The position numbers and the translations under genes were made by a program. From positions 4,263,501 through 4,327,500 of the forward strand of contig NZ_JACDXJ010000001.1 of NCBI RefSeq assembly GCF_013520865.1: a stretch of DNA of 64,000 nt, given 5' to 3'. Numbering within the stretch: position 1 is the stretch's first letter; the number at the start of each line of letters is the position of its first letter. The DNA is from Microvirga mediterraneensis (GTDB lineage Bacteria; Pseudomonadota; Alphaproteobacteria; Rhizobiales; Beijerinckiaceae). Under the pieces are notes generated by a model, which made no database searches, was not told the origin of the DNA, and was given only the letters and a program-made list of their open reading frames with translations. Positions 1 through 64,000 of this stretch are shown one piece after another.

Positions 1-708
1 ACCATCGGCCGTGCAGCGCGTAACGTGGAAGGCAAGGCGATCCTCTACGCCGACAAGATCACCGGCTCCATGGAGCGCGCGATCGCGGAGACCAACCGCC
101 GCCGCGAGAAGCAGCTCGCCTACAATGCCGAGCACGGCATCACGCCGCAGAGCGTGAAGAAGAACATCGCGGACATTCTCGAGAGCGTCTACGAGCGCGA
201 TCACGTGTCGGTCGATACGGGTCTCGCCGACAGGACCGTCGGCCACAACCTCAAGGCCGTCATCGCCGACATGGAGAAGCGCATGCGCGAAGCGGCCGCG
301 AACCTGGAGTTCGAGGAGGCCGCGCGCCTGCGCGACGAGCTCAAGCGCCTGCAGGCGACGGAGCTCGCGATCAGCGACGACCCGATGGCGCGGCAAAGCG
401 ACGTGGAGAAGGAAGCGGGAAAGTATGGCGGCTCGCGCAAATACGGCCGCAGCGCCAACCTGCCGCCGAAGGGGCTTCCCCCGTCACCCGATGGGGCGAG
501 CGAAGGCGACGAGGATTCCGAGTCTTACGGTCCCACCGGCAAGGGCCGCTCCGACGAGGGCACCCGCATCCGCAAGCCCGGCCTCGACGAGATGGGCCCG
601 GGCACCGACCGCGAGGTCCCGCTGAACTACCGCGAACGCCCGGCCGCCCGCTCCACGCAAGGCTTCGCGGGGCAGAAGCCGAAATACAAGGGGCGCAAGG
701 GACGGTAA
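1..708 (+). CDS. uvrB: UvrABC system protein B, C-terminal part (5' truncated by window edge)
   Basis: UvrB is the damage-verifying helicase subunit of nucleotide excision repair. The fragment opens inside the helicase core: residues 1-40 carry the TIGRAARN and DKITGSM segments typical of conserved motif VI and what follows. The UVR domain that contacts UvrC lies at about residues 88-118 of the fragment (key stretch [14 protein letters not shown]). After it comes a Gly/Lys/Arg-rich, low-complexity tail of about 110 residues, common in alphaproteobacterial UvrB and probably disordered. The start lies upstream of base 1. Its partner uvrC is encoded at 60.5-62.5 kb on the other strand. Identification is secure. 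Confidence 0.97.
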
Positions 709-730
709 GCGGCGCTTCCTTATCGGGTGC

Positions 731-775
731 ATGTGATCACCGCCCCGGACTCGATCCGGGGACCTCGGCGAAGAC
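731..775. repeat. short palindromic repeat (R2-like half)
   Basis: This is a GATCACCGCCCCGGACTCG / ATCCGGGGACC type palindrome. It resembles one arm of the R2 elements found elsewhere in the window (for example 5466-5561 and 21611-21703). It sits just 3' of uvrB, next to an R1 repeat. Confidence 0.5.
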
Positions 776-784
776 AAAAGCACC

Positions 785-887
785 GGTGTCATTCCCGGCC
801 GGAGCGCAGCGGAGGGGAAGGGAACCCACAAGCCTGCGCTTGAACGTGGATCCCCTTCCCTCGCTTCGCTCGCCGGGGATGACACCG
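785..887. repeat. R1 palindromic intergenic repeat, copy 1
   Basis: Roughly 100 bp element bounded by the inverted ends CGGTGTCATTCCCGG and CCGGGGATGACACCG. A second internal pair (GGAGGGGAAGGGAA / TTCCCCTTCCC type) allows a long hairpin. Near-identical elements lie at 16114-16215, 17271-17368 and 28789-28891. It lies between the convergent uvrB and cyclase genes and could act as a bidirectional terminator or a REP-like mobile element. Confidence 0.8.
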
Positions 888-896
888 TAGCGTCCC

Positions 897-1709
897 TCAT
901 CGCCAGTTCACCGCGAAAGCCTCCACGGGCTGCGTAAACCCCTTCACGACGCGGCTTCCCAGGTCCACGAAGGAGAAGCGCGGGGCGACCAGGGTGGTGA
1001 TGATCTCCGACACCACGATGCTGTCGGGCTCGGCGCCCTGGCACAGGCGGGCGGCCTTCTGCACCGTCGCGCCGAACAGGTCGTTGTGGTCGGCCACGGG
1101 CTCACCCGCGTCGAGGCCGATGCGCACGCTCAGCTTTTCGCGGCTCGCCAGGTTGAAGGCCTCGAAAGCCTGCTGGATCGCCCGGGCGGCATCCACGGCG
1201 GCGGTCGCGTCGTCGAAGGCGGCCATGATCCCGTCTCCGGTGTGCTTGACCTCGCGCCCGCCTTTATCGCGCAGGGCGCGGCGCACCATGGCATCGTGCG
1301 CCCGCACCATCTCGACGGCGCGCGTATCGCCGAGGCGCGCCGTCATGGCGGTCGAGTCGACGATGTCGGTGAACATGATCGTGCGCAGGGCCGGATCGAC
1401 TCTGCCCCCGGAGCAGCAGGCGTCCGGCTCAGGATCGGAAATTCGGCCGAGGAAGGCCTCGACGGCCGACAGATCGACCGCGATCACGTCGCGGGCGATT
1501 TCCCCATGCGCCTCGTCGTGCACCTGCATGGCGGTCTCGATGTCGGGCGCGTCGATGAGGCAGAACGCGGTGCCGCGGGTGTCGTCGAACCAGTAGGTCA
1601 GGAACCGGACCCCGTATCGCCCCTGGACCTCCAGGTCCTGCTGGTGCACCTGGGCGATGTCGGCGGCGGTCAGGCCCTTCAGCTCGTGCCGGTCCAGGAA
1701 GATGGGCAT
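897..1709 (-). CDS. DUF4242 (SCO4226-type) domain fused to class III adenylate/guanylate cyclase
   Basis: 270 residues in two domains. Residues 1-85 match the small ferredoxin-like DUF4242 / SCO4226 nickel-binding family (MPIFLDRHEL opening, HDEAHG at 64-69). Residues 105-270 are a class III nucleotidyl cyclase domain. Visible active-site features are the two metal aspartates (D116 in FTDIVDST, D159 in GDG), a purine-selecting Lys (K155) and the Arg of the VxxAAR motif (R221). The usual Asn of VNxAAR is Gln217. No membrane segment or signal peptide is seen, so the protein is cytosolic. It probably makes cAMP in response to a metal or small ligand bound by the first domain; the ligand is inference. 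Confidence 0.85.
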   Translation of the reverse strand: MPIFLDRHELKGLTAADIAQVHQQDLEVQGRYGVRFLTYWFDDTRGTAFCLIDAPDIETAMQVHDEAHGEIARDVIAVDLSAVEAFLGRISDPEPDACCSGGRVDPALRTIMFTDIVDSTAMTARLGDTRAVEMVRAHDAMVRRALRDKGGREVKHTGDGIMAAFDDATAAVDAARAIQQAFEAFNLASREKLSVRIGLDAGEPVADHNDLFGATVQKAARLCQGAEPDSIVVSEIITTLVAPRFSFVDLGSRVVKGFTQPVEAFAVNWR

Positions 1710-1857
1710 GGTGGATATCCCTCCGTGCCCCCGGCCTTAACTTACACGGTTCGGCCAAAACGGGCGATGCCCCTTTCGTTCTGTCCCTAAGGGGTAAGCG
1801 ACGCGGCCGCCCGTCCGCCCGATCCGCACATTGTCGGACGGCCGCATCAACGAAAGC

Positions 1858-1890
1858 CGGATCCACTTTTGCGCGCGATGCGCTATGTAG
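1858..1890. repeat. R3-like repeat fragment
   Basis: Contains CCGGATCCACTTTTGCGCGC followed by GATGCGCTA, a partial relative of the R3 element at 49755-49873 and 23923-24070. It is placed just upstream of the aldo-keto reductase. Confidence 0.45.
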
Positions 1891-1923
1891 ACCCTCTGCC
1901 TCATGCCCCTGCTGGAGAGTTCG

Positions 1924-2967
1924 ATGGCCTATCTGCCCGCCGAGACCCGCTATGACGAGATGCTCTACAACCGGTGCGGCCGCAGCGGGTTGCTCCTGCC
2001 GGCGATCTCGCTCGGGCTCTGGCACAATTTCGGCGAGGACAAGTCGGCCGCTACCGCACGGGAGATCTGCCGGACCGCCTTCGACCTCGGCATCACGCAT
2101 TTCGATCTCGCCAACAATTACGGCCCCCCTCCCGGCTCGGCCGAAACCCTGTTCGGCGAGATCCTGCGCAACGATTTCCACGGCCTGCGCGACGAGCTGG
2201 TGATCTCCACCAAGGCGGGCTACCGCATGTGGCCCGGGCCCTATGGGGAATGGGGAAGCCGTAAATATGTGCTGTCGAGCCTCGACCAGAGCCTCAAGCG
2301 CATGGGGCTCGACTATGTCGACATTTTCTATTCCCATCGCTTCGACCCGAACACGCCGCTCGAGGAAACCATGCTGGCCCTCGATTCGGCCGTGCGGCAG
2401 GGCAAGGCGCTCTATGTGGGCCTCTCGTCCTACAACAGCCAACGCACCCGCGAGGCGCTGGCCATCCTGCGCGAGCTGAAGACGCCCTGCATCATCCATC
2501 AGCCGAGTTATTCCATGCTCAATCGCTGGATCGAGGAGGACGGGCTGCTCGACACCCTCGACGCGCTCGGCATGGGCTCCATCGTGTTCTCGCCGCTGGC
2601 GCAGGGCATGCTGACGACGAAATACCTCAACGGCATTCCGGACGAGAGCCGCGCGGCCCAGGGCAAGTCCCTGCGCACGAGCTTCCTCAACGAGGACAAC
2701 ATCGCCCGCATCCGCGGCCTCAACGGCATCGCCGAACGGCGCGGCCAGACCCTGGCCCAGATGGCCCTGGCCTGGGTCCTGCGCGGCGGGCGCGTCACCT
2801 CGGCGCTCATCGGCGCGAGCCGCCCCGAACAGGTCGTCGATTGCGTCGGCGCGCTCAAGAACCTCTCCTTCACGGCGGACGAGCTCGCCGAAATCGACCG
2901 CTATGCCGGCGAAGGCGACCTGAACATCTGGGCGGCCTCGGCGGAGCGGAAGGGACCCTCCCGGTAA
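1924..2967 (+). CDS. yghZ: aldo-keto reductase, L-glyceraldehyde-3-phosphate reductase type (YghZ-like)
   Basis: The protein follows the E. coli YghZ/Gpr family along its length: SLGLWHNFG near the N-terminus, then ITHFDLANNYGPPPGSAE, STKAGY, SLKRMGLDYVDIFYSHR, and the C-terminal NADPH-binding segment ending SALIGASRPEQV. The catalytic Asp and Tyr sit in the DLANNYGPP segment and Lys in STKAG. These enzymes reduce L-glyceraldehyde 3-phosphate or methylglyoxal-like aldehydes with NADPH. An upstream ATG at 1903 is in frame, but GGAGAG at 1914-1919 is correctly spaced only for the ATG at 1924, which is chosen. Stand-alone gene. Confidence 0.92.
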   Translation: MAYLPAETRYDEMLYNRCGRSGLLLPAISLGLWHNFGEDKSAATAREICRTAFDLGITHFDLANNYGPPPGSAETLFGEILRNDFHGLRDELVISTKAGYRMWPGPYGEWGSRKYVLSSLDQSLKRMGLDYVDIFYSHRFDPNTPLEETMLALDSAVRQGKALYVGLSSYNSQRTREALAILRELKTPCIIHQPSYSMLNRWIEEDGLLDTLDALGMGSIVFSPLAQGMLTTKYLNGIPDESRAAQGKSLRTSFLNEDNIARIRGLNGIAERRGQTLAQMALAWVLRGGRVTSALIGASRPEQVVDCVGALKNLSFTADELAEIDRYAGEGDLNIWAASAERKGPSR

Positions 2968-3081
2968 TCCACGGGAAGGTGTTAGCTTTTAGGCGTATAC
3001 TCCTTCGGAGGGACTTGAGAAGTCGGTTAACAAGTGGTTAATGCCAAGCTTCTTCGACCACTTGCCCCAGGGTCATCTCCC

Positions 3082-3486
3082 ATGGATTCCGTCACTGCCA
3101 TCGACAATCGTCGGAAAGACAGGCGTTTTCCCACCCATCACCCGGCAAAGATCATGCTGGGTCCGGAGGCGATGATCTCGTGCCTGGTGAAGGACATCTC
3201 CACCGGCGGAGCCAGGATCGCGGTCAAGCGGCACATGGATCTGCCGGAAAGCTTCGAGCTGTATATCGCGGCCCATGACCTGCAGGTGCGCCGCGCGCGG
3301 GTGTGCTGGCGCAACGGCGATTTCGCCGGCGTCGCGTTCAGTGCCGAGGAGGCCGATCTCGCACCGGCCGCGGATGGCCCCGACGCGCTGCGGTTCGAGG
3401 TCTGCCTCGAACAGGCCGCCATGCCGCCTCATCTCGCATCCAAGCCGGCCCGCAAGAACCTCAAGCTCTATCGCACCACGGCCTGA
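3082..3486 (+). CDS. PilZ domain protein
   Basis: 134 residues with a single PilZ domain. The two c-di-GMP contact motifs are visible: an Arg-rich RRKDRR segment near residue 10 (RxxxR type) and DISTGG near residue 40 (D/NxSxxG). The fold continues through the WRNGDFAGVAF strand near residue 85. It probably binds c-di-GMP and regulates motility, adhesion or an envelope process; no partner is next to it. The ATG at 3082 is preferred over an in-frame GTG at 3034 because homologous sequence begins there and AGGG lies at 3069. It converges on mutL with a 4-bp gap. Confidence 0.85.
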   Translation: MDSVTAIDNRRKDRRFPTHHPAKIMLGPEAMISCLVKDISTGGARIAVKRHMDLPESFELYIAAHDLQVRRARVCWRNGDFAGVAFSAEEADLAPAADGPDALRFEVCLEQAAMPPHLASKPARKNLKLYRTTA

Positions 3487-3490
3487 TCAC

Positions 3491-5341
3491 TTAGCGCCGC
3501 CCGAACAGCCGCTCGATATCCGTCAGCTTCAATTCCACATAGGTCGGCCGGCCGTGATTGCACTGGCCGGAGAGCGGCGTCGCCTCCATCTCGCGCAGCA
3601 GCGCGTTCATCTCCTCGGGACGCATGCGCCGTCCGGCGCGGATGGAGCCGTGGCAGGACATGCGCGAGAGCACGGCATCCAGACGCTCCTCCAGCGGGCT
3701 CGAAGCCCCCTGCCCCCATTCCGCCAGCGCATCGGCCACGTCCTGCACCAGCGCCTTGATGCGCCCGCCCGCAAGCGCCGAGGGCACCTCGCGCACCAGC
3801 AGCGCACCGTGGCCGAAGGGCTCGACCACGAGCCCCAGGTTCTCGAGCGAAGAGGCCTCCGCCAGCACGCGATCCGCATCGACGGGGTCTAGGTCGACCA
3901 CCTCGGGGATCAGCAGCAATTGCCGGGCGATGCCCGAGGCGGCCCGCTCGCGTTTCAGGCGCTCGTAGACGAGGCGCTCATGGGCCGCATGCTGGTCGAC
4001 GATGACGATGCCGTCCTGCGTCTGCGCGACGATATAGGTGCCGTGCAGTTGCGCGCGGGCAGCACCCAGCGGCGCCTCATCTGTTTCCGGCTCGACCTCG
4101 TGCAGCGTCGCGCGGCTGTCGGCTGACGGACTTGCGAGATCGGGCAGGTTCGCCTGCCTCTCAGAGAGCCCCGAGGCGGGCGCATAGGATCGTTCCGGCT
4201 CGTCGAGCGGCGCCTGCCAATGGGCGAAGGCGCTGGTCGGGCGGATCGCATGGGTGCGGTGCGGATAGGCCGGACGCGGCGACAGACCTCCTTGCGGGCG
4301 CAGGCTTTCCAGCGTGCGCGCGCCGCCCGTCGACGAGGCCCGGAAGGCATAGCGGGTGATCGCCTCCTTCAGCGCGCCGACCACGAAACCGCGCACGAAG
4401 GCCGGATCGCGGAAGCGCACCTCGGTCTTGGCCGGATGCACGTTGACGTCCACCGCCCGGGGATCGAGATCGATCATGATGGCGAGCACCGGATGCCGGT
4501 CCGAGGCCATCACGTCGGCGTAAGCCCCACGCACGGCGCCGAGCAAAAGCTTGTCGCGCACGGGCCGCCCGTTGACCACGAAATGGATCGCCGTGCCGGT
4601 GCCGCGATGATAGGTCGGCAGGCTCGCGAAACCGGTGAGCCGCACGCCCTCGCGCTCGACGCCGATGGACATGGCGTTCTCGTGGAACTCCGATCCCAGC
4701 ACCCGCGACAGACGACGCAGGAAACCGTGCTCGCCTGGCTCCTCCGGCGGATAGGTGAAGGCGGTGATGTGCTCGCCCGAAAGCGTGAACCGGATCGTCG
4801 GATGCGCGATGGCCAAACGCTTGACGATCTCGGCGACGGCCTGCGCTTCGGAGCGGTCGCTCTTCAGGAACTTCAGGCGCGCGGGCGTGGCGGCGAACAG
4901 GTCCGTCACCTCGACGCGGGTGCCCTTCGGTGCAGGCGCGGGTCGCACCGGCCCCTTCACGCCCGCCTCGACCACGAGCGACGAGCCTGTCTCGGCCTCT
5001 GCCGTACGGGTGACGATGGAGAGGCGCGCGACCGCCCCGATGGACGGCAGGGCCTCGCCGCGAAAGCCGAGGGTGTTGATCGAGAACAGATCGCCGTCCG
5101 GCAGCTTGGAGGTGGCGTGACGCTCGACCGCCAGTTCCAGGTCCTCCGGCGTCATGCCCCGTCCGTCGTCGACGATGCGGATCAGGCGCCGCCCACCGGC
5201 CTCGACGGCGATCTCGATGGAGGTCGCACCCGCGTCGACGGCGTTCTCGACCAGTTCCTTGACCGCCGCCGCCGGACGCTCGACGACCTCGCCCGCGGCG
5301 ATGCGGTCGACGAGGATGGGATCGAGGCGGCGGACATGCAT
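3491..5341 (-). CDS. mutL: DNA mismatch repair protein MutL
   Basis: 616 residues. The N-terminal GHKL ATPase is complete: ENAVDAGA (E32, N33), DDGRGM at 58-63, TLGFRGEAL near 90, and the later KGTRVEVTDLF segment. The middle is a Pro/Ala-rich linker (about 345-420). The C-terminal domain carries the endonuclease metal motif DQHAAHERLVYE, plus CHGSIR and NHGRPTYVEL, as in MutL proteins of bacteria without MutH. It acts with MutS in mismatch repair and makes the strand nick. The start ATG lies at the family's usual position (MHVRRLDP). Confidence 0.97.
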   Translation of the reverse strand: MHVRRLDPILVDRIAAGEVVERPAAAVKELVENAVDAGATSIEIAVEAGGRRLIRIVDDGRGMTPEDLELAVERHATSKLPDGDLFSINTLGFRGEALPSIGAVARLSIVTRTAEAETGSSLVVEAGVKGPVRPAPAPKGTRVEVTDLFAATPARLKFLKSDRSEAQAVAEIVKRLAIAHPTIRFTLSGEHITAFTYPPEEPGEHGFLRRLSRVLGSEFHENAMSIGVEREGVRLTGFASLPTYHRGTGTAIHFVVNGRPVRDKLLLGAVRGAYADVMASDRHPVLAIMIDLDPRAVDVNVHPAKTEVRFRDPAFVRGFVVGALKEAITRYAFRASSTGGARTLESLRPQGGLSPRPAYPHRTHAIRPTSAFAHWQAPLDEPERSYAPASGLSERQANLPDLASPSADSRATLHEVEPETDEAPLGAARAQLHGTYIVAQTQDGIVIVDQHAAHERLVYERLKRERAASGIARQLLLIPEVVDLDPVDADRVLAEASSLENLGLVVEPFGHGALLVREVPSALAGGRIKALVQDVADALAEWGQGASSPLEERLDAVLSRMSCHGSIRAGRRMRPEEMNALLREMEATPLSGQCNHGRPTYVELKLTDIERLFGRR

Positions 5342-5465
5342 GCGAAGAGCCGGACGTTCGGATTCGAGACAAAGAACATAGGGGCTGACGGCGACGGAAA
5401 CCAGAACGCGCGGCGTTATTCCCCAGGCTCCGTTTGGGTGATGTGACGGATGAAGCGCTCGCCTG

Positions 5466-5561
5466 TATCATCACCGGCCTTGTGCCGGTGATCTCGATCA
5501 CTTGAAGCATCGAGCCTCACCGTATCGAGATGGCCGGGACAAGCCCGGCCATGACGTGTAA
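5466..5561. repeat. R2 double-palindrome repeat
   Basis: Two hairpins in tandem: ATCACCGGCCTTGTGCCGGTGAT, then GATGGCCGGGACAAGCCCGGCCAT. The same arrangement, with variable arms, occurs at 21611-21703 and 25139-25226. It occupies the gap between mutL and pgi. Confidence 0.7.
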
Positions 5562-5575
5562 GGATTATCCGCCCC

Positions 5576-6892
5576 TCACCCCTGCGCGAGATATTCCTTC
5601 GCCAGGATCTTCGCCTCTTCCACGGCGGGCTGGTCGAACGGGTCGACGCCCATGGCGTAGCCAGCCAGGATCGTCTCCAGCATGAAGTGCATGAGAAGCT
5701 CGCCCAGGGCGCGCTCGTCCAGGGTCTCGACGTGGATCTGGCGGGTCGGGCGGCTGTTCTTGGCGAAGGTATCCGCCATGGCGCGACCCTGGGCGGCCAC
5801 GAGGTCGCCGATGGTCTTGCCCGCGAAGGCCGCCTGGCCGGCGCGCTTGGCCAGCGCCTCGTTCATCACCGGGCCCTTGCCGGCGACGCCGGTGGTCAGC
5901 ACGGTGAAGAGCTTGTCGTTGGGGCCCGCGAGATAAAGCTGCTGCTGGCTGTGCTGGTCCACGGGACCGATGGCCGCGACGGGCTGCGTGCCCTTGCCGT
6001 CCTTGCCCACGCTCTCGGCCCAGAGCTGAACCCACCAGCGGGTGAAGCGCTCCAGCCGGTCCGCATAGGCCATGGTGACCGCGATGCCCTTGCCGGCTTT
6101 CGCCGCCGCGACGTTCAGGGCGGCTCCCAGGGCGGCGGGTGCATCCTTGGCGGCCGCGCCGTTGCGGAAGGGCTCATAGGCATCGGCAGCGCCGCGGCGG
6201 ATGGCCTCGATGTCGAGGCCGAGCGCAGCGGCGGGCAGAAGGCCCACATTGGTCAGGACCGAGTATCGCCCGCCGATGCCGGGGTGATGATCGAGGAAGC
6301 GCACGCCTTCGGGCTCCAGGAGATCGCGCAGGGCGTTCTTGACCCCGTCCTTGCGGGGCTCGGACACGCCGAGGAACACATCCTTGGGATGTGCGCGCAG
6401 GCCGGCCTTCTCCAGGGCCGTGAGCACCGCGATGGTCTGCATCAGCGTCTCGCCCGTGCCGCCCGATTTCGAGATCGCCACGAACTTGGTCGAGGAGAGC
6501 GGCAGCTTGTGCAGGACACGGTCGAAGGTGATGGGATCGAGATTGTCGAGGAAGTGGATGCGCGGGCTCTCGGTAAACCGGCCGGTGCCGGGCACCGCGT
6601 AATCCTTCAATTGCGCCAGGGTCTGGCCGCCGAGGCTCGATCCGCCGACGCCGAGAACGACCACGTCGGTGGCATCGTCGCGCAGGAACGCCGCCGCTTC
6701 GCGAATGCTCGCCAGATCGTCCGTGGTGCGCGGCATGTGGAGCAGCGGCAACCGGCCCGAAGCATCGTCCTCGGCCAGCCGCTTCATGGCCTCTCCGACG
6801 AGCCCCAGCGCGTCGTCGAGCGCCGCCTGCGCGAGACCGCCTCCCCCGATATTGGCGTCAAGGGCAAGATCGATCGATTGCTGCAGGGCCAT
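5576..6892 (-). CDS. pgi: glucose-6-phosphate isomerase
   Basis: 438 residues, the short bacterial form. Two SIS-type sugar-phosphate binding segments are visible: GVGGSSLGG near residue 80 and SKSGGTGETLMQ near 141. Further on are GGRYSVLTNVGLLPA, QLWAESVGKDGKG (catalytic Glu) and GPVDQHSQQQLYLAGP (catalytic His). It interconverts glucose 6-phosphate and fructose 6-phosphate in the cytosol. The gene stands alone between repeats and the M16 peptidases. Confidence 0.96.
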   Translation of the reverse strand: MALQQSIDLALDANIGGGGLAQAALDDALGLVGEAMKRLAEDDASGRLPLLHMPRTTDDLASIREAAAFLRDDATDVVVLGVGGSSLGGQTLAQLKDYAVPGTGRFTESPRIHFLDNLDPITFDRVLHKLPLSSTKFVAISKSGGTGETLMQTIAVLTALEKAGLRAHPKDVFLGVSEPRKDGVKNALRDLLEPEGVRFLDHHPGIGGRYSVLTNVGLLPAAALGLDIEAIRRGAADAYEPFRNGAAAKDAPAALGAALNVAAAKAGKGIAVTMAYADRLERFTRWWVQLWAESVGKDGKGTQPVAAIGPVDQHSQQQLYLAGPNDKLFTVLTTGVAGKGPVMNEALAKRAGQAAFAGKTIGDLVAAQGRAMADTFAKNSRPTRQIHVETLDERALGELLMHFMLETILAGYAMGVDPFDQPAVEEAKILAKEYLAQG

Positions 6893-6976
6893 AAGCGTAC
6901 TCCGACTCGTTCAGGCAGGAGCGGAAGATTAGGGCAGAGACGGCCCTGAGGCTAGGGCTGTCTCTGCTCTGGAAGC

Positions 6977-8254
6977 CTACACCCCGGTCGGTCGGCCTGC
7001 GATCACCGTGAACATCCGGCCGTCGCCGAAGATGCGTTCGGCGGCCGCGCGGATGTCGGATTGCGTCACGGCTCCGACAAGGCCGTTGCGGCGGGCGATG
7101 TAGTCGATGCCGAGTCCCTCGAAGGCGATCTGCGCCAGAGTGTGGGCGATCTTGGTCGAGGTGTCGAAGCCGAGGGCATAGGAGCCGATGAGGTAGTCCT
7201 TGGCCTTCTGCAGTTCCTCGTCGGACGGGCCCTCGCTCGTCAGCTTCGCCATCTCGTCGGCGATGACGTCGAGCGCCTCGACCACGCGCTCGTTCTTGGT
7301 CGCGGTGTAGCCCCAGGTCATGCTCGCCGAGCGGTAGCTCACGAGCGACGTGCCGACGCTGTAGGCGAGACCGCGCTTCTCGCGCACCTCCTGGAACAGG
7401 CGCGACGTGAAGGCGCCGCCGCCCAGGATATGATTGAGAACGTAAGCCGGAATGAAGCCCGGGTCGCGCCAGGTGATGCCGTTCATGCCGAAACGGATCA
7501 CGGATTGCGGAACGTCGAGATCGACCACGATGCGCGATCCCAGCTTCTGCAGCGAAGCGGGTTCGATGATGCCGAGCGGCTTTGCCTCAGGCAGGGAGCC
7601 GAACACCTTGTCGAGCAGAACCGAAAGATTGTCGCCGCCGATCGCGCCGACGACCGCGACCTTCACGCGTCCGCGCGCGATGATCGACCGGTGCATGGCG
7701 ATGAGATCGTCCCGCGTGATCGCCGCCACGCTCTCGGGTGTGCCGGAGGTCGGGCGACCATAGGGATGGCCAGCGAAGCCCTCCTCGAAGAAACGGCGGG
7801 TCGCCATGACGCCGGGATCGTTCTGCTGGTACTTGAGGCCCGCGATGGTCTGGGCCCGCACGCGCTCGATGGCATCCTGGTCGAAGCGCGGCTCGGCGAG
7901 CGCGAGGCGCAAGAGCTCGAAGGCCTCGTCCGCATGCTTCACCAGCGTCTTGAGCGAGCCGCCGAGCGCATCGTTGCCCGCGTTGAAGGACAGCTCGATG
8001 GCGTGCGCCGCGAGTCGCTCCTGGAACGCATCGGAATCGTATTCGCCCGCGCCTTCGTCGAGCAGGCGAGCCAGCATCTGCGCCACGCCGGGCTTGTCCG
8101 CGGGATCGTGCGCCGAGCCGCCTTCGAAGATGAAGGAAACGGCGATCAGCGGCACGACGTCGGATTCGACGTGCCAAGCCTCGACGCCCTTGGCGGAGGT
8201 CAGAGCCTTCACCGTGGTCGGCGACGAGGACATGGTTTCGACAGAAGCTGTCAT
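6977..8254 (-). CDS. M16 family peptidase-like subunit, non-catalytic type
   Basis: 425 residues of the M16B fold. The usual HxxEH zinc motif is missing (the equivalent stretch reads AQMLARLLDEG), while the Arg/Tyr signature of the partner subunit is present (EVREKRGLAYSVGTS). It should form a heterodimer with the catalytic M16 protein encoded just upstream, as in the paired alphaproteobacterial PqqL/YmxG-like proteases. The start at 8254 is supported by GAGG five bases upstream; an open frame continues upstream into the neighbouring gene but has no family similarity there. Gap to the upstream gene is 29 bp, so the two are one operon. Confidence 0.9.
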   Translation of the reverse strand: MTASVETMSSSPTTVKALTSAKGVEAWHVESDVVPLIAVSFIFEGGSAHDPADKPGVAQMLARLLDEGAGEYDSDAFQERLAAHAIELSFNAGNDALGGSLKTLVKHADEAFELLRLALAEPRFDQDAIERVRAQTIAGLKYQQNDPGVMATRRFFEEGFAGHPYGRPTSGTPESVAAITRDDLIAMHRSIIARGRVKVAVVGAIGGDNLSVLLDKVFGSLPEAKPLGIIEPASLQKLGSRIVVDLDVPQSVIRFGMNGITWRDPGFIPAYVLNHILGGGAFTSRLFQEVREKRGLAYSVGTSLVSYRSASMTWGYTATKNERVVEALDVIADEMAKLTSEGPSDEELQKAKDYLIGSYALGFDTSTKIAHTLAQIAFEGLGIDYIARRNGLVGAVTQSDIRAAAERIFGDGRMFTVIAGRPTGV

Positions 8255-8283
8255 GATTACCTCGATTCTTGCGCAGGCGGACT

Positions 8284-9615
8284 TCAGGAGGCCGACTTCT
8301 GCAGATAGCCCGTGACGGAACGGCGGGGGATGAGATAACGCTCGGCCGCGGAGGCGAGATCGTCCTTCATGACGGCCTCGATCTCGACCGGCCAGCGGCG
8401 CACTTCCTCGATGGTCTCGCCGATGGCGAGCGCCGAGCCGTAGATGCGGGCGAGGGAGGATTGGCTGTCCGTGGAATAGATCGTCTCGGCCACGAGACGC
8501 GTCTTGGCGCGCTCGATGGAATCCGCATCCAAGGCCTCGCCGGGGATCGTCTTGAGCACCTGGTCGACAGCTTCTTCCAGCGCCTGCAGCGACACGCCTT
8601 CGGCCGGAACGGCATAGACGCAGAAGCGCGTGTCCTCCATGGCGGAAGACATGTACCAGGCGCCCGCATTCACCGCGATCCCGCGCTCCATCACGAGCTT
8701 GCGGTAGAGATACGAGGTCGGACCGCCGCCGATCACTTCGGCGAGCAGTTCGAGCGAATAGCAATCGCGCTGCGAAGCCGTGCGGCAGGACGGCACGAGA
8801 TAGAGCCGCTGCAGGGTCGGCTGCTCGACCTTCGGATCGGCCACGGTGATGTGACGCGCCGCCACGGGCTCGGGCTCGCGAGGACGCAGGCGCACCGGGC
8901 GCTTGCCCTGCGGCGTGATCCGCCCGTAGGTGGCATCGGCCAGGCGACGTACCTCGTCCTCGCTCACGTCGCCGGCAACGACAAGGATGCCGTTCTCGGG
9001 CGTGTAGAAGCGACGATAATAATCGAGCGCGTGATCGCGATCGAGCGTCTCGATCTCGTGCATCCAGCCGATGATCGGAATGCCATAGGGATGATGCACG
9101 AAGAGCGAAGCCGCCATCGCTTCCGAGAGCTGTGCCGAGGGATCGGTCTCGACGCGCATGCGGCGCTCTTCCAGGACCACGTCGCGCTCGGGACCGATGA
9201 CGGATTCCTCCAGGAGGAGGTTCGTCATGCGATCCGCCTCGAATTCCATCATGGTCTTGAGGTTCTCGCGGGCGACGCGTTGGAAATAGGCCGTGTAGTC
9301 GAACGACGTGAACGCATTCTCCTGGCCCCCGAGGCCCGAGACCACTTTCGAGAACTCACCGGCCGGATGCCTCTCCGTGCCTTTGAACATCAGGTGTTCG
9401 AGGAAGTGCGCGATGCCCGATTGTCCGAGCGGATCGTCGGCCGAACCGTTGCGGTACCAGATCATGTGCGTGACGACGGGAACGCGGCGATCCGGAATGA
9501 CCACGACATCGAGACCGTTGTCGAGCGTGAAGGAAGACAGGTCAGGACCGCTGCCTTCCATCCGCCCGAAGGAGGCGGCATCGGCGCGAAGAAGTGGCTT
9601 AGAGGCAGTGTCCAT
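8284..9615 (-). CDS. M16 family zinc metallopeptidase, catalytic subunit
   Basis: 443 residues. The inverted zinc motif HFLEH lies near residue 70, and the third ligand region is ENLKTMMEFEADRM near 125. This is the active half of a two-subunit M16B protease; the following gene lacks the zinc motif. No clear signal peptide is visible, so location is uncertain (homologues are reported as periplasmic or cytoplasmic peptide-degrading enzymes). It lies downstream of ileS-lspA and the BamF-like gene, an order recurrent in Rhizobiales. Confidence 0.93.
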   Translation of the reverse strand: MDTASKPLLRADAASFGRMEGSGPDLSSFTLDNGLDVVVIPDRRVPVVTHMIWYRNGSADDPLGQSGIAHFLEHLMFKGTERHPAGEFSKVVSGLGGQENAFTSFDYTAYFQRVARENLKTMMEFEADRMTNLLLEESVIGPERDVVLEERRMRVETDPSAQLSEAMAASLFVHHPYGIPIIGWMHEIETLDRDHALDYYRRFYTPENGILVVAGDVSEDEVRRLADATYGRITPQGKRPVRLRPREPEPVAARHITVADPKVEQPTLQRLYLVPSCRTASQRDCYSLELLAEVIGGGPTSYLYRKLVMERGIAVNAGAWYMSSAMEDTRFCVYAVPAEGVSLQALEEAVDQVLKTIPGEALDADSIERAKTRLVAETIYSTDSQSSLARIYGSALAIGETIEEVRRWPVEIEAVMKDDLASAAERYLIPRRSVTGYLQKSAS

Positions 9616-9776
9616 AATGTTCCAACCTTGGCGACATCAAATCGTTTCGCAGGGTGTTTCCTAGGGGATAGTCGAATTAGGAGGCTATGCAAGCGAAGCC
9701 GCAAATCTTTCCTGTGCGGCATTGTTTGCCCGATGTCGTCGGACGAAGGCTTGGCTTTTCACGGCCCCATAACGTT

Positions 9777-9809
9777 TTCAGGCGAAGCGGGTGAACCCGT
9801 TCGCCTGAA
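9777..9809. terminator. strong hairpin 3' of BamF-like gene
   Basis: Perfect arms TTCAGGCGAA and TTCGCCTGAA, with an inner GGGT/ACCC extension, sit about 20 bp beyond the stop of the minus-strand gene ending at 9831. No T-run follows on either strand, so it may be an attenuator or RNA-stabilising hairpin rather than a classic terminator. Confidence 0.5.
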
Positions 9810-9830
9810 GAAAGTGGGGAAAGACAAAGC

Positions 9831-10478
9831 TTACTGCCTGCTCTGCCGCTGGCGGAGATAGGCCGATGGGCTGTCGGGATCGCCCGACACGATGGGGTCC
9901 GCGGAGGCCTTGATCTTGCCGCCGCCCTGGGCCCTGAGCAGGTCGCCCGGAGGATCGCTGAGATAGCGGCGGTCGATGCCGTTGCCCTGCAGCTCCGGCT
10001 TCTCGTCCTTGGTGAAGGCCCGCAGCTCGTCGGGGGTCATGCGGCTGATGTCGGCCTGGCGGCCGACCGGCCCCTGCTGGACGGTCGAGGCATTGGGATT
10101 GCGGCCGGCGCGCATCTCTTCGATCGAGAGGCGCTTGCCTTCCGTGTTCTTGTAGTAGTCGGAGCTGGTATAGGGCGTACGGGCCTCGGCCGCGGCCTTG
10201 CGGCGGGCCGCCACGTCCGGATCCTTGGGCCAGTTGCCGTTGCGCGCCTCGGCGCCGCCGCCCGGGGCCGGGGCCGGCAGGTCCATCTTGGGCGGCAACA
10301 CGAGCGGAGCGCGCTCGTTATACACGATGGGCGCCTTCTCCTTGGGAATGATGCCGATGGCGCCGAGGATGCTCTTCATCGCCTCGCCTTCTTCGGCCGA
10401 CGCGCCGGTGGCGGCGATCAGCAGCGCCAAGGCCCCCGCACGGCCGATGACTTTCATTCCCTTCATGGCACCCACCAT
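9831..10478 (-). CDS. secreted protein of DUF3035/BamF-like type
   Basis: 215 residues. An N-terminal signal peptide (positive MKGMK, hydrophobic ALALLIAATG, cleavage after ASA) is followed by a Pro-rich segment with PLVLPPKMDLPAPAP, which resembles the PLVVPPxFxLPPP signature of DUF3035 (BamF-type outer-membrane assembly accessory proteins). Unlike BamF lipoproteins it shows no lipobox cysteine. The C-terminal part has a DDLRAF-like helix and a disordered tail. It sits between lspA and the M16 pair. The exact start is uncertain (ATG at 10478 or 10466; GGTGGG precedes the latter). The function is tentative. Confidence 0.7.
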   Translation of the reverse strand: MVGAMKGMKVIGRAGALALLIAATGASAEEGEAMKSILGAIGIIPKEKAPIVYNERAPLVLPPKMDLPAPAPGGGAEARNGNWPKDPDVAARRKAAAEARTPYTSSDYYKNTEGKRLSIEEMRAGRNPNASTVQQGPVGRQADISRMTPDELRAFTKDEKPELQGNGIDRRYLSDPPGDLLRAQGGGKIKASADPIVSGDPDSPSAYLRQRQSRQ

Positions 10479-10553
10479 TCGTTTCTCATTGTGGCCGGAA
10501 GGCCTGATCGCTCATTCTGGCGAACATATGGCAGCGGGCGCGATAAAATATCA

Positions 10554-11177
10554 TTATTTCGCCCGCCGCCCCTCCAGGACGAAGGAGTCATAAAGCAAAC
10601 CGACCACCCCCGCAACGATGGCCGCGTCGGCCACGTTGAACACGTACCAGGACCACGACCCGAAGTGGATCTGGATGAAATCGAACACGGCCCCGAACCA
10701 GAGACGGTCGATGACATTCCCGACCGCCCCGCCCACGATCAGGCCGAGGGAGGCCGCCAGGAGCTTGGCATTGGTCCGGCGGATCCAGAAGGACAGGCCG
10801 ATGGCGGCCAGGATGGAGATGACGATCAGCCCCCAGCGGCCAAGGTCGGTGCTCTGCTGGAACAGGCCGTAGGAGATGCCCCGGTTCCAGACCACGATCA
10901 GGTTCACGAAGGAGGTCAGCTCGACCGGCTCCTTCACTGGAAGATCGTAGACATAGAACGTGTAGAGCTTCGTCGCCTGGTCGAGGACGAACGTGATCAG
11001 CGCGATCGAGAAGCCGAGGATCGCCGCGACGGACAATCCCCTTTGGACTGCCGCCCGGCCCCTGCCCGCTCCCTTCCGGGAGCGCGGCTTGCTCGCCGCG
11101 CGCGGACGCGGAGAACCGGGTCGGGACGTCGTTCCCGCGTCAGTGAGCGGAGCGCCGGTATCCTCTGGATTGCTCAT
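10554..11177 (-). CDS. lspA: lipoprotein signal peptidase (signal peptidase II)
   Basis: 207 residues: a basic, Pro-rich N-terminal extension of about 40 residues, then four membrane segments. The two catalytic Asp motifs are visible: [15 protein letters not shown] and FNVADAAI. LspA cleaves the signal peptide of diacylated prolipoproteins in the inner membrane, acting after Lgt (49.9 kb). The ATG at 11177 overlaps the ileS stop codon by four bases (ATGA), so translation is probably coupled; this decides the start over upstream in-frame codons inside ileS. Confidence 0.95.
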
Positions 11178-14131
11178 TCGGCGGCCGCCTTCAGCTGGTC
11201 CCATTCGCGCAGGGCCGCCGCGTCGCGGGGCGTCACGTCCGGGTAATCGGGATCGGCGCCCACATCCGGCGTCACCTTCCACGAACGGGCGCATTTGCGG
11301 CCTTGCGCGAGAGCCGGCACGACCGCGACACCCTTCACGTCGTCGAGACGGAAAGCCCCGGCCGGGCCGTCGCCCTGCACCACCTGGATGCCGGACGTGA
11401 TGCAGATCTCGGCGAGGTCGAGCCCCTGAACGGCCTTGAGCAGGCCGTCATCGGCAATATGCACGACGGGCGCCGCCTCGAGGCTTGCGCCGATGCGCTT
11501 CTGCGCGCGCTCGATCTCCAGCGCGCCGGTGACGACGCGGCGCACGCGGCGGACCTTCGCCCAACGCTCGGCAAGCGCATCGTCGCGCCATTCCGCCGGC
11601 ACCTGCGGGAAGGTTTCGAGATGCACCGACTCGGCCTGCGGATAACGGGCGAGCCAGGCCTCCTCCGCCGTGAAGGCGAGGATCGGAGCGATCCAGGTCG
11701 CCACGCAGCGGAAGGTCTGGTCGATCACCGTCAGGGCGCTCTTGCGAACTTGGCTCGAGATCGGATCGCAATAGAGCGAGTCCTTGCGGACGTCGAAATA
11801 GAAGGCCGACAGATCCGTGGTCATGAACGAGTTCAGGAGCGCGATCACCCGCTTGTAGTCGAACGTCGCGTAGGCTTCGCGCATCTCGCCGTCGAGCTCG
11901 GCGAGGCGGTGCAGCACGAAGCGTTCCAGCTCCGGCATGTCGCTTACGGCGACCTTGTCGGCCTCGTGGAAATGCGCAAGCGACCCCAGCATCCAGCGGA
12001 TCGTGTTGCGCAGCTTGCGATAAGTCTCGACGAAGGTCTTCAGGATCTCCGGACCGATGCGCAGATCGTCCGAGTAGTCGGACGCCGCGACCCACAGGCG
12101 CAGGATGTCGGCGCCGGAATCCTGGATCACTTTCTGCGGCGCCACCACGTTGCCGAGGGACTTCGACATCTTCTGCCCCTTCTCGTCGAGGACGAAGCCG
12201 TGGGTCAGGACGATGTCGTAGGGCGCGCGGCCGCGCGTGCCGCAGCTTTCGAGCAGCGACGAGTGGAACCAGCCGCGATGCTGGTCGGAGCCTTCCAGAT
12301 ACATGACCTGATCGGGGCCGCCATCCACCTTGCGCGTGACCTTCAGGTCCTCGCGCTTCTCCAATGCGAAAGCATGCGTGCAACCGGAATCGAACCACAC
12401 GTCGAGGATGTCGTTGACCTTGTCGAAATCGGCGAGGTCGTAACCGCCGGCCTTCAGGAAGCGCGAGCCGTCATCTGCGTACCATGCGTCGGCGCCTTCC
12501 TTCTCGAAAGCATCCGCGATGGCGGCGTTCACGCGCTCGTCCTTGAGGATCTCGTTGGTGCCCTTCTTCACGAACACCGCGATCGGCACGCCCCAGGCGC
12601 GCTGACGCGAGACCACCCAGTCGGGACGGTTCTCGATCATGCCGGTGATGCGGTTCTCGCCCGATTCCGGCACCCATTCGACGGTCTTGATGCCGTGGAG
12701 CGCGCGCTGACGGAGCGTATCGCCCTTATCGTCGAGCGGCTTGTCCATGGAGATGAACCATTGCGGCGTGTTGCGGAAGATCAGCGGACCTTTCGAGCGC
12801 CAGGAATGGGGGTACTGGTGCTTGAGGCGCCCGCGCGCGATGAGCGCGCCGACCTCGACGAGCTTCTTGATCACCGCCTCGTTGGCGCCCGCATCCTTGC
12901 CCTTGTCATCGTAGATGCGCTCGCCGGCGAAGAACGGCACGTCTGGGAAATAGGACGAATCCGGCGAGACCGTGTGCGGGACTTCCTTCGTGCCGCAGGC
13001 GGCGAACACGTCGCGGTGCTTCACATAGGTGTTGTAGTCGTCCGCGCCGTGGCCGGGAGCCGTGTGCACGAAGCCCGTGCCCGCATCGTCGGTGACGTAA
13101 TCGGCCGGCAGCACCGGCACGCCGAAATCCCAGTAGCCGTGCGCGCCCTCGAGCCCGCGGAACGGATGCGCACAGCGCTCGATCATCACCGGCAGCACGT
13201 CCTTCACGCGCTCGTACCCGGCGACGCGCGCGGCCGCGAACACGTCCGCCGCGAGCTTGTCGGCGATGACGAGACGGTCGCCGACCTTGGCCCAATTATC
13301 GTCCGCCGCCTCGGTGACCTCGTAGATGCCATAGGCGATGGTCTCGCCATAGGCGATGGCGCGGTTGGCCGGGATCGTCCAGGGAGTCGTCGTCCAGATG
13401 ACCACCGACGCGCCGTCGAGATCGCCGTCGAGCGTGTTGGTGATCCTGAACTTCACCCAGATCGTCGTGGAGGTTTTTTCGTGGTACTCGACCTCGGCCT
13501 CGGCGAGTGCGGTCTTCTCGACGGAGGACCACATGACGGGCTTGGAGCCGCGATAGAGCTGGTCGCTCACGGCGAACTTCATGATCTCGCGGGCGATCTG
13601 CGCTTCCGCGTCGTAGCTCATGGTCTGGTACGGGTTCGTCCAGTCGCCCTCGACGCCGAGGCGCTTGAATTCCTCGCGCTGCACGTCGATCCATTTCTCG
13701 GCGAAGGCCCGGCACTCGCGCCGGAACTCGACGATGTCCACATCGTCCTTGTTCTTGCCCTTGGCGCGATATTCCTCCTCGATCTTCCACTCGATCGGCA
13801 GGCCGTGGCAGTCCCAGCCGGGCACGTAGTTGGAGTCGAAGCCCAGCATGCCCTGCGAGCGGACCACCATGTCCTTCAGGATCTTGTTGAGCGCGTGGCC
13901 GATATGGATGTTGCCGTTGGCGTAGGGAGGGCCATCGTGGAGAACGAAGCGCGGCCGGCCCTTCTGGGCTTCGCGCAGGCGCTCGTAGAGCCGGTTCTCG
14001 TTCCAGCGCTGCAGGAACTGCGGCTCGCGCTGCGGCAGGCCGGCCCGCATGGGGAACTCGGTCTGGGGCAGGAACAGGGTCTCGGAATAGTCGCGGGCGG
14101 CGCTCTCGGGCTTATCGGTCATGACGGTCAA
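11174..14131 (-). CDS. ileS: isoleucyl-tRNA synthetase
   Basis: 985 residues, a class I synthetase. The HIGH motif is present as HIGH in [12 protein letters not shown] near residue 75, the KMSKS loop as [10 protein letters not shown] in the last third, and the editing (CP1) domain lies between them. It charges tRNA-Ile in the cytosol. It is the first gene of the ileS-lspA unit. The family's usual ribF partner is nearby (16.2 kb, same strand), but msrB and a DUF3095 gene on the opposite strand separate them. Confidence 0.97.
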
Positions 14132-14412
14132 TCGGTCTTGTGTGGCCTGCGATCAGGCAGGCGCATCGGGCTTCTCTTGGGGCGAACGGCTAGGATCCCG
14201 GACCTTCGCACATCATGCGAAAGCCGGGCCGATAATTCGCGCCTCGCCGATGCGGGCCGCATGCAGAGCCTGAGAAACCATGGACATGCCGAGCCTTTTA
14301 GCAGCGCCGGGCCGGATAATAAAGCGTGGTGATTGCCGGGGCGGCTCCCTATTTAAGGACCGGAACCAGCCCTATAGTCACCCCAGCAAACGACGGGCAG
14401 GAAGGATTGACC

Positions 14413-14916
14413 ATGGCAGACTCGACCATTTCGGCCGAACGGCGCTCGAAAGCTGGCTTCGACCTCACCCCGCCCAGCCCCGAGCAGATGCACGCCCTCG
14501 TGGCCAATCTCGACGACGAGGAGCGCCGGGTCCTGCTCGAGCACGGCACGGAGCGGCCCTTCTGCGGCATCTTCAACGAGGCCAAGGAGAAGGGCACCTA
14601 TTGCTGCCGCCTCTGCGGCCTGCCCCTGTTCAATGCCGGCACCAAGTTCGAATCCGGCACCGGCTGGCCGAGCTTCTTCGACCCCATCGACCGGGACCAC
14701 ATCGCCTTCGTGCGCGACACCAGCTACGGCATGGTCCGCACCGAGATCCGCTGCGCCCGCTGCGAGGGCCATCTCGGCCACGTGTTCAACGACGGCCCGC
14801 CCCCGACCGGCGAGCGCTACTGCATGAACTCGGTCTCCATGCGCTTCGTCGCCGAGGGCGATCCGCTGCCGGACGAGCTGGGCCGGGGCGCCCCGGAGGG
14901 AGAAACCGTGGGCTGA
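14413..14916 (+). CDS. msrB: peptide-methionine (R)-S-oxide reductase MsrB
   Basis: 167 residues, one SelR/MsrB domain. The catalytic Cys lies in [11 protein letters not shown]; four structural zinc cysteines lie in CRLCG and [16 protein letters not shown] and [11 protein letters not shown] are family signatures. It reduces methionine-R-sulfoxide in oxidised proteins. An in-frame codon exists at 14326, but AGGAAGGA at 14399-14406 fits the ATG at 14413. Six bases separate it from the DUF3095 gene, so the two are probably cotranscribed. Confidence 0.95.
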
Positions 14917-14922
14917 CGGCTC

Positions 14923-16092
14923 ATGGGCGCCGCCGCACATGAGACGGGAAGCCGGGCAGGATCGGACTTCTATGCCCGCCTGCCCGTCTTCGACCATTTC
15001 TCCCAATTGACCGACCCTAGGCTCTACATGCCCGCCCCGGACGATTGGGTGCTGGGCCTCAGCGACATCGTGCGCTCGACCTCCGCGGTCGAGGCCGGGC
15101 GCTACAAGGAGGTCAACACGGCCGCGGCCGCCGTGATCGCGGCGATCTCCAACAAGCTCGGCACGAGCGCGTTTCCCTTCGTGTTCAGCGGCGACGGCGC
15201 AAGTTTCGCGCTACCCGACGCGCAATCCGATCTGGCCCGCGAGGTTCTGTCCACCGTGGCCGCCTGGGTGCGGGATTCCTTCGGCTTCGAGCTGCGCATC
15301 GCGCTCGTTCCGGTCTCCGCGATCCGCGCCGAAGGCCACGACGTGCGGATCGCCCGGTTCGCGGCGTCTCCGGACGTCTCCTATGCCATGTTCTCCGGCG
15401 GCGGCCTCGCCTATGCGGAGCGGCGGATGAAGGAAGGCGCCTTCGCCATTCCCCCGGCCCGACCCGGAACCCTGCCCGACCTCACCGGACTGACCTGCCG
15501 CTTCGACGAGATCAGGCCGGAGCGCGGCATCATCCTGTCCCTGATCCTGCTCACCGGCTCCGATGCGGACACGGAAGCTTTCAACACCCTCGTCAGTCAG
15601 GTCCTGTCGCTCGCCGAGGGCCAGGAGGCCGGACGGCCGGTGCCGGAAGGCGGCCCTGCCCTGTCCACGCCTTTCAAGGGTTTCGATCTCGAAGCGAAGA
15701 CCGTCCGGAAGAGTGTGGCGGGTCTCGTCACCCTGGCGAAGCTCGCGGGTCTTCGTCTGGCTGCCTTCCTGATCCTCCGGTTCGGACTGAAGGTCGGCGG
15801 GTTCGATCCGAACCGCTACCGGCACCAGCTCGTCGAGAACACGGATTTCCGCAAGTTCGACGACGGCCTGCGCATGACCCTCGACTGCACCCCCGCCCTG
15901 GCCGACCGGCTGGAAACACTACTGGCCGAGGCGCAGCGGACAGGCATCGCCCGTTACGGCCTGCACCGGCAGGACGCGGCCCTCATGACCTGCTTCGTCC
16001 CCTCCGCCACCCGCAGCGACCACATCCATTTCGTCGACGGCGCCATGGGCGGCTACCCGATGGCGGCGCGGGCGCTGAAGCCGGCGATGTGA
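14923..16092 (+). CDS. DUF3095 family protein, cyclase-like
   Basis: 389 residues. The N-terminal half has two segments that recall class III nucleotidyl cyclases: LSDIVRSTSAVEAGRYKEVN (metal Asp and Ser-Thr) and FVFSGDGASFALP (GDG loop). The C-terminal half (from about residue 250) contains a helical stretch, then DDGLRMTLDCTP and an HFVDGA segment typical of DUF3095. The catalytic activity is unproven. It follows msrB by six bases, suggesting an oxidative-stress or signalling context. Confidence 0.75.
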   Translation: MGAAAHETGSRAGSDFYARLPVFDHFSQLTDPRLYMPAPDDWVLGLSDIVRSTSAVEAGRYKEVNTAAAAVIAAISNKLGTSAFPFVFSGDGASFALPDAQSDLAREVLSTVAAWVRDSFGFELRIALVPVSAIRAEGHDVRIARFAASPDVSYAMFSGGGLAYAERRMKEGAFAIPPARPGTLPDLTGLTCRFDEIRPERGIILSLILLTGSDADTEAFNTLVSQVLSLAEGQEAGRPVPEGGPALSTPFKGFDLEAKTVRKSVAGLVTLAKLAGLRLAAFLILRFGLKVGGFDPNRYRHQLVENTDFRKFDDGLRMTLDCTPALADRLETLLAEAQRTGIARYGLHRQDAALMTCFVPSATRSDHIHFVDGAMGGYPMAARALKPAM

Positions 16093-16113
16093 GGGACGAC
16101 TTCCGGGTCCATT

Positions 16114-16215
16114 TGTCATTCCCGGCCGGAGCGCAGCGGAGGGGAAGGGAATCCACCCGTACGCTCCGCGCCATGGATCCCCTTCCCGGCCTTTCGGCCG
16201 CCGGGGATGACACGG
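16114..16215. repeat. R1 palindromic intergenic repeat, copy 2
   Basis: Same boundaries as copy 1 (TGTCATTCCCGGCCGGAGCG at one end, GCCGGGGATGACACGG at the other) and the same inner GGGGAAGGGAATCCAC / TGGATCCCCTTCCC pairing. It lies between the convergent DUF3095 and ribF genes. Confidence 0.85.
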
Positions 16216-16220
16216 TTGGC

Positions 16221-17189
16221 TCAACCGATCATCGAAACCGTCTTGTCCTCGGCGAGCATCCGCTTCGCCTCGGCCGAGTCGCGGTCCATCTGGGCGATCA
16301 GCGCGTCGATCCCGTCGAAGCGCTCCTCGCCGCGGATCCAGCCGACGAACTCCACGTCCAAAACCTGTCCGTAGAGGTCGCCGGAAAAGTCGAAAAGATG
16401 CACTTCGAGCAGCGGAGCGCCGTTGTCGAAGGTCGGACGGCGGCCGAAGCTGGCGACTCCGTCGACCGGCCGACCCGCCACTATGGCCCGAACCGCGTAG
16501 ATGCCATGCCGGAGACGGCAATCGTCGGGAAGGCGCATATTGGCCGTGGGATAGCCGAGCACCCGGCCGCGCTTGTCGCCGTGGCGCACCTCCGCCTGCA
16601 CGAACCAGCGATAGCCGAGCAGCCGGTTGGCCGTGGCGATGTCGCCAGCTTCCAACGCGGCCCGGATGGCGCTGGATGAAACGGGCTCCGTCCCTTCCAC
16701 GACCGCCGGGGCGATCAGGCATTCGAGCCCCCGTTCCCGGCAAAGCTCCGCCATGCGCGCCGGATTGCCTTCCCGCCCACGGCCGAAATGAAAATCGTGG
16801 CCGATCACCACACCCGAGAGCTGCAGATCGTTCGCCAGCAGGTCCACGAAGCCCGCCGCCGTCAGGGCCGCGAGGTTCCCGCCGAAGCGCCGCTGGAAGA
16901 CGCCGTCGAGGCCGAGGCGGGCGAGGATCTTGAGCTTCACGGGTTCGGGGGTGAGCCGGAACAGGGGCCTGTCGGGCTGGAAGAAGGTGCGTGGATGCGG
17001 CTCGAACGTCAGGGCCGCCGCCGGTTTTCCGGAGTTCAAGGCCATGCTGAGGAGATATTGGTGCCCCCGGTGCACCCCGTCGAAATTGCCGATGGCTGCC
17101 ACCGCACCCTTGAGGCTCTCGGGTACGGACTCGCCGTCGCGGCAAACCACGAAAGAAGGGGACATCGGAGGAGAAATCTCGGAGCTCAT
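16221..17189 (-). CDS. ribF: bifunctional riboflavin kinase/FAD synthetase
   Basis: About 322 residues. The FAD synthetase (nucleotidyltransferase) domain comes first: GNFDGVHRGHQ, GHDFHFGRGREG and the EGTEPVSSSAIR segment. The C-terminal riboflavin kinase domain carries GYPTANMRLP and GVASFGRRPTF, then LEVHLFDFSGDLYG. It converts riboflavin to FMN and FAD. No clear Shine-Dalgarno decides between ATG at 17189 and ATG at 17165. An open frame runs further upstream through an R1 repeat and is not believed to be coding. Confidence 0.93.
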   Translation of the reverse strand: MSSEISPPMSPSFVVCRDGESVPESLKGAVAAIGNFDGVHRGHQYLLSMALNSGKPAAALTFEPHPRTFFQPDRPLFRLTPEPVKLKILARLGLDGVFQRRFGGNLAALTAAGFVDLLANDLQLSGVVIGHDFHFGRGREGNPARMAELCRERGLECLIAPAVVEGTEPVSSSAIRAALEAGDIATANRLLGYRWFVQAEVRHGDKRGRVLGYPTANMRLPDDCRLRHGIYAVRAIVAGRPVDGVASFGRRPTFDNGAPLLEVHLFDFSGDLYGQVLDVEFVGWIRGEERFDGIDALIAQMDRDSAEAKRMLAEDKTVSMIG

Positions 17190-17270
17190 CTGTGCGGATA
17201 TCGGTGCGGGCGGACCCTGTCGAAAACCGGCCCTCGGGTCAAGGGAAGTCGCTTCGGCGAGCCCCCTCGG

Positions 17271-17368
17271 TGTCATCCCGGCCAGAGCGTAGCGGAGGGG
17301 AAGGGAATCCATGGCTCTGCGCGTGATCATGGATCCCCTTCCCGCACTTCGTGCGCCGGGGATGACAA
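17271..17368. repeat. R1 palindromic intergenic repeat, copy 3
   Basis: TGTCATCCCGGCCAGAGCGT to GCCGGGGATGACA with internal GGGGAAGGGAATCCAT / ATGGATCCCCTTCCC pairing. An R2-like arm (CCCGCGGCACGAGGCCGGTGATGACG type) follows directly to about 17400. It fills most of the gap between ribF and the HAD gene. Confidence 0.85.
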
Positions 17369-17418
17369 CGACCCGCGGCACGAGGCCGGTGATGACGTGG
17401 AGATGGACCAGACCGACC

Positions 17419-18294
17419 TCACCAGGACAGCACTTCCGTGAAGGCGGTCGGCCGGACGGGCTGCCGGTCCACCCAATCCTGCACGTGATCGGAGACCAGG
17501 TCGCCCTTGTGGAGGCCCAGCTCCTCCGCATGGATGCCACGGGCGATCATCAGCGAGTCGATGCCGTAGCCCACGGCCCCGGCGATATCGGTGCGGATCG
17601 CATCGCCGACGGCCAGAACCCTGTCCTTCGAAACGGCCCGACCGTTCAGTCCGGCTGCGACGGAGAGCGCCCGGTCGTAGACGGGGCCATGGGGCTTGCC
17701 CGCATAGAAGACCTTGCCGCCCATCTCCTCGTAGGCGAGCGCGATGGTTCCGGCGCAGGGCAGGATCATGTGGCCGCGCTCGACGATGAGATCGGGGTTG
17801 GCGCAGACCATCAGCAGGTCGCGCCGGAGCATGGCTTCGAGCGTGGGCCGGTAATCCTCGACCGTCTCCTCCTCGTCGTTGTCGAAGCCGGAGCAGACCA
17901 CGTAATCGGCCTCGTCGACGGAGCCGAAGCGGACATCGAGGCCGTCATAGATCGGCATGTCGCGGGGCGGGCCGATATGGTGGACGATCCTGTCGATGCG
18001 CTCCTCGATGGCAAGCCGCGTCAGGTCGCCGGAGGTCACGATGGCATCGTAGGCCGTGCGCGGCACGCCGAATCCGTCGAGCTGGGTTCCCACGGAGGCG
18101 CCGGGACGCGGCGCGTTCGACACGAGAACGACCCGCCCTCCCCCGGCCCGAAACCGCGTCAGCGCATCGCTCGCCGCCTCATAGGCTTTGATGCCGTTAT
18201 GCAGCACGCCCCAGACGTCGCAGAGAACGAGATCGTATCGATCGGCGAGGGATTGCAGGCCCTCGACGTGAGCGGGACGGGTCAAAGCGGTCAT
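17419..18294 (-). CDS. HAD superfamily class IIA phosphatase (NagD/TIGR01459-like)
   Basis: 291 residues. HAD motif I reads CDVWGVLHNG (Asp nucleophile with the class IIA Trp-Gly variant), motif II VLVSNAPRPG, motif III AGKPHGPVYD and motif IV VGDAIRTDIAGA. The cap is the C2a type. It is probably a sugar-phosphate or phosphoglycolate-like phosphatase; the substrate cannot be read from sequence. Confidence 0.88.
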   Translation of the reverse strand: MTALTRPAHVEGLQSLADRYDLVLCDVWGVLHNGIKAYEAASDALTRFRAGGGRVVLVSNAPRPGASVGTQLDGFGVPRTAYDAIVTSGDLTRLAIEERIDRIVHHIGPPRDMPIYDGLDVRFGSVDEADYVVCSGFDNDEEETVEDYRPTLEAMLRRDLLMVCANPDLIVERGHMILPCAGTIALAYEEMGGKVFYAGKPHGPVYDRALSVAAGLNGRAVSKDRVLAVGDAIRTDIAGAVGYGIDSLMIARGIHAEELGLHKGDLVSDHVQDWVDRQPVRPTAFTEVLSW

Positions 18295-18455
18295 GGGATC
18301 TCACTAGCGTATCGTGCGGACCCGCAGGGCCGCGTCGGCGGCCCGAACGGGCCACCTGTGTGAAAAGTGGCCCGGTTTTCCCCGCCAAACGATGCGCAAG
18401 TCAAGTCAATCCGGCAGAGCCGGATCATCGAGGCGTTCACGCCTCGCGCCGCCCG

Positions 18456-19724
18456 TCAACCGACATGCCGCAGAAGGCTTGGCGTATTCTCAGGGACGGG
18501 GGATTGGCGAACCGGCTGCTCGGCGGCGATCTCCGGCTTGACCGGGCGTGGAGCCGCGAAGGCGAAGCCTTGCGCCAGCGGCACGCCGAGATCGCAGAGT
18601 ATCGGCACCATGCCGTCCTCCTCCACCCGGTCGGCGATGAGCAGGATGCCCTGGCGGCGCAGGGCCGGGGCGAAATCGCGCACGTCGGGTTCCGGTCCCG
18701 CATAGCGCCCGTCGGCCCGCTCGGCGGCCTCGATCATGAGGTCCGCCGGCAGCTTCATGAACCGGATGCCGAGATCGGCCAGCCGCGCCGGATCGAACCG
18801 GAGATCGGCGGCGCGGTCGAGGGAGAACGGCACGCCTCGCTCGCGCAGGGCGGCGAGCGCCGCCCGGTGATCCGCATCGAGACAGCGCCAGCTTTGCTGG
18901 GACATTTCCAGGACGATCTTGCCGAGAAGATCGGGACTGGCATCGAACAGGCGGGCCAGCGACCACAGGAAGCCGGGCTCGGCGATGGAATGAGCCGTGA
19001 GATTCACGCCGACGATGGCCTCGCTGCCCCGGGCGACCAGATGGCGGGCGACGGCCCTGGTGCGCACCAGCACCCGGCGGTCGAAATCCGACGCGTGGCC
19101 GGACGCCTCGACGATCGGCAGGAACTCGGCCGGGCGCAGAAGGGTTCCGTCGGGCAGGCGCAGCCGGGCCAGCGCCTCGTAGAAGCGGATCTTCTGCTGC
19201 GGCAACGACACCACGGGCTGCAGGTGCAGCTCGATCCGGTCGGCCTCGAAGGCCTGATTGACCTGCCGCACGCGGTCGATCTCCTCGGTCGAGGGCCTGC
19301 GCATGGAAGGCAGCAGGGACGGTTCCGGGAAATGCGCGGCCTTCACCTGTTCCGACCGCCCCGGGCCTGGATCGGCGCCGTAGACCTGCGCGCCGGCGGA
19401 CATCGCCAGCTCGCGCAGGACGGAGACCGGGCTGTCGGCACGCACGGGCGGACGCAGGACGAGCGGTGCGGCCCGTGCCGGCTCCGCCTGCTCGTATGCC
19501 GCAGGCTGCACGGCCCTTGCCTGCCGATCAGTCTCGGCGTGCCACCACAGGACCACGAGGCCGAAAAAGACGGCCATGATCAGGAAACCGAAAACCGGCA
19601 GGATGATCCCTGCCTCCATCGGCACATAGGCCGAGGCGACGGCCATCAGAAAGGCCGGCGTGAAGGCAAGCATCGTCGTTTTCCTGTCCCGCAGGACAGA
19701 AATGTTCTTTATGTTCGTCACCAT
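18456..19724 (-). CDS. membrane-anchored degenerate EAL domain protein
   Basis: 422 residues. Two hydrophobic segments (about 19-36 and 38-61) anchor the N-terminus, then a Pro/Ala linker to residue 140 and an EAL-type domain from about 145 to 395. The signature Glu is present (YEALARL, E183), with Asn (N241), one of the later Glu (E273), Lys (K324) and the final QGF (Q385). However, the DDFG metal motif is replaced by SLDRAADL (301-308) and AEGVE by ADRVE (364-368). It is therefore probably not an active c-di-GMP phosphodiesterase and may bind the nucleotide or a protein partner. Confidence 0.85.
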   Translation of the reverse strand: MVTNIKNISVLRDRKTTMLAFTPAFLMAVASAYVPMEAGIILPVFGFLIMAVFFGLVVLWWHAETDRQARAVQPAAYEQAEPARAAPLVLRPPVRADSPVSVLRELAMSAGAQVYGADPGPGRSEQVKAAHFPEPSLLPSMRRPSTEEIDRVRQVNQAFEADRIELHLQPVVSLPQQKIRFYEALARLRLPDGTLLRPAEFLPIVEASGHASDFDRRVLVRTRAVARHLVARGSEAIVGVNLTAHSIAEPGFLWSLARLFDASPDLLGKIVLEMSQQSWRCLDADHRAALAALRERGVPFSLDRAADLRFDPARLADLGIRFMKLPADLMIEAAERADGRYAGPEPDVRDFAPALRRQGILLIADRVEEDGMVPILCDLGVPLAQGFAFAAPRPVKPEIAAEQPVRQSPVPENTPSLLRHVG

Positions 19725-19902
19725 GGGTGCCCCCGCTCCCCTGGCTCGGCGAATGTGCGCGAATCAGTGTGTTAACAGACAATGAATCAGCGCGACTCGC
19801 GGGGCAAGATTCGTCTTCCCGAAATGGACATTATTTCGCAATCGCGCGTTTCCCGCCCATGGAATCCGCTGGATTCCGCAGCGGAATGGAAAGGCATCGA
19901 CG

Positions 19903-20136
19903 ATGGAAGAACCCCGGGAAGAACCTCGCAAGGACCTGCTGATGCAGGTCGACGGAATGACCTGCCAGGGATGTGTCACGTCGGTGACCAAGGCCATCCA
20001 GCGCCTCGATCCGGGTGCCATGGTTGAGGTGGACCTCGATCATGGCCGCGTGCATGTGACGACCAGGGCGCAGAGCGTGGAAGTCGCGCGCGCCCTCGAC
20101 GCGGCCGGCTACGAGGCCCGCGCCATGACCGGATGA
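19903..20136 (+). CDS. heavy-metal-associated (HMA) domain protein, CopZ-like
   Basis: 77 residues, essentially one HMA domain preceded by an acidic MEEPREEPRKD tail. The metal site is GMTCQGC (two Cys at about residues 22 and 25), followed by the typical beta-alpha-beta pattern ending DAAGYEARA. It probably binds Cu(I) or another soft metal in the cytosol. No P-type ATPase or copper regulator adjoins it, so it is a solitary chaperone or sensor. Confidence 0.85.
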   Translation: MEEPREEPRKDLLMQVDGMTCQGCVTSVTKAIQRLDPGAMVEVDLDHGRVHVTTRAQSVEVARALDAAGYEARAMTG

Positions 20137-20235
20137 GAGGAGCCTTGCGCCCGGCTCATGGCTCTGCCGAAAGTTCCTTTTGCGACGCCCCGAAACGGCT
20201 GATAGGCTCCCGCCGACCAGCCACCCTCGGGGACC

Positions 20236-21588
20236 ATGATGACCGCACAGACATCCAGAGCCGCCAACGACCTCATTGCACCCAACGATCTGGATGCCTG
20301 GTGGCTTCCGTTCACGGCCAACCGCTCGTTCAAGCAGCGCCCCCGGATGATCGCCCGCGCCAAGGGCATGTATTATTACACCCCCGACGGCCGGGAGGTG
20401 ATCGACGGCGCCGCCGGTCTCTGGTGCTGCAACGCCGGCCATAACCGGGACGAGATCACGGCCGCCATCCAGGCCCAGGCGCAGGAGCTCGACTATTCGC
20501 CCGCCTTCCAGTTCGGCCATGCGGGCGGCTTCACTCTCGCGTCCCGTCTCGCCCAGCTCGCGCCGGGCGACCTCAACCACGTGTTCTTCTGCAACTCGGG
20601 CTCCGAGGCGGTCGACACGGCGCTCAAGGTGGCGCTCGCCTATTGGAACGTGAAGGGCCAGGGCAGCAAGACGCGGCTCATCGGCCGCGAGCGCGGCTAT
20701 CACGGCGTCGGCTTCGGCGGCATCTCGGTGGGCGGCATCGTCAAGAACCGCCAGTTCTTCGGCTCGCTGCTGGCGGGCGTCGACCACCTGCCCCACACCT
20801 ATAACCGGGCCGAGCAGGCCTTCTCCCGCGGCGAGCCCGAATGGGGCGCGCATCTGGCCGACGAGCTGGAGCGCATCGTGGCGCTTCACGATGCGTCGAC
20901 CATCGCGGCCGTCATCGTCGAGCCGATGGCCGGCTCCACGGGCGTGCTGCCGCCGCCCAAGGGTTATCTCAAGCGCCTGCGCGAGATCTGCGACAAGCAC
21001 GGCATCCTGCTCATCTTCGACGAGGTGATCTCGGGCTTCGGCCGCCTCGGCACCGCCTTCGCGGCCGAGCGCTACGGCGTGATCCCGGACATGATCACCT
21101 TCGCCAAGGGCGTGAATTCCGGCACCGTCCCCATGGGCGGCGTGCTGGTGCGCGAGGGCCTCTACGACACCTTCATGAACGGCCCCGAGCACGTGATCGA
21201 GCTGTTCCACGGCTACACCTATTCCGGCCACCCGCTCGCCTGCGCGGCCGCGCTCGCCACCCAGGACGTCTACCGGGACGAGAAGCTGTTCGAACGCGCC
21301 CGGGCCCTCGAGCCGGTCTGGGCCGATGCGATCCATTCGCTGAAGGACCTGCCGAACGTTCTCGATATCCGCACCATCGGGCTCGTGGGCGCCATCGACC
21401 TCGCCTCGCGCCCCGACGCGGTCGGCAAGCGCGCCTTCGAGGCCATGGACCGCGCCTTCCAGGAATACGGCCTGATGATGCGCATCACCGGCGACACCAT
21501 CGCCCTCTCCCCGCCCCTCATCATCACCGAGGAGCAGATCGGCGAGATCGTCGACAAGCTCACCAAGGTGATCAAGGCGGTGGCGTAA
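20236..21588 (+). CDS. omega-amino acid (beta-alanine)--pyruvate aminotransferase
   Basis: 450 residues of class III PLP-dependent aminotransferase. Hallmarks are NSGSEAVDTALK, the WLPFTANRSFK N-terminal signature of the beta-alanine:pyruvate group, FDEVISGFGR (PLP-ring Asp) and TFAKGVNSG with the Schiff-base Lys. It transfers the amino group from beta-alanine or similar omega-amines to pyruvate. The exact substrate is uncertain. Stand-alone gene with an R2 repeat downstream. Confidence 0.92.
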   Translation: MMTAQTSRAANDLIAPNDLDAWWLPFTANRSFKQRPRMIARAKGMYYYTPDGREVIDGAAGLWCCNAGHNRDEITAAIQAQAQELDYSPAFQFGHAGGFTLASRLAQLAPGDLNHVFFCNSGSEAVDTALKVALAYWNVKGQGSKTRLIGRERGYHGVGFGGISVGGIVKNRQFFGSLLAGVDHLPHTYNRAEQAFSRGEPEWGAHLADELERIVALHDASTIAAVIVEPMAGSTGVLPPPKGYLKRLREICDKHGILLIFDEVISGFGRLGTAFAAERYGVIPDMITFAKGVNSGTVPMGGVLVREGLYDTFMNGPEHVIELFHGYTYSGHPLACAAALATQDVYRDEKLFERARALEPVWADAIHSLKDLPNVLDIRTIGLVGAIDLASRPDAVGKRAFEAMDRAFQEYGLMMRITGDTIALSPPLIITEEQIGEIVDKLTKVIKAVA

Positions 21589-21610
21589 GGCCCAACCCTC
21601 ACGCTCCCAC

Positions 21611-21703
21611 GTCATGGCCGGCCTTGTGCCGGCCATCTCGCTTCCGGAGAGCGCGGCGCTTCAAGCCATCGAGATCACCGGCACAAGGCCGGTGATGACC
21701 GGT
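21611..21703. repeat. R2 double-palindrome repeat
   Basis: GTCATGGCCGGCCTTGTGCC/GGCCAT, then ATCACCGGCACAAGGCCGGTGATGAC. Same two-hairpin layout as 5466-5561 and 25139-25226, with different arm sequences. Located between the aminotransferase and hisS. Confidence 0.75.
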
Positions 21704-21798
21704 GATGTTGCGATAAATGCAACATCTCTTGCCCCTCCCGGCCGCAGGGAGTAGGACCGCAGCACGTTTTTCCCAATTCAACGGCTGCTGTAAAAACC

Positions 21799-23283
21799 AT
21801 GTCCAAGGCCGACAAGATCAAGGCCCGCGCGCCGCGCGGCTTTGCCGACCGCAATCCCGCAGACCTCGCCGCGACCGAGCGCATGCTCGCGGCCATCCGC
21901 GATTCCTACGAGCTCTACGGCTTCGAGGGTGTCGAGACGCCCTTCGTCGAATACACGGATTCGCTGGGCAAGTTCCTGCCCGACCAGGACCGCCCGAACG
22001 AGGGCGTGTTCTCGTTCCAGGACGACGATGAGCAATGGCTGTCGCTGCGCTACGACCTGACGGCGCCGCTGGCCCGCTACGTGGCCGAGAACTTCGACGC
22101 TCTGCCCAAGCCCTATCGCAGCTATCGCGTCGGCTGGGTGTTCCGCAACGAGAAGCCGGGCCCCGGCCGCTTCCGCCAGTTCATGCAGTTCGACGCCGAC
22201 ACGGTGGGCGCGGCCTCCGTCGCGGCGGATGCGGAAATCTGCATGATGGCCGCCGACACGATGGAGAAGCTCGGCCTCAAGCGCGGCGACTATCTGATCA
22301 AGGTCAACAACCGCAAGGTCCTCGACGGGGTGCTGGAGGCCATCGGCCTCGGCGGCGACGAACACGCCCACCGGCGCCTGACCGTGCTGCGCGCCATCGA
22401 TAAGCTCGACCGCCTGGGACCCGAGGGCGTGAGCCAGCTCCTCGGGTCCGGCCGCAAGGACGAAAGCGGCGATTTCACCAAGGGCGCGGAGCTTTCGCCC
22501 GAGGCCATCCAGCGCGTGCTCGCCTTCACGGCCGCGAAGGGCGCGGACAACGCGGCCACGGTCGAGAACCTGCGCAAGGTCGTCGGCTCCTCGGAGCGCG
22601 GCCTCGAAGGGACGAACGAGCTTGCGGAGATCGCCACCCTCGTTGCCTCCTCCGGCTACGAGGACCGCGTCACCATCGATCCCTCCGTCGTGCGCGGCCT
22701 CGAATACTATACTGGCCCGGTCTACGAGGCCGAGCTGACCTTCCAGGTGCAGGACGAGGACGGGCGCCCGGTGCGCTTCGGCTCCGTCGGCGGCGGCGGG
22801 CGCTATGACGGCCTCGTGGGGCGGTTCCGCTCCGAGCCCGTCCCGGCGACCGGCTTCTCCATCGGCGTCTCGCGCCTGCTGTCGGCGCTGCAGAGGATCA
22901 AGAGCCCCATCGTGTCCGGGGCCGAGAAGCCCGGGCCCGTAGTCGTGCTCGTCATGGACAAGGACCAGGTCGCCGCCTACCAGCGCATGGTCTCGACCCT
23001 GCGCCAGGCGGGGATCCGGGCCGAGCTCTATCTCGGCTCCTCGGGCATGAAGGCGCAGATGAAATATGCCGACCGGCGCCAGAGCCCCTGCGTGGTGATC
23101 CAGGGTTCCAACGAGCGCGAGCGCGGCGAGGTCGAGATCAAGGACCTGATCGAAGGCGCCAAGGCGGCCGGGGCCATCGCGTCCAACGAGGAGTGGAAGG
23201 CCGCCCGTCCGGCGCAGTTCTCCGTGCCCGAGGCCGATCTCGTCAAGGCGGTCCGCGAGGTCCTGGCGCGCCATTTCGGATGA
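21799..23283 (+). CDS. hisS: histidyl-tRNA synthetase
   Basis: 494 residues, a class II synthetase of the longer alphaproteobacterial type. Motif 2 is [17 protein letters not shown], the histidine signature motifs are [13 protein letters not shown] and [13 protein letters not shown], and the C-terminal anticodon-binding domain covers about residues 400-494. It charges tRNA-His. Monocistronic, followed by a hairpin at 23298-23321. Confidence 0.96.
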
Positions 23284-23297
23284 GCTTGGCCTTTTGG

Positions 23298-23321
23298 AAC
23301 CCCTGTGGTTCCATAGGGGTT
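23298..23321 (+). terminator. probable hisS terminator hairpin
   Basis: Arms AACCCCT (23298-23304) and AGGGGTT (23315-23321) lie 15 bp beyond the hisS stop codon, with flanking GGAA/TTCC extending the stem. The downstream run is short (TTGTTCC), so strength is uncertain. Confidence 0.5.
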
Positions 23322-23352
23322 GTTCCGGAAGCTTGACCATCAGGAGACGAAC

Positions 23353-23823
23353 ATGGCGAAGGCCAAGGACAAGGATAAGAAGTCCGGTACGAAAGCGAAG
23401 AAAGGCGCCGGCACGAAGCTGGCGAAGACGGCGAAGAAGTCCGGCCTCATGGACCTCATCAACACGGATCTCGGCCGCGAAATCCTGGCCGATGCCCTGA
23501 TCGCCGCCGCGGGCGCGGCCGCCGCCGCCCTCACCAAGACCCGCACGGCGAAGAAGGCGGGATCCGCCGCGGCCCATGCCGGCGCCCAGGGCGCCGACCT
23601 GACCCAGACCGCGGCCGGCGCCGTCGCCGGCGTGGTGACGGAGGCCGCCCGGCACTTCCTGCCCGCACGCCTCGTGGGCGAGGAAACCGGCGCCGAGCAG
23701 GGTGCCCGGGACGAGCCCAAGAAGGTCAAGTACGTCCACCGCTCCAGCGACCACAGCAAGAGCAGGACGAGCAAGGCCAAGAGCGCCAAGGGCGAGAAGA
23801 GCGACACCACCGCGAAGAGCTGA
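23353..23823 (+). CDS. Ala/Lys-rich protein of unknown function
   Basis: 156 residues. A strongly basic N-terminus (Lys-rich to about residue 35) leads into a helix-forming Ala-rich core with GLMDLINTDLGREILADAL and several AAA runs (35-110), then a second basic Ser/Lys-rich tail. The composition recalls nucleic-acid-binding or histone-H1-like tails, but no family is recognised. CAGGAG at 23341-23346 fixes the start at 23353. Base composition matches the core genome. Confidence 0.65.
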   Translation: MAKAKDKDKKSGTKAKKGAGTKLAKTAKKSGLMDLINTDLGREILADALIAAAGAAAAALTKTRTAKKAGSAAAHAGAQGADLTQTAAGAVAGVVTEAARHFLPARLVGEETGAEQGARDEPKKVKYVHRSSDHSKSRTSKAKSAKGEKSDTTAKS

Positions 23824-23922
23824 CCTACCCCGTTCGACCGCCCTCCCGGATGCGGCGAGAGCCGTGATCCGGGAGCCCGGCCGGACGTGCCCCTCCCCTT
23901 GCGCGAAGCATGAAGGAGGGTG

Positions 23923-24070
23923 GCAAAACCGGTTCCCCCTTTTGCGCCCGATGCGTTTGAGCTTGCGCATCTCCCCACGCAAAACCGGTTCCCACTTTTG
24001 CGCCCGATGCGTTTGATCCTGCGCATCTCTCCACGCAAAACCGGTTCCCACTTTTGCGCCCGATGCTTTG
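23923..24070. repeat. R3 repeat, three tandem copies of about 56 bp
   Basis: Units begin GCAAAACCGGTTCCC at 23923, 23979 and 24035 and run through TTTTGCGCCCGATGC and a GCGCATCTC spacer. The period is 56 bp. Diverged single or paired units occur at 25258-25353 and 49755-49873. It lies between the Lys-rich gene and the ArsR gene; translated frames here are only repeat-derived. Confidence 0.85.
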
Positions 24071-24158
24071 GCCCCTCTGCCCTGCGCGGAACGGGAGCCT
24101 TTGCACCGCATGCGTCGGGCCCATGGGCGCGGACACCCACCCTGTCGAAAAAATATTA

Positions 24159-24170
24159 AACCAATCGGTT
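24159..24170. promoter_or_regulatory. probable ArsR operator, upstream site
   Basis: AACC-AATC-GGTT, the same half-sites as the palindrome at 24195-24214, 40 bp apart centre to centre (about four helical turns). Probably a second binding site for the autoregulated ArsR protein. Confidence 0.55.
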
Positions 24171-24194
24171 GACTGTTCCGAAGCACGGGCGCAT

Positions 24195-24214
24195 ATTCAA
24201 CCACATGGTTGAAT
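24195..24214. promoter_or_regulatory. palindromic operator over the arsR-type start codon
   Basis: Perfect 8+4+8 palindrome ATTCAACC-ACAT-GGTTGAAT. The ATG start codon at 24205 of the regulator lies inside it. Binding here would block translation-start-proximal transcription, giving tight autoregulation. Confidence 0.7.
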
Positions 24215-24576
24215 TACAGACATCCCCTCTCGACACGGTCTTCCACGCTCTCGCCGATTCCACCCGGCGCCGGATGCTGAGCGATCTCGGCGGCGGCGAG
24301 CGCACGGTGAGCCAGCTGGCCGAACCCTTCGCGATCTCGCTGGCGGCCGCCTCGAAGCACATCAAGGTGCTGGAGCATGCGGGCCTTCTGCGGCGCGAGA
24401 TCCGCGGCCGCACCCATGTCTGCCGCCTCGATCCCGGGCCGCTGGCGAGCGCCCACCAGTGGCTCGGTGTCTACGAACACTTCTGGACCGAGCGTCTGGA
24501 TGTGCTGGAGCGGCTCCTCCGCGAGGAGGATGCCGGGAAATCCCCACCCCCTGCCGAAGAAGGAGACGAAGCATGA
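24205..24576 (+). CDS. ArsR-family HTH repressor of an SRPBCC pair
   Basis: 123 residues with a winged helix at about 10-90: FHALADSTRRRMLSDL, then SQLAEPFAISLAAASKHIKVLEHAGLLRR (recognition helix region). This is the ArsR subgroup that pairs with an AHSA1/SRPBCC protein and lacks the usual metal-binding cysteines. The ATG at 24205 is chosen because the family begins MVEL and because it sits within the operator palindrome. Its stop overlaps the next start by ATGA. Confidence 0.9.
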   Translation: MVELQTSPLDTVFHALADSTRRRMLSDLGGGERTVSQLAEPFAISLAAASKHIKVLEHAGLLRREIRGRTHVCRLDPGPLASAHQWLGVYEHFWTERLDVLERLLREEDAGKSPPPAEEGDEA

Positions 24577-25106
24577 CCGATCTTGCCACCCTGGACGCCT
24601 ATGGCGCGCTCACCGAGCCCGCCACGCTCACGATCCAGCGCCTCCTGCCCGGCCCCGTCGAACGCATCTGGGCCTATCTCACGCAGAGCGACCTGCGCGC
24701 CCGATGGCTCGCGGCGGGCGACATGGACCTCACGCTCGGGGCGCCGCTTGAACTCGTCTGGCGCAACGACGGCCTGTCCGATCTCCCCACCCGGCGTCCG
24801 CACGGCTTTCCCGAGGAGCAACGGATGACGAGCCGGATCACCGAGCTCGACCCGCCCCACCGGCTCTCCATCGCCTGGGGCTCGACCGGCGACGTCACCT
24901 TCACCCTGGAGCCGCAGGGCGCCGACGTGCTGCTCACCGTCACCCACCACCGCGTCACCGACCGCGCGACCCTGCTCAACATCAGCGCCGGCTGGCACAC
25001 CCACCTCGACATCCTGGCCGCCCGCGTCTCCGGCGAGACCCCGGAGCCTTTCTGGGAGAGCTGGGAGAGGTTGAAGGAGGAATACGGGCGGCGGTTTGTG
25101 GGGTGA
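24573..25106 (+). CDS. SRPBCC (AHSA1-like) domain protein
   Basis: 177 residues of START/AHSA1 fold: a ligand-cavity domain with PVERIWAYLTQSDLRARWLAAGDM near the N-terminus and a C-terminal helix FWESWERLKEEYG. Members paired with ArsR repressors are thought to bind a hydrophobic ligand; the ligand is unknown. It is translationally coupled to the repressor (4-bp overlap) and shares its operator. Confidence 0.88.
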   Translation: MTDLATLDAYGALTEPATLTIQRLLPGPVERIWAYLTQSDLRARWLAAGDMDLTLGAPLELVWRNDGLSDLPTRRPHGFPEEQRMTSRITELDPPHRLSIAWGSTGDVTFTLEPQGADVLLTVTHHRVTDRATLLNISAGWHTHLDILAARVSGETPEPFWESWERLKEEYGRRFVG

Positions 25107-25138
25107 TGCACCCGGCGCCCTGACCGGATACCCTCGAC

Positions 25139-25226
25139 GTCATGGCCGGACGTGTTCCGGCCATCCACGCATTCCCAATCTCAGCCGCATCGAAGGCGTG
25201 GATCCCCGGCACGAGGCCGGGGATGA
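25139..25226. repeat. R2 double-palindrome repeat
   Basis: CATGGCCGGACGTGTTCCGGCCAT hairpin followed by a GATCCCCGGCACGAGGCCGGGGATGAC hairpin-forming stretch. Same layout as the other R2 elements. Confidence 0.7.
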
Positions 25227-25257
25227 CGATGCTTCGTCCCTCGATCAGAGCATCGTC

Positions 25258-25353
25258 AGGAAAACCGGGTCCCCTTTTCCGGACGATGCTCTCATCATTT
25301 GTTTTTCGCATCTTTTCACGCAAAACCGATTCCCACTTTTGCGTTCGATGCTT
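25258..25353. repeat. R3 repeat, two diverged units
   Basis: GAAAACCGGGTCCCCTTTTC with GGACGATGCTC, then GCAAAACCGATTCCCACTTT and GCGTTCGATGC. It lies directly 3' of the interrupted ZIP gene. Confidence 0.7.
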
Positions 25354-26120
25354 TAGGCCCCCAGAACCCGCGACAGGGTGAAGGCGGCGAGGAAACCCGC
25401 GACGGTGATGAGCCCGGCATATTCGTGGGCGGTCTCGAAGGCCTCCGGCACCATGGTGTCGGCGAGCATGGCGAGGATCGCCCCGGCGGCGACGGCGGTC
25501 ACGACCGCGATGGGGGCGGGGCCGGTCCCGGAAAAGCCCGCGTAGCCGATGCGCGCCGCGCCCCCGGAAGCCACCGCAAGGCCGACCCAGATGCCGAAGA
25601 TATCCGCCATGGCGCGCCCAGCCCGGCGCACCCCGGCCGCGCGGGAGAGCCCTCCCGGCAGGTGGGAGAAAACCCCCGCCGCGACGGCCACCAGACTCAC
25701 CCCCTCGCCCGCGAGAAGGCTCACGCCGATGACGATGGATTCCGGAATGCCGTCGAGGAGCGCGCCGAGCGCGATGGCGAGCCCGCTCCCCTCTTCGCCG
25801 CTCCCGGCCTGCCGGGCATCCTGCGCATAGCCGGAGCGCTTGCGGTGCCTGGCGCCCCGGCGCGACACGACGATATTCGCCCCCGTATAGACCGCCGCTC
25901 CCGCGAGAAAGCCCAGTGACGTGGAGACGATGCCGCCCGTGCGATAGGCCTAGTCCATGAGGTCGAAGGACAGGGCCGAGATCAGCACCCCAGCCCCGAA
26001 CGCCATCACGGCCGCGATGGCCCGCTGCGGCAGCTTTGCGAACGTCCCGATGAGCGCCCCCAGCACCAAGGCCGACCCGCTGAGCAGGCCCCAGAGCCCC
26101 GCCTGGATGGAAAGAGGCAT
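25353..26120 (-). pseudogene. ZIP-family metal transporter interrupted by an in-frame TAG
   Basis: Reading from ATG at 26120, the frame gives MPLSIQAGLWGLLSGSALVL, a normal ZIP N-terminus, then SFDLMD and a TAG at codon 57 (+ strand 25950-25952). It continues in the same frame as AYRTGGIVSTSLGFLAGAAV and on through the His/Gly ZIP helices (ALLDGIPESIVIG, AAGVFSHLPGG) to 25353. With the stop read through, the protein would be 255 residues, normal for the family. Homologues usually have ...MDEAYRTGG, so one GAG-to-TAG change explains it. It is either a recent pseudogene or a sequencing error; translation from an internal start would lack helices 1-2. Confidence 0.8.
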
Positions 26121-26225
26121 GGTGATGGCACCTTAGAGCTAGGCGGCAAGAGGGCATCGCTCTGGCAAGAACACTGGTCCCGAGCGACAGCCTAAATTGC
26201 ATTGACGACGTACGGAATTGATTAG

Positions 26226-26243
26226 TTAGTCTTAGCGACTAAT
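26226..26243. terminator. hairpin at the end of the ATPase gene
   Basis: TTAGTC-TTAGC-GACTAA overlaps the stop codon of the minus-strand ATPase gene and is followed on that strand by AT-rich sequence. It may end the transcript. Confidence 0.45.
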
Positions 26244-27681
26244 CTTTCGTATCAAGAGCATCACGGATGGGCTGCCCGACAATCTCGCGCATTGACTGAG
26301 TTGTGCAGTTTTTGGACCATGCGGCAGCAAGTGCCTGCCATAAGATATCTCCGCCAACGATAAGTCGGTCAGCCGCATCGCGGACCCATTCTTTATGGTT
26401 TGAAAGGGACATAGCTCGGGAAAGAGCATCAATTGTTTCGGACGCACTACGCCCAATTCTTTGGGCTACTTCAGGCCACTCTTTGCTACTCAATCCTTCA
26501 AATATTACCCTTTCAGGAGCATCCTCACCTGGTAAAATTATGCATCCCAATGATGGAGCTTGATCACCATCAAGGAAAACTACGGAAGGGCGGGGAAATC
26601 TTTTCTGATACGCCATCTGACCAAGAGCCATACCTACTGAGGCAGCACCATAAGGAATCAACTTCAACCTAGATAATAAATCCCGGTCTAGGTTAACCAA
26701 TATTTCTGCTATAACTGTAGCAGATCTAGGATCTTCTACGTAGACATCACACTCAGGATGCTGCTCCTCATCCATGCGAGTCATTGCAAATTCAGGACTT
26801 ACACCGCTAACAACGCTCCTCCCAGACGCACCTTGCATCAGATATATGCGAGCCTCAGAAGGAAGCTCGTCAAGAACGTAGGGCGAATGAGTTGTGAGGA
26901 CTATTTGAAGTTCCCGTTCCCGCGCGACCCTCGCCAAATCCCGCATAAGCCGCCTTTGAGCCCTAGGATGCATAGAGGTCTCGATCTCGTCGATAAGAAG
27001 AAGTCCATATTTAGGATAGTCCACAGCTAGCAATTCCGCCGCCGCGATCTCACCGGCACCTTGGTGGAAACCTGAATATCGAACTTTAGACGTTTGAAGG
27101 ACAGGGATTGGACGACGTGGATCAGCGTCGGTAACTGATAAGCCAGCGCTTGAATAACTCTTACCAATAATCTGGCTAAGGCGCTCCAGCTTTTCTTGAT
27201 CGAAAGGCATATGAGCTCCTTCTCCAACTCCGGCCTTCAGCAATTTTGCGTATCCAACTCTTGCACCAACCGGCTGAATCCGACGCAGATCAACATATTC
27301 AACTGTCCGCTCAGGCCGATCAGGATTGCCCCGCCAGCGGTCCGAAGGCTTTCGCACAGTTTTAGTTTGAGAATTGGCACCTTCTCGGTAGGAAAAGCGA
27401 ATATTAGCGCCTGTTATGACCTCAAATGGCGTATCAGGGAAGAAATCAGAGGCATACAAATCCTTCGCTGGCGACCGATATACGGCTGCTGCAGATTGTA
27501 GAACAGTGCTCTTACCTGATCCATTCTCTCCCACTAGCGCAACAATTGGAAACTGAAGATCTACGCGCTGACCGGTCCACCCACGTATTCCGTTTATCTC
27601 CAGCCATTCTAGTCTTTTTGGCCAGCCGGAACCTGTCCGCCACTTATTCTGTAACTTTCTCATCTCGCTTGAGAGTGCCAT
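26239..27681 (-). CDS. AAA ATPase with C-terminal TOPRIM-like domain (OLD-like), candidate defence gene
   Basis: 480 residues. An SMC/RecF-type ATPase has Walker A GENGSGKST (51-59), Walker B LLLIDEIETSMHP (D231, E232) and the H-loop TTHSPYV (H265). The region after residue 310 has VYVEDPRS (E316) and VVFLDGDQ (D371, D373), the acidic pattern of an OLD-family TOPRIM nuclease. The length is near the short end for OLD or AriA-type proteins. GGAGG six bases upstream fixes the ATG at 27681. The gene is clearly AT-richer than its neighbours, pointing to recent transfer. A role in phage defence is inference; it could also be a standalone repair ATPase. Confidence 0.82.
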   Translation of the reverse strand: MALSSEMRKLQNKWRTGSGWPKRLEWLEINGIRGWTGQRVDLQFPIVALVGENGSGKSTVLQSAAAVYRSPAKDLYASDFFPDTPFEVITGANIRFSYREGANSQTKTVRKPSDRWRGNPDRPERTVEYVDLRRIQPVGARVGYAKLLKAGVGEGAHMPFDQEKLERLSQIIGKSYSSAGLSVTDADPRRPIPVLQTSKVRYSGFHQGAGEIAAAELLAVDYPKYGLLLIDEIETSMHPRAQRRLMRDLARVARERELQIVLTTHSPYVLDELPSEARIYLMQGASGRSVVSGVSPEFAMTRMDEEQHPECDVYVEDPRSATVIAEILVNLDRDLLSRLKLIPYGAASVGMALGQMAYQKRFPRPSVVFLDGDQAPSLGCIILPGEDAPERVIFEGLSSKEWPEVAQRIGRSASETIDALSRAMSLSNHKEWVRDAADRLIVGGDILWQALAAAWSKNCTTQSMREIVGQPIRDALDTKD

Positions 27682-27858
27682 CGCTGCCTCCAGAACCCTT
27701 CAGAGGCGCTTAGAAGCGGCTCTCAAGACGCAGTAGAGCCACGTACATCCGGCTTTAGCAATACCTTTTTGCCGGATATTCCATTATACACAAAGCTGGA
27801 ATGCTGTAGTACGGCACAATAAACATAATTCTCATGTTAAAGTGTGGCCTACGAACGT

Positions 27859-28101
27859 TCAAGAGATGGACTTCAAAGCCTGCATTACCGAGGCAGGATT
27901 GATATTTGATGCCTCCGCAATCGTCAGAAACTCCAACACATCCAACCGACGATCACCGTTCTCGTATTTGCTGATAAAGACCTGATCGACGCCGATGCGT
28001 TTGGCGAGTTCGGTCTGGGTCAAGCCTGCTGTCTTGCGCGCGGCGATCAACAGCTCGCAGAAACGCTTGCTCCGTCCTGTATAGAGCGACTTATCCATCA
28101 T
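27859..28101 (-). CDS. XRE-family HTH transcriptional regulator
   Basis: About 80 residues, essentially one Cro/C1-type [23 protein letters not shown] then [20 protein letters not shown]. The chosen start ATG at 28101 (second ATG at 28098) follows GGCGGAG; an upstream extension needs a TTG start at 28173 and adds 24 unlike residues. It is AT-rich like the ATPase gene 178 bp downstream on the same strand and probably controls the islet. Confidence 0.85.
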
Positions 28102-28235
28102 CTCCGCCCATCGAATCGATGGCCAGCGCAATAAAATCCCCTCGATAAAATCCCAAAATGGAATATTAGCCAAAACAGCTAATTTCGCTTCACCCCTCAG
28201 AGCGACTGATATACTGGATGATATAGCTTAATTCC

Positions 28236-28256
28236 GATATTCTATTTTGGAATATC
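28236..28256. promoter_or_regulatory. inverted repeat, candidate XRE operator
   Basis: GATATTC-N7-GAATATC, a perfect 7-bp inverted repeat centred about 145 bp upstream of the XRE start in AT-rich sequence. A related half-site (GGAATATT) lies at 28160. Spacing suits binding of an XRE dimer. Confidence 0.5.
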
Positions 28257-28306
28257 ATTGAAAATCATCGATTGGGCAGTCTCAATTCTCATTTGGGACT
28301 ATTCGT

Positions 28307-28537
28307 ATGCCCGTTTCCTGGAAGCGCTCCCACAAAACCTCTCTCTGGCGTCGGCTCGATCCGACGCAGGCGGGGCGGGTCATGGCGGATTGCTATGGTG
28401 AGGGGGCCGGGGCCGAGGTGCTGTTGCGGGCTTTTCTGGAGGAACGGGACATGAACCCGGAGGCGGTCCGCTTCTGGCTGCGGGTCTATGAGCTGCTGAA
28501 CGGGGCCGGCAAGCCGCAGGACGCCGTGCCGGGCTAG
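28307..28537 (+). CDS. small hypothetical protein
   Basis: 76 residues; the C-terminal two thirds (MADCYGEGAGAEVLLRAFLE onward to YELLNGAGK) look like a compact helical protein with normal GC-rich codon use. It resembles small stress-associated Rhizobiales proteins only in style; no family is recognised. It marks the return to GC-rich sequence after the ATPase/XRE islet. No convincing ribosome binding site is visible, and an internal ATG at 28382 is an alternative. Confidence 0.45.
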   Translation: MPVSWKRSHKTSLWRRLDPTQAGRVMADCYGEGAGAEVLLRAFLEERDMNPEAVRFWLRVYELLNGAGKPQDAVPG

Positions 28538-28630
28538 AGCATTTTTCGGTGAAGTGGATCCGGTTCACCGTCAAAAAATGCGGCAAAGCAAACACGAGAG
28601 CTCGTTCTATTGCATGGAACGAGCTCTAGG
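28537..28630. repeat. R4 two-hairpin element, copy 1
   Basis: Hairpin A: GGTGAA-GTGGATCCGG-TTCACC flanked by GCATTTTT/AAAAAATGC. Hairpin B: GAGCTCGTTC (28598-28607) pairing with GAACGAGCTC (28617-28626). The second copy at 41625-41716 keeps both, with compensatory changes in hairpin B. It starts at the stop codon of the small gene and may double as its terminator. Confidence 0.8.
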
Positions 28631-28788
28631 GGCGCGCGTTCGGGCGCTCATGCAAGGCCCGGTCCTTGAGCGGTTGCGACGGCTCCGGTCGCTCCGGCGG
28701 GCCTGACGCACTCCGGGTCCTGGCTCCGCTACGTCATGGCCGTCCCCGGACGTGATCCGGCCATTTGGATTAATTGCAGCGCCATCGC
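28631..28788. other. non-coding stretch with partial R2 palindrome
   Basis: From here to 29006 no gene is supported. This part contains a GCCGTCCCCGGACGTGATCC/GGCCAT palindrome (28739-28770) of R2 type. The rest is GC-rich sequence with no recognisable signal. Confidence 0.5.
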
Positions 28789-28891
28789 TGTCATTCCCGG
28801 CCGGAGCGTCAGCGGACGGGAAGGGAATCCACGTTCAGGCGCAACGCCATGGATCCGCTTCCCTCGCCTTCGGCTCGCCGGGGATGACACT
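28789..28891. repeat. R1 palindromic intergenic repeat, copy 4
   Basis: TGTCATTCCCGGCCGGAGCG at one end and CGCCGGGGATGACA at the other, with the inner GGGAAGGGAATCCACG pairing. Followed by an R2-like arm to about 28978 (GGCCGGGCCAAGCCCGGTCATGACG type). Confidence 0.85.
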
Positions 28892-29006
28892 CACCCCGTC
28901 ACGGCCGCCCGTGTTGCGGCCCCCACGTCTTGAAGCAAGTTGAAGACGCAGGCGGCCGGGCCAAGCCCGGTCATGACGCGAGGAGGGATCGTCGGGCGGA
29001 TGGCAT

Positions 29007-29050
29007 GTTCTCACTTTGTTCTTGACAGGGCGGACAAGCTCGGCTATATC
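29007..29050 (+). promoter_or_regulatory. LexA-boxed sigma70-type promoter of structured RNA copy 1
   Basis: LexA box GTTC-TCACTTT-GTTC at 29007-29021 abuts the -35 TTGACA at 29022-29027; a 17-bp spacer leads to the -10 TATATC at 29045-29050. Expected start near 29057. The identical layout occurs at 41277-41320 on the minus strand. GTTC-N7-GTTC is the established alphaproteobacterial LexA site. Confidence 0.75.
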
Positions 29051-29056
29051 GTTCGC

Positions 29057-29304
29057 ATTCCCGCCCGCCGAGGGGCGCGCTCGCGAGGCGTCAGCCAGTG
29101 CGGGGCGGGAGGCGGTCCCGCCGCAGGTCTCGCACACCTGTGGTCGCGGGAGGTCGACCTTGGGCGCTCCCCAGCTGGTCCACCTGAAAAGAACCGCGTG
29201 CGAGGCGCCGTCCGGCTCTTCCACTCTCACTCTCACAGCGAGCCGGGCGACACACCGCACCCTCCCTCGACTGACCTTCAGCCCCGGGGCCGACCGGCCC
29301 CGGG
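29057..29304 (+). ncRNA. candidate SOS-controlled structured RNA, copy 1
   Basis: An unrecognised element shared with 41029-41270 (minus strand). Conserved blocks are GAGGGGCGCGCTCGCGAGGC near the 5' end and an approximately 90-bp core at about 29114-29201. The core holds an 8-bp hairpin CCGCAGGT (29121-29128) / ACCTGTGG (29136-29143) and GGGAG (29148-29152) / CTCCC (29167-29171). In the second copy the closing T-A pair of the first hairpin is C-G, a compensatory change. A GC-rich hairpin at 29283-29304 (CCCGGGGC/GCCCCGGG) may mark the 3' end; no U-run follows. Substitutions between copies mostly change residues in either coding frame, so an encoded peptide is less likely. The 3' end and function are unknown. 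Confidence 0.6.
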
Positions 29305-29366
29305 CGCGAAAACCCATGGCTCTTTCATCCCATTGATTTTCATCACCATCGCCCGGGAAACCCATC

Positions 29367-29639
29367 ATGATCGACGACGACGATATTCCCCTGTTCACCA
29401 TGCCCGATTTCGACGACACCCTGCGCCGCCTGTCCGACGTGTTCCTGATGCACCGCATCTGCCGCCGGCGCGCCTGCCAGAAGAACGAAAGCTGCCAGGG
29501 CGGCTTCGGGCCGCCCTGCTACCTGCAGCGGCGCCACCTCTTCGCCGATGCGCTGCTCTACGAACTGGACGAGTACCGCGCCTTCTGGCGGGACCAGCGC
29601 CAGCGGGCCATGCGCGAACCGTCATGGATCCGGCGCTGA
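29367..29639 (+). CDS. small Cys-rich hypothetical protein
   Basis: 90 residues. An acidic N-terminus (MIDDDDIPLFTMPDFDD) is followed by a basic, cysteine-bearing core: CRRRAC, then C and a GFGPPC ending, five Cys/Arg-rich positions that could bind a metal. The C-terminus is Trp/Arg-rich. It lies 62 bp past the probable end of structured RNA copy 1 and could be read from the same promoter if transcription continues. Family not recognised. Confidence 0.6.
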   Translation: MIDDDDIPLFTMPDFDDTLRRLSDVFLMHRICRRRACQKNESCQGGFGPPCYLQRRHLFADALLYELDEYRAFWRDQRQRAMREPSWIRR

Positions 29640-29745
29640 TGCGACGCCGGCCGCGCAGGCGGTCGCATCGCGCGTCCGAAGCCGGCTCGTAGTCCGCCCA
29701 CCTCATCCGGAGTGTCCGGCCGGACATGCGCTGCCGGCTCCTCTT

Positions 29746-29783
29746 AAGTCATCACCTCCCCGGACCTGATCAGGTCCGGGGAA
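29746..29783. repeat. short R2-like palindrome
   Basis: CCCCGGACCTGATCAGGTCC/GGGG is a near-perfect palindrome between the Cys-rich gene and the kinase gene. It may act as a terminator for one or both convergent genes. Confidence 0.55.
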
Positions 29784-29945
29784 AGGCGTGGCGCTTCACC
29801 GGATCCCGTCCGGGAAAACCATGACGAAGAGGGAAACGATCGGTCGGCCGGATGCCGCGGAGAGCCGCGGCCGCGTCTCGCGGGGGGATCCGGAGCGAGC
29901 GGGAGGCGCCCTGCCCCGGCGGGTCCCCGGCCTCCCGGCTCGTCG

Positions 29946-31268
29946 TTACAAGGGCAGGTTCAGCGAGCAGCGCAGGCCTTCGGGCTGGAAGCGCATGTCC
30001 AGGAGGCCGCCGAGCTCGTCGCGGATGCTGCGCTCGATGAGGCGCGAGCCGAAGCCGAGACGCTGCGGGGGCTCGACCGGGGGGCCGCCCTGCTCGACCC
30101 AATCGACCGCGAGGCGCCTCTGCCCGGTCTCGTCTATTTCGGCCCGCCAGGAAATGTCGAGCCGTCCGTGCGGCACCGAGAGCGCGCCGTACTTCGCCGC
30201 ATTGGTGGCCAGCTCGTGCAGCGCGAGGCCGAACCCGAGGGCCTGCTGCGGCTTCAGGCGGATCGGCTCGCCCGCCACCGTCACGCGGCCCTTGTCGAGC
30301 CCGCCATAGGGGATCATCTCCGCATGAAGGATATCCTCGAGCGAGGCGCTCTCCCACAATTCGCGCGTCAGGACGTTGTGCGTGGCCGACAGAGCCATGA
30401 GGCGCGCCTGGAAGGTTTCCTGAAAGCCGTCGAGGTCGCGGCTGCCGCGGCGCGTATGGAGCGCCAGCGACTGCACGACCGAGAGGGTGTTCTTCACCCG
30501 GTGGTTCAGCTCCTGCACCAGGAGCATCTGCCGCTCCTGGGCCCGCTTCCGCTCGGTAATGTCCAGGCAGGCGCCGACCATGAGGGCCGGTCCGCCCTTG
30601 GTATCCCGCAGCAGGCGGCTGCGGGTATACATCCAGCGCAGGGAACCGTCGGCCAGGATGGCCCGGAACTCGTAATCGACCGTGCCTCCGCTCTCGATCG
30701 CCCCGTCGATGGCGCGGCCGATATGCTCGTGATCGTCCGGGTGCACATAGCGGCGGAAATCCCCGCGCTGGCGCGGCGCCTCCGCCGGATCGAGGCCGAA
30801 GAGGCGCACGAGGGCCGGGTCCCAGTCGATCGCGTTGGCGCGGAAATCCCAGCGCCATGTCCCGGCTCCGGACGCCTCGAGCGTCGCCAGCAGCCGCTCC
30901 TGAGCGACCTCGAGCCGGGCCGCCGCGCTGCGCAGGGACGCGGCCGCCACGACCGAGAAGGCGCCGCCGAACAGGTAAATGGCGAGCCCCGTCAGGGTCT
31001 GGGCGGAGAACGGCGCCGGGCCATGGCTGACGGAGAGGAACCCGAAGGTCGCCGCCGCTCCCAGCAGCAGCGCCCCCATCCCGGCCCAGCCGCCCGCCGC
31101 GATGGCCGTGAACAGCACCGCCGGGTAGAGGGTGATATAGGGCAGCTCGTCGCCCAGCAGGGGATCGAGCGCATAGCGGACGAGCATCGCCACGCCGACA
31201 GACCCTACGGCATGCAGGGACGAGGCGATCCAGGAAAGCGGGCTGAGCGTGGTGAACCGTATCAGCAA
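29946..31268 (-). CDS. membrane PAS-HWE histidine kinase
   Basis: 440 residues. The N-terminus has about four hydrophobic segments (12-30, 45-60, 62-80, 88-110), DUF4118-like. A PAS domain follows (about 125-245, with the C-terminal PAC segment ending CLDITERKRAQE). The HWE kinase core has the phospho-His box ELNHRVKNTLSVVQSLA and HELATNAAKYGALS (N box). HWE/HisKA_2 kinases commonly feed the PhyR-NepR-EcfG system encoded 500 bp away, so it is a good candidate sensor for that pathway. The start is a TTG at 31268; a downstream ATG (residue 28) is possible but would lose the first helix. Confidence 0.88.
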   Translation of the reverse strand: MLIRFTTLSPLSWIASSLHAVGSVGVAMLVRYALDPLLGDELPYITLYPAVLFTAIAAGGWAGMGALLLGAAATFGFLSVSHGPAPFSAQTLTGLAIYLFGGAFSVVAAASLRSAAARLEVAQERLLATLEASGAGTWRWDFRANAIDWDPALVRLFGLDPAEAPRQRGDFRRYVHPDDHEHIGRAIDGAIESGGTVDYEFRAILADGSLRWMYTRSRLLRDTKGGPALMVGACLDITERKRAQERQMLLVQELNHRVKNTLSVVQSLALHTRRGSRDLDGFQETFQARLMALSATHNVLTRELWESASLEDILHAEMIPYGGLDKGRVTVAGEPIRLKPQQALGFGLALHELATNAAKYGALSVPHGRLDISWRAEIDETGQRRLAVDWVEQGGPPVEPPQRLGFGSRLIERSIRDELGGLLDMRFQPEGLRCSLNLPL

Positions 31269-31332
31269 GCGGGGCCTATTCTTTTGTCCCGCTATATCAC
31301 TACATATGAGCGGATTCCAGCATCCGCAGGAA

Positions 31333-31356
31333 ACCCTGCGGCCTTCGCCGCAGGGT
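31333..31356 (-). terminator. hairpin 3' of the DUF3309 gene
   Basis: ACCCTGCG / CGCAGGGT with an 8-base loop, followed on the minus strand by TTTCC. It lies about 40 bp beyond the stop codon of the minus-strand DUF3309 gene. Confidence 0.5.
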
Positions 31357-31394
31357 CTCTTCTCGTCGGCCGGGGGGCAGGCCCCTGCCTAACC

Positions 31395-31553
31395 CTAGAT
31401 CCGGCCCATCAGCAGCAGGATGATGAGGATGAGCAGGACCACGCCGAGAAGGCCGCTCGGGCCGTAACCCCAGCCGCGGCTGTACGGCCAGGCGGGCACC
31501 GCGCCGATGAGCAGCAGGATGATCAGAATGAGCAGAATGGTGCTGAGTGCCAT
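31395..31553 (-). CDS. DUF3309 small hydrophobic protein
   Basis: 52 residues with two membrane segments: MALSTILLILIILLLIGAVP and LLGVVLLILIILLLMGRI, joined by an aromatic loop WPYSRGWGYGPSG. This is the DUF3309 pattern. Members are small inner-membrane peptides of unknown role, often stress-induced. GGAGGGAG lies seven bases upstream of the ATG at 31553. A weak EcfG-type promoter lies upstream on the same strand. Confidence 0.85.
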   Translation of the reverse strand: MALSTILLILIILLLIGAVPAWPYSRGWGYGPSGLLGVVLLILIILLLMGRI

Positions 31554-31607
31554 GGAAATACTCCCTCCACAAATTTTCGCCGCGAGGATGCGGCGGTCGC
31601 TCATGGA

Positions 31608-31633
31608 AACTTGACCGTAAGCGAAAAAGTTCC
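31608..31633 (-). promoter_or_regulatory. possible EcfG-type promoter of the DUF3309 gene
   Basis: GGAAC (31633-31629) and AGTT (31611-31608) on the minus strand with 17 bp between them, 55 bp upstream of the start. The -10 half departs from CGTT by one base and spacing is one longer than the other sites here, so support is modest. Confidence 0.35.
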
Positions 31634-31678
31634 CGCGCCTTTGCCTGTGGATGAGTCCCGAAGGGCAGGCCGGGACGC

Positions 31679-31703
31679 GGAACGATCAGAGCGGCTTGAC
31701 GTT
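31679..31703 (+). promoter_or_regulatory. EcfG-type promoter of nepR-ecfG
   Basis: GGAAC at 31679-31683, 16-bp spacer, CGTT at 31700-31703. This matches the general-stress sigma factor consensus GGAAC-N16/17-CGTT exactly and implies autoregulation. The leader to the nepR start is 77 nt. Confidence 0.8.
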
Positions 31704-31780
31704 ACTTCCTCGGCGATAAGGGTGCCGCCGTCAGCGCGGCCCTGCGGGAGATCGCTCTTCTCGATGACCAGGACAACTCA

Positions 31781-32008
31781 ATGCAGAAGAAGAATCCGAA
31801 AGTGATGCACCGCGACGATCCAGAGCCCGTTCCTGGCCTCAACACATCCGATTCCCCTGCCCTCAGCCGCTCCGTTCAGGCCCAGATCGGCCAGCGTCTG
31901 CGCCAGTTCTACGACGCCCTGGCGCTGGGCGAACAGCCGGTGCCAGACCGTTTCATCGAGATCATCAACCGGCTCGACGGCGTGAAGGGAGAGAAGCAGC
32001 AATCATGA
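31781..32008 (+). CDS. nepR: NepR family anti-sigma factor
   Basis: 75 residues. The conserved NepR core IGQRLRQFYDALALGEQPVP then FIEIINRLD spans about 36-67; the N-terminal flank is disordered. NepR binds EcfG and releases it when phosphorylated PhyR takes its place. It overlaps the ecfG start by four bases (ATGA), the standard arrangement. PhyR is not in this window. Confidence 0.92.
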   Translation: MQKKNPKVMHRDDPEPVPGLNTSDSPALSRSVQAQIGQRLRQFYDALALGEQPVPDRFIEIINRLDGVKGEKQQS

Positions 32009-32553
32009 GTATCGACATCGATTTGCGCGACACCATGCTCAAGGCGACGCCGAATCTTCGCGCCTTCGCCATCTCGCTCACGAACAACGTGGACCGCGCC
32101 GACGACCTCGTGCAGGAAACCCTGATGCGGGCGATCGCCAACATCGACCGCTTCCAGCCGGGCACGAACATGCAGGCCTGGCTCTTCACCATCCTGCGCA
32201 ACCTGTTCCATTCCGAATACCGCAAGCGCCGCCGCGAGGTCGAGGATGCGGATGGCAAATACGCGGCCGCGCTCTCGGTCCAGCCGGACCAGATGCCCCA
32301 TCTCGATTTCGAGGATCTGCAGAAGGCGCTCGCCCGCCTGCCCCACGACCAGCGCGAGGCGCTGCTGCTGGTCGGCGCCTCGGGCTTCTCCTACGAGCAG
32401 GCGGCGGAGATCTGCGGCTGCGCGGTCGGCACCATCAAGAGCCGCGTCAACCGCGCCCGCAACCGCCTCGCCGAGCTGATGCACTTCACCGACATGGAGG
32501 AGGATCTCGGCCCGGACCGCGTCACCCTCTCGGTGATGCACGCGGTCGCGTGA
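32005..32553 (+). CDS. ecfG: general stress response ECF sigma factor EcfG
   Basis: 182 residues. Sigma region 2 is visible at about 18-85 (LRAFAISLTNNVDRADDLVQ then ETLMRAIANIDRF and WLFTILRNLFHSEYRKRRRE), and region 4 at about 108-160 (LPHDQREALLLVGASGFSYE then QAAEICGCAVGTIKSRVNRA). It directs transcription from GGAAC-N16/17-CGTT promoters, several of which occur in the next 8 kb. It is controlled by the coupled NepR and is probably activated through the nearby HWE kinase. Confidence 0.95.
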   Translation: MSIDIDLRDTMLKATPNLRAFAISLTNNVDRADDLVQETLMRAIANIDRFQPGTNMQAWLFTILRNLFHSEYRKRRREVEDADGKYAAALSVQPDQMPHLDFEDLQKALARLPHDQREALLLVGASGFSYEQAAEICGCAVGTIKSRVNRARNRLAELMHFTDMEEDLGPDRVTLSVMHAVA

Positions 32554-32585
32554 CGGGCCTCAAGGCAGGCCAAGAGCTTACCACC

Positions 32586-32618
32586 GACAGGCGCACCTCC
32601 GGGAGCGCCTGTCGTTTT
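32586..32618 (+). terminator. rho-independent terminator of nepR-ecfG
   Basis: GACAGGCGC (32586-32594) and GCGCCTGTC (32605-32613) form a 9-bp stem followed by GTTTT. It lies 33 bp beyond the ecfG stop codon and also abuts the 3' end of convergent infA. Confidence 0.8.
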
Positions 32619-32898
32619 AGCGGCGCCGGAACTGCTGGTTGCCGCGCTGCGGCGGACGCGGACCGGAAGAGGCACCCGAATCCTTGTGACGGAAGATAAG
32701 CCTGCCCTTTTCCAGGTCGTAGGGCGACATCTCGACGGTCACGCGGTCTCCGGCGAGGGTCTTGATGCGGTTCTTCTTCATCTTGCCAGCCGTATAGGCG
32801 ATGACCTCGTGCCCGTTGTCGAGCTGCACGCGGTAGCGTGCGTCGGGCAGGATCTCGGTCACAAGCCCTTCGAAGGTAATCAGTTCTTCCTTTGCCAT
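32617..32898 (-). CDS. infA: translation initiation factor IF-1
   Basis: 93 residues: the 72-residue IF-1 S1/OB domain ([55 protein letters not shown]) plus a Pro/Arg/Gln-rich tail of about 20 residues that is common in Rhizobiales. It binds the ribosomal A site during initiation. GGAAAGG lies upstream of the ATG at 32898; the frame continues eight residues further but the family start is clear. Confidence 0.95.
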
Positions 32899-32917
32899 GC
32901 AAAGCCTTTCCAACAAC

Positions 32918-32947
32918 AAAAAAGCCGCCCCTGAACCGGAACGGCTA
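32918..32947 (-). terminator. terminator/attenuator between cspA and infA
   Basis: On the minus strand AGCCGTTCC pairs with GGGGCGGCT and is followed by TTTTTTG. It ends transcripts from cspA about 20 bp before the infA start, so infA expression would depend on readthrough or a promoter inside this short gap. Confidence 0.7.
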
Positions 32948-32954
32948 TCTGCAA

Positions 32955-32977
32955 GAGGACGTGCGGGGCACGTCCTC
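32955..32977. terminator. perfect hairpin 3' of cspA
   Basis: GAGGACGTGC-GGG-GCACGTCCTC, a perfect 10-bp stem 12 bp beyond the cspA stop. No T-run follows, so it probably works with the adjacent terminator or stabilises the cspA mRNA. Confidence 0.55.
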
Positions 32978-32989
32978 CGGCATTAAACC

Positions 32990-33199
32990 TTACGCGTTCT
33001 GCAGGTTCACTGCAGACTGGCGGCCGGTGCGCTGGTCGGTCTGAAGCTCGTAAGAGATCTTCTGGCCTTCGCGCAAGCCGCGCATGCCGGCCCGCTCGAG
33101 AGCGGTCGCATGAACGAACACGTCCTTGCCGCCGTTGTCGGGCTGGATGAAACCATAACCCTTGGTTTCATTGTACCACTTCACGGTTCCCTGTTCCAT
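32990..33199 (-). CDS. cspA: cold-shock domain protein
   Basis: 69 residues, one CSD: MEQGTVKWYNETKGYGFIQP (RNP1 KGYGFI), DVFVHA (RNP2), then the ISYELQTDQRTGRQSA strands. It is a single-strand nucleic acid chaperone. AAAGGA five bases upstream of ATG 33199 supports the start; the open frame upstream belongs to the leader. The roughly 200-bp region upstream (33200-33415) could hold a structured cold-shock leader, but no specific motif was identified. Confidence 0.94.
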   Translation of the reverse strand: MEQGTVKWYNETKGYGFIQPDNGGKDVFVHATALERAGMRGLREGQKISYELQTDQRTGRQSAVNLQNA

Positions 33200-33415
33200 G
33201 GGAATTCCTTTCACTGTCGTTTGCACGTGGATGTGGGCCAAAGGCCAGTCACCCGTTAGTCGATAGATGGTAGAGAGAAGGAACGTGCGCCCGGCAGTGC
33301 CAAAGCGGGAAGCCCAGTCGTCCGGCCAAATGTCGATGAGGCTGTACCTAAGGCACGGTTGGGGCAATTACAAGGCAATGTCCCCTTAAGGGATAAACCG
33401 GCCCGACCTGGAAAA

Positions 33416-33679
33416 TCAGGCCTTTCGACCGCCCTGGCGGATCCCGGAAACGATATGCTGCAAGGCCTCCTCGCCGGCCGGGGTGAAGGAGATCTCATGC
33501 CCGTCGGCTTTGACCAGGCCCCGTCCGTCGAGTTCGTCCACAGCGGCGTCGCTGGCCCTGTGGCCGACGCCGTCCTTCTGGACCACGCTGCGGACCCGCT
33601 GGCCGCTCGACAGCTCGTGATAGGCCGCGAAGGCGAAGACCGCCAGCGCCTCGTCGCTCAACCCGGACAGATCCGCCAT
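33416..33679 (-). CDS. small winged-helix-like hypothetical protein
   Basis: 87 residues beginning MADLSGLSDEALAVFAFAAY. The central part (RSVVQKDGVGHRASDAAVDE) and end (LVKADGHEISFTPAGEEALQ) have the spacing of a winged helix-turn-helix with a C-terminal wing and helix. No exact family is recognised. GAGG precedes two adjacent ATGs (33682, 33679); the second has better spacing. Confidence 0.7.
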   Translation of the reverse strand: MADLSGLSDEALAVFAFAAYHELSSGQRVRSVVQKDGVGHRASDAAVDELDGRGLVKADGHEISFTPAGEEALQHIVSGIRQGGRKA

Positions 33680-33788
33680 CATGCACCTCGACACTCCTGA
33701 AAATCCTGTTCCGGTCAATGCGGGTTGCGGTCCGACCGTTCAAGCACGGCCGTGGAAAAAACCTCGGCTGCCCCGGCGTTCCCGCCCA

Positions 33789-33813
33789 GGAACACTCGCC
33801 CGGCCTTCACGTT
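33789..33813 (+). promoter_or_regulatory. EcfG-type promoter of the BON gene
   Basis: GGAAC at 33789-33793, 16-bp spacer, CGTT at 33810-33813; 56 nt upstream of the start codon. Exact consensus. Confidence 0.75.
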
Positions 33814-33869
33814 GGTTGCGCGACGGCCCCTCCGGGTGGCCCCGATCCATGATGACGAGGAGCGCTTCC

Positions 33870-34730
33870 ATGGCCAATGAACGCCGCTACGGCAATCAGG
33901 ATTTCGACTGGCGTGACCGCGAGGACGACGGCTACATCGCGCGCCGGGGTTTCGGCAACCGGCGCGCAGGATACGAGCGGGGATCCCGCTGGGGCGAAGA
34001 TGAAGGCTGGCGCCTCGAGCGCGAGGTCCGCGAGCGCGACTATGGGGACTCGGCCGGCTACGGCAGCGGCGGCTCGTCCCTCGACTGGCGCGACGTGGTC
34101 GGCGAGGATCGCGGAGGCTATGAGCGGCCCGTCTTCGGCTCCGACCGCCGCAGCGACCCGGATCAGTTCGGGCAGGACCGGTACGGCCGGAACCGTTCCG
34201 GTTCGGAGAGCTTCGGACGCGGCTCGCGCGACTACAACGAGGATCGCGGCTTCTTCGAGCGAGCGGGCGACGAGGTCCGCTCCTGGTTCGGCGACGAGGA
34301 CGCGGAACGCCGCCGCGAGCGGGACATGCGCGAGGCCGGAATGCATCGCGGTCGTGGGCCGAAGGGCTATCAGCGTTCCGATGCCCGCATTACGGAAGAC
34401 GTGAACGACCGCCTCACGGAGGATCCCCATATCGACGCGTCGGAGATCGAGGTGCGGGTGGAGAACCGCGAGGTCACGCTCACCGGCACCGTGAACAGCC
34501 GCTTCGAGAAGCGGCACGCGGAGGATCTGGCCGAGTCCGTCTCCGGCGTCACTCACGTGCAGAACAACCTTCGGGTCCAGCAGCCGGCGGATGCGGGCAT
34601 CGCCGGCTCCATGATGTCCGGCGCGGGCGCTGCGGGCGCGGGGAGCACCGGCTTGGTGGAGACCTCGGGCGCCGGCAGGGCCGCACCGACCCGGCGGCGG
34701 CCCGGCGGCTCCTCGGAAAGCGGGATCTGA
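33870..34730 (+). CDS. SWFGD-motif BON domain protein
   Basis: 286 residues. A long charged, Gly/Arg/Asp-rich N-terminal half (to about 135) leads to the SWFGD motif, a second conserved stretch GRGPKGYQRSDARITEDVND, and a BON domain at about 170-240 (DPHIDASEIEVRVENREVTL, then GVTHVQNNLRV). A Gly/Ala-rich tail ends it. BON domains are thought to bind phospholipid or membranes and appear in stress-induced proteins. GAGGAG upstream fixes the ATG at 33870. Preceded by an exact EcfG promoter, so it is probably a general-stress gene. Confidence 0.88.
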   Translation: MANERRYGNQDFDWRDREDDGYIARRGFGNRRAGYERGSRWGEDEGWRLEREVRERDYGDSAGYGSGGSSLDWRDVVGEDRGGYERPVFGSDRRSDPDQFGQDRYGRNRSGSESFGRGSRDYNEDRGFFERAGDEVRSWFGDEDAERRRERDMREAGMHRGRGPKGYQRSDARITEDVNDRLTEDPHIDASEIEVRVENREVTLTGTVNSRFEKRHAEDLAESVSGVTHVQNNLRVQQPADAGIAGSMMSGAGAAGAGSTGLVETSGAGRAAPTRRRPGGSSESGI

Positions 34731-34751
34731 CCGCCCCTGCCCGGTTTACCA

Positions 34752-34786
34752 GGATGCGCTTCTCCCCTTGGGGGCGAGGCGCATCC
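34752..34786 (+). terminator. hairpin 3' of the BON gene
   Basis: GGATGCGC (34752-34759) and GCGCATCC (34779-34786) with an inner CCCC/GGGG pair form a strong stem 22 bp past the stop codon. No clear T-run. Confidence 0.5.
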
Positions 34787-34861
34787 GTCGTACGAAGGCC
34801 CTTAGCCTTTCCCCCGGCACAGGTGCTCCCCATATGGGAGATGGGAAAGACGAGGACACAT

Positions 34862-35239
34862 ATGGCAGGTATTTCGGTCACGCTCGAAGGCGACAACATT
34901 CAGCTGGCATTCCAGAAGGGCGAGCAATCGACCGCCGTGGTCATGGATCCCCATGCCGCCCGCTCGCTCGTCAGGGCCGTGAGCCAGCTGCTCTCCGCCA
35001 TCGGCGAATCCACCGAGGAAGGCGGCGACGACACGCCGGAGGAACTGGTCGACGTGACGTCCCAGACCATCGATGTCGGCATGGACGAGCACGGCATGGC
35101 CGTCGTGGCCCTTCAGGCCGGCATGATGCCGCCCTTCCTTTTGCGTCTGAAGGATGACGAAGCCCGTCACATCGCCCAAAGCCTGCTCGAGATCCTCAAC
35201 AGCCCGCGCGACGTTCGGGTCTCGCACGGGGATCATTAA
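34862..35239 (+). CDS. conserved hypothetical protein
   Basis: 125 residues, acidic, with regular strands and helices: MAGISVTLEGDNIQLAFQKG, HAARSLVRAVSQLLSAIGES, then a Glu/Asp-rich linker and a C-terminal helix DDEARHIAQSLLEILNSPRD. No recognised domain. GAGG seven bases upstream supports ATG 34862. It sits inside the stress-gene cluster but lacks its own visible EcfG promoter. Confidence 0.72.
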   Translation: MAGISVTLEGDNIQLAFQKGEQSTAVVMDPHAARSLVRAVSQLLSAIGESTEEGGDDTPEELVDVTSQTIDVGMDEHGMAVVALQAGMMPPFLLRLKDDEARHIAQSLLEILNSPRDVRVSHGDH

Positions 35240-35354
35240 GGCCTTTTCCGGCGAAGAAGGACCGGCTCAACGCTCGAGCAGCGGCGCAGCTCGACGCTCA
35301 AGAAAGCTTGATCCGCACCTGAGCAGTCCCTCGGGCCCTTAGCTCGGCCGGCGC

Positions 35355-35379
35355 GGAACTTCATTACGGCCATTCTGTT
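35355..35379 (+). promoter_or_regulatory. EcfG-like promoter of the nucleotidyltransferase-phosphoesterase pair
   Basis: GGAAC at 35355-35359, 16-bp spacer, TGTT at 35376-35379, 40 nt before the ATG at 35420. One base off the CGTT consensus, the same variant as at 37259 and 39462. Confidence 0.6.
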
Positions 35380-35419
35380 GTCGAACGCGGGGCATTCTCG
35401 GCCGCGCTTGGACAAGGCC

Positions 35420-36235
35420 ATGGCAGTTCACGATCCAGATCTCGTTTCAGGTATCCACCATGGCGTCCCTCTCATGGACGCCAAAGCGGAGCCGACCCTC
35501 AAATACCCAGAATCCGAAGCCTTCTATGCGGAGGCACTCCGCGAGTTGAACAATCTCGGCCTGCCCTTCCTGCTCGCCGGCACTTATGCCCTGTCGGCCT
35601 ATACGGGGATCACGCGGCCGACCAAGGACCTCGACATCTTCTGCAAGGCCGGCGACTACACCCGCGTCCTGTCGCATTTCAAGAGCATCGGCTATTCCGT
35701 CGAGATCGAGGACGACCGCTGGCTCGGCAAGGTGTTCAAGGGCCAGTACTTCTTCGACGTGATCTTCGCCTCGTCGAACGGCACCATGCCGATCGGCGAC
35801 CAGTGGTTCGAGCGCGCGCGCCAGATCGAAGTCTTCGGCAACCCGGTGCGCATTGTCGGGCCGACCGAGCTCGTCTGGTCGAAATGCTTCATCCAGCTGC
35901 GCCACCGCTATGACGGCGCGGACGTGGCGCACACGATCCTGAAAGCGCATGACCAGATCGACTGGCATGCCCTGCTCGCCTACATGGAAGTGCATTGGGA
36001 GGTGCTGCTCATGCACCTTCTCAACTTCCGCTGGATCTACCCATCGGAGCGCGACAAGGTTCCGCGCTGGGTGATGGACGAGCTCCTCGACAGACTTTCC
36101 AAGCAGCTCGATCTTCCGCCGCCGCAGATGAAGGTCTGCCGTGGGCGGATGTTCTCCCGCATCGACTACGAGATCGATGTCAAGCAATGGGGCTTCGCCG
36201 ACGTCGGCGGCGAAGGTGAATGGCGGAATGAGTGA
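35420..36235 (+). CDS. nucleotidyltransferase-fold protein
   Basis: 271 residues. The polymerase-beta-like nucleotidyltransferase signature is visible near residues 55-75: LAGTYALSAYTGITRPTKDLD, with DLDIF giving the metal Asp pair; later acidic position DVIF (about 112). The C-terminal part is helical with several Trp. It could be an NTP transferase or an inactive homologue; substrate unknown. Its last codons overlap the start of the metallophosphoesterase gene, so the two proteins are made together and may act on the same substrate. ATG 35420 is preferred; ATG 35474 is an alternative. Confidence 0.8.
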   Translation: MAVHDPDLVSGIHHGVPLMDAKAEPTLKYPESEAFYAEALRELNNLGLPFLLAGTYALSAYTGITRPTKDLDIFCKAGDYTRVLSHFKSIGYSVEIEDDRWLGKVFKGQYFFDVIFASSNGTMPIGDQWFERARQIEVFGNPVRIVGPTELVWSKCFIQLRHRYDGADVAHTILKAHDQIDWHALLAYMEVHWEVLLMHLLNFRWIYPSERDKVPRWVMDELLDRLSKQLDLPPPQMKVCRGRMFSRIDYEIDVKQWGFADVGGEGEWRNE

Positions 36236-36953
36236 CGAACCAAAGCCAATCATGAAGGTCGCGGCCATGGGCGACCTTCATGTTCGCGAAGACAACTGGG
36301 TATCCTACCGCGACCTGTTCGGCGAAATTTCGAGAGAGGCCGATGTCCTCGTGCTCGCCGGTGACCTCACCGATCTCGGCAAGCCGAAGGAAGCCGAACT
36401 TCTGGCGCAGGACATCAAGTCCTGCTCGATTCCCGTGGTCGGGGTGCTCGGCAATCACGATTACGAATGCGGCGCTCACGAGGAGGTGACGCACATTCTC
36501 CGCGATGCCGGAATGCGGGTCCTCGACGGGCAGTCCGTCGAGATCGAGGGTGTCGGATTCGTCGGCGTCAAAGGCTTTGCCGGCGGCTTCGGGCGTCGGA
36601 TGCTCGGCTCCTTCGGCGAGCCGGCCATCAAGCAGTTCGTCGGCGAGACCATGAACGAGACGCTGCGGCTCGAGAACGCCATGCGGCAGGTGCGCGCGAA
36701 GCGTTCGATGGTCATTCTCCATTACGCGCCGATCACGGAGACGATCGAAAGCGAGCCTTTGGAAATCTATCCGTTCCTGGGTTCGTCCCGGCTGGCGGAA
36801 ACCATCGACCGCTTCAAGGTCAGCGCCATCGTTCATGGCCATGCTCATCGCGGCCGCTTCGAGGGTCGCACGCCCGGCGGTCAGCCGGTCTACAACGTCG
36901 CCAAGCATATCGAGAAGCCGAACGGCAAGCCTTACGCCATCATCGAGATCTGA
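36228..36953 (+). CDS. calcineurin-like metallophosphoesterase
   Basis: 241 residues with all metal motifs: GDLHVRED, LAGDLTDLG, GVLGNHDYE, an HYAPITET segment and HGHAHRGRF. This is the small single-domain class of phosphodiesterases acting on nucleotides or phosphoester links. The start ATG at 36228 overlaps the end of the nucleotidyltransferase gene by eight bases. Cotranscription from the EcfG-like promoter at 35355 is likely. Confidence 0.9.
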   Translation: MSDEPKPIMKVAAMGDLHVREDNWVSYRDLFGEISREADVLVLAGDLTDLGKPKEAELLAQDIKSCSIPVVGVLGNHDYECGAHEEVTHILRDAGMRVLDGQSVEIEGVGFVGVKGFAGGFGRRMLGSFGEPAIKQFVGETMNETLRLENAMRQVRAKRSMVILHYAPITETIESEPLEIYPFLGSSRLAETIDRFKVSAIVHGHAHRGRFEGRTPGGQPVYNVAKHIEKPNGKPYAIIEI

Positions 36954-37001
36954 ACCGGCGCGCCTGTGGCCGCCGGCTCATGCTGCGGCCGATGTCCAGG
37001 C

Positions 37002-37223
37002 TCAGAAGCGCGTGCCGGGATTCGTCGGATTGCCGGGAAGATAATCCGGTTCGGAGCCGGGGCCCTTCGGGTCGGTGATGCCCGGATCGTTGACGGGATA
37101 CGGCGTGCGCGGCCCGGTCGGGCCGATATCCGGCTCCTCGTCGGGCATCGTGCCCGGCGGAACCTCGCTCGGGATGTTGCCGCCGGGAGCAGGTTCGTTG
37201 GTCGGCACTCCTGGGTTGGTCAT
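37002..37223 (-). CDS. small Pro/Gly-rich stress-associated protein
   Basis: 73 residues with 19 or more prolines and many Gly, Asp and Glu (MTNPGVPTNEPAPGGNIPSE opening, GNPTNPGTRF end). Disordered; no domain. It diverges from the DJ-1 gene, and both carry GGAAC-type promoters in the shared 125-bp gap, so stress induction is likely. No function is proposed. Confidence 0.65.
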   Translation of the reverse strand: MTNPGVPTNEPAPGGNIPSEVPPGTMPDEEPDIGPTGPRTPYPVNDPGITDPKGPGSEPDYLPGNPTNPGTRF

Positions 37224-37258
37224 CGCTTCTTCCTTGTTTCGAAAGCCGTGACTGGGTC

Positions 37259-37283
37259 AACAGGCCCGTCCCGCCAGGGTTCC
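37259..37283 (-). promoter_or_regulatory. EcfG-like promoter of the Pro-rich gene
   Basis: Minus strand GGAAC (37283-37279), 16-bp spacer, TGTT (37262-37259), 35 nt upstream of the start. Back-to-back with the promoter at 37291. Confidence 0.55.
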
Positions 37284-37290
37284 CGCGAGC

Positions 37291-37315
37291 GGAACCCCTT
37301 ATCCCTCCATCCGTT
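37291..37315 (+). promoter_or_regulatory. EcfG-type promoter of the DJ-1/PfpI gene
   Basis: GGAAC at 37291-37295, 16-bp spacer, CGTT at 37312-37315, 33 nt upstream of the ATG. Exact consensus. Confidence 0.75.
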
Positions 37316-37348
37316 TTCAAACAGATCCCCCAACGAATGGAGAATGCG

Positions 37349-37930
37349 ATGCCTGACATTAAACAGGCCAAGATCCTCATCATGGCGACCGATGGTTTCG
37401 AGGAATCGGAGCTCACGGTCCCGCAGGAAAAGCTCGCCGATGCCGGTGCGACGGTCGAAGTCGCGGCGCCGAAATCCCGCATGAAGTCCGGCAAGATCTA
37501 CGGCTGGGACAAGACGGATTGGGGCAAGACCGTATCGGTCGACAAGGACCTCGAAGACGTGAACCCGTCCGATTACGATGCGCTCGTTCTGCCCGGTGGG
37601 CAGATCAATCCCGATAAGCTGCGCGTGGAGCCGAAGGCGCTCGAGATCATCCGAGCCTTCTACTCCTCCGGAAAAACTCTCGCGGCCATCTGTCACGCGC
37701 CCTGGCTCCTCATCGAGGCCGGCGTGATCAAGGGCAAGCAATGCACGTCCTATCATTCGATCAAGACGGATGTGATCAACGCCGGCGGACAATGGCGGGA
37801 CGAGACGGTCGTGACCGATCAGGGCCTCATCACCAGCCGCAATCCGGGCGATCTCGATGCCTTCGTGAGCAAGATCATCGAGGAAATCCGCGAGGGCTCC
37901 CATGCGGGCCGGCGTGCGGCGGCAGAATAA
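37349..37930 (+). CDS. DJ-1/PfpI family protein (class I glutamine amidotransferase-like)
   Basis: 193 residues of the PfpI/YhbO fold: ILIMATDGFEESEL at the start, DYDALVLPGGQINPDKLR in the middle, and the nucleophile elbow AAICHAPWLL with its Cys, followed by CTSYHSIKTDVINAGG. Family members protect against glycation or act as proteases or chaperones under stress. GGAG six bases upstream fixes ATG 37349 over an in-frame ATG at 37337. Confidence 0.92.
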   Translation: MPDIKQAKILIMATDGFEESELTVPQEKLADAGATVEVAAPKSRMKSGKIYGWDKTDWGKTVSVDKDLEDVNPSDYDALVLPGGQINPDKLRVEPKALEIIRAFYSSGKTLAAICHAPWLLIEAGVIKGKQCTSYHSIKTDVINAGGQWRDETVVTDQGLITSRNPGDLDAFVSKIIEEIREGSHAGRRAAAE

Positions 37931-37949
37931 GTCTCATCTTTCCGGACAC

Positions 37950-37981
37950 AAAAAAGCGGCCGGTGAGAACCGGCCGCTTTC
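37950..37981. terminator. bidirectional rho-independent terminator
   Basis: AAAAAA-GCGGCCGGT-GAGA-ACCGGCCGC-TTT: a perfect 9-bp stem with an A-run on one side and a T-run on the other. It serves the DJ-1 gene (+) and the Tim44-like gene (-), whose stop lies at 38001. Confidence 0.85.
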
Positions 37982-38000
37982 GCATTCCTATGATCGGGAT

Positions 38001-38996
38001 TTAGGCCTGCTGGATCGCCGAGACTTTCCAGGAACCGCCCTGATCGCGGCGGAACGTCCAGAGCTCCGTCGCCTCCTCGACCTTGTTCGGATCGCCTTCC
38101 ACCACACGGCCTGTGGCCCTGTCGGTCATGACGTCGGTGATGCCGAAGCGCATGGCGACGGTGGCGTAATCCGTGCTGCCCTCACGCCAGGCTTCCGAAA
38201 GGTCGCCCTGGTTGAGGCGGACGTTGGAGAGCTTGTTCACGACGCCGCGGGCGGCGTTGTCGTTGAGCTCCTCCTGAATGTATCCGGCCATCTCGGGCGT
38301 GGCGAGCTGCCAGAGCTTCGCGACGTCTTCCCGCGAATAGGCGTCCTGCATCTCGACGAGGCCGCGTTCGAAGGCCGCAAAATCGCTCTCGCCGATGCCG
38401 ATCTCGTCGCGAACGCCCGGACGGGCCTGAGCCTGCTGAGGCCGACCGCCGAGGGCGCCGCCCAGGGCACTGCCGAGACCGCCGCCCAAACCGGCCCCCA
38501 AGCCGCCGCCCATGGAACGGGCATAGCCCTGGTCAGGGCCGGCATAGGCCGGCTCCTGGCGCCTGCGGAACCACTTCATGGCGAAGGAGACCAGCAGGAC
38601 CACGAGGCCGATCTGGAGCAGGAGACCGAAGATCGACGCAAGGCCGCCGAGACCGCCGAAGAAGCCATGGCCGAACAGCATGCCGAGCAGGCCCGCGCCG
38701 AACAGGCCGGCCATCAGGCCCGTGCCGAATCCGAAGCGGCGAGGCTGTGCCACGTTCGGGGCCGGCGTGCCGGGCCGGGTCATGTTCGGGCCCTGGTTCG
38801 GGATCTGCGAGCGCTGGATCGGGGCCGCCGCTTCAGGGGCCGTCCGGGTTGCCGGCGGGGGCGTGTAGGTGCGCGCGCCGCGCGAGCCGAAACTGCTCCG
38901 GCCGCCGACTCGAGCCTCAGCCGCACTTCCGGCAAGGACCAAGGCCGCCGCCAAGGCGACCATCACCCGACTGCGGCGAGAAGCGAATTTCATCAT
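38001..38996 (-). CDS. Tim44-like domain membrane protein
   Basis: 331 residues. Signal peptide or anchor at 5-27 (VMVALAAALVLAGSAAEA), Pro/Thr-rich linker, then Gly/Leu membrane segments near 90-145 (GTGLMAGLFGAGLLGMLFGH, LLLQIGLVVLLVSFAMKWF). A Gly-rich hinge precedes the Tim44-like domain at about 195-331 (FAAFERGLVEMQDAYSREDV, ELWTFRRDQGGSWKVSAIQQ). Bacterial Tim44-like proteins are linked to transport or envelope functions, but the role is unclear. Start ATG at 38996 (second at 38993); upstream in-frame codons lie in hairpin-rich leader sequence. Confidence 0.85.
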   Translation of the reverse strand: MMKFASRRSRVMVALAAALVLAGSAAEARVGGRSSFGSRGARTYTPPPATRTAPEAAAPIQRSQIPNQGPNMTRPGTPAPNVAQPRRFGFGTGLMAGLFGAGLLGMLFGHGFFGGLGGLASIFGLLLQIGLVVLLVSFAMKWFRRRQEPAYAGPDQGYARSMGGGLGAGLGGGLGSALGGALGGRPQQAQARPGVRDEIGIGESDFAAFERGLVEMQDAYSREDVAKLWQLATPEMAGYIQEELNDNAARGVVNKLSNVRLNQGDLSEAWREGSTDYATVAMRFGITDVMTDRATGRVVEGDPNKVEEATELWTFRRDQGGSWKVSAIQQA

Positions 38997-39036
38997 CGTC
39001 TTTGTTTTCCATCCCTCTGGAGCACAATGCTCCTTG

Positions 39037-39057
39037 GGCATCATGTGGTGATGCCCG
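39037..39057. other. hairpin in the leader upstream of the Tim44-like gene
   Basis: GGGCATCATGTGGTGATGCCC forms a near-perfect stem about 40 bp upstream of the start; a smaller GGAGCACAATGCTCC hairpin lies at about 39019-39033. They could regulate translation or be the remains of a short repeat. Confidence 0.4.
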
Positions 39058-39147
39058 GAGGATTCCGGAAGGGTCGGGCCCATCGATTTTGGCCGCCGCC
39101 GCCGCCAACCTTGTGAAAGCGGGGATGACAGCGGCAGCATACCGACC

Positions 39148-39423
39148 TCAACGCCCCTGCTTCTGCTTCAGCTGGTCGATCCGCTTCGAGGCTTCGGCCT
39201 TGTCGAGATCGGGGTCGAAAGCCTTCGGATCGTGCGCCTGCTCGGACAGGGTTTTCAAATAGGACGCCTGGGCGCCGGTCATCGGCTCGTCGCCGGAAAC
39301 CCATTCGTCCGGATCCTTGATCTGGTTGTCGGAAAGATCAGGGTGCACCTTCGGGTTATCTGCCTCTGCGGAAGGCTTATGGTTAACCGCGGAGTGGTTC
39401 GTCGCTTTATCATGCGAAGACAT
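39148..39423 (-). CDS. DUF3072 family protein
   Basis: 91 residues. The DUF3072 signature is clear: DPDEWVSGDEPMTGAQASYL followed by KTLSEQAHDP. The N-terminal half is His/Asn/Ser-rich and disordered. Function unknown; members are small and frequently stress-associated. An EcfG-like promoter lies 39-63 bp upstream. Confidence 0.87.
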   Translation of the reverse strand: MSSHDKATNHSAVNHKPSAEADNPKVHPDLSDNQIKDPDEWVSGDEPMTGAQASYLKTLSEQAHDPKAFDPDLDKAEASKRIDQLKQKQGR

Positions 39424-39437
39424 TCAGGACTCCTATT

Positions 39438-39452
39438 GTTCTCATTTTGTTC
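39438..39452. promoter_or_regulatory. LexA box (distal to dinB)
   Basis: GTTC-TCATTTT-GTTC, nearly the same as the box in the structured RNA promoters (GTTC-TCACTTT-GTTC). It lies 15 bp upstream of the DUF3072 start and about 150 bp upstream of the polymerase gene, so it may regulate either. Confidence 0.6.
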
Positions 39453-39461
39453 TGAAACGAG

Positions 39462-39486
39462 AACACTCTTGCAGAGCGTTGGTTCC
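39462..39486 (-). promoter_or_regulatory. EcfG-like promoter of the DUF3072 gene
   Basis: Minus strand GGAAC (39486-39482), 16-bp spacer, TGTT (39465-39462), 38 nt upstream of the start. Confidence 0.55.
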
Positions 39487-39564
39487 TCAAGGAAAGGCGG
39501 ATTAACCCGGCCGATTATTCCCCGTTATCCACAGATACCGGCCTCGACTCGCCGCCAAGCTTAT

Positions 39565-39579
39565 GTTCTTGATCTGTTC
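39565..39579 (+). promoter_or_regulatory. LexA box immediately upstream of the Y-family polymerase
   Basis: GTTC-TTGATCT-GTTC ends 23 bp before the ATG at 39603, where a promoter core would be. Matches the alphaproteobacterial SOS box exactly. Confidence 0.75.
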
Positions 39580-39602
39580 TTGATCAGCAAGCAGGTGGCG
39601 GC

Positions 39603-40847
39603 ATGCGCAAACCGACCGGTCTGGAGCGGCTCTATGTCGACTTCGATTCCTTCTTCGCCAGCGCCGAGCAGCACCTTCAGCCGCATCTGCGCGGCAGGCC
39701 CGTCGGGGTGATCCCGGTCGATTCCGAGCACACGGGCCTCATCGCCGTCAGCCGGGAGGCGAAGACCATGGGGATCAAGCGCGGCACCTTCGTGCGCGAT
39801 GCCCGCAGGCAATGCCCCGGCCTCGTTCTCGTGACGGCGCGGCACGAGCTCTATGTGCAGCTGCACAAGGAGATCATCCGGGCCATCGAAACCGTGGTTC
39901 CGGTGAAGGCGGTCTGCTCCATCGACGAGATGCTCTGCGCGCTCCTCCCCGCCGAGTGGCCGCAGGCGCTCCGGATCGGGCAGCGGGTCAAGGAGGCCAT
40001 CGCCACGGGGATCGGCCCTACCCTGACCTGTTCGGTCGGCCTCGGCCCGAACGACCTCCTGGCCAAGATCGCAGCCGAGATGGAAAAGCCCGACGGTCTC
40101 GTGGCCCTCCACCCGGACGACCTGCCCGGCCGCTTGCTGTCCCTCGATCTGACGGATATTCCCGGCATCGCCCGGGGCAACGCGGCGCGCCTGGCCCGCG
40201 CCGGGATCGCCGACATGGAGGCCTTGTGGCGGCTCCAGCCCAAGGAACTGCGCCGGCTCTGGGGCAGCGTCGAGGGGGAGCGGCTCTGGATGGGACTCCA
40301 TGGCCATACGGTGGAGCGCCCCGAGACGCAGCGACGGATGTTCGGGCATGGGCGCGTCCTGCCGGCGGACTGGCGCTCGCTGAACGGCGCCTATGCGGCA
40401 GCCCGCGTGCTCCTTGCCAAGGCCTCGGCCCGGATGCGCCGCGCCGGCTTCTCGGCCCGGGCGCTCGCCCTCTGGCTGACGGACAGGAACAGTGCCGGAT
40501 GGTACGGCGAGGAGCGTTTCCGGCCGACCTGGGACGACCCGTCCCTGCTGGCCTCGCTGAACCGCCTGTTCCTGCATGCCGAACGGGAGGAGATGCATCG
40601 CAGCCGCAGCGTGCATGTGGCCCTGCACGATCTGGTGCCGCTGGGCGAGATCGAGGAGGATCTGTTCGACCACACGCCGGAGGCGCAGCTCAAGCGCCGG
40701 ATGGAATATCTGTCGACCATCGCCGACCGGCTGAACGTCACCCACCGCAGGACCCTCCTCCACTGGGGACCATGGGTGACGATCCCCGGCGGCTATGCGG
40801 GGGCGAAGATCGCCTTCAACCGCATTCCCGATGCAGAGGATTTCTAG
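39603..40847 (+). CDS. dinB: Y-family translesion DNA polymerase (DinB/UmuC-like)
   Basis: 414 residues. Catalytic motifs: YVDFDSFFASAEQ (Asp, steric-gate Phe region) near residue 11, SREAKTMGIKRG, and CSIDEM (Asp-Glu pair) near 105. Helix-hairpin-helix DIPGIARGNAARL lies near 185 and the little-finger domain covers about 235-345. The CSIDEM variant and divergent palm suggest a UmuC-like group rather than classic Pol IV. No beta-clamp peptide was identified with confidence. LexA boxes upstream place it in the SOS regulon. Confidence 0.9.
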   Translation: MRKPTGLERLYVDFDSFFASAEQHLQPHLRGRPVGVIPVDSEHTGLIAVSREAKTMGIKRGTFVRDARRQCPGLVLVTARHELYVQLHKEIIRAIETVVPVKAVCSIDEMLCALLPAEWPQALRIGQRVKEAIATGIGPTLTCSVGLGPNDLLAKIAAEMEKPDGLVALHPDDLPGRLLSLDLTDIPGIARGNAARLARAGIADMEALWRLQPKELRRLWGSVEGERLWMGLHGHTVERPETQRRMFGHGRVLPADWRSLNGAYAAARVLLAKASARMRRAGFSARALALWLTDRNSAGWYGEERFRPTWDDPSLLASLNRLFLHAEREEMHRSRSVHVALHDLVPLGEIEEDLFDHTPEAQLKRRMEYLSTIADRLNVTHRRTLLHWGPWVTIPGGYAGAKIAFNRIPDAEDF

Positions 40848-41028
40848 AACTCTTACCGTCCTGGCCGCTCCCCAACCTGAGCCGGGGTCAGTTATGGGCA
40901 TCCACGCCTTGGCAGCGGTGCGGTTCCCAGGACGTTGGTGGCCGGGACTGATCCCCGGATCAAGTCCGGGGCCGGTCATGACGCGGGTGGAGCCGATGCT
41001 TGTGTCAAAGAGCCAGCACCTTTGGGCC
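40848..41028. repeat. gene-free stretch with R2-like palindrome
   Basis: No gene is supported from 40848 to 41733. This first part has a CCCCGGATCAAGTCCGGGG palindrome with flanking GGTCATGACGCGG (about 40950-40985), of R2 type. It lies beyond the 3' end of structured RNA copy 2. Confidence 0.5.
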
Positions 41029-41270
41029 CGCAGCTTGCGCTGCGAGCCTTTCGGGTTCGAGGGTGGCGCGTCGGGCAGCCCGGCTCGCTCGTGTGTGTTG
41101 ATGGAAGAGCCGAACTGCTCGTCACGCACGGTTCTTTTCAGGTGGACCAGCTGGGGAGCCCCCAAGGTCGACCTCCCGCGACCACAGGCGTGCGAGGCCT
41201 GCGGCGGGACCGTGCCTGCTCTCACTCTTGCGACGCCTCGCGAGCGCGCCCCTCGTCAGAGCAGATCTAG
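41029..41270 (-). ncRNA. candidate SOS-controlled structured RNA, copy 2
   Basis: Minus-strand partner of 29057-29304. The conserved hairpin is CCGCAGGC (41204-41197) / GCCTGTGG (41189-41182), in which the closing pair is C-G instead of T-A. The GGGAG/CTCCC stem and the CCAGCTGGTCCACCTG block are also kept. A CGCAGC-GCAA-GCTGCG hairpin at 41044-41029 may mark the 3' end. No gene lies downstream in this orientation (only the end of the oppositely transcribed polymerase gene), so the element is free-standing rather than a leader of a coding region. Confidence 0.6.
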
Positions 41271-41276
41271 GGCAAC

Positions 41277-41320
41277 GATATAGCCAAGGTTATCCGCCCT
41301 GTCAAGAACAAAGTGAGAAC
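41277..41320 (-). promoter_or_regulatory. LexA-boxed sigma70-type promoter of structured RNA copy 2
   Basis: Minus strand: GTTC-TCACTTT-GTTC at 41320-41306, TTGACA at 41305-41300, 17-bp spacer, TATATC at 41282-41277. Identical architecture to 29007-29050 even though the spacer bases differ. Confidence 0.75.
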
Positions 41321-41454
41321 ATAACATCGCCTCGCACCCGGAGCCCTCCTCCTGAGGAGCAGCACAGCGGCGTCTCGAAGGATCGTCCAGGGCGCCTCCA
41401 GCTCCTCCTTCGCGACGCCACGGCGTGGCGCCTCAGGATGAGGCCGGAGGGTAT

Positions 41455-41535
41455 TGGCACGGAAGCCGTGGATGGCCGCAACAAGTGCGGCCATGACTTG
41501 AGGGTTTCCTCACCTCCCCGGACTTGATCGGGGAC
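41455..41535. repeat. R2-like palindromes
   Basis: GTGGATGGCCGCAACAAGTG/CGGCCATGAC, then CCCCGGACTTGATCGGGG. Two-hairpin layout as in other R2 copies. Confidence 0.6.
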
Positions 41536-41624
41536 GGTCAGGATGGGGTGGGGAGCACTCCTCCCCTCCAGGGGGAGGAAATCCGCGCGAGCCGTGACGA
41601 ACGAGGTCGTCGAACGAGGGCTTA

Positions 41625-41716
41625 GAGCATTCTCGGTGAAGTGGATCCGGTTCACCGTCGAAAATTGCGGTCAAACAAGAGAGGTGTTTCCACTGAGGTG
41701 GAAACACCTCTAGGCG
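41625..41716. repeat. R4 two-hairpin element, copy 2
   Basis: Hairpin A GGTGAA-GTGGATCCGG-TTCACC is identical in its core to copy 1. Hairpin B is GAGGTGTTTCC (41681-41691) / GGAAACACCTC (41700-41710); against copy 1 three paired positions change on both arms. It lies directly 3' of ilvE. Confidence 0.8.
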
Positions 41717-41733
41717 CGTGGCGGCAGAATGCC

Positions 41734-42621
41734 TTAAGCCGCCTTGCTCTTGGGCTGCACCTCGGCCGAGTAGTCTTCCATCAGCACCTTGGTCATGTTG
41801 CCCGGCTGGAAGCGGTGGGGGCCGATCTCCGACACGGGCGTTACTTCCGCGGCCGTGCCGGTGATGAAGCATTCGTTGAAGCTCGGGAGTTCCTCCGGCA
41901 TGATCCGGCGCTCCTCCACCCCGAAGCCGCGACGCTTGGCGAGATCGATCACCGTGCGGCGGGTGATGCCGTCGAGGAAGCAGTCGGCGATCGGCGTGTG
42001 AACGACACCGTCGCGGATGAAGAACACGTTGGCGCCGGTGCACTCCGCCACCCGCCCCTGCCAGTCGAGCATGAGCGCATCGGCATAGCCATTCCGCTCA
42101 GCCTTATGCTTGGAGATGGTGCAGATCATGTAGAGACCCGCGGCCTTCGCGGCCGAAGGGGCGGTCGCCGGATCGGGACGGCGATACTCCGCCATGTCGA
42201 TGCGGATGCCCTTCATCTTCTGGGCCGGGTCGAAATAGCTCGGCCATTCCCAGGCTGCGATGGCGAGGTGAATCTTGTTGTGCTGAGCGGCGACACCCAT
42301 CATTTCCGAGCCGCGCCAGGCGACGGGGCGCAGATAAGCATCCGTCATGCCGTTCTTCTCCAGCACGAGGCGCTTGGCCGCGTCGATCTCGGCCACCGTG
42401 TAGGGGATCTCGAAATCGAGGATCTGGGCCGATTTCTTGAGACGCTCCGAATGCTCGGTCGACTTGAAGATCTCGCCGCCATACGCCCGCTCGCCTTCGA
42501 ACACGGAGGATCCGTAATGCAGGCCATGCGAAAGCACGTGGAGCTTGGCGTCCTTCCAGGGTACGATCTGCCCGTCGTACCAGATCCATCCATCACGTTG
42601 ATCGAAGGGGGTCGCGGACAT
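41734..42621 (-). CDS. ilvE: branched-chain amino acid aminotransferase
   Basis: 295 residues of fold-type IV PLP aminotransferase: LSHGLHYGSSVFEGERAY near the N-terminus, YLRPVAWRGSEMMG, and the C-terminal ECTGANVFFIRDG and FITGTAAEVTPV signatures. It interconverts Val, Leu and Ile with their 2-oxo acids. AAGGAGA six bases upstream of ATG 42621 sets the start; a longer open frame to 42702 lacks family similarity. It diverges from the MarR gene, with an inverted repeat between. Confidence 0.94.
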   Translation of the reverse strand: MSATPFDQRDGWIWYDGQIVPWKDAKLHVLSHGLHYGSSVFEGERAYGGEIFKSTEHSERLKKSAQILDFEIPYTVAEIDAAKRLVLEKNGMTDAYLRPVAWRGSEMMGVAAQHNKIHLAIAAWEWPSYFDPAQKMKGIRIDMAEYRRPDPATAPSAAKAAGLYMICTISKHKAERNGYADALMLDWQGRVAECTGANVFFIRDGVVHTPIADCFLDGITRRTVIDLAKRRGFGVEERRIMPEELPSFNECFITGTAAEVTPVSEIGPHRFQPGNMTKVLMEDYSAEVQPKSKAA

Positions 42622-42745
42622 CGTTTTCTCCTTGAATGCCGACCTTTGTGGCAACCGGGGCCGTGTAATTTCCGGTTTGCTTACAGGCGATTTCAATTTC
42701 ATTCATTTCGCCGAAGCGACTTGACGAGTAACAATCGTCCTGAGA

Positions 42746-42766
42746 TATGTCAACAAGGCTGACATA
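42746..42766. promoter_or_regulatory. inverted repeat, probable MarR operator
   Basis: TATGTCA-ACAAGGC-TGACATA, a perfect 7-bp inverted repeat 15 bp upstream of the MarR start in the ilvE-marR divergent gap. Placement suits autoregulation and possible control of ilvE. Confidence 0.65.
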
Positions 42767-42781
42767 AAAATTGGAAACAGG

Positions 42782-43303
42782 ATGGTGCCAGACGCAATTC
42801 CGGCTTTGAAGTCTCAGCAATCCGGCAAGGATGTTCTGGTCGAGCAACCGGCTTACGACCTCATTGAACTGTTCTTCTTCGCCTATCGCGACTTCGTCAG
42901 CGATCCCGACAGGATCCTGGACGAATACGGTTTCGGCCGGGCCCATCACCGCGTCCTGCACTTCGTCAGCCGGCAACCGGGCCTGACGATCGCGGAACTC
43001 CTGGACATTCTGCGGATCACGAAGCAGAGCCTCAACCGGGTCCTGAAGGAACTGATCGAGAAGGATTTCATCGAGAGCCGGATGGGCACCTCCGACCGGC
43101 GGCAGCGACTGCTCTTCGCCACGGGCAAAGGCCACGATTTGGCCTTGAAACTCGCCAAGCTGCAGACCCGCCGCATCATGCGGGCCCTGTCGGACATGGA
43201 CCCGGAGGCGAAGGAAACGGTCAGCCGCTATCTTCTGCGCCTCATCGATCCGGACGACAGCGCCCATGTGAAGCAGCTCGTATTCGGTCTCGAGAAAACC
43301 TGA
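42782..43303 (+). CDS. MarR-family transcriptional regulator (PetP-like)
   Basis: 173 residues, winged helix at about 55-125: HHRVLHFVSRQPGLTIAELL, DILRITKQSLNRVLKELIEK (recognition helix), and the wing GTSDRRQRLLFATGKG. It precedes an OmpR-type response regulator and kinase, the order of petP-petR in purple bacteria. It probably represses from the palindrome at 42746. Confidence 0.9.
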   Translation: MVPDAIPALKSQQSGKDVLVEQPAYDLIELFFFAYRDFVSDPDRILDEYGFGRAHHRVLHFVSRQPGLTIAELLDILRITKQSLNRVLKELIEKDFIESRMGTSDRRQRLLFATGKGHDLALKLAKLQTRRIMRALSDMDPEAKETVSRYLLRLIDPDDSAHVKQLVFGLEKT

Positions 43304-43336
43304 TAAGCAGGGTCCGACAAAGCAGCTTTAAGCCAG

Positions 43337-44053
43337 ATGGATGCACGCATCGACATTCCCGACCATGCCCCGCACGTGCTCGTGGTGGACGACGACCGGC
43401 GCCTGCGCGACCTGCTGACCCGCTTCCTTACCGAGAACGGCTATCGGGTGACGGCCGCCGCCAGCGCGGCCGAGGCACGGGCGAAGGCGGGGAACTTCGT
43501 GTTCGACGCCCTCGTGCTCGACGTGATGATGCCCGGGGAGACGGGGTTCGAATACGCGCGCAGCCTGCGTGAGCATTCACAGGTGCCGATCCTGATGCTC
43601 ACGGCGCGGGCGGACGCCTCGGACCGGGTGACGGGCCTCGAAATCGGCGCGGACGATTACCTGCCCAAGCCCTTCGAGCCGCGCGAGCTTCTGCTGCGTC
43701 TCGGCAACATCCTCAAGCGGGCCCTGCCCGTGCCGGGCGGGCCGAGCACTGACGCCCCCGAGATCATTCATTTCGGCCCGTTCTCGTATCGCTTCGACCG
43801 CGGCGAGCTGCGGCGCGGGGACGAGGTGGTGCGGATCACGGAACGCGAGCGCGAGATCCTGACCATCCTCGGGAACCATGCGGGCGACAACGTTCCGCGC
43901 GAGGCGCTGTCCGGCAATGGCATCGCGGCCAACGAGCGCACGGTGGACGTGCAGATCAACCGGCTGCGGCGCAAGATCGAGATCGATCCCGCCAACCCGA
44001 CCTTCCTCCAGACCGTCCGCGGCATCGGTTATCGCCTCGTGATCGACCGATGA
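43337..44053 (+). CDS. OmpR-family response regulator (PetR-like)
   Basis: 238 residues. Receiver domain: [13 protein letters not shown] (acidic pair), [11 protein letters not shown] (phospho-Asp near 60), [10 protein letters not shown] (Thr) and YLPKPFEP (Lys). The winged-helix output domain covers about 140-235 ([43 protein letters not shown] end). It lies 33 bp after the MarR gene and overlaps the kinase start by four bases. Confidence 0.94.
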
Positions 44054-45417
44054 AGATCGGAGCGACCCTGCGCTATTCGCCTCTCGACCACGCCGCACGC
44101 TGGTTCGGCCGCTTCCTGCCGAAAGGGCTCTATGCCCGCGCGCTCATCATCATCATCGCACCGGTCATCCTGCTGCAATCCGTCGTCGCCTACGTGTTCA
44201 TGGAGCGACATTATCAGCTCGTCACGCGGCGTCTGTCCTCGGCGGTGACGGCGGATATCTCGGCCCTCATCGACATCTACGAGAGCTACCCGCAGGACAA
44301 GGATGCGAGCACGCTGTCCCGCATCGCGTCGGAGCGCCTGCAGCTCGACGTGGACATCCTGCGCAACACCGATCTGCCGCCGCCCGGCCCCAAGCCCTTC
44401 TTCGACATTCTCGACGAAACCCTGACCGACGAATTACGGCGCCAGATCGACCGTCCTTACTGGATCGATACGGTCGGCCGGTCGAGCTATGTGGAGATCC
44501 GCATCAAGCTCGATCAGAACGACGTCATGCGCGTTCTGGCGCGGCGCAGCCAGGCCTATGCGTCCAACTCGCATATCTTCCTTGTCTGGATGGGCGGCTC
44601 GTCCTTCGTGCTGCTCGGCATCGCGATCCTGTTCCTGCGCAACCAGATCAGGCCGATCCTGCGCCTTGCCGAGGCCGCAGAGGCACTGGGAAAGGGACGT
44701 GAGATCGAGTTCCGACCGCGCGGCGCACGCGAGGTGCGACAGGCCGGCCACGCCTTCCTGGAGATGAAGCGGCGCATCGAGCGCAACATCGAGCAGCGCA
44801 CAGCGATGCTGAACGGCGTGAGCCACGACCTGCGCACCATTCTCACGCGCTTCAAGCTCTCCCTCGTCTTCCTGGGCCAGACGCCGGAGGTGGAGGATCT
44901 CAAGCGCGACGTGGACGAAATGAGCCGCATGCTCGAAGGCTATCTCGCCTTCGCGCGGGGCGACGGCGGCGATGCGGGCGAGCAGGCGGTCGCGACGGAT
45001 CTGCGGCAGCTCCTCGAAGAGGTTCAGTCCGATGCGGAACGGCAGGGCCATGTGACGGAACTCGACATCATCGGAGACCCGATGATCACCGTGCGCCCGG
45101 ACGCCTTCCGCCGTCTCCTGTTCAATCTCGTGTCGAACGCGGCCCGGCACGGCGACCGGATCGAGATCACCGCCAACCACGAAACGCGCTGGCTCGTCCT
45201 GCATGTGGACGACGACGGCCCCGGCATTCCGGCCGAGATGCGCGAGGAGGTCTTCAAGCCCTTCATGCGCCTGGACGAAGCGCGCAATCAGGACGAAGGC
45301 GGATCGGGTCTCGGCCTCGCCATCGCCCGCGACGTCGCCCGCTCCCACGGCGGCGACATCATGCTGGGAGAGAGCCCGCTCGGAGGCCTGCGCGCGACGG
45401 TGCGGCTGCCGGCCTGA
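44050..45417 (+). CDS. HAMP-containing sensor histidine kinase (EnvZ-like)
   Basis: 455 residues. Membrane segments at about 31-50 and 177-197 bracket a periplasmic sensor of about 125 residues. HAMP follows (about 198-250). The dimerisation box is [20 protein letters not shown] with His near 259, and the ATPase has [11 protein letters not shown] (N box), DDDGPGIP (G1) and [12 protein letters not shown] (G2). It pairs with the coupled response regulator. Confidence 0.95.
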
Positions 45418-45423
45418 GAACCG

Positions 45424-46044
45424 TCACGGCACCTTCCTGCAGCGCATCTCGGGTGCGCCGTAACCCCAAGTGATTGCGGCTTCGCCCTGGTGCTCCCAGA
45501 AGCTTTCGTTGCGTCCCTGATAGCGCGCTCCGCTTCCCGACGGCTGAACAACCATCAGCGAGACGCTGTCGCCGCGCTCGGCGATCATCGTCGAAGGATC
45601 GGTCTGGAAGAACGTGACGACAACCTCGTTGCGCGGATCTCCGTCACAGGCAAAGGTCACGGGACCGATGCTGGGCACGAGCCGGTAACGCGCCTGGAGT
45701 TCGGCGATGCGGCGCTGGTACTCTCCTTCCACGCAGGCGCGCTTGCCGTCGCTTTTCCAGCAATCGTCGCGCCCCTTGATCCAGCCGCGCTGCTCCGCCC
45801 TCAGCACGGGCGGATGCTCGTTTTCCGCCTTGCGGGCGGCGAGGGCATAGACGTCGGCGAGCTTGCGGTCGAGCGCCGACAAGGCGCCGTCGGTGCAAAC
45901 CATTTCCGCGATGCTTCCCGCCCCCACCTTGCCACAGGGGAAGGACGGTCCCTGAGCCAATGCCGCTCCGGCGCCCATGCCGGTCATGACGGCTGCGCCC
46001 AGGAATCTCGATACGGATCGAAGCATCGTAGCGTCTCTTCTCAT
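45424..46044 (-). CDS. periplasmic fusion of LprI-like and MliC-like lysozyme inhibitor domains
   Basis: 206 residues. Signal peptide at about 1-35 (positive MRRDATMLR, hydrophobic GAAVMTGMGAGAALA). An LprI/DUF1311 domain follows (about 40-125: SLDRKLADVYALAARK-like, AEQRGWIKGRDDCW, and Cys pairs). The C-terminal MliC domain (about 130-206) has VTFACDGDPRN, GDSVSLMVVQPSGSGARYQG and a final Cys segment. MliC/LprI proteins inhibit c-type lysozymes and protect the envelope. GGGAGA supports the start at 46044. Confidence 0.88.
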   Translation of the reverse strand: MRRDATMLRSVSRFLGAAVMTGMGAGAALAQGPSFPCGKVGAGSIAEMVCTDGALSALDRKLADVYALAARKAENEHPPVLRAEQRGWIKGRDDCWKSDGKRACVEGEYQRRIAELQARYRLVPSIGPVTFACDGDPRNEVVVTFFQTDPSTMIAERGDSVSLMVVQPSGSGARYQGRNESFWEHQGEAAITWGYGAPEMRCRKVP

Positions 46045-46087
46045 GGGCAAGTCTCCCGTCGAAGAAGCAAGGGTTGCCGGTGGGATC

Positions 46088-46543
46088 TCAGGGGCATCTC
46101 TGCGCAGAAAAACGATCCGTGTCCGCCCCACGCCAGCAGCGCCAGGACCGCTTCACGTCCCGGATGCTCCAGGCTCCGGCACCGCCCCGGCCGAGGACGA
46201 TGTCCCAGCGCTCGCCTCTCACGGAATCGTCCAGGAGCCCATCGCGCAACACCAGGATCCTCGCGGAAGACGGCGCCTCGCCGCCCTCGTTCATTTGAAC
46301 AACGTGCTGCGTTGCGCCGTCGAACGGTCCAACGATTGCGAGCGCAATGTCGAGCGGCGAACCACCGCCTTCAGCCAGCGCTGAAGCCCGGCCATAAGCG
46401 TCCGGCCCAACCGATTCCATTGCGGCAACCGGCATATCCGGAAGGGAGACGCGGGGATCTCGCGGCAGAGGCTGAGCGTTCGCCTGCGCGAAAACGAGGA
46501 ACGACGAGACGGCGCCGACTATGAGACCAGGAAGGCTCGCCAT
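46088..46543 (-). CDS. secreted hypothetical protein
   Basis: 151 residues. A signal peptide (LPGLIVGAVSSFLVFAQANA, cleavage after ANA) precedes a Pro/Asp-rich stretch and a domain ending WSIRDVKRSWRCWRGADTDR, with two Cys that may bridge. Lies immediately upstream of the lysozyme-inhibitor gene on the same strand, so the two may be coexpressed. Family not recognised. Confidence 0.75.
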   Translation of the reverse strand: MASLPGLIVGAVSSFLVFAQANAQPLPRDPRVSLPDMPVAAMESVGPDAYGRASALAEGGGSPLDIALAIVGPFDGATQHVVQMNEGGEAPSSARILVLRDGLLDDSVRGERWDIVLGRGGAGAWSIRDVKRSWRCWRGADTDRFSAQRCP

Positions 46544-46560
46544 GATCCCCTCGCTTCGAT

Positions 46561-46920
46561 CTAATAAAGTCGTCCACCCACCGGCACATCGCGGTCCGGA
46601 CGGATCAGCATGACGTCGCCATTGGCATCCGGCACGCCGAGCGTCAGCACCTCCGACATGAACGGCCCGATCTGGCGCGGCGGGAAATTCACCACCGCCA
46701 TCACCAGCGATCCCACGAGTTCCTCAGGCGTGTGGTTCACCGTGATCTGCGCCGAGGACCGCTTGGTGCCGATCTCAGGGCCGAAGTCGATGGTGAGCTT
46801 GAACGCCGGCTTGCGCGCCTGCGGAAACGGCTCCACGGCGACGATCCGGCCGACACGAATGTCGACCTTCAGGAATTCGTCGAACGTGATGGTTCCCGTC
46901 GTCGAACCCGCGTGATCCAT
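46561..46920 (-). CDS. csaA: tRNA-binding protein CsaA
   Basis: 119 residues, a stand-alone EMAP-II/OB domain: FLKVDIRVGRIVAVEPFPQA, RKPAFKLTIDFG, and AVVNFPPRQIGPFMSEVLTL with GVPDANGDVMLIRPD. CsaA proteins bind tRNA and show chaperone-like activity. Confidence 0.94.
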   Translation of the reverse strand: MDHAGSTTGTITFDEFLKVDIRVGRIVAVEPFPQARKPAFKLTIDFGPEIGTKRSSAQITVNHTPEELVGSLVMAVVNFPPRQIGPFMSEVLTLGVPDANGDVMLIRPDRDVPVGGRLY

Positions 46921-46938
46921 CTTTGCCCCTTACCCTTC

Positions 46939-47646
46939 TCAAATCGCCGCTGCAGGATTCTGCGCATCGCCGTTGCCTTCATCGGTGCGGCGCGTTTCCG
47001 GCCGCGTCGGCCTGCGCCCCTGCATGAGGGCGCGTCCGACGGCGCGCAGGGGCGCGCTCAGGCGCCGCAGATCCTCGGCTCCTTCCAGGATGCGCTCGGC
47101 GCGGCGCAGTTCGCGGTCGAGCCGCGCCATGGTCTTGGCGAGGGTCGGGTCGTCGTCGTCGAGCCATGTGCGCATGGCGTTGGCGAAGACCAGGACGGCG
47201 CCCTGAAGCTTCAGCTTTCCGAGCGGCCCTTCCGTGTCGATGCCGGCCGCAGCCAGCATGAAGCGCTGTGAGTTGAGCGAAACCTGATTGAGAGCGGCGA
47301 GCGACACGGGATCGTATTGCAGGTCCTGGAAGATCCGGCGCAAAGCCGGCTTGTAGGGTTCCAAGGCATCGAAGCGGCGCATCAGCACGTCGAAGATGCG
47401 CTCGCGCGCGGGCTCGCCCGCGAGATCGTCGGAGGTTCCCTCCAGCACCTGCCGGTCGATCTGGCGCGACAGCGCGCCGAGCACCGCGCCCTTCGAGGGA
47501 AAGAGGTCGCGGAACTCGGCCAGCGACACGCCGGCGGCCTTTGCCACGTCGCCGATCTCGATCTCGTGCCAGGGCCGCCGCGCGGCGAGATCCATGAGCG
47601 CCTCGACGATGGCCTTGCGCTTATCCTTGGGAACGTCAGCGGTCAC
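46939..47646 (-). CDS. TetR-family transcriptional regulator
   Basis: 235 residues. N-terminal HTH at about 12-55: AIVEALMDLAARRPWHEIEI, GDVAKAAGVSLAEFRDLFPS and KGAVLGAL. The ligand domain is helical and the C-terminal 25 residues are disordered (RRPTRPETRRTDEG). It lies next to csaA (18 bp) on the same strand; target and ligand unknown. Confidence 0.87.
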   Translation of the reverse strand: MTADVPKDKRKAIVEALMDLAARRPWHEIEIGDVAKAAGVSLAEFRDLFPSKGAVLGALSRQIDRQVLEGTSDDLAGEPARERIFDVLMRRFDALEPYKPALRRIFQDLQYDPVSLAALNQVSLNSQRFMLAAAGIDTEGPLGKLKLQGAVLVFANAMRTWLDDDDPTLAKTMARLDRELRRAERILEGAEDLRRLSAPLRAVGRALMQGRRPTRPETRRTDEGNGDAQNPAAAI

Positions 47647-47712
47647 GATCGGTCTCCTGAATATTTGCCGTCGAGGCTTAATCTAGGGGCTGACCGCAGC
47701 AACCCCAAGGTT

Positions 47713-48540
47713 TCAGCCCGCGAGTTCCTCGGCCCGCCGCTTGGCGGCAGCCACGGCATCGCGCATGGGCGCCTTCAGCCCGTCCGGGTCGCGCATGAGG
47801 ACTTCGAGCGCCGCCGCCGTTGTGCCGCCGGGCGAGGTGACGTTCTGGCGGAGCGTGGCGGGCGGCAGGTCGCTCTGGAACAGGAGCTCCCCCGCGCCGG
47901 TCACGGTAGCCCGCGCCAGGCGCTGTGCCAGATCCGGCGGAAGGCCGGCGGCCGTTCCGGCCTCGGTCAGGCACTCGACCAGGTGGAACACATAGGCCGG
48001 CCCCGACCCCGAGAGCGCCGTCACGGCATCGATCAGGTCCTCCGAGGGCAGCCATTCGACGATGCCGTTGCTGCTCAGGAGCGCATCGGCGGTGAGGCGC
48101 TGGGCCTCGCTCACCGTCTCGTTCACGGCGGCTCCGGTCGCTCCACGCCCAATGCTGGCGGGCAGGTTCGGCATGGCGCGCACGATGGCGCCGGCCGCCG
48201 GGAGCCTGGAGCGCAGATCGCCGATGGTTTTGCCGGCCAGGATCGAGATGATGAGGGTCCGCGGCCCGAGAAGACCGTTCAGCGCGGGAGCGGCCTCGTC
48301 GAGCATCTGCGGCTTGATCGCCAGGACCAGCACGTCCGCCGCCTTGGGATCGGCAGGGTTGAGGGCGATGCCATTCTCGCGGCAGAAGCGGGCCATCTCC
48401 TCGGAAGGACGCGGATCGAGAACCGTGACGCCTTCAGGCTTCATGCCGACCTTGAGCCAGCCCTCCAGCATGGAGCCGCCCATCTTGCCGGCGCCGACGA
48501 GGATGAGGGATGACGGCAGATGCGAGGGATTCGACGACAT
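47713..48540 (-). CDS. proC: pyrroline-5-carboxylate reductase
   Basis: 275 residues. NAD(P)-binding GAGKMGGSMLEGWL at the start, VLAIKPQML, and the C-terminal signature ALSGSGPAYVFHLVE followed by ARATVTGAGELL and TSPGGTTAAAL. It catalyses the last step of proline synthesis. Upstream YbjN gene is 73 bp away. Confidence 0.95.
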   Translation of the reverse strand: MSSNPSHLPSSLILVGAGKMGGSMLEGWLKVGMKPEGVTVLDPRPSEEMARFCRENGIALNPADPKAADVLVLAIKPQMLDEAAPALNGLLGPRTLIISILAGKTIGDLRSRLPAAGAIVRAMPNLPASIGRGATGAAVNETVSEAQRLTADALLSSNGIVEWLPSEDLIDAVTALSGSGPAYVFHLVECLTEAGTAAGLPPDLAQRLARATVTGAGELLFQSDLPPATLRQNVTSPGGTTAAALEVLMRDPDGLKAPMRDAVAAAKRRAEELAG

Positions 48541-48613
48541 GGGCTTGACCTGACAGGGTGAAAAGATGAGGCCGCACTCTATTCACGGCCGCCCTGCCCT
48601 GTCGAGCCGGACC

Positions 48614-49114
48614 TCAGGCTTCGCCTTCGGTTTCGAACAGGACCGAATCGAGAGCCTCGCGGGCGGACTTGCCCGCCCAGATCACGAACTGGAAGGCCTG
48701 GAAATAGCGCTCGCAGGCCTCGACCGCGACCCGCAGCATGGTTTCGCATTGCCCGTCGGTCGGATCGGCCCCGCCGGCCAGCAACAGGGCATGGCGGAAC
48801 ATCACCACGTTTTCCGTGCTCCACAGGTCGAAATGCCCGACCCAGAGCTGCTCGTTGACGGAGGAAATGAGCTGGAGCACCTCCTGGCGGCGCCGCTCCG
48901 GAACCTTGAGGTCGAAGGCGCAGGCCATGTGCATGGCCTCCACGTCCTCGATCCAGGTGAAGGCGACGTCGTAATCCGCCCAGCGGCCCGCCACTGAGAT
49001 CGACATCTCGTCCGCTTCGGCCCGGTCGAAGATCCAATGCCGCAGGGAAGCGAGACGCTCGACCACATCCAAGGGATGTTCCGAGCGGTCGATTTCAAGA
49101 TGAATCTGCGACAT
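48614..49114 (-). CDS. YbjN domain-containing protein
   Basis: 166 residues with the type III secretion chaperone-like YbjN fold: HPLDVVERLASLRHWIFDRA, YDVAFTWIEDVEAMHMACAF, and a conserved Trp/His central part (WVGHFDLWSTENVVMFRHAL). Cytosolic; function unclear, possibly a chaperone or regulator. Followed by proC in the same direction, an order seen in other Rhizobiales. Confidence 0.9.
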   Translation of the reverse strand: MSQIHLEIDRSEHPLDVVERLASLRHWIFDRAEADEMSISVAGRWADYDVAFTWIEDVEAMHMACAFDLKVPERRRQEVLQLISSVNEQLWVGHFDLWSTENVVMFRHALLLAGGADPTDGQCETMLRVAVEACERYFQAFQFVIWAGKSAREALDSVLFETEGEA

Positions 49115-49357
49115 GTCGATCCTGGATGCTGAATTACCCGATCATGGTAAACATATCGGGCAACACCATTGCGTAGATCCGCAGACTATTCGAAAGAAGT
49201 ACTCAGAATACCTTCGGCATTCCGAGTTCCCGCTGCCGCCGCCTCGAATCAGCTGATGAATCGACAGTCTTAGATTTCGGGCTTCGTCACAATGCGCTGG
49301 ATTCACCTGTCCACAGCAGGAGACCCGCGCAGGACGCAGGGCGGATTCCCGCCCGGA
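49115..49357. other. intergenic region with hairpin
   Basis: 243 bp without a gene. CCCGAT (49138-49143) and ATCGGG (49156-49161) form a hairpin near the YbjN start; the rest shows no recognised signal. It probably contains the YbjN-proC promoter. Confidence 0.4.
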
Positions 49358-49636
49358 TCAAGGCGTCGCGGGGTTCACGCCGGCCGTGGAAGCGAGCTTC
49401 GCCTCGAGGTCCTTGACCCGCGCTTCGAGCCGCTCGTTCTCCTCGCGGGCGGCAACCACCATCTCGCGCAGAACCTCGACCTCCTCACGGGTGGCGACGT
49501 CCATGTCCTTGATCAGGCGCTCGAACTGGCTGCGGACCATGGTCTCGACCTCTCGCCGGACACCCTGGGCGGCGCCTGCGGCATCGGTGGCGAAACGGGC
49601 GAGTTCATCGAAGATCCGGTTGGACGATTGGGTCAT
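49358..49636 (-). CDS. accessory factor UbiK family (BMFP) protein
   Basis: 92 residues. Membrane fusogenic/UbiK pattern: an amphipathic N-terminal half (NRIFDELARFATDAAGAAQG, VRREVETMVRSQFERLIKDM) and a C-terminal coiled coil (EVEVLREMVVAAREENERLE). It helps ubiquinone synthesis complexes in Proteobacteria. ATG 49636 is the family start; an upstream extension to 49711 is not supported. Confidence 0.9.
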   Translation of the reverse strand: MTQSSNRIFDELARFATDAAGAAQGVRREVETMVRSQFERLIKDMDVATREEVEVLREMVVAAREENERLEARVKDLEAKLASTAGVNPATP

Positions 49637-49754
49637 GGGGAAATCCACAGCGTTCGACGGGCCCTGAGCCCCGGGAAGCCCACACATGGGCGCATTTGCC
49701 ACAAACTGCAACAGGGTTGACGACCTCGGCCCGGAGGGTCCAATGGCGACAGGT

Positions 49755-49873
49755 TAGAGCATCGGACCCAAAAGCGGACTTGCACTTTTGGGATCCATCC
49801 GATGCTCCACTCTTTGAAGAGCGCATCGTTGGAAGCGGAAAACCGGATCCACTTTTCCGCACGATGCGCTAGA
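49755..49873. repeat. R3-type repeat pair
   Basis: AGAGCATCGGACCCAAAAG with CTTTTGGGATCCATCCGATGC forms a long palindrome; then AGCGCATCGTTGGAAGCGG with ACTTTTCCGCACGATGCGCT. Related to R3 at 23923 and 25258. Lies upstream of lgt. Confidence 0.7.
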
Positions 49874-49886
49874 ACAAGGCCCGCTC

Positions 49887-50744
49887 ATGCCGCTCTCCTT
49901 TCCCATCATCGATCCCGTGGCGATTTCCATCGGCCCCTTCGCGATCCGCTGGTATGCGCTGGCCTATGTGGCCGGCCTCCTGGGCGGCTGGTTCTACGCC
50001 AAGCGCCTCGCGGCAAAGGCTGAACTCTGGGGGGGCCTGAAGCAGCCCAAGCCCATAGATGTGGACGATCTCATCGTCTGGGTGGCTCTCGGCGTCGTGC
50101 TGGGAGGCCGGATCGGGTACGTGCTGTTCTACAATCTGAGCTCCTATCTTTCGCATCCGCTTGAAATCTTCGCGATCTGGCGCGGCGGCATGTCCTTCCA
50201 CGGAGGCTTCCTGGGATCGGTGCTCGCCATCGTGCTCTTCTCCCGCTCGCGGGGGTTGAACCCGCTGGCCATGCTCGACATGGCGTCCGTGGTCACGCCG
50301 ATCGGCCTGTTCTTCGGCCGCATCGCCAATTTCATCAACGGCGAGCTCTGGGGCCGCCCCGCTCCGGACTTCCCCTATGCGGTGGTCTTTCCCCATGCGG
50401 GCCCGGAGCCCCGCCATCCGAGCCAGCTCTACGAAGCCTTCGGGGAAGGCCTGATCCTGTTCCTCATCATGGCCGTCGCGGCCCGTCGCTTCGGCTTCCG
50501 GCGCCCCGGCCTGCTCGGGGGGATCTTCGTGCTGGGCTATGCCGTCGCCCGCATCGTCTGCGAGTTCTTCCGCGAGCCGGACGCGCAGCTCGGCTTCCTG
50601 TTCGGGTCATCCGTCCAGGCGCTCAGCGGCGGCATCACCATGGGCATGCTCCTCTCCGTACCCATGGCGCTGATCGGCATCGGCTTCATCGTCATGGCCA
50701 TGCGCGGCCATACCCGCCCCTCCAGGACCGCCGAGGCCGCGTGA
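49887..50744 (+). CDS. lgt: phosphatidylglycerol--prolipoprotein diacylglyceryl transferase
   Basis: 285 residues, about seven membrane segments. Signature region: GGRIGYVLFYN, MSFHGGFLG (essential His), and FGRIANFINGELWGRPA. It adds diacylglycerol to the lipobox Cys of prolipoproteins, upstream of LspA. Overlaps the next gene by four bases (GTGA). Confidence 0.95.
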   Translation: MPLSFPIIDPVAISIGPFAIRWYALAYVAGLLGGWFYAKRLAAKAELWGGLKQPKPIDVDDLIVWVALGVVLGGRIGYVLFYNLSSYLSHPLEIFAIWRGGMSFHGGFLGSVLAIVLFSRSRGLNPLAMLDMASVVTPIGLFFGRIANFINGELWGRPAPDFPYAVVFPHAGPEPRHPSQLYEAFGEGLILFLIMAVAARRFGFRRPGLLGGIFVLGYAVARIVCEFFREPDAQLGFLFGSSVQALSGGITMGMLLSVPMALIGIGFIVMAMRGHTRPSRTAEAA

Positions 50745-51817
50745 GCCCGCTGAAGGATACCTTACGCGAGACGATCGCCCTCGAGGGGCCGATCACGGTC
50801 GAGCGCTACATGAGTCTGTGCCTAAGGCACTACTACGCCACCCGCGATCCGCTGGGCGTTGCCGGCGACTTCACCACGGCTCCCGAGATCAGCCAGATGT
50901 TCGGCGAGCTGATCGGCATCTGGCTCATGGAGATCTGGAACGGGATGGGGCGCCCCAGCGGCTGCCGGCTCGTCGAGCTGGGACCGGGCCGCGGCACCCT
51001 CATGGCCGACCTGCTGCGGGCGACACGGCTCCTGCCCGACTTCAAGGCTGCCGCCACCGTCCATCTGGTCGAGACGAGCCCGTCCTTGAGAAGGAAGCAG
51101 CGGGATGCCCTCGCGGCCACCGGCTTCTCCCTTCAATGGCATGACCGGATCGAGGACGTGCCGCCGGGCCCGACCCTGCTCGTCGCCAATGAGTTCTTCG
51201 ACGCCTTGCCGGTGCGCCAGTTCGTCGGCACCGAGCGGGGGTGGTGCGAGCGCCTTGTCGGGATCGAGGATGAGCGGCTGATCTTCGGCCTGCGCCCGGA
51301 GCCGGAGCCCGCCCTCGGCACGCCCTTGAAGCCCGGCGACACCCTCGAATGGCCGGGCGCATCCATCGACGTCATGAGCGAGCTCGCCCGGCGGCTGGCA
51401 CGCGATGCGGGCGCGGCTCTGATCCTCGATTACGGCTATTGGGGCCCGGCCTTCGGCGACACGCTGCAGGCGCTCAAGGCGCACAGGCCCGTCGATCCTC
51501 TGGAGGAACCGGGTGAAGCGGATCTCACGACCCATGTCGACTTCCACCGTCTCGCCCAGGCGGCAATCGTGCAAGGGGCAAGGGCTCACGGCATCGTCAC
51601 CCAGGGCGATTTTCTTCAATCCCTCGGCATCGACGCCCGCGCCTCCGCCCTGAAGGCACGGGCGACACCCGCGCAGGCCGCCGCTATCGATCAGGCGCTT
51701 GCCCGCCTGACGGAGCGCGGACCGACCGGAATGGGTGATCTGTTTAAGGTTTTGGCCGTTACACATGAGGCGATCGAAGCCGTGCCCGGCTTGCCCGCCC
51801 TGTCTCCCACGTCCTGA
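50741..51817 (+). CDS. class I SAM-dependent methyltransferase, MidA/NDUFAF7 family
   Basis: 358 residues starting with GTG. Family signature FTTAPEISQMFGELIGIWLM near residue 50, SAM-binding VELGPGRGTLMADLLRA, ANEFFDALPVRQF, and LILDYGYWGPAFGDTLQA. NDUFAF7 methylates an Arg of complex I; the bacterial role is probably similar but not shown. Central gene of the conserved lgt-midA-pgeF order. Confidence 0.92.
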   Translation: MSPLKDTLRETIALEGPITVERYMSLCLRHYYATRDPLGVAGDFTTAPEISQMFGELIGIWLMEIWNGMGRPSGCRLVELGPGRGTLMADLLRATRLLPDFKAAATVHLVETSPSLRRKQRDALAATGFSLQWHDRIEDVPPGPTLLVANEFFDALPVRQFVGTERGWCERLVGIEDERLIFGLRPEPEPALGTPLKPGDTLEWPGASIDVMSELARRLARDAGAALILDYGYWGPAFGDTLQALKAHRPVDPLEEPGEADLTTHVDFHRLAQAAIVQGARAHGIVTQGDFLQSLGIDARASALKARATPAQAAAIDQALARLTERGPTGMGDLFKVLAVTHEAIEAVPGLPALSPTS

Positions 51818-51826
51818 GATTGCGCC

Positions 51827-52594
51827 ATGTTCATTCAAGCCCCTGCCCTCGCGGCCCATTCCGGCCTCCGCCATGCCTTCTTCACCCGCCAGGGCGGCAC
51901 GTCGGACGGGATCTATGCCTCTCTCAACGGTGGAATCGGGTCATCGGACGAGCCCGCGAGGGTGCAGGAGAACCGCCGTCGCATGACGCAGGCCCTGGGT
52001 GTCGAACAGGACGCCCTGATCAGCGTCTATCAGGTCCATTCCCCCGATGCGGTGTTCGTCGAGGGGCCCTGGCAGGGCGAGCGGCCCAAGGCCGACGCCA
52101 TGGTGACGGCCACCCCGGGCCTCGCCCTCGGCATCACCACGGCCGATTGCGGGCCGGTGCTGTTCGCCGACATGGAAGCGCGCGTGATCGGAGCCGCTCA
52201 TGCAGGCTGGCGCGGCGCCGTGACGGGCGTCCTCGAGGCCACCGTCGAGGCCATGGAGCACCTCGGAGCCAAGCGTGAAAGGATCGTCGCGGTGCTCGGT
52301 CCGACGATCAGCCAGAAGGCCTACGAGGTCGGGCCGGACTTCATCCGGCGCTTCGCCGAGGAGGCGCCCGGGCACGAGCGCTTCTTCAAGGACGCCGAGA
52401 GGCTGGACCATGCCATGTTCGACCTTCCGGGCTTCATCGGCGCGCGCCTCGAAGCTGCGGGCATCGGCGCCTTCGCCGATCTCGGGCTCTGCACCTATTC
52501 CGACGAGGAACGGTTCTTCAGCTACCGCCGCACGACCCATCGCAAGGAGCCGGATTACGGTCGGCTGATCTCGGCGATCGCGCTCACTCCTTGA
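51827..52594 (+). CDS. pgeF: peptidoglycan editing factor PgeF (YfiH/polyphenol oxidase fold)
   Basis: 255 residues. Family motifs: FFTRQGGTSDGIYASLNGGI, YQVHSPDAVFVE (metal His), TTADCGPVLFAD (Cys), GAAHAGWRGAVTGVLEATVE (His), and the C-terminal YSDEERFFSYRR. PgeF trims mis-incorporated residues in peptidoglycan precursors. It follows midA by 9 bp. Confidence 0.94.
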   Translation: MFIQAPALAAHSGLRHAFFTRQGGTSDGIYASLNGGIGSSDEPARVQENRRRMTQALGVEQDALISVYQVHSPDAVFVEGPWQGERPKADAMVTATPGLALGITTADCGPVLFADMEARVIGAAHAGWRGAVTGVLEATVEAMEHLGAKRERIVAVLGPTISQKAYEVGPDFIRRFAEEAPGHERFFKDAERLDHAMFDLPGFIGARLEAAGIGAFADLGLCTYSDEERFFSYRRTTHRKEPDYGRLISAIALTP

Positions 52595-53339
52595 TGCCGG
52601 CGACGTCGGGCGTTTCCCAGGCGAGATGCTGGCCGCCATCGACGGCGATCATCTGGCCTGTGACGCTACCTGCTTTCGCCAGATAGAGCACCGCATCGGC
52701 GATCTCGTCCGGCGTGCCGCCGCGCCCCAGCAGCACCGCCTCGCTCTGCTTGGAAAAATCCTCATCGCCCTGACGCACGTTCGACAATGTCGGACCGGGC
52801 CCGATGGCGTTGACGCGGATACGCGGCGCGAGCGCCTGAGCCATGGTTTGCGTCGCGGTGAACAACGCGGCCTTGGTCAGCGTGTAGGAGAAGAATTGCG
52901 GCGTCAGCTTCCACACGCGCTGATCGACGATATTGACGATGCAGCCATGCCCATCGGCGGGAAGCTGATGGGCGAAGTCGCGGGCGAGAAAGGCCGGGGC
53001 GCGCAGGGTGACGGCGAAATGCCGATCCCATCGATCCTGCGAAAGCGTCTCGACCTCATCGGGCTCGAACTCGGAGGCGTTGTTGACGAGCAGCGTCAGA
53101 GGTCCCAACTCCCGAACGGCCGACGGCACGATGCGCTCCACCGCAGCGCCATCCGCGAGATCGGCCTGAACGACGGCGGCGCGCCCGCCCCGCTCGCGTA
53201 TCCGCGCGGCCATCGCGTCCGCCTCATCGGTCGAGCGCCGGCAATGGATCGCCACCGCATAGCCCTCGTCGACGAGCCGTTCGACGATGCGCCGCCCGAT
53301 GCGCTGCGCACCGCCGGTTACGAGAGCGGCTTTGTTCAT
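52584..53339 (-). CDS. SDR family oxidoreductase (pteridine reductase/FolM-like)
   Basis: 251 residues. Rossmann TGGAQRIGRRIVERLVDEGY, NNASEFEPDE, and catalytic YTLTK in FFSYTLTKAALFTATQTMAQ. C-terminal PIGP-like AIGPGPTLSNVRQ region and a GQMIAVDGGQHLAW tail. The sequence resembles FolM-type dihydromonapterin or pteridine reductases, but the substrate is inference. AAGGGG six bases upstream fixes ATG 53339. Its 3' end overlaps the convergent pgeF end by 11 bp. Confidence 0.87.
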   Translation of the reverse strand: MNKAALVTGGAQRIGRRIVERLVDEGYAVAIHCRRSTDEADAMAARIRERGGRAAVVQADLADGAAVERIVPSAVRELGPLTLLVNNASEFEPDEVETLSQDRWDRHFAVTLRAPAFLARDFAHQLPADGHGCIVNIVDQRVWKLTPQFFSYTLTKAALFTATQTMAQALAPRIRVNAIGPGPTLSNVRQGDEDFSKQSEAVLLGRGGTPDEIADAVLYLAKAGSVTGQMIAVDGGQHLAWETPDVAGIKE

Positions 53340-53629
53340 GATCAACCCCTTGAAATGTAAGCATGTCACGGCACTTCCGTGCGCCGGACAAGAAAATGAC
53401 ATTTTTTCGCTCGCCCGTCGAACCAATGGCCAAGCTGCGCGTTTAGGACTCCAGCGATGACGCAAGGGGAAACTCGCACATTGCCGCCACAATCCTGCCA
53501 CGGTGGTCTTTGCCGCTGTGGTTGTCAGGTCACAGCCCTCGACCGGTTGTCGCTCTATAAAAGGACAGTGCTTGGCTTGACCCAGGAGACCGGGTCGGGC
53601 TCGCATGATTTCGATAGGAAAGAGAAACC

Positions 53630-54283
53630 ATGAAGAAAATTCTTCTCGCCAGCGTCGCTCTCTTCGGCTTTGCCGGAGCCGCTTCTGCTGCGGACCTTCC
53701 GCTCCGCGCTGCTCCCCCGGCTCCGATCGTTGCTGCCGTTCCGGTCTTCACCTGGACCGGCTTCTACGCCGGTGTGAACGCCGGCTACGGCTGGATGTCG
53801 GACGATCGCATCGTCGATCCGCTGTTCGGCTTCACGGGCGGCAACAACGACGGCGGCTTCGTCGGCGGCGGTCAGATCGGTTACAACTACCAGATCGGCT
53901 CTTTCGTCGTCGGTCTCGAGACGGACATCCAGTACGCTGATCTCGGCACCCGCTACCGCTTCAACGCAGCCATCCCGGGCTACGAGGAAGACGATTCGAG
54001 CGACTGGTTCGGCACGGTTCGTGCTCGCGCCGGTGTGGCCTTCGACCGCGCCCTCATCTACGCCACCGGCGGTTTCGCCTACGGCGACAACGCCAACGGC
54101 TGGACCGTGGGTGGTGGTCTCGAGTACGCGTTCACCAACAACCTGACCGCAAAGGTCGAAGGTCTGTACGTGAACCTCGATCGCGATCGCGACTTCCTGT
54201 CCCCGACCGCAACGGGCGGCGGCGACAACACCGAGTTCGGTGTGGTCCGCGCCGGCCTGAACTTCAAGTTCGGCACCTACTAA
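53630..54283 (+). CDS. outer-membrane beta-barrel porin, Omp25/Omp31 family
   Basis: 217 residues. Signal peptide MKKILLASVALFGFAGAASA, then a periplasmic Pro/Ala segment and TWTGFYAGVNAGYGWMSDD, the typical start of this barrel. Eight strands of Gly/aromatic alternation follow, ending LNFKFGTY with terminal aromatic. Abundant alphaproteobacterial surface porin or structural protein. Followed by a strong terminator. Confidence 0.93.
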   Translation: MKKILLASVALFGFAGAASAADLPLRAAPPAPIVAAVPVFTWTGFYAGVNAGYGWMSDDRIVDPLFGFTGGNNDGGFVGGGQIGYNYQIGSFVVGLETDIQYADLGTRYRFNAAIPGYEEDDSSDWFGTVRARAGVAFDRALIYATGGFAYGDNANGWTVGGGLEYAFTNNLTAKVEGLYVNLDRDRDFLSPTATGGGDNTEFGVVRAGLNFKFGTY

Positions 54284-54307
54284 GACCCATCGCTTCGGCG
54301 ATAGAGA

Positions 54308-54335
54308 AGGCCCGGTGGCAACACCGGGCCTTTTT
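54308..54335 (+). terminator. rho-independent terminator of the porin gene
   Basis: AGGCCCGGTG-GCAA-CACCGGGCCT followed by TTTTT: a perfect 10-bp stem 24 bp beyond the stop codon. Confidence 0.92.
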
Positions 54336-54338
54336 GCT

Positions 54339-54944
54339 TTATGGCGTCACTCTGGTCTTGGCATAGGCCGGAACGCGGGCTTCGAAATCCGCGAGCCACG
54401 CGACGAGCTTAGGATAGCTCTCGCGCCAGCGGCCGCCGAAGCGGAGATCGAGGTAACCCAGCGCGCAGGCGAGAGCGATCTGGCCGATATGCAGCGCCTG
54501 ACCGGGTTCGGCGAGATGCGCCTCCGCATGGTCGAGGCCGCGACGCACCTTGTCCGCCTGGTGCGAGACCCATTTCGGCTCGTGCTTGTCTTCCGGGCGG
54601 AAGCGTCCCTCGTAGACCTGCAGCAGCGCCGCATCCATGATGCCGTCGGCGAGCGCCTGATCGCGCAGGGCCGAGAACCGCGCAGGGCCGTTCGGGATGA
54701 CGCCGCCGCCGCCGGCGAGATGATCCAGGTAATCGACGATCACGCGGGAATCGTAGAGCACGTCGCCGTCTTCCAGAATGAGCGCGGGGATCTTGCCGAG
54801 CGGATTCTGCTGCCGGATGGAATCCTCGGGGTTCAGGGTATCCGCATCGACGATCTGAATGCGGTCGGTGAGACCGAGAATAGAAGCCGAGAGTTTGACC
54901 TTGCGGCCGAACGGCGACGCGGGAGAGGAACGGAGAACGAGCAT
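54339..54944 (-). CDS. glutathione S-transferase family protein
   Basis: 201 residues. N-terminal thioredoxin-like domain with SSPASPFGRKVKLSA (catalytic Ser region), NPLGKIPALILEDG and DSRVIVDYLD. The C-terminal all-helical domain covers about 85-200. Substrate unknown. Converges on the porin terminator. Confidence 0.92.
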   Translation of the reverse strand: MLVLRSSPASPFGRKVKLSASILGLTDRIQIVDADTLNPEDSIRQQNPLGKIPALILEDGDVLYDSRVIVDYLDHLAGGGGVIPNGPARFSALRDQALADGIMDAALLQVYEGRFRPEDKHEPKWVSHQADKVRRGLDHAEAHLAEPGQALHIGQIALACALGYLDLRFGGRWRESYPKLVAWLADFEARVPAYAKTRVTP

Positions 54945-55008
54945 GGATGACCCCTAGTGAACGGATGGCAGGAGTCATGAACGCTCGAAACTGGCGCGGC
55001 AATTGGTT

Positions 55009-55857
55009 TTAAGCAGGGGGCCCGAAGGCTTCACAGCGATATGCGCCATAGCCGCTGCGCGACAGGCGCTCCGCAAGGGCCGGCAGAAGCGTTTCCGCCT
55101 CCTGCCTCAGCGCCCAAGGCGGATTGATGACGAAGAGGCCGCTGCCGTTGAGCCGCGAGGGATCGCGCGGATCGTCCACATAGAGTTCGAGGCGAAGGCC
55201 GGGACGCGGGCATTCCATATGCAGGCGCGCCGCCACCGCGTCGACGGAGCCGACCTCCTTGATCGGATACCATCCGGCATAGATTCCGGTCTGCCATTTG
55301 CTCACGGCGGCAAGCATCTCCGTCCCGAGCCGCTCCAGCTCATTGGGCTTCTCGTAGGGAGGATCGATGAGCACGAGCCCGCGCTTCTCCTTGGGTGGGA
55401 TCAGCGCATGCAGCGCCGTCCATCCGTCGAGATGCATCACCTTGAGATTCGCGACCTCGTTGAACGCGTCGCTCAGGACCTCGTAATCGGCCGGATGCAG
55501 CTCCACGAACACGCCCCGGTCCTGACGCCGCAGGAGCTCGCGCACGATGGCGGGCGATCCGGGATAAACAGTCTCGCCATGACGCGCCCGCACATCGGCC
55601 ACCACGCTCCTGTAGGGCGCCAGGATCTCCTCGACCTCGGGAGCGAAGGCCTCGTCCAGCCGCCCGATTCCCTCGACCCATTCGCCCGTCCGCCCGGCCT
55701 CGTCGCCCGCGAGATCGTAGAGCCCGATGCCCGCATGGGTGTCGATGACGCGCAGGGGCGTCTCCTTGCGCTGGAGGTAGACCAGGATGCGCACAAGGAG
55801 CGCGTGCTTCATGACGTCGGCGAAATTGCCGGCGTGAAAGGCATGTCGGTAGTTCAT
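55009..55857 (-). CDS. rlmJ: 23S rRNA (adenine(2030)-N(6))-methyltransferase RlmJ
   Basis: 282 residues. The family opening MNYRHAFHAGNFADVMKHAL is unmistakable, with a DTHAGIGLYDL motif and the catalytic LIDPPYEKPNEL. It methylates A2030 of 23S rRNA. Confidence 0.95.
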   Translation of the reverse strand: MNYRHAFHAGNFADVMKHALLVRILVYLQRKETPLRVIDTHAGIGLYDLAGDEAGRTGEWVEGIGRLDEAFAPEVEEILAPYRSVVADVRARHGETVYPGSPAIVRELLRRQDRGVFVELHPADYEVLSDAFNEVANLKVMHLDGWTALHALIPPKEKRGLVLIDPPYEKPNELERLGTEMLAAVSKWQTGIYAGWYPIKEVGSVDAVAARLHMECPRPGLRLELYVDDPRDPSRLNGSGLFVINPPWALRQEAETLLPALAERLSRSGYGAYRCEAFGPPA

Positions 55858-55915
55858 CTTCGTCCTACGGCATCGGCCCGATGCCCGTCTCGTTCATGCG
55901 CAACGGATCGGTGCG

Positions 55916-56596
55916 CTATCTTACGGGCGGAACGGTGATTTCGCCCGCCCGGCATCCATCGCGGTCGACCTCGGGGCATTGGCGGAAGCCGCGCAGATCC
56001 TTGGTCAGGCAGATGCGGACTTCCTGAAAGATCCGTCGTCCGCAGGAAACCGAAATCATGTCGGGACGCAAGCCCGGATTCGCATTCATGAAGGCGCGTT
56101 CGATTTCGCTCGGCAGCACCTTCGGCCGGTTGTCCAGGCCGTTGAACCCGTCCGGGATGCGAACCAGCTCCCGCGCCTGCCGGACCGCCCGGAAATAGCC
56201 GCTCGGGCTCTCGCCCGTGCAGGTCCCGTGCTTGCGCCATTGGTAGCGCGCCAGGTTGTCGTCCGGAAAAAGCCCCTTGGCATCGGCGAGCGCCGCCTGC
56301 GGGACGAAGCGGCCGCTCGGCTCGCAGAAGCTGGGATAGCCCTGCTCCCATTGGGGCCACAGGCCGTGGGTCACGAAGCCGAGGCCACTGCCGGCGTCGC
56401 ATTGCCGGTTCCGGCTGCCGCTGCTCTCGCAGAAGCCGGGCGACCAGGACAGGGCCAGCACGTAGAAGTCGAACTGCCCCATCGGGGCGCCCCTCGCCTC
56501 CCGAGGGCCTTGGGCCGCGGAAGGCAGGATCGAGACAAAGAAGGCAGCCGCAAAGGCGAGCCACCCGCGCAGGATCAAGGGGCCGCCTGCTTGCAA
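55916..56596 (-). CDS. secreted ribonuclease T2 family protein
   Basis: 226 residues. Signal peptide at about 9-28 (LRGWLAFAAAFFVSILPSAA). Active-site segments are CAS1 FVTHGLWPQW and CAS2 YQWRKHGTCTG, each with a catalytic His; several Cys should form disulfides. It degrades RNA in the periplasm or outside the cell. It overlaps the upstream secreted gene by 22 bp, so the two are coexpressed. Confidence 0.92.
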   Translation of the reverse strand: MQAGGPLILRGWLAFAAAFFVSILPSAAQGPREARGAPMGQFDFYVLALSWSPGFCESSGSRNRQCDAGSGLGFVTHGLWPQWEQGYPSFCEPSGRFVPQAALADAKGLFPDDNLARYQWRKHGTCTGESPSGYFRAVRQARELVRIPDGFNGLDNRPKVLPSEIERAFMNANPGLRPDMISVSCGRRIFQEVRICLTKDLRGFRQCPEVDRDGCRAGEITVPPVR

Positions 56597-57006
56597 TGCG
56601 GCGCGTAGGCATAATCGCGGTCGAGACCGTCGACGCAGGCCTCCGTGTTCCAGCCGATGCCGATGAAGCCGAGATCCTCACGGATCGAGAAGTTGATCCG
56701 GTGCTTGTAGCCGTCGGATACGATCACCGTGCCCGTGCAGTAGCGGCGGGGGATGTAGTCGAGCCCCCAGGGACGCCAGGCGACTTCCTGCACGCGCTCG
56801 AAGGCGAGCAGCTGGAGGCTGGAGTTCCAGAACCGGCCTTCCTTGTGCGAGAACCGCGAGCTGATGTTCTGGAGCACCGCGGGATCGGCACAGGCCGGCA
56901 GCGTAGCGTCGAAGGGCTCGTCCCGCCGTTCCGCAGGCGTGATCTCGCGTGCGAGCGCAGGCGCGCTCAACAGCATGCAGGAGATGATAGCCGCCAGCCA
57001 CTTCAT
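56575..57006 (-). CDS. secreted conserved hypothetical protein
   Basis: 143 residues. Signal peptide MKWLAAIISCMLLSAPALA. The mature part has conserved aromatic and Cys positions: SRFSHKEGRFWNSSLQLLAF, YIPRRYCTGT, IREDLGFIGIGWNTEACVDG and LDRDYAYAPHC. Four Cys probably form two disulfides. Conserved in alphaproteobacteria; role unknown. Overlaps the RNase T2 gene. Confidence 0.8.
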   Translation of the reverse strand: MKWLAAIISCMLLSAPALAREITPAERRDEPFDATLPACADPAVLQNISSRFSHKEGRFWNSSLQLLAFERVQEVAWRPWGLDYIPRRYCTGTVIVSDGYKHRINFSIREDLGFIGIGWNTEACVDGLDRDYAYAPHCKQAAP

Positions 57007-57088
57007 TTCGAATGCTCCACCAAGTCTTCAGACCGTGCATCATCGACCATGTGGGCGGCGTTCGCGAAGGTCAAGATCCGGTTACGCT

Positions 57089-58132
57089 TTAATAGATGGC
57101 GTGGCTGTTGAGCATCATCGGCTGACCGGCCGAACGCCCCTGCGTCCGAGCCGGGGCATAGGTCTGGTCGACCGGGCGGCCCATCGGCGGAAGGGGCCCC
57201 TGTGAATAGCCCTGAGCGGGCGAAAGCCTTGAGGATCCGGCATTCGCCCCGGGCATGTCGGCCGCATAGCCGCCGGAGGACGCTCGCGGGGCAGGGCCGA
57301 CCGGAGCCGCGATGGCCGGGGACGGCGGCGGCGGCGCCGGCGGGATATAGGCCTCGCCATCCGCCACGTCCTGCTCCAGGTCGACGGGCGCCAGGTCACC
57401 GGACGCCGCCGCGCTCTGCAGAACCTCGCGGCTGCGCTCGGGATCGATTCGCGGTTCGAACTTCAGGATCGGCTTGCAGATGCGCCGCTGGCCCCGGGGA
57501 TCGTGCCGCGCCAGGTCGATGTGGAAATGATCGTGATGGAAGGCGTCCGAACCGGGTCCGAGCACCGTGGTGAAGTAGCGGCAGGCCCCGACGAAGGCCT
57601 CGCGGAGGAATTCCTGGGTGGCGGGATCCCCTCCCCGCCATCCCTTGACCACGGAGATCTCCCGCCCGTCGGCCAGAACGAAGCCCATCACGTCCATGGC
57701 GTTGCCGAAGGCATGCTCGGAAACCTTCGCGCCCATCTGGTTGTTGCGGGGGCGGCAGGAATAGGAACCGGCTTTGATGTCGGCGAGCGGCACGCCGAAA
57801 TACATCTGGGTGGCCGGCCTGACGATCTCGTCGAGCCAGGCATCGATGCTGGGGATGATCGGGCAGGCCAGGGTGACCTTCGATTTCAGCCCCACGGCGC
57901 CGTTGTTGAAGGCCGAGACCTTGAACGGATAATCCATGCCGCACACGCCCGGCCCGTCGATCTTGGAGCTGAGCGCCATATAGGCGGAAGGCTGCACGAG
58001 ACGCTGCGACAGGCAGGCCTCCTCGGCCTGCGCGCGCCAAGGCTCGCGCTGCTCGAAACGAAACAGCCCGCAACCGGTGAGCCCAAGCCCGACGAGCGAT
58101 AGGGCAAAAAACGCAACTAACCCACGACGCAT
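57089..58132 (-). CDS. extensin-like C-terminal domain lipoprotein
   Basis: 347 residues. Lipoprotein signal peptide with lipobox LTGC (Cys21). The extensin-like domain covers about 45-225: CGMDYPFKVSAF, KSKVTLACPIIPSIDAW, AYSCRPRNNQMGAKVSEHAF-like and GNAMDVMGFVL, and HHDHFHIDLARHDPRG (metal His/Asp, VanY/D-Ala-carboxypeptidase-like fold). A Pro-rich tail follows. Probably a cell-wall peptidase or binder in the outer membrane or periplasm. It needs Lgt and LspA, both encoded in this window. Confidence 0.9.
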   Translation of the reverse strand: MRRGLVAFFALSLVGLGLTGCGLFRFEQREPWRAQAEEACLSQRLVQPSAYMALSSKIDGPGVCGMDYPFKVSAFNNGAVGLKSKVTLACPIIPSIDAWLDEIVRPATQMYFGVPLADIKAGSYSCRPRNNQMGAKVSEHAFGNAMDVMGFVLADGREISVVKGWRGGDPATQEFLREAFVGACRYFTTVLGPGSDAFHHDHFHIDLARHDPRGQRRICKPILKFEPRIDPERSREVLQSAAASGDLAPVDLEQDVADGEAYIPPAPPPPSPAIAAPVGPAPRASSGGYAADMPGANAGSSRLSPAQGYSQGPLPPMGRPVDQTYAPARTQGRSAGQPMMLNSHAIY

Positions 58133-58534
58133 GAGCCGGAGCCTCGCTCAAGGATGTAAATATCCCGTCAACGGAGAGCGCTTTCGGCCTGTCGCGCAGG
58201 CCCAAAGGCGTGGGTGGCCGCGACTATCCGTCAGCCATCCAGCCCTGAACCTGATGCTCAAGCAGGCGCGCTTTCACGGCTCCAGATGCTCCTTATGCAT
58301 AGCTGGAACCAGCGGAACAGGGTGCGACAGAATTGAGCAGGAACTTTTTTCGCTTCGATTGGAACGGCAACTATATGTGGCAAAACAAGACTTTAACGCT
58401 TTATTAACCATTCAGCTCACCTGGAAACTCGGCCTCTAGCCCATCCGGGGTGCTTCTCAGGACTGCCCGGCTTTGATAGCGTACCTCTCCATTCAGAGGG
58501 GGGTTAAACCCCTTCAGAGATAGGGGCTCCTCCG
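58133..58534. other. 402-bp gene-free region
   Basis: No gene is supported. The central part turns AT-richer (TTTAACGCTTTATTAACC at about 58391). A GGGGTTAAACCCC palindrome lies just 5' of the small peptide gene at about 58498-58512. No EcfG or LexA consensus was found. Confidence 0.5.
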
Positions 58535-58636
58535 ATGAACATGACATCGAAGTTGGACTGGGCATCCAAGCTCAATATCGCCGCTGTCTGCGTGTCCTTT
58601 TCCTACATTCTCGTCGTTGTAACCGGCCTCTTCTGA
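58535..58636 (+). CDS. 33-residue single-span membrane peptide
   Basis: Short open frame MNMTSKLDWASKLNIAAV then CVSFSYILVVVTGLF. A basic/aromatic N-terminal half is followed by a hydrophobic span of about 18 residues with C-terminal LF. AGGGG lies eight bases upstream. The codons are normal for the genome. The shape fits small inner-membrane peptides; the identity is unknown. Confidence 0.5.
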   Translation: MNMTSKLDWASKLNIAAVCVSFSYILVVVTGLF

Positions 58637-58701
58637 CACCCGCCGGATCGGGCGCGGGTCCGCTGTTCCCATGCCTCCCCGTGACCGCTTCGGCAGCGTT
58701 C

Positions 58702-58956
58702 TCACGTCTCCGGACAGGGCACGGCCGTGATGCTCCAGGACATCACGTTGATCTCCATCTGGCACTGCGCCAGTTTCGGGCCCTCTGCCGTCTTGAGGCA
58801 GACCCTTTCGCCGAGAGCGAACATCTTTCCTTGCGCGCGGCAATAGCAATCGAGAGGGTTGTGCGCGGGAGCCTGAGCCGTTTGGGCCGCCGGCATTTCG
58901 TGAGCCCAGGCCGGGAATGCCGCGACGAGGCTGAGAAAGACAACGATGCTGCGCAT
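58702..58956 (-). CDS. small secreted Cys-containing protein
   Basis: 84 residues. Signal peptide MRSIVVFLSLVAAFPAWA, then mature HEMPAAQTAQAPAHNPLDCY with CYC, VCLK, QCQME and a terminal PCPE, giving five Cys. GGAGG six bases before ATG 58956 supports this start. Function unknown. Confidence 0.78.
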   Translation of the reverse strand: MRSIVVFLSLVAAFPAWAHEMPAAQTAQAPAHNPLDCYCRAQGKMFALGERVCLKTAEGPKLAQCQMEINVMSWSITAVPCPET

Positions 58957-59021
58957 GAGACGCCTCCGTGTGTCGTTCACGGACGATGCTCACGCCGTTG
59001 CGAGGCCACGTCAAGGCTCGA

Positions 59022-59477
59022 TCAGCGCCACCGCTCCGCCGCCCGGTCGTCGGCCTCTTTGGCCTCGACCCAGGTCCCGACGGTCCCGTCCTTGAGATGC
59101 TCGCGCTTCCAGAAGGGCGCGTGGGTTTTCAGGTAATCCATCAGGAAGGAGGCGGCCTCGAAGGCGGCCTGGCGATGGGCGCTGGCCGCGAGGACGAGCA
59201 CGATCTCCTCGCCCGGCCGGATCCTGCCGAAGCGGTGGATGATCGTGAGGCCCAGAAGCGGCCAGCGGGCTTGCGCCTCGTCGGCGATGCGGCCGATCTC
59301 GGCCTCCGCCATACCCGGGTAATGCTCGAGCTCGAGAGAAGCGAGCCGCCCGCCTTCGTCCCGGCACAGGCCCATGAACGCGACCACGGCGCCGATATCC
59401 GCCCTCCCCCCGGTCAGGACAGCCGTCTCGCCGGCGGTATCGAAAGGCTCGGCCTGGATGCGGATGGTGACGGCCAT
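59022..59477 (-). CDS. moaE: molybdopterin synthase catalytic subunit MoaE
   Basis: 151 residues: GAVVAFMGLCRDEGGRLASL near the N-terminus, LELEHYPGMAEAEIG, and the active-site Lys region FLMDYLKTHAPFWKREHLKD. It transfers sulfur from MoaD to make molybdopterin. Encoded 23 bp after moaD. Confidence 0.95.
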   Translation of the reverse strand: MAVTIRIQAEPFDTAGETAVLTGGRADIGAVVAFMGLCRDEGGRLASLELEHYPGMAEAEIGRIADEAQARWPLLGLTIIHRFGRIRPGEEIVLVLAASAHRQAAFEAASFLMDYLKTHAPFWKREHLKDGTVGTWVEAKEADDRAAERWR

Positions 59478-59500
59478 GGCGAACCGCTCCCTGGCAGGAG

Positions 59501-59752
59501 CTAGCCTCCCGTCATGGGCGGGAAGAAGGCGATCTCCTGCGCGCCCGCGATCCGGGCGTCGGGCTTCACATGGACATGGTCGACGGCGGCGCGGACGACG
59601 CCCTCGTTCTCGAAGGCATATTCGTACTCCTCGCCCCGGCCCTTCAGCCAGCGCACCAGATCGGCCACCGTGTCGATGCCTTCCGGCAGGGCGACCTGCT
59701 CGTCGGTCTTGCCGACCCTTTCGCGCACCCAGGCGAAATAGACGAGCTTCAT
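59501..59752 (-). CDS. moaD: molybdopterin synthase sulfur carrier subunit MoaD
   Basis: 83 residues, ubiquitin-like fold starting MKLVYFAWVRERVGK and ending FFPPMTGG, whose terminal Gly-Gly forms the thiocarboxylate. Lies between pgsA and moaE in one operon. Confidence 0.96.
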   Translation of the reverse strand: MKLVYFAWVRERVGKTDEQVALPEGIDTVADLVRWLKGRGEEYEYAFENEGVVRAAVDHVHVKPDARIAGAQEIAFFPPMTGG

Positions 59753-59756
59753 GGCC

Positions 59757-60353
59757 CTAGCCCTCGTCCATGAGGTGATGGATGCCGTTCTTGAAGTAGT
59801 CCCAGCCCGTATAGATCGTCAGGATGGCGGCGATCCACAAAAGGATCGTGCCGATGAGGATGTTGTTGGGCAGCACCGTTTCGCCGGCCGGTCCCGCGAT
59901 CAGGAAGCCCAGGGCCACGAGCTGGAGCGTCGTCTTCCATTTGGCCACCCGGCTGACGGGCACGCTCACCTTCAGCTCGGCCAGGAATTCCCGCAGGCCC
60001 GAGACCAGGATCTCGCGGCAAAGGATGACGATGGCGGCCCAGAGCGCCCAGCCCCGGATGGTGCCGTCGGCGACCAGCATAAGCAGGCTCGCGGCCACCA
60101 GGAGCTTGTCGGCGATCGGGTCCAGCATGCGCCCCAGGGCCGATTGCTGGGCGAAGGTGCGGGCCACGTAGCCGTCGAGGTAATCGGTAATGGCCGCGAT
60201 GGCGAAGACCGCCAGGGCCAGCCAGCGGGACCAGTGGTCCTCGGGCCAGAACAGGAGAGCGACCACGGCCGGCACCGCGGCGAGCCGACCGTAGGTCAGC
60301 ATGTTCGCAAGGTTGAAAGCCTTCGAGCGGCCCAAGGAGGAAACGGTCTTCAT
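59757..60353 (-). CDS. pgsA: CDP-diacylglycerol--glycerol-3-phosphate phosphatidyltransferase
   Basis: 198 residues with four or five membrane segments. The CDP-alcohol transferase motif is complete: DYLDGYVARTFAQQSALG then RMLDPIADK. It makes phosphatidylglycerol phosphate. The start ATG at 60353 fits family alignments; an upstream ATG is possible. Between uvrC and moaD in the same direction. Confidence 0.95.
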   Translation of the reverse strand: MKTVSSLGRSKAFNLANMLTYGRLAAVPAVVALLFWPEDHWSRWLALAVFAIAAITDYLDGYVARTFAQQSALGRMLDPIADKLLVAASLLMLVADGTIRGWALWAAIVILCREILVSGLREFLAELKVSVPVSRVAKWKTTLQLVALGFLIAGPAGETVLPNNILIGTILLWIAAILTIYTGWDYFKNGIHHLMDEG

Positions 60354-60477
60354 GACACCTGCAGGAAGCATGAGGATGGTCCCTCCGTCAATCGGAGGAA
60401 GGGTCGTTGCGCACCGCCGCGGCTGCGCGAGCACGGCAATGTGAGAACAGCCTGCCCGCTCCTGCCGATATTCATGT

Positions 60478-62481
60478 CTATCCCCGCTCGTGGAAGAAAT
60501 CGTAGACGGCCCGGGCCGTTGCGGCATTGACCCCGGGTGCCTTCATCAGGTCCTCCAGGGCTGCCCGCTGGATCGCCTTGACGGTTCCGAAATGGTGCAG
60601 GAGCGCCCGTTTGCGAGTGGGCCCGATACCGGCGATCTCATCAAGCGGGTTCTTCACCAGCTCCCGCTTGCGCTTGGCCCGGTGCGCCCCGATGGCGAAG
60701 CGGTGGGCCTCGTCGCGCAGGCGCTGCACGAAATAGAGCGCGGGGTCCCGCGGCGGCATCTTGAAGGGCGGCTGGCCCGGCTTGAAAAAGGTCTCGCGCC
60801 CCGCGTCGCGGTCGCGCCCCTTGGCGATGCCGATCAGGGCCACGTCCTCCTCGCCGACGCCCACCTCGGCGAGCGCCTGCCTGGCCGCCTCCAGCTGCCC
60901 CTTGCCGCCGTCGATCAGGACCAGGTCCGGCCAGGCGGGAAAGGAATCGTCGCCCGGATGCCCGTCCGCCTCGGCGCCGCGCGGCTCCTCCTTCACGAGG
61001 CGGGCGAAGCGGCGCTGCAGCATCTCGCGCATCATGCCGTAATCGTCGCCCGGCTTCAGGTCCTCCGACTTCATGTTGAAGGTGCGGTAATGCTGCTTCA
61101 TGAACCCGTTGGCGCCCGCCACCACCATGGCGCCCACCGCGTTGGTGCCCATGATGTGCGAGTTGTCATAGACCTCCACGCGCTTGGGCGCCTTCGACAA
61201 CCCGAAAGCCTGCCCCAGGGACACGAGAAGCTTCTGCTGCGAGGACGTGTCGGCGAGACGCCGGCCCAAAGCCTCGCGGGCATTGCGCAGCGCGTATTCG
61301 ATGAGCTGGCGCCGCTCCCCGCGCTGGGGCGCGTGGATCTCGACCCGGGTCTCGGTCCGGGTGGACAGGGCCGCCGCCATGAGCTCGGAATCCTCGATCT
61401 CGTGCGAGAGCAGGATCAGCCGGGGAGCGGGCTTGTCGTCGTAGAACTGCGCCATGAACGAGCCGAGAACCTCCTCGCGGCTCATGGACTTGTCGGCCTT
61501 CGGGAAATAGGCCCGGTTGCCCCAGTTCTGCCAGTTGCGGAAGAAGAACACCTCCACGCAGAACTGCCCCGCCTGCTCGTCGAGGGCAAAGACGTCCGCC
61601 TCCTCGACCGATTGCGTGTTGATGCCCTGTACGCCCTGGATCGCCGACAGGGCGGCCAGGCGGTCGCGGCAGCGCGCGGCGCGCTCGAATTCCAATTCCT
61701 CGGCGGCGGCCTGCATCTCGTCCGTGATGCGCTGCTTCACGGCATTCGACTTGCCCGACAGGAAGGCCCTGGCCTCGGAGACCAGCTCGGCATAATCCTC
61801 CTGCGAGATCTCGTTCGTGCACGGTCCGGAGCAGCGCTTGATTTGATAAAGCAGGCAGGGCCGCGTGCGGTTCTCGTAATAGCTGTCGTTGCAGGAGCGG
61901 AGCAGGAACGCTCGCTGCAGGGCGTTGATGGTCCGGTTCACCGCCCAGACGCTGGCGAAGGGACCGTAATAGTCGCCCTTGCGCTTCCTGGCGCCGCGAT
62001 GCTTCACGAGCTGCGGCGCCTCGTGGTCGGCGGTGAGCAGGATATAGGGCAGCGACTTGTCGTCCCGCAGGAGCACATTGTAGCGGGGCTTGAGCTGCTT
62101 GATGAGGTTGGCCTCGAGCAGCAGCGCCTCGGTCTCCGTCGCCGTGGTGACGAATTCCATCGAGGTGGTTTCGCCGATCATCCGGGCGATGCGGTTGGAA
62201 TGCGCCTGCCCCCGCGCATAGGAGCCGACGCGGTTCTTCAGGCTCTTCGCCTTGCCCACATAGAGCACGTCACCCTTGGCATCGAGCATGCGATAGACGC
62301 CGGGCGCATTGGGAAGGGTGTTCCAGAAATGCCGGATGACCTCGGTGCCACGCTGGACCGAGCCCGGATTGGCCTCCAGGTCGAACTCGACATCCGAGCC
62401 GCTCTCGACGGAAACGGCCTCGTCGTCTTCCTCATTGTCCAGAATATCGGGTGGAACGTCGTTGGTGGTGTTGCGACTCAT
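60478..62481 (-). CDS. uvrC: UvrABC system protein C (excinuclease)
   Basis: 667 residues. An acidic N-terminal extension of about 50 residues precedes the GIY-YIG nuclease ([20 protein letters not shown] then [10 protein letters not shown]). A UVR motif is near 260, and the RNase H-like C-terminal nuclease contains [19 protein letters not shown] and [13 protein letters not shown]. Tandem HhH motifs end it ([15 protein letters not shown]). It makes both incisions in nucleotide excision repair with UvrA and UvrB. Probable first gene of a uvrC-pgsA-moaD-moaE unit. Confidence 0.97.
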
Positions 62482-62636
62482 GGGGGAGATTTAGGGATTC
62501 CCGGCCTTCCAGGAAAGTCCCGTCGCCTTTCCCTCACTGCGCGATGCTCTCGAAAGGACGAGGCCATTCGAGGGCATCGCGGCCCTTTGGACCGGCTGAA
62601 CCTGACGGATGCCGGGGTGACGTAAGTGCGGCCGGC

Positions 62637-64000
62637 CTATTCCGCAGGCTCGGCCTGGCGCAGGTCCACCGGGGTCGAGAGGCCGCTTTCGGTCTTCTTC
62701 ATGTCGACGCGCCGGTCGTGATAGGCGGAGAGCGTCGAGCGGTGGCCGATGGACACGACGGTCGTGTTCGGCAGCTCCTCCCGGATGATCCGGTAGATCT
62801 CCCCTTCCGTCGGCTCGTCGAGGGCTGCCGTCGCCTCGTCCAGGAACAGCCAGTCGGGCTTGGCGAGAAGCGCCCGGGCCACCGCGAGGCGCTGCTGCTC
62901 CCCGAGCGAGAGGGTCTGGGCCCAGTTGCGGTCCTCGTCGAGGCGCTCCGCGATCTGCGGCAGCCTGGCCGAGCGCAGGGCCTCGGCGATCTGACCGTCA
63001 TTGTAGGATTCGGCCCGGCCCGGATAGGTGACGGCCTCGCGCAGGGTCCCGATGGGAATGTAGGGCCGCTGCGGCAGGAGCATCATGGTCTGCCCCTCGG
63101 GCACCAGCACCTGCCCTTCGCCGAAGGGCCAGATTCCCGCGATGGCGCGGAACAGGGTGGACTTGCCCGAGCCCGACGGGCCGGTCATCAGCGTGCGCTC
63201 GCCCGGGTGGAAGGTCAGGGCGTCCGTGTGCATCAGGGCGCTGCCGTCGGGCAGGCGCACATCGAGGTCCTTCAGGCGCAGATCCCGGCCGGAGGCTTCG
63301 TTCACGACGAGCTTGCTCTCGCCGCCGACCCGCTGGGCGGACGCGATCGCGCCCTCGAACGTGGTGAGACGGTCGAGCACGGCCTTGTAGTCGGCAAGCG
63401 TCGTATAGATCGTGATGAAGTAGGTCAGGGCCGACTCGACCCGCGAGAACGCGCCCACCACCTGCTGCATCTGACCCAGCGAGATCTTGCCGATGAAGTA
63501 ATAGGGCGCGGTCAGGATATAGGGCACCACCACGTTGGCCTGGAAATAGGCCGAGGTGAAGGTGTTGAGCTTGATGAGGCGGAACACGATCCGCATGTAG
63601 TTGTCGACGATCTGCCCGAACCGCCGTCCCAGGCCCTCCCGCTCGGCCCGCTCGCCGGAGAGAAGCGCCACCTGCTCCGTGTACTCGCGCAGGCGCGCCA
63701 GGGAGAAGCGGTAGTTCGCCTCCACGCGCTCCTGTTCGAAGTTGAGGGCGATCAGCGGGCGGCCGATGAGATGCGTCACCCAGGTGCCGAGGATGGCGTA
63801 GCCCGCGCAGACCCAGACCAGCAGGCCGGGGATCTCCACGCTCGTCCCCGGGAAGGTGAAGCCCGCCGAGATCGTCCAGAGGATGGCCACGAAGGACACC
63901 AGCGTCGCGGCCTGATTCATGAGGCCGACGGACAGGGAATAGGTGCTCTCGACGAACTTACGCAGGTCTTCCGAGATGCGCTGGTCCGGGTTGTCCGCAC
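62637..64000 (-). CDS. ABC transporter ATPase/permease, SbmA/YddA type (5' truncated by window edge)
   Basis: At least 454 residues are in the window; the frame stays open to base 64000, and the true start is outside. The membrane part (SbmA/BacA-type, ABC_membrane_2) includes NPDQRISEDLRKF and several hydrophobic spans. The ATPase has Walker A GPSGSGKST, signature LSLGEQQRLAVARALL and Walker B WLFLDEATAAL. Related transporters move peptides, antibiotics or very-long-chain fatty acyl compounds. Substrate unknown. Confidence 0.94.
   Translation of the reverse strand, partial: ADNPDQRISEDLRKFVESTYSLSVGLMNQAATLVSFVAILWTISAGFTFPGTSVEIPGLLVWVCAGYAILGTWVTHLIGRPLIALNFEQERVEANYRFSLARLREYTEQVALLSGERAEREGLGRRFGQIVDNYMRIVFRLIKLNTFTSAYFQANVVVPYILTAPYYFIGKISLGQMQQVVGAFSRVESALTYFITIYTTLADYKAVLDRLTTFEGAIASAQRVGGESKLVVNEASGRDLRLKDLDVRLPDGSALMHTDALTFHPGERTLMTGPSGSGKSTLFRAIAGIWPFGEGQVLVPEGQTMMLLPQRPYIPIGTLREAVTYPGRAESYNDGQIAEALRSARLPQIAERLDEDRNWAQTLSLGEQQRLAVARALLAKPDWLFLDEATAALDEPTEGEIYRIIREELPNTTVVSIGHRSTLSAYHDRRVDMKKTESGLSTPVDLRQAEPAE

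Follow-up and report, generated by a model that had tools for sequence, protein, structure and literature searches.

A multicopy family of structured RNA genes with LexA-type boxes on the chromosome of Microvirga

Background

What does a promoter that carries an SOS box drive when no convincing gene follows it, and why does the same arrangement recur nearby? The question is raised by a stretch of 64,000 nucleotides of the Microvirga mediterraneensis chromosome (contig positions 4263501-4327500), referred to here as the window. The window holds two copies of one short element on opposite strands. In Alphaproteobacteria the consensus of the LexA operator is GTTC-N7-GTTC, and each copy begins with a box of this form. 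A sequence-only reading had proposed that the element is a damage-induced structured RNA rather than a protein gene.

Here we describe the structure of the element, its copy number and distribution, the evolution of its sites, and a small protein gene that accompanies some copies. The reading that we favour, with a probability of about one half, is a family of many genes for one structured non-coding RNA under SOS control, which would bind protein and act in trans. Other explanations are weighed where the evidence bears on them.

Results

Two copies of the element in the window

Copy 1 occupies approximately positions 29007-29312 of the plus strand and comprises a box, a promoter and a structured RNA. 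The LexA (SOS) box, GTTCTCACTTTGTTC, of the form GTTC-N7-GTTC, lies at 29007-29021. It directly abuts the promoter at 29022-29050, which consists of TTGACA (29022-29027), a 17-nt spacer and TATATC (29045-29050). The structured RNA is placed at 29056-29312 by a covariance model match and by covariation, its 5' end being deduced from the promoter and its 3' end from the terminal hairpin. Within it, a 23-nt hairpin segment, GAGGGGCGCGCTCGCGAGGCGTC (29070-29092), is identical in 51 of 51 rows of the alignment described below. The terminal hairpin (helix 10, 29281-29305) has compensatory changes in five of its eight pairs and is followed by CTCTTT at 29320-29325. Further downstream on the same strand, an ORF at 29367-29639 encodes the companion small protein of 90 amino acids with four cysteines (CRRRAC...CQGGFGPPC).

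Copy 2 lies on the minus strand at 41002-41320 and was identified from its sequence and with the covariance model. Its box is at 41306-41320 (contig C1 4304806-4304820) and its promoter at 41277-41305. The structured RNA (41002-41272; covariance model match 41125-41280) contains the invariant hairpin segment at 41232-41254 and the terminal hairpin, again helix 10, at 41025-41048. It is convergent with dinB, a Y-family polymerase gene at 39603-40847 of the plus strand, and faces the 3' end of that gene.

The covariance model was built from 32 copies, copy 1 of the window included and copy 2 not. Copy 1 (29047-29200) scores 129.2 bits and copy 2 scores 138.4 bits. The next-best match in the window reaches 11.3 bits (E 0.27), and nothing else in it is notable. 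The earlier observation, an SOS-boxed RNA element with a near-consensus promoter and a second copy that has the same box, promoter and core, is thus confirmed. So is the change of the closing pair of the core hairpin from T-A to C-G, which reads CAGGT...ACCTG in copy 1 and CAGGC...GCCTG in copy 2. New relative to that observation are the number of copies, an end of the element near 29312, the small protein gene and the many relatives.

Generic promoter and terminator scans gave nothing above their thresholds, and no tRNA or tmRNA was found in the window. Short intergenic palindromic repeats (around GGTGAAGTGGATCCGGTTCACC) lie near both copies, at window positions 28536-28630 and 41624-41713.

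RNA structure and coding capacity

The alignment comprises the 51 sequences that remained when 108 short-insert instances, all chosen by the exact 23-mer, were thinned at 85% identity. From the full set of 152 instances it leaves out 39 whose insert in one arm is longer and five that do not contain the measuring motif. RNAalifold predicts 49 pairs on these sequences, and 22 of the pairs show compensatory changes. Cells that can pair amount to 95.9% and fall to 38-49% after sliding by 1-3 columns. Double changes were found in 198 cells versus 64 +/- 9 after shuffling, and none of 500 shuffles was as high on any of five measures. The invariant 23-nt hairpin yields no covariation, the 51 rows having been selected by it. 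The z-score of single-sequence folding is modest (-1.85); the claim of structure therefore rests on covariation and not on energy. A long-range pairing between a 5' GAGGG and a 3' CCCTC has both strands nearly invariant, and among 145 instances the pair next to it is of a standard type in 124 and non-standard in 21, figures that include some rows in which a wrong 3' motif was picked.

Stops occur in 33-39 of the 51 rows in each of the six frames, so that 12-18 rows are open in any one frame. The spacing between two fixed motifs falls into all three classes modulo 3 (29, 16 and 6 of the 51 rows). The covariance model was searched against related genomes, the check that the sequence-only reading had suggested. 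Stem covariation was found, with no codon-type conservation and no Rfam family, and the interpretation as a structured RNA is supported on each of these counts.

Rfam 15 gave no match in the window at gathering scores. Its 4227 models presumably include Methylobacterium-1 and Rhizobiales-2. The element was likewise unmatched at gathering scores in 12 diverse loci, where the sole match was a tRNA in L067, and at E values up to 10 just two chance-level hits fell in the element region. These null searches of the window and the 12 loci rule out a known Rfam family, in agreement with the initial impression that no described family is involved. A blastn search of 72,556 plasmid and 50,697 phage records gave no match, and the exact 23-mer was absent from viral contigs; a plasmid, phage or viral origin was rejected on these grounds. 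No description of the element RNA was found in the open-access PMC literature, the scope of which excludes subscription papers.

The LexA-type box and the promoter

A perfect GTTC-N7-GTTC is present in 147 of the 152 distinct instances, which were collected by the exact 23-mer. In the genome of the window (G000) all 28 copies carry on their promoter the stricter form GTTCNNNNTTTGTTC, that is, GTTC-N4-TTT-GTTC. The genome has 46 sites of this form, of which 28 (61%) belong to element copies; the reversed control has two.

When instances were anchored on the -35 element (150 of the 152), a clear operator footprint emerged. The first GTTC is conserved at 97-99%, the next four spacer positions at 50-76%, the TTT at 91-99% and the adjoining GTTC-TTGAC at 97-100%. 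Upstream of the box, two adjoining bases reach 81 and 94%, and the 13 positions before those do not exceed 61%. Within the promoter, TTGAC is conserved at 97-100% and GCTATA at 95-99%, with 41-71% in the first half of the spacer (n=150 throughout).

Several of the 18 GTTCNNNNTTTGTTC sites of G000 that lie outside the element are 72-238 bp before genes. The boxed genes include two recA (PF00154), a Y-family polymerase (PF00817), a UvrD-type helicase (PF00580) and DnaB (PF00772); relative to the box as written, the helicase and one recA run in the opposite direction. In the window, such a box at 39438-39452 precedes dinB by 150 bp. Two further boxed genes resemble what we take to be imuA. We read the box of the element as an SOS (LexA) box because the same box adjoins the two recA genes, dinB and the UvrD-type helicase. 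The footprint, together with the repair genes that share the box, supports a placement of the element in the LexA (SOS) regulon. From the box, induction by DNA damage would be expected.

The 200 bp upstream of the lexA match of G000 showed no GTTC-N7-GTTC box. The two recA genes of this genome (L212 and L230) each lie beside a LexA-type box. More GTTCNNNNTTTGTTC sites lie near genes of uncharacterised function, such as L208 (G000:C1:2584912), which are candidate SOS genes.

Copy number and distribution

The chromosome of G000 carries 28 full copies, many more than chance would give, among the best 40 of 79 first-look candidates, which were scored. The search returned 29 rows, two of which are the ends of one copy across the circular contig junction. 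Eight copies form one sequence type (97-100% identical to the query), 18 form another (81-85%), and two are diverged. The copies sit between called genes in all orientations, and 60 of 62 have no overlap with an ORF called by a crude gene caller.

Matches were found by blastn in 40 of 48 Microvirga genomes, three of the 40 having just one or two weak matches. The fullest genomes have at least 16 to 18 among the matches listed. Deep covariance searches, in which 150 candidates were scored per genome, gave 34 copies in G014, 27 in G041, 19 in G032, 19 in G019 (one of them weak), nine each in G044 and G030, and none in G038. The seven Microvirga genomes searched in depth that have copies, G000 included, therefore hold 9-34 each. 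In all seven, every copy lies on contig C1; G000, G014, G041, G019 and G032 have other contigs as well.

Beyond the genus, weaker relatives of the RNA were found in a few other genera of the order. Covariance searches that scored 7-20 candidates per genome were positive in at least 8 of 149 genomes at family rank (four Microvirga and four in two other genera). At order rank at least 5 of 397 genomes were positive, four of them outside the family and in four families, and at class rank at least 1 of 385, that one being G000 itself. A repeat search of seven of the eight non-Microvirga genomes with the RNA gave 20, 8, 6, 5, 5, 5 and 1 matches at E<=0.01, partial ones included. In other genera, where copies were found with the covariance model, the hairpin segment GAGGGGCGCGCTCGCGAGGCGTC is similar. 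The copies read from these genera have no GTTC-N7-GTTC box, and other promoter-like sequences stand there instead. The RNA therefore appears to be older than its LexA control. Damage control would accordingly not be intrinsic to the RNA family, to judge by the relatives whose copies were read. In two other genera (L306 and L310 of G086; L254 and L258 of G515) a shared GAAAATAATCCT before TTGAC or TGGAC takes the place of the LexA box and is perhaps another operator.

Conserved sites and concerted evolution

The 28 copies of G000 were compared with the 34 of G014. Both flanks are conserved in the same order at 15 sites, and at one more the flanks are conserved with the element flipped. Several further copies of G000 share one flank with a copy of G014. 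Sequence identity was compared for 15 of these 16 flank-matched pairs; L040, L046 and L326 were left out for want of the exact core. Orthologues are on average 67% identical, best paralogues within the own genome 90%, and non-orthologues 66%. Copies at shared sites are thus far more alike within a genome than between genomes, which is concerted evolution. L066 is an exception, its orthologue (0.74) being closer than its best own paralogue (0.68). The copy at L067, which is accompanied by the small protein gene, groups with L332 of G014, which has the same gene and one shared flank (long branches, moderate support).

Some sites differ. The site of copy 2 is empty in G014, G041, G044 and G030, where dinB adjoins the aminotransferase gene. 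G009 and G036 do have a copy beside the aminotransferase gene, on contigs that stop short of dinB. On that side of the aminotransferase gene, no dinB was seen in G032 or G019. A gain of copy 2 is the simplest reading, with repeated loss as the alternative.

The strongest rival of our interpretation is a non-autonomous mobile (selfish) element, which would need the LexA-controlled promoter and the structured RNA for its own spread after damage. Such an element would account for the site of copy 2, occupied in G000, G009 and G036 and empty in the four genomes named, for a copy number that varies from 9 to 34, and for copies of one type that are 97-100% alike to the query within a genome. However, the likeness within a genome is explained by homogenisation at fixed sites, and 15 of the 28 sites are shared with G014 by both flanks, apart from the flipped one. 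In the five genomes that have several contigs, all copies found lie on the main one. The element, at about 320 bp, is too short for a transposase gene, and the plasmid and phage records and the 23-mer search of viral contigs held no trace of it. A selfish element is hard to square with old sites shared between species and with copies on one contig only, and we consider it unlikely.

Rearrangements were seen at a few copies. The flanks of L040 and L060 (G000:C1:4531500-4536500 and 1491300-1496300) are paired differently in L119, L126, L129 and L131: the right flanks of both surround one copy elsewhere, and the left flanks of both surround another. These swaps look like recombination between two copies, so that the elements would act as rearrangement points. 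Comparison of L055 with L344 of G014 shows a copy that has been inverted in one or other species, with the flanks conserved on both sides.

The companion small protein

The small protein family, represented by 22 members, has about 85-100 residues, an invariant C-x4-C-x5-C-x7-C and the motif GG[YF]GPPC. Its gene is present in 35 of the 48 Microvirga genomes with one to three matches each, one genome having it weakly. All 35 are among the 40 RNA-positive genomes, versus none of the eight RNA-negative ones (Fisher P 3e-6, with kinship ignored); the other five RNA-positive genomes have the RNA without the protein gene. Of 30 protein-gene loci, 26 have the RNA immediately before the gene and on its strand, and one of the other four begins at a contig edge. 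The RNA and the protein gene are thus linked, and the small protein may well be a functional partner of the RNA.

Two members had no family match in Pfam, NCBIfam or PHROGs. A search with all 22 members gave just weak hits in at most 4 of the 22, the best at E 0.004 (PADLOC) and 0.018 (Pfam), and none in the PDB. Structure prediction was poor (mean pLDDT 62). In the order-wide sample of 397 genomes, three weak hits to the protein lie outside the genus, with no RNA motif seen beside them, and no small protein was found in the four RNA-positive genomes outside the family.

In type III toxin-antitoxin and AbiF units an RNA and a protein gene stand side by side as one unit. A pair of this kind, in which the RNA restrains the small protein and the solo copies serve as extra antitoxin genes, would fit the 26 of 30 loci in which the RNA immediately precedes the protein gene. 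It would also fit the occurrence of the protein gene in none of the eight RNA-free Microvirga genomes and of the RNA without the protein in five of 40. Unlike those systems, the element has no tandem repeats, its small protein is unrelated, and many of its RNA copies stand alone. Membership among type III systems was rejected on the single RNA unit and on a protein of about 85-100 amino acids with at most weak family hits and nothing in the PDB. The RNA-positive genomes outside the family that have no such protein in the order sample also speak against a pair, which we regard as improbable.

Discussion

Mode of action

In the interpretation that we prefer, a family of SOS-controlled structured RNA genes, LexA would sit on the box that abuts the -35 element of every G000 copy and repress all of them. 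Cleavage of LexA triggered by RecA would free about 28 copies together and release a burst of RNA of about 260-290 nt. The RNA is predicted to fold into a 5' stem around the invariant hairpin, a closed multi-branch domain, a long 3' hairpin domain and the terminal hairpin. It would mainly bind protein, as a scaffold or a titrating RNA at high dose, rather than pair with mRNA; so elaborate a fold, a structured hairpin that does not vary and a small protein linked to the RNA all favour this role. The probable partner is the four-cysteine protein from the few copies that have its gene. Many copies would remain at old chromosomal sites, with other sites gained, and recombination would keep the copies alike in each genome.

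A bolder version can be offered as speculation and is, to our minds, rather doubtful. The element would represent a new class of DNA-damage ribonucleoprotein, in which some thirty LexA-switched, homogenised genes and a small protein of zinc-binding appearance produce an abundant particle. The particle would act on the chromosome during the SOS response and protect, hold or remodel it. The genes would be kept in the manner of rRNA genes, and an older many-copy RNA of the order would have been rewired to LexA in Microvirga.

Relation to known systems and significance

To our knowledge, it is rare for a bacterium to maintain one RNA gene in many dispersed copies, rRNA and tRNA genes aside. One RNA that is uniform over about 28 loci and accounts for 28 of 46 LexA-type sites therefore argues for strong selection for dose or for a driving mechanism. 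The closest systems seem to be LhrC and other multicopy stress sRNAs in kind, and DinR and other SOS sRNAs in control. The element differs from both in gene number, chromosome-wide homogenisation, fold and companion protein.

LhrC1-5 of Listeria are described as five copies of 111-114 nt that are induced by stress, depend on LisRK and bind target mRNA through CU-rich sites (PMC4132741). The element resembles them in having several near-identical free-standing genes under one regulator; it differs, as far as their description goes, in up to 34 copies, a larger fold and a LexA box (PMC4132741). DinR of Klebsiella is described as an SOS-induced sRNA that is processed from the 3' part of the dinI mRNA and pairs with ftsZ (PMC10907235). 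LexA-type control of an RNA is common to both, being deduced here from the box, whereas our genes are free-standing and have boxed promoters of their own (PMC10907235).

The SmelA075/SmelA099 sRNA family of Rhizobiales, reported as stress-related, has repeated small hairpin modules and copies on each replicon (PMC3927594). The element likewise has several copies per Rhizobiales genome, but with one complex fold and on the main contig only (PMC3927594). Methylobacterium-1 RNA (RF01712) is a structured RNA of Methylobacterium (PMC2864571); the element, in contrast, has no Rfam match, RF01712 being presumed among the models searched. naRNA4 of E. coli is described as a non-coding RNA from the repeated extragenic element REP325 (PMC6907758). 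The element is alike, by that description, in being an RNA from a repeated extragenic element. It differs in its LexA box, the consulted account of naRNA4 being one that makes no mention of LexA (PMC6907758).

For a genus of soil and root-nodule bacteria, the element would add an arm to the SOS response that is new and open to direct test. It also offers a natural system for the concerted evolution of dispersed bacterial genes. As a large RNA gene family apparently wired to the damage response, it has nothing alike in Rfam as searched.

Remaining alternatives

A nucleoid-structuring RNA like naRNA4, compacting or linking chromosomal DNA after damage, would suit the many copies and their confinement to the main contig. 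In G014 the copies are also spaced more evenly than random (CV 0.52 vs 0.96). However, evenness is significant in G014 alone of the seven genomes tested, and not in G000, G044, G041, G032, G019 or G030. The chances of such a role seem to us slim.

The copies might instead matter as DNA, with 28 of the 46 strict LexA-type sites acting as decoys that determine at what threshold and when the SOS response sets in, and the RNA as a by-product. The large share of GTTCNNNNTTTGTTC sites that falls within elements (61%) is what decoys would produce. Decoys would need the box alone, however, whereas the RNA fold is under strong constraint and RNA relatives elsewhere have no box, and we give this explanation very little credence.

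The idea that the element codes for protein, or is a plain repeat that makes no product, has next to no standing: long open frames cross the element on both strands in GC-rich DNA and 12-18 of the 51 rows stay open in any one frame, but the stops in 33-39 rows per frame and the compensatory base-pair changes led us to reject coding, and the promoter and box are conserved.

As a minor observation on the family of RNA genes, the copies tend to oppose the local GC skew of the 5 kb around them; the tendency is clearer in G000, where 6 of 28 agree with the skew, than in G014 (12 of 34).
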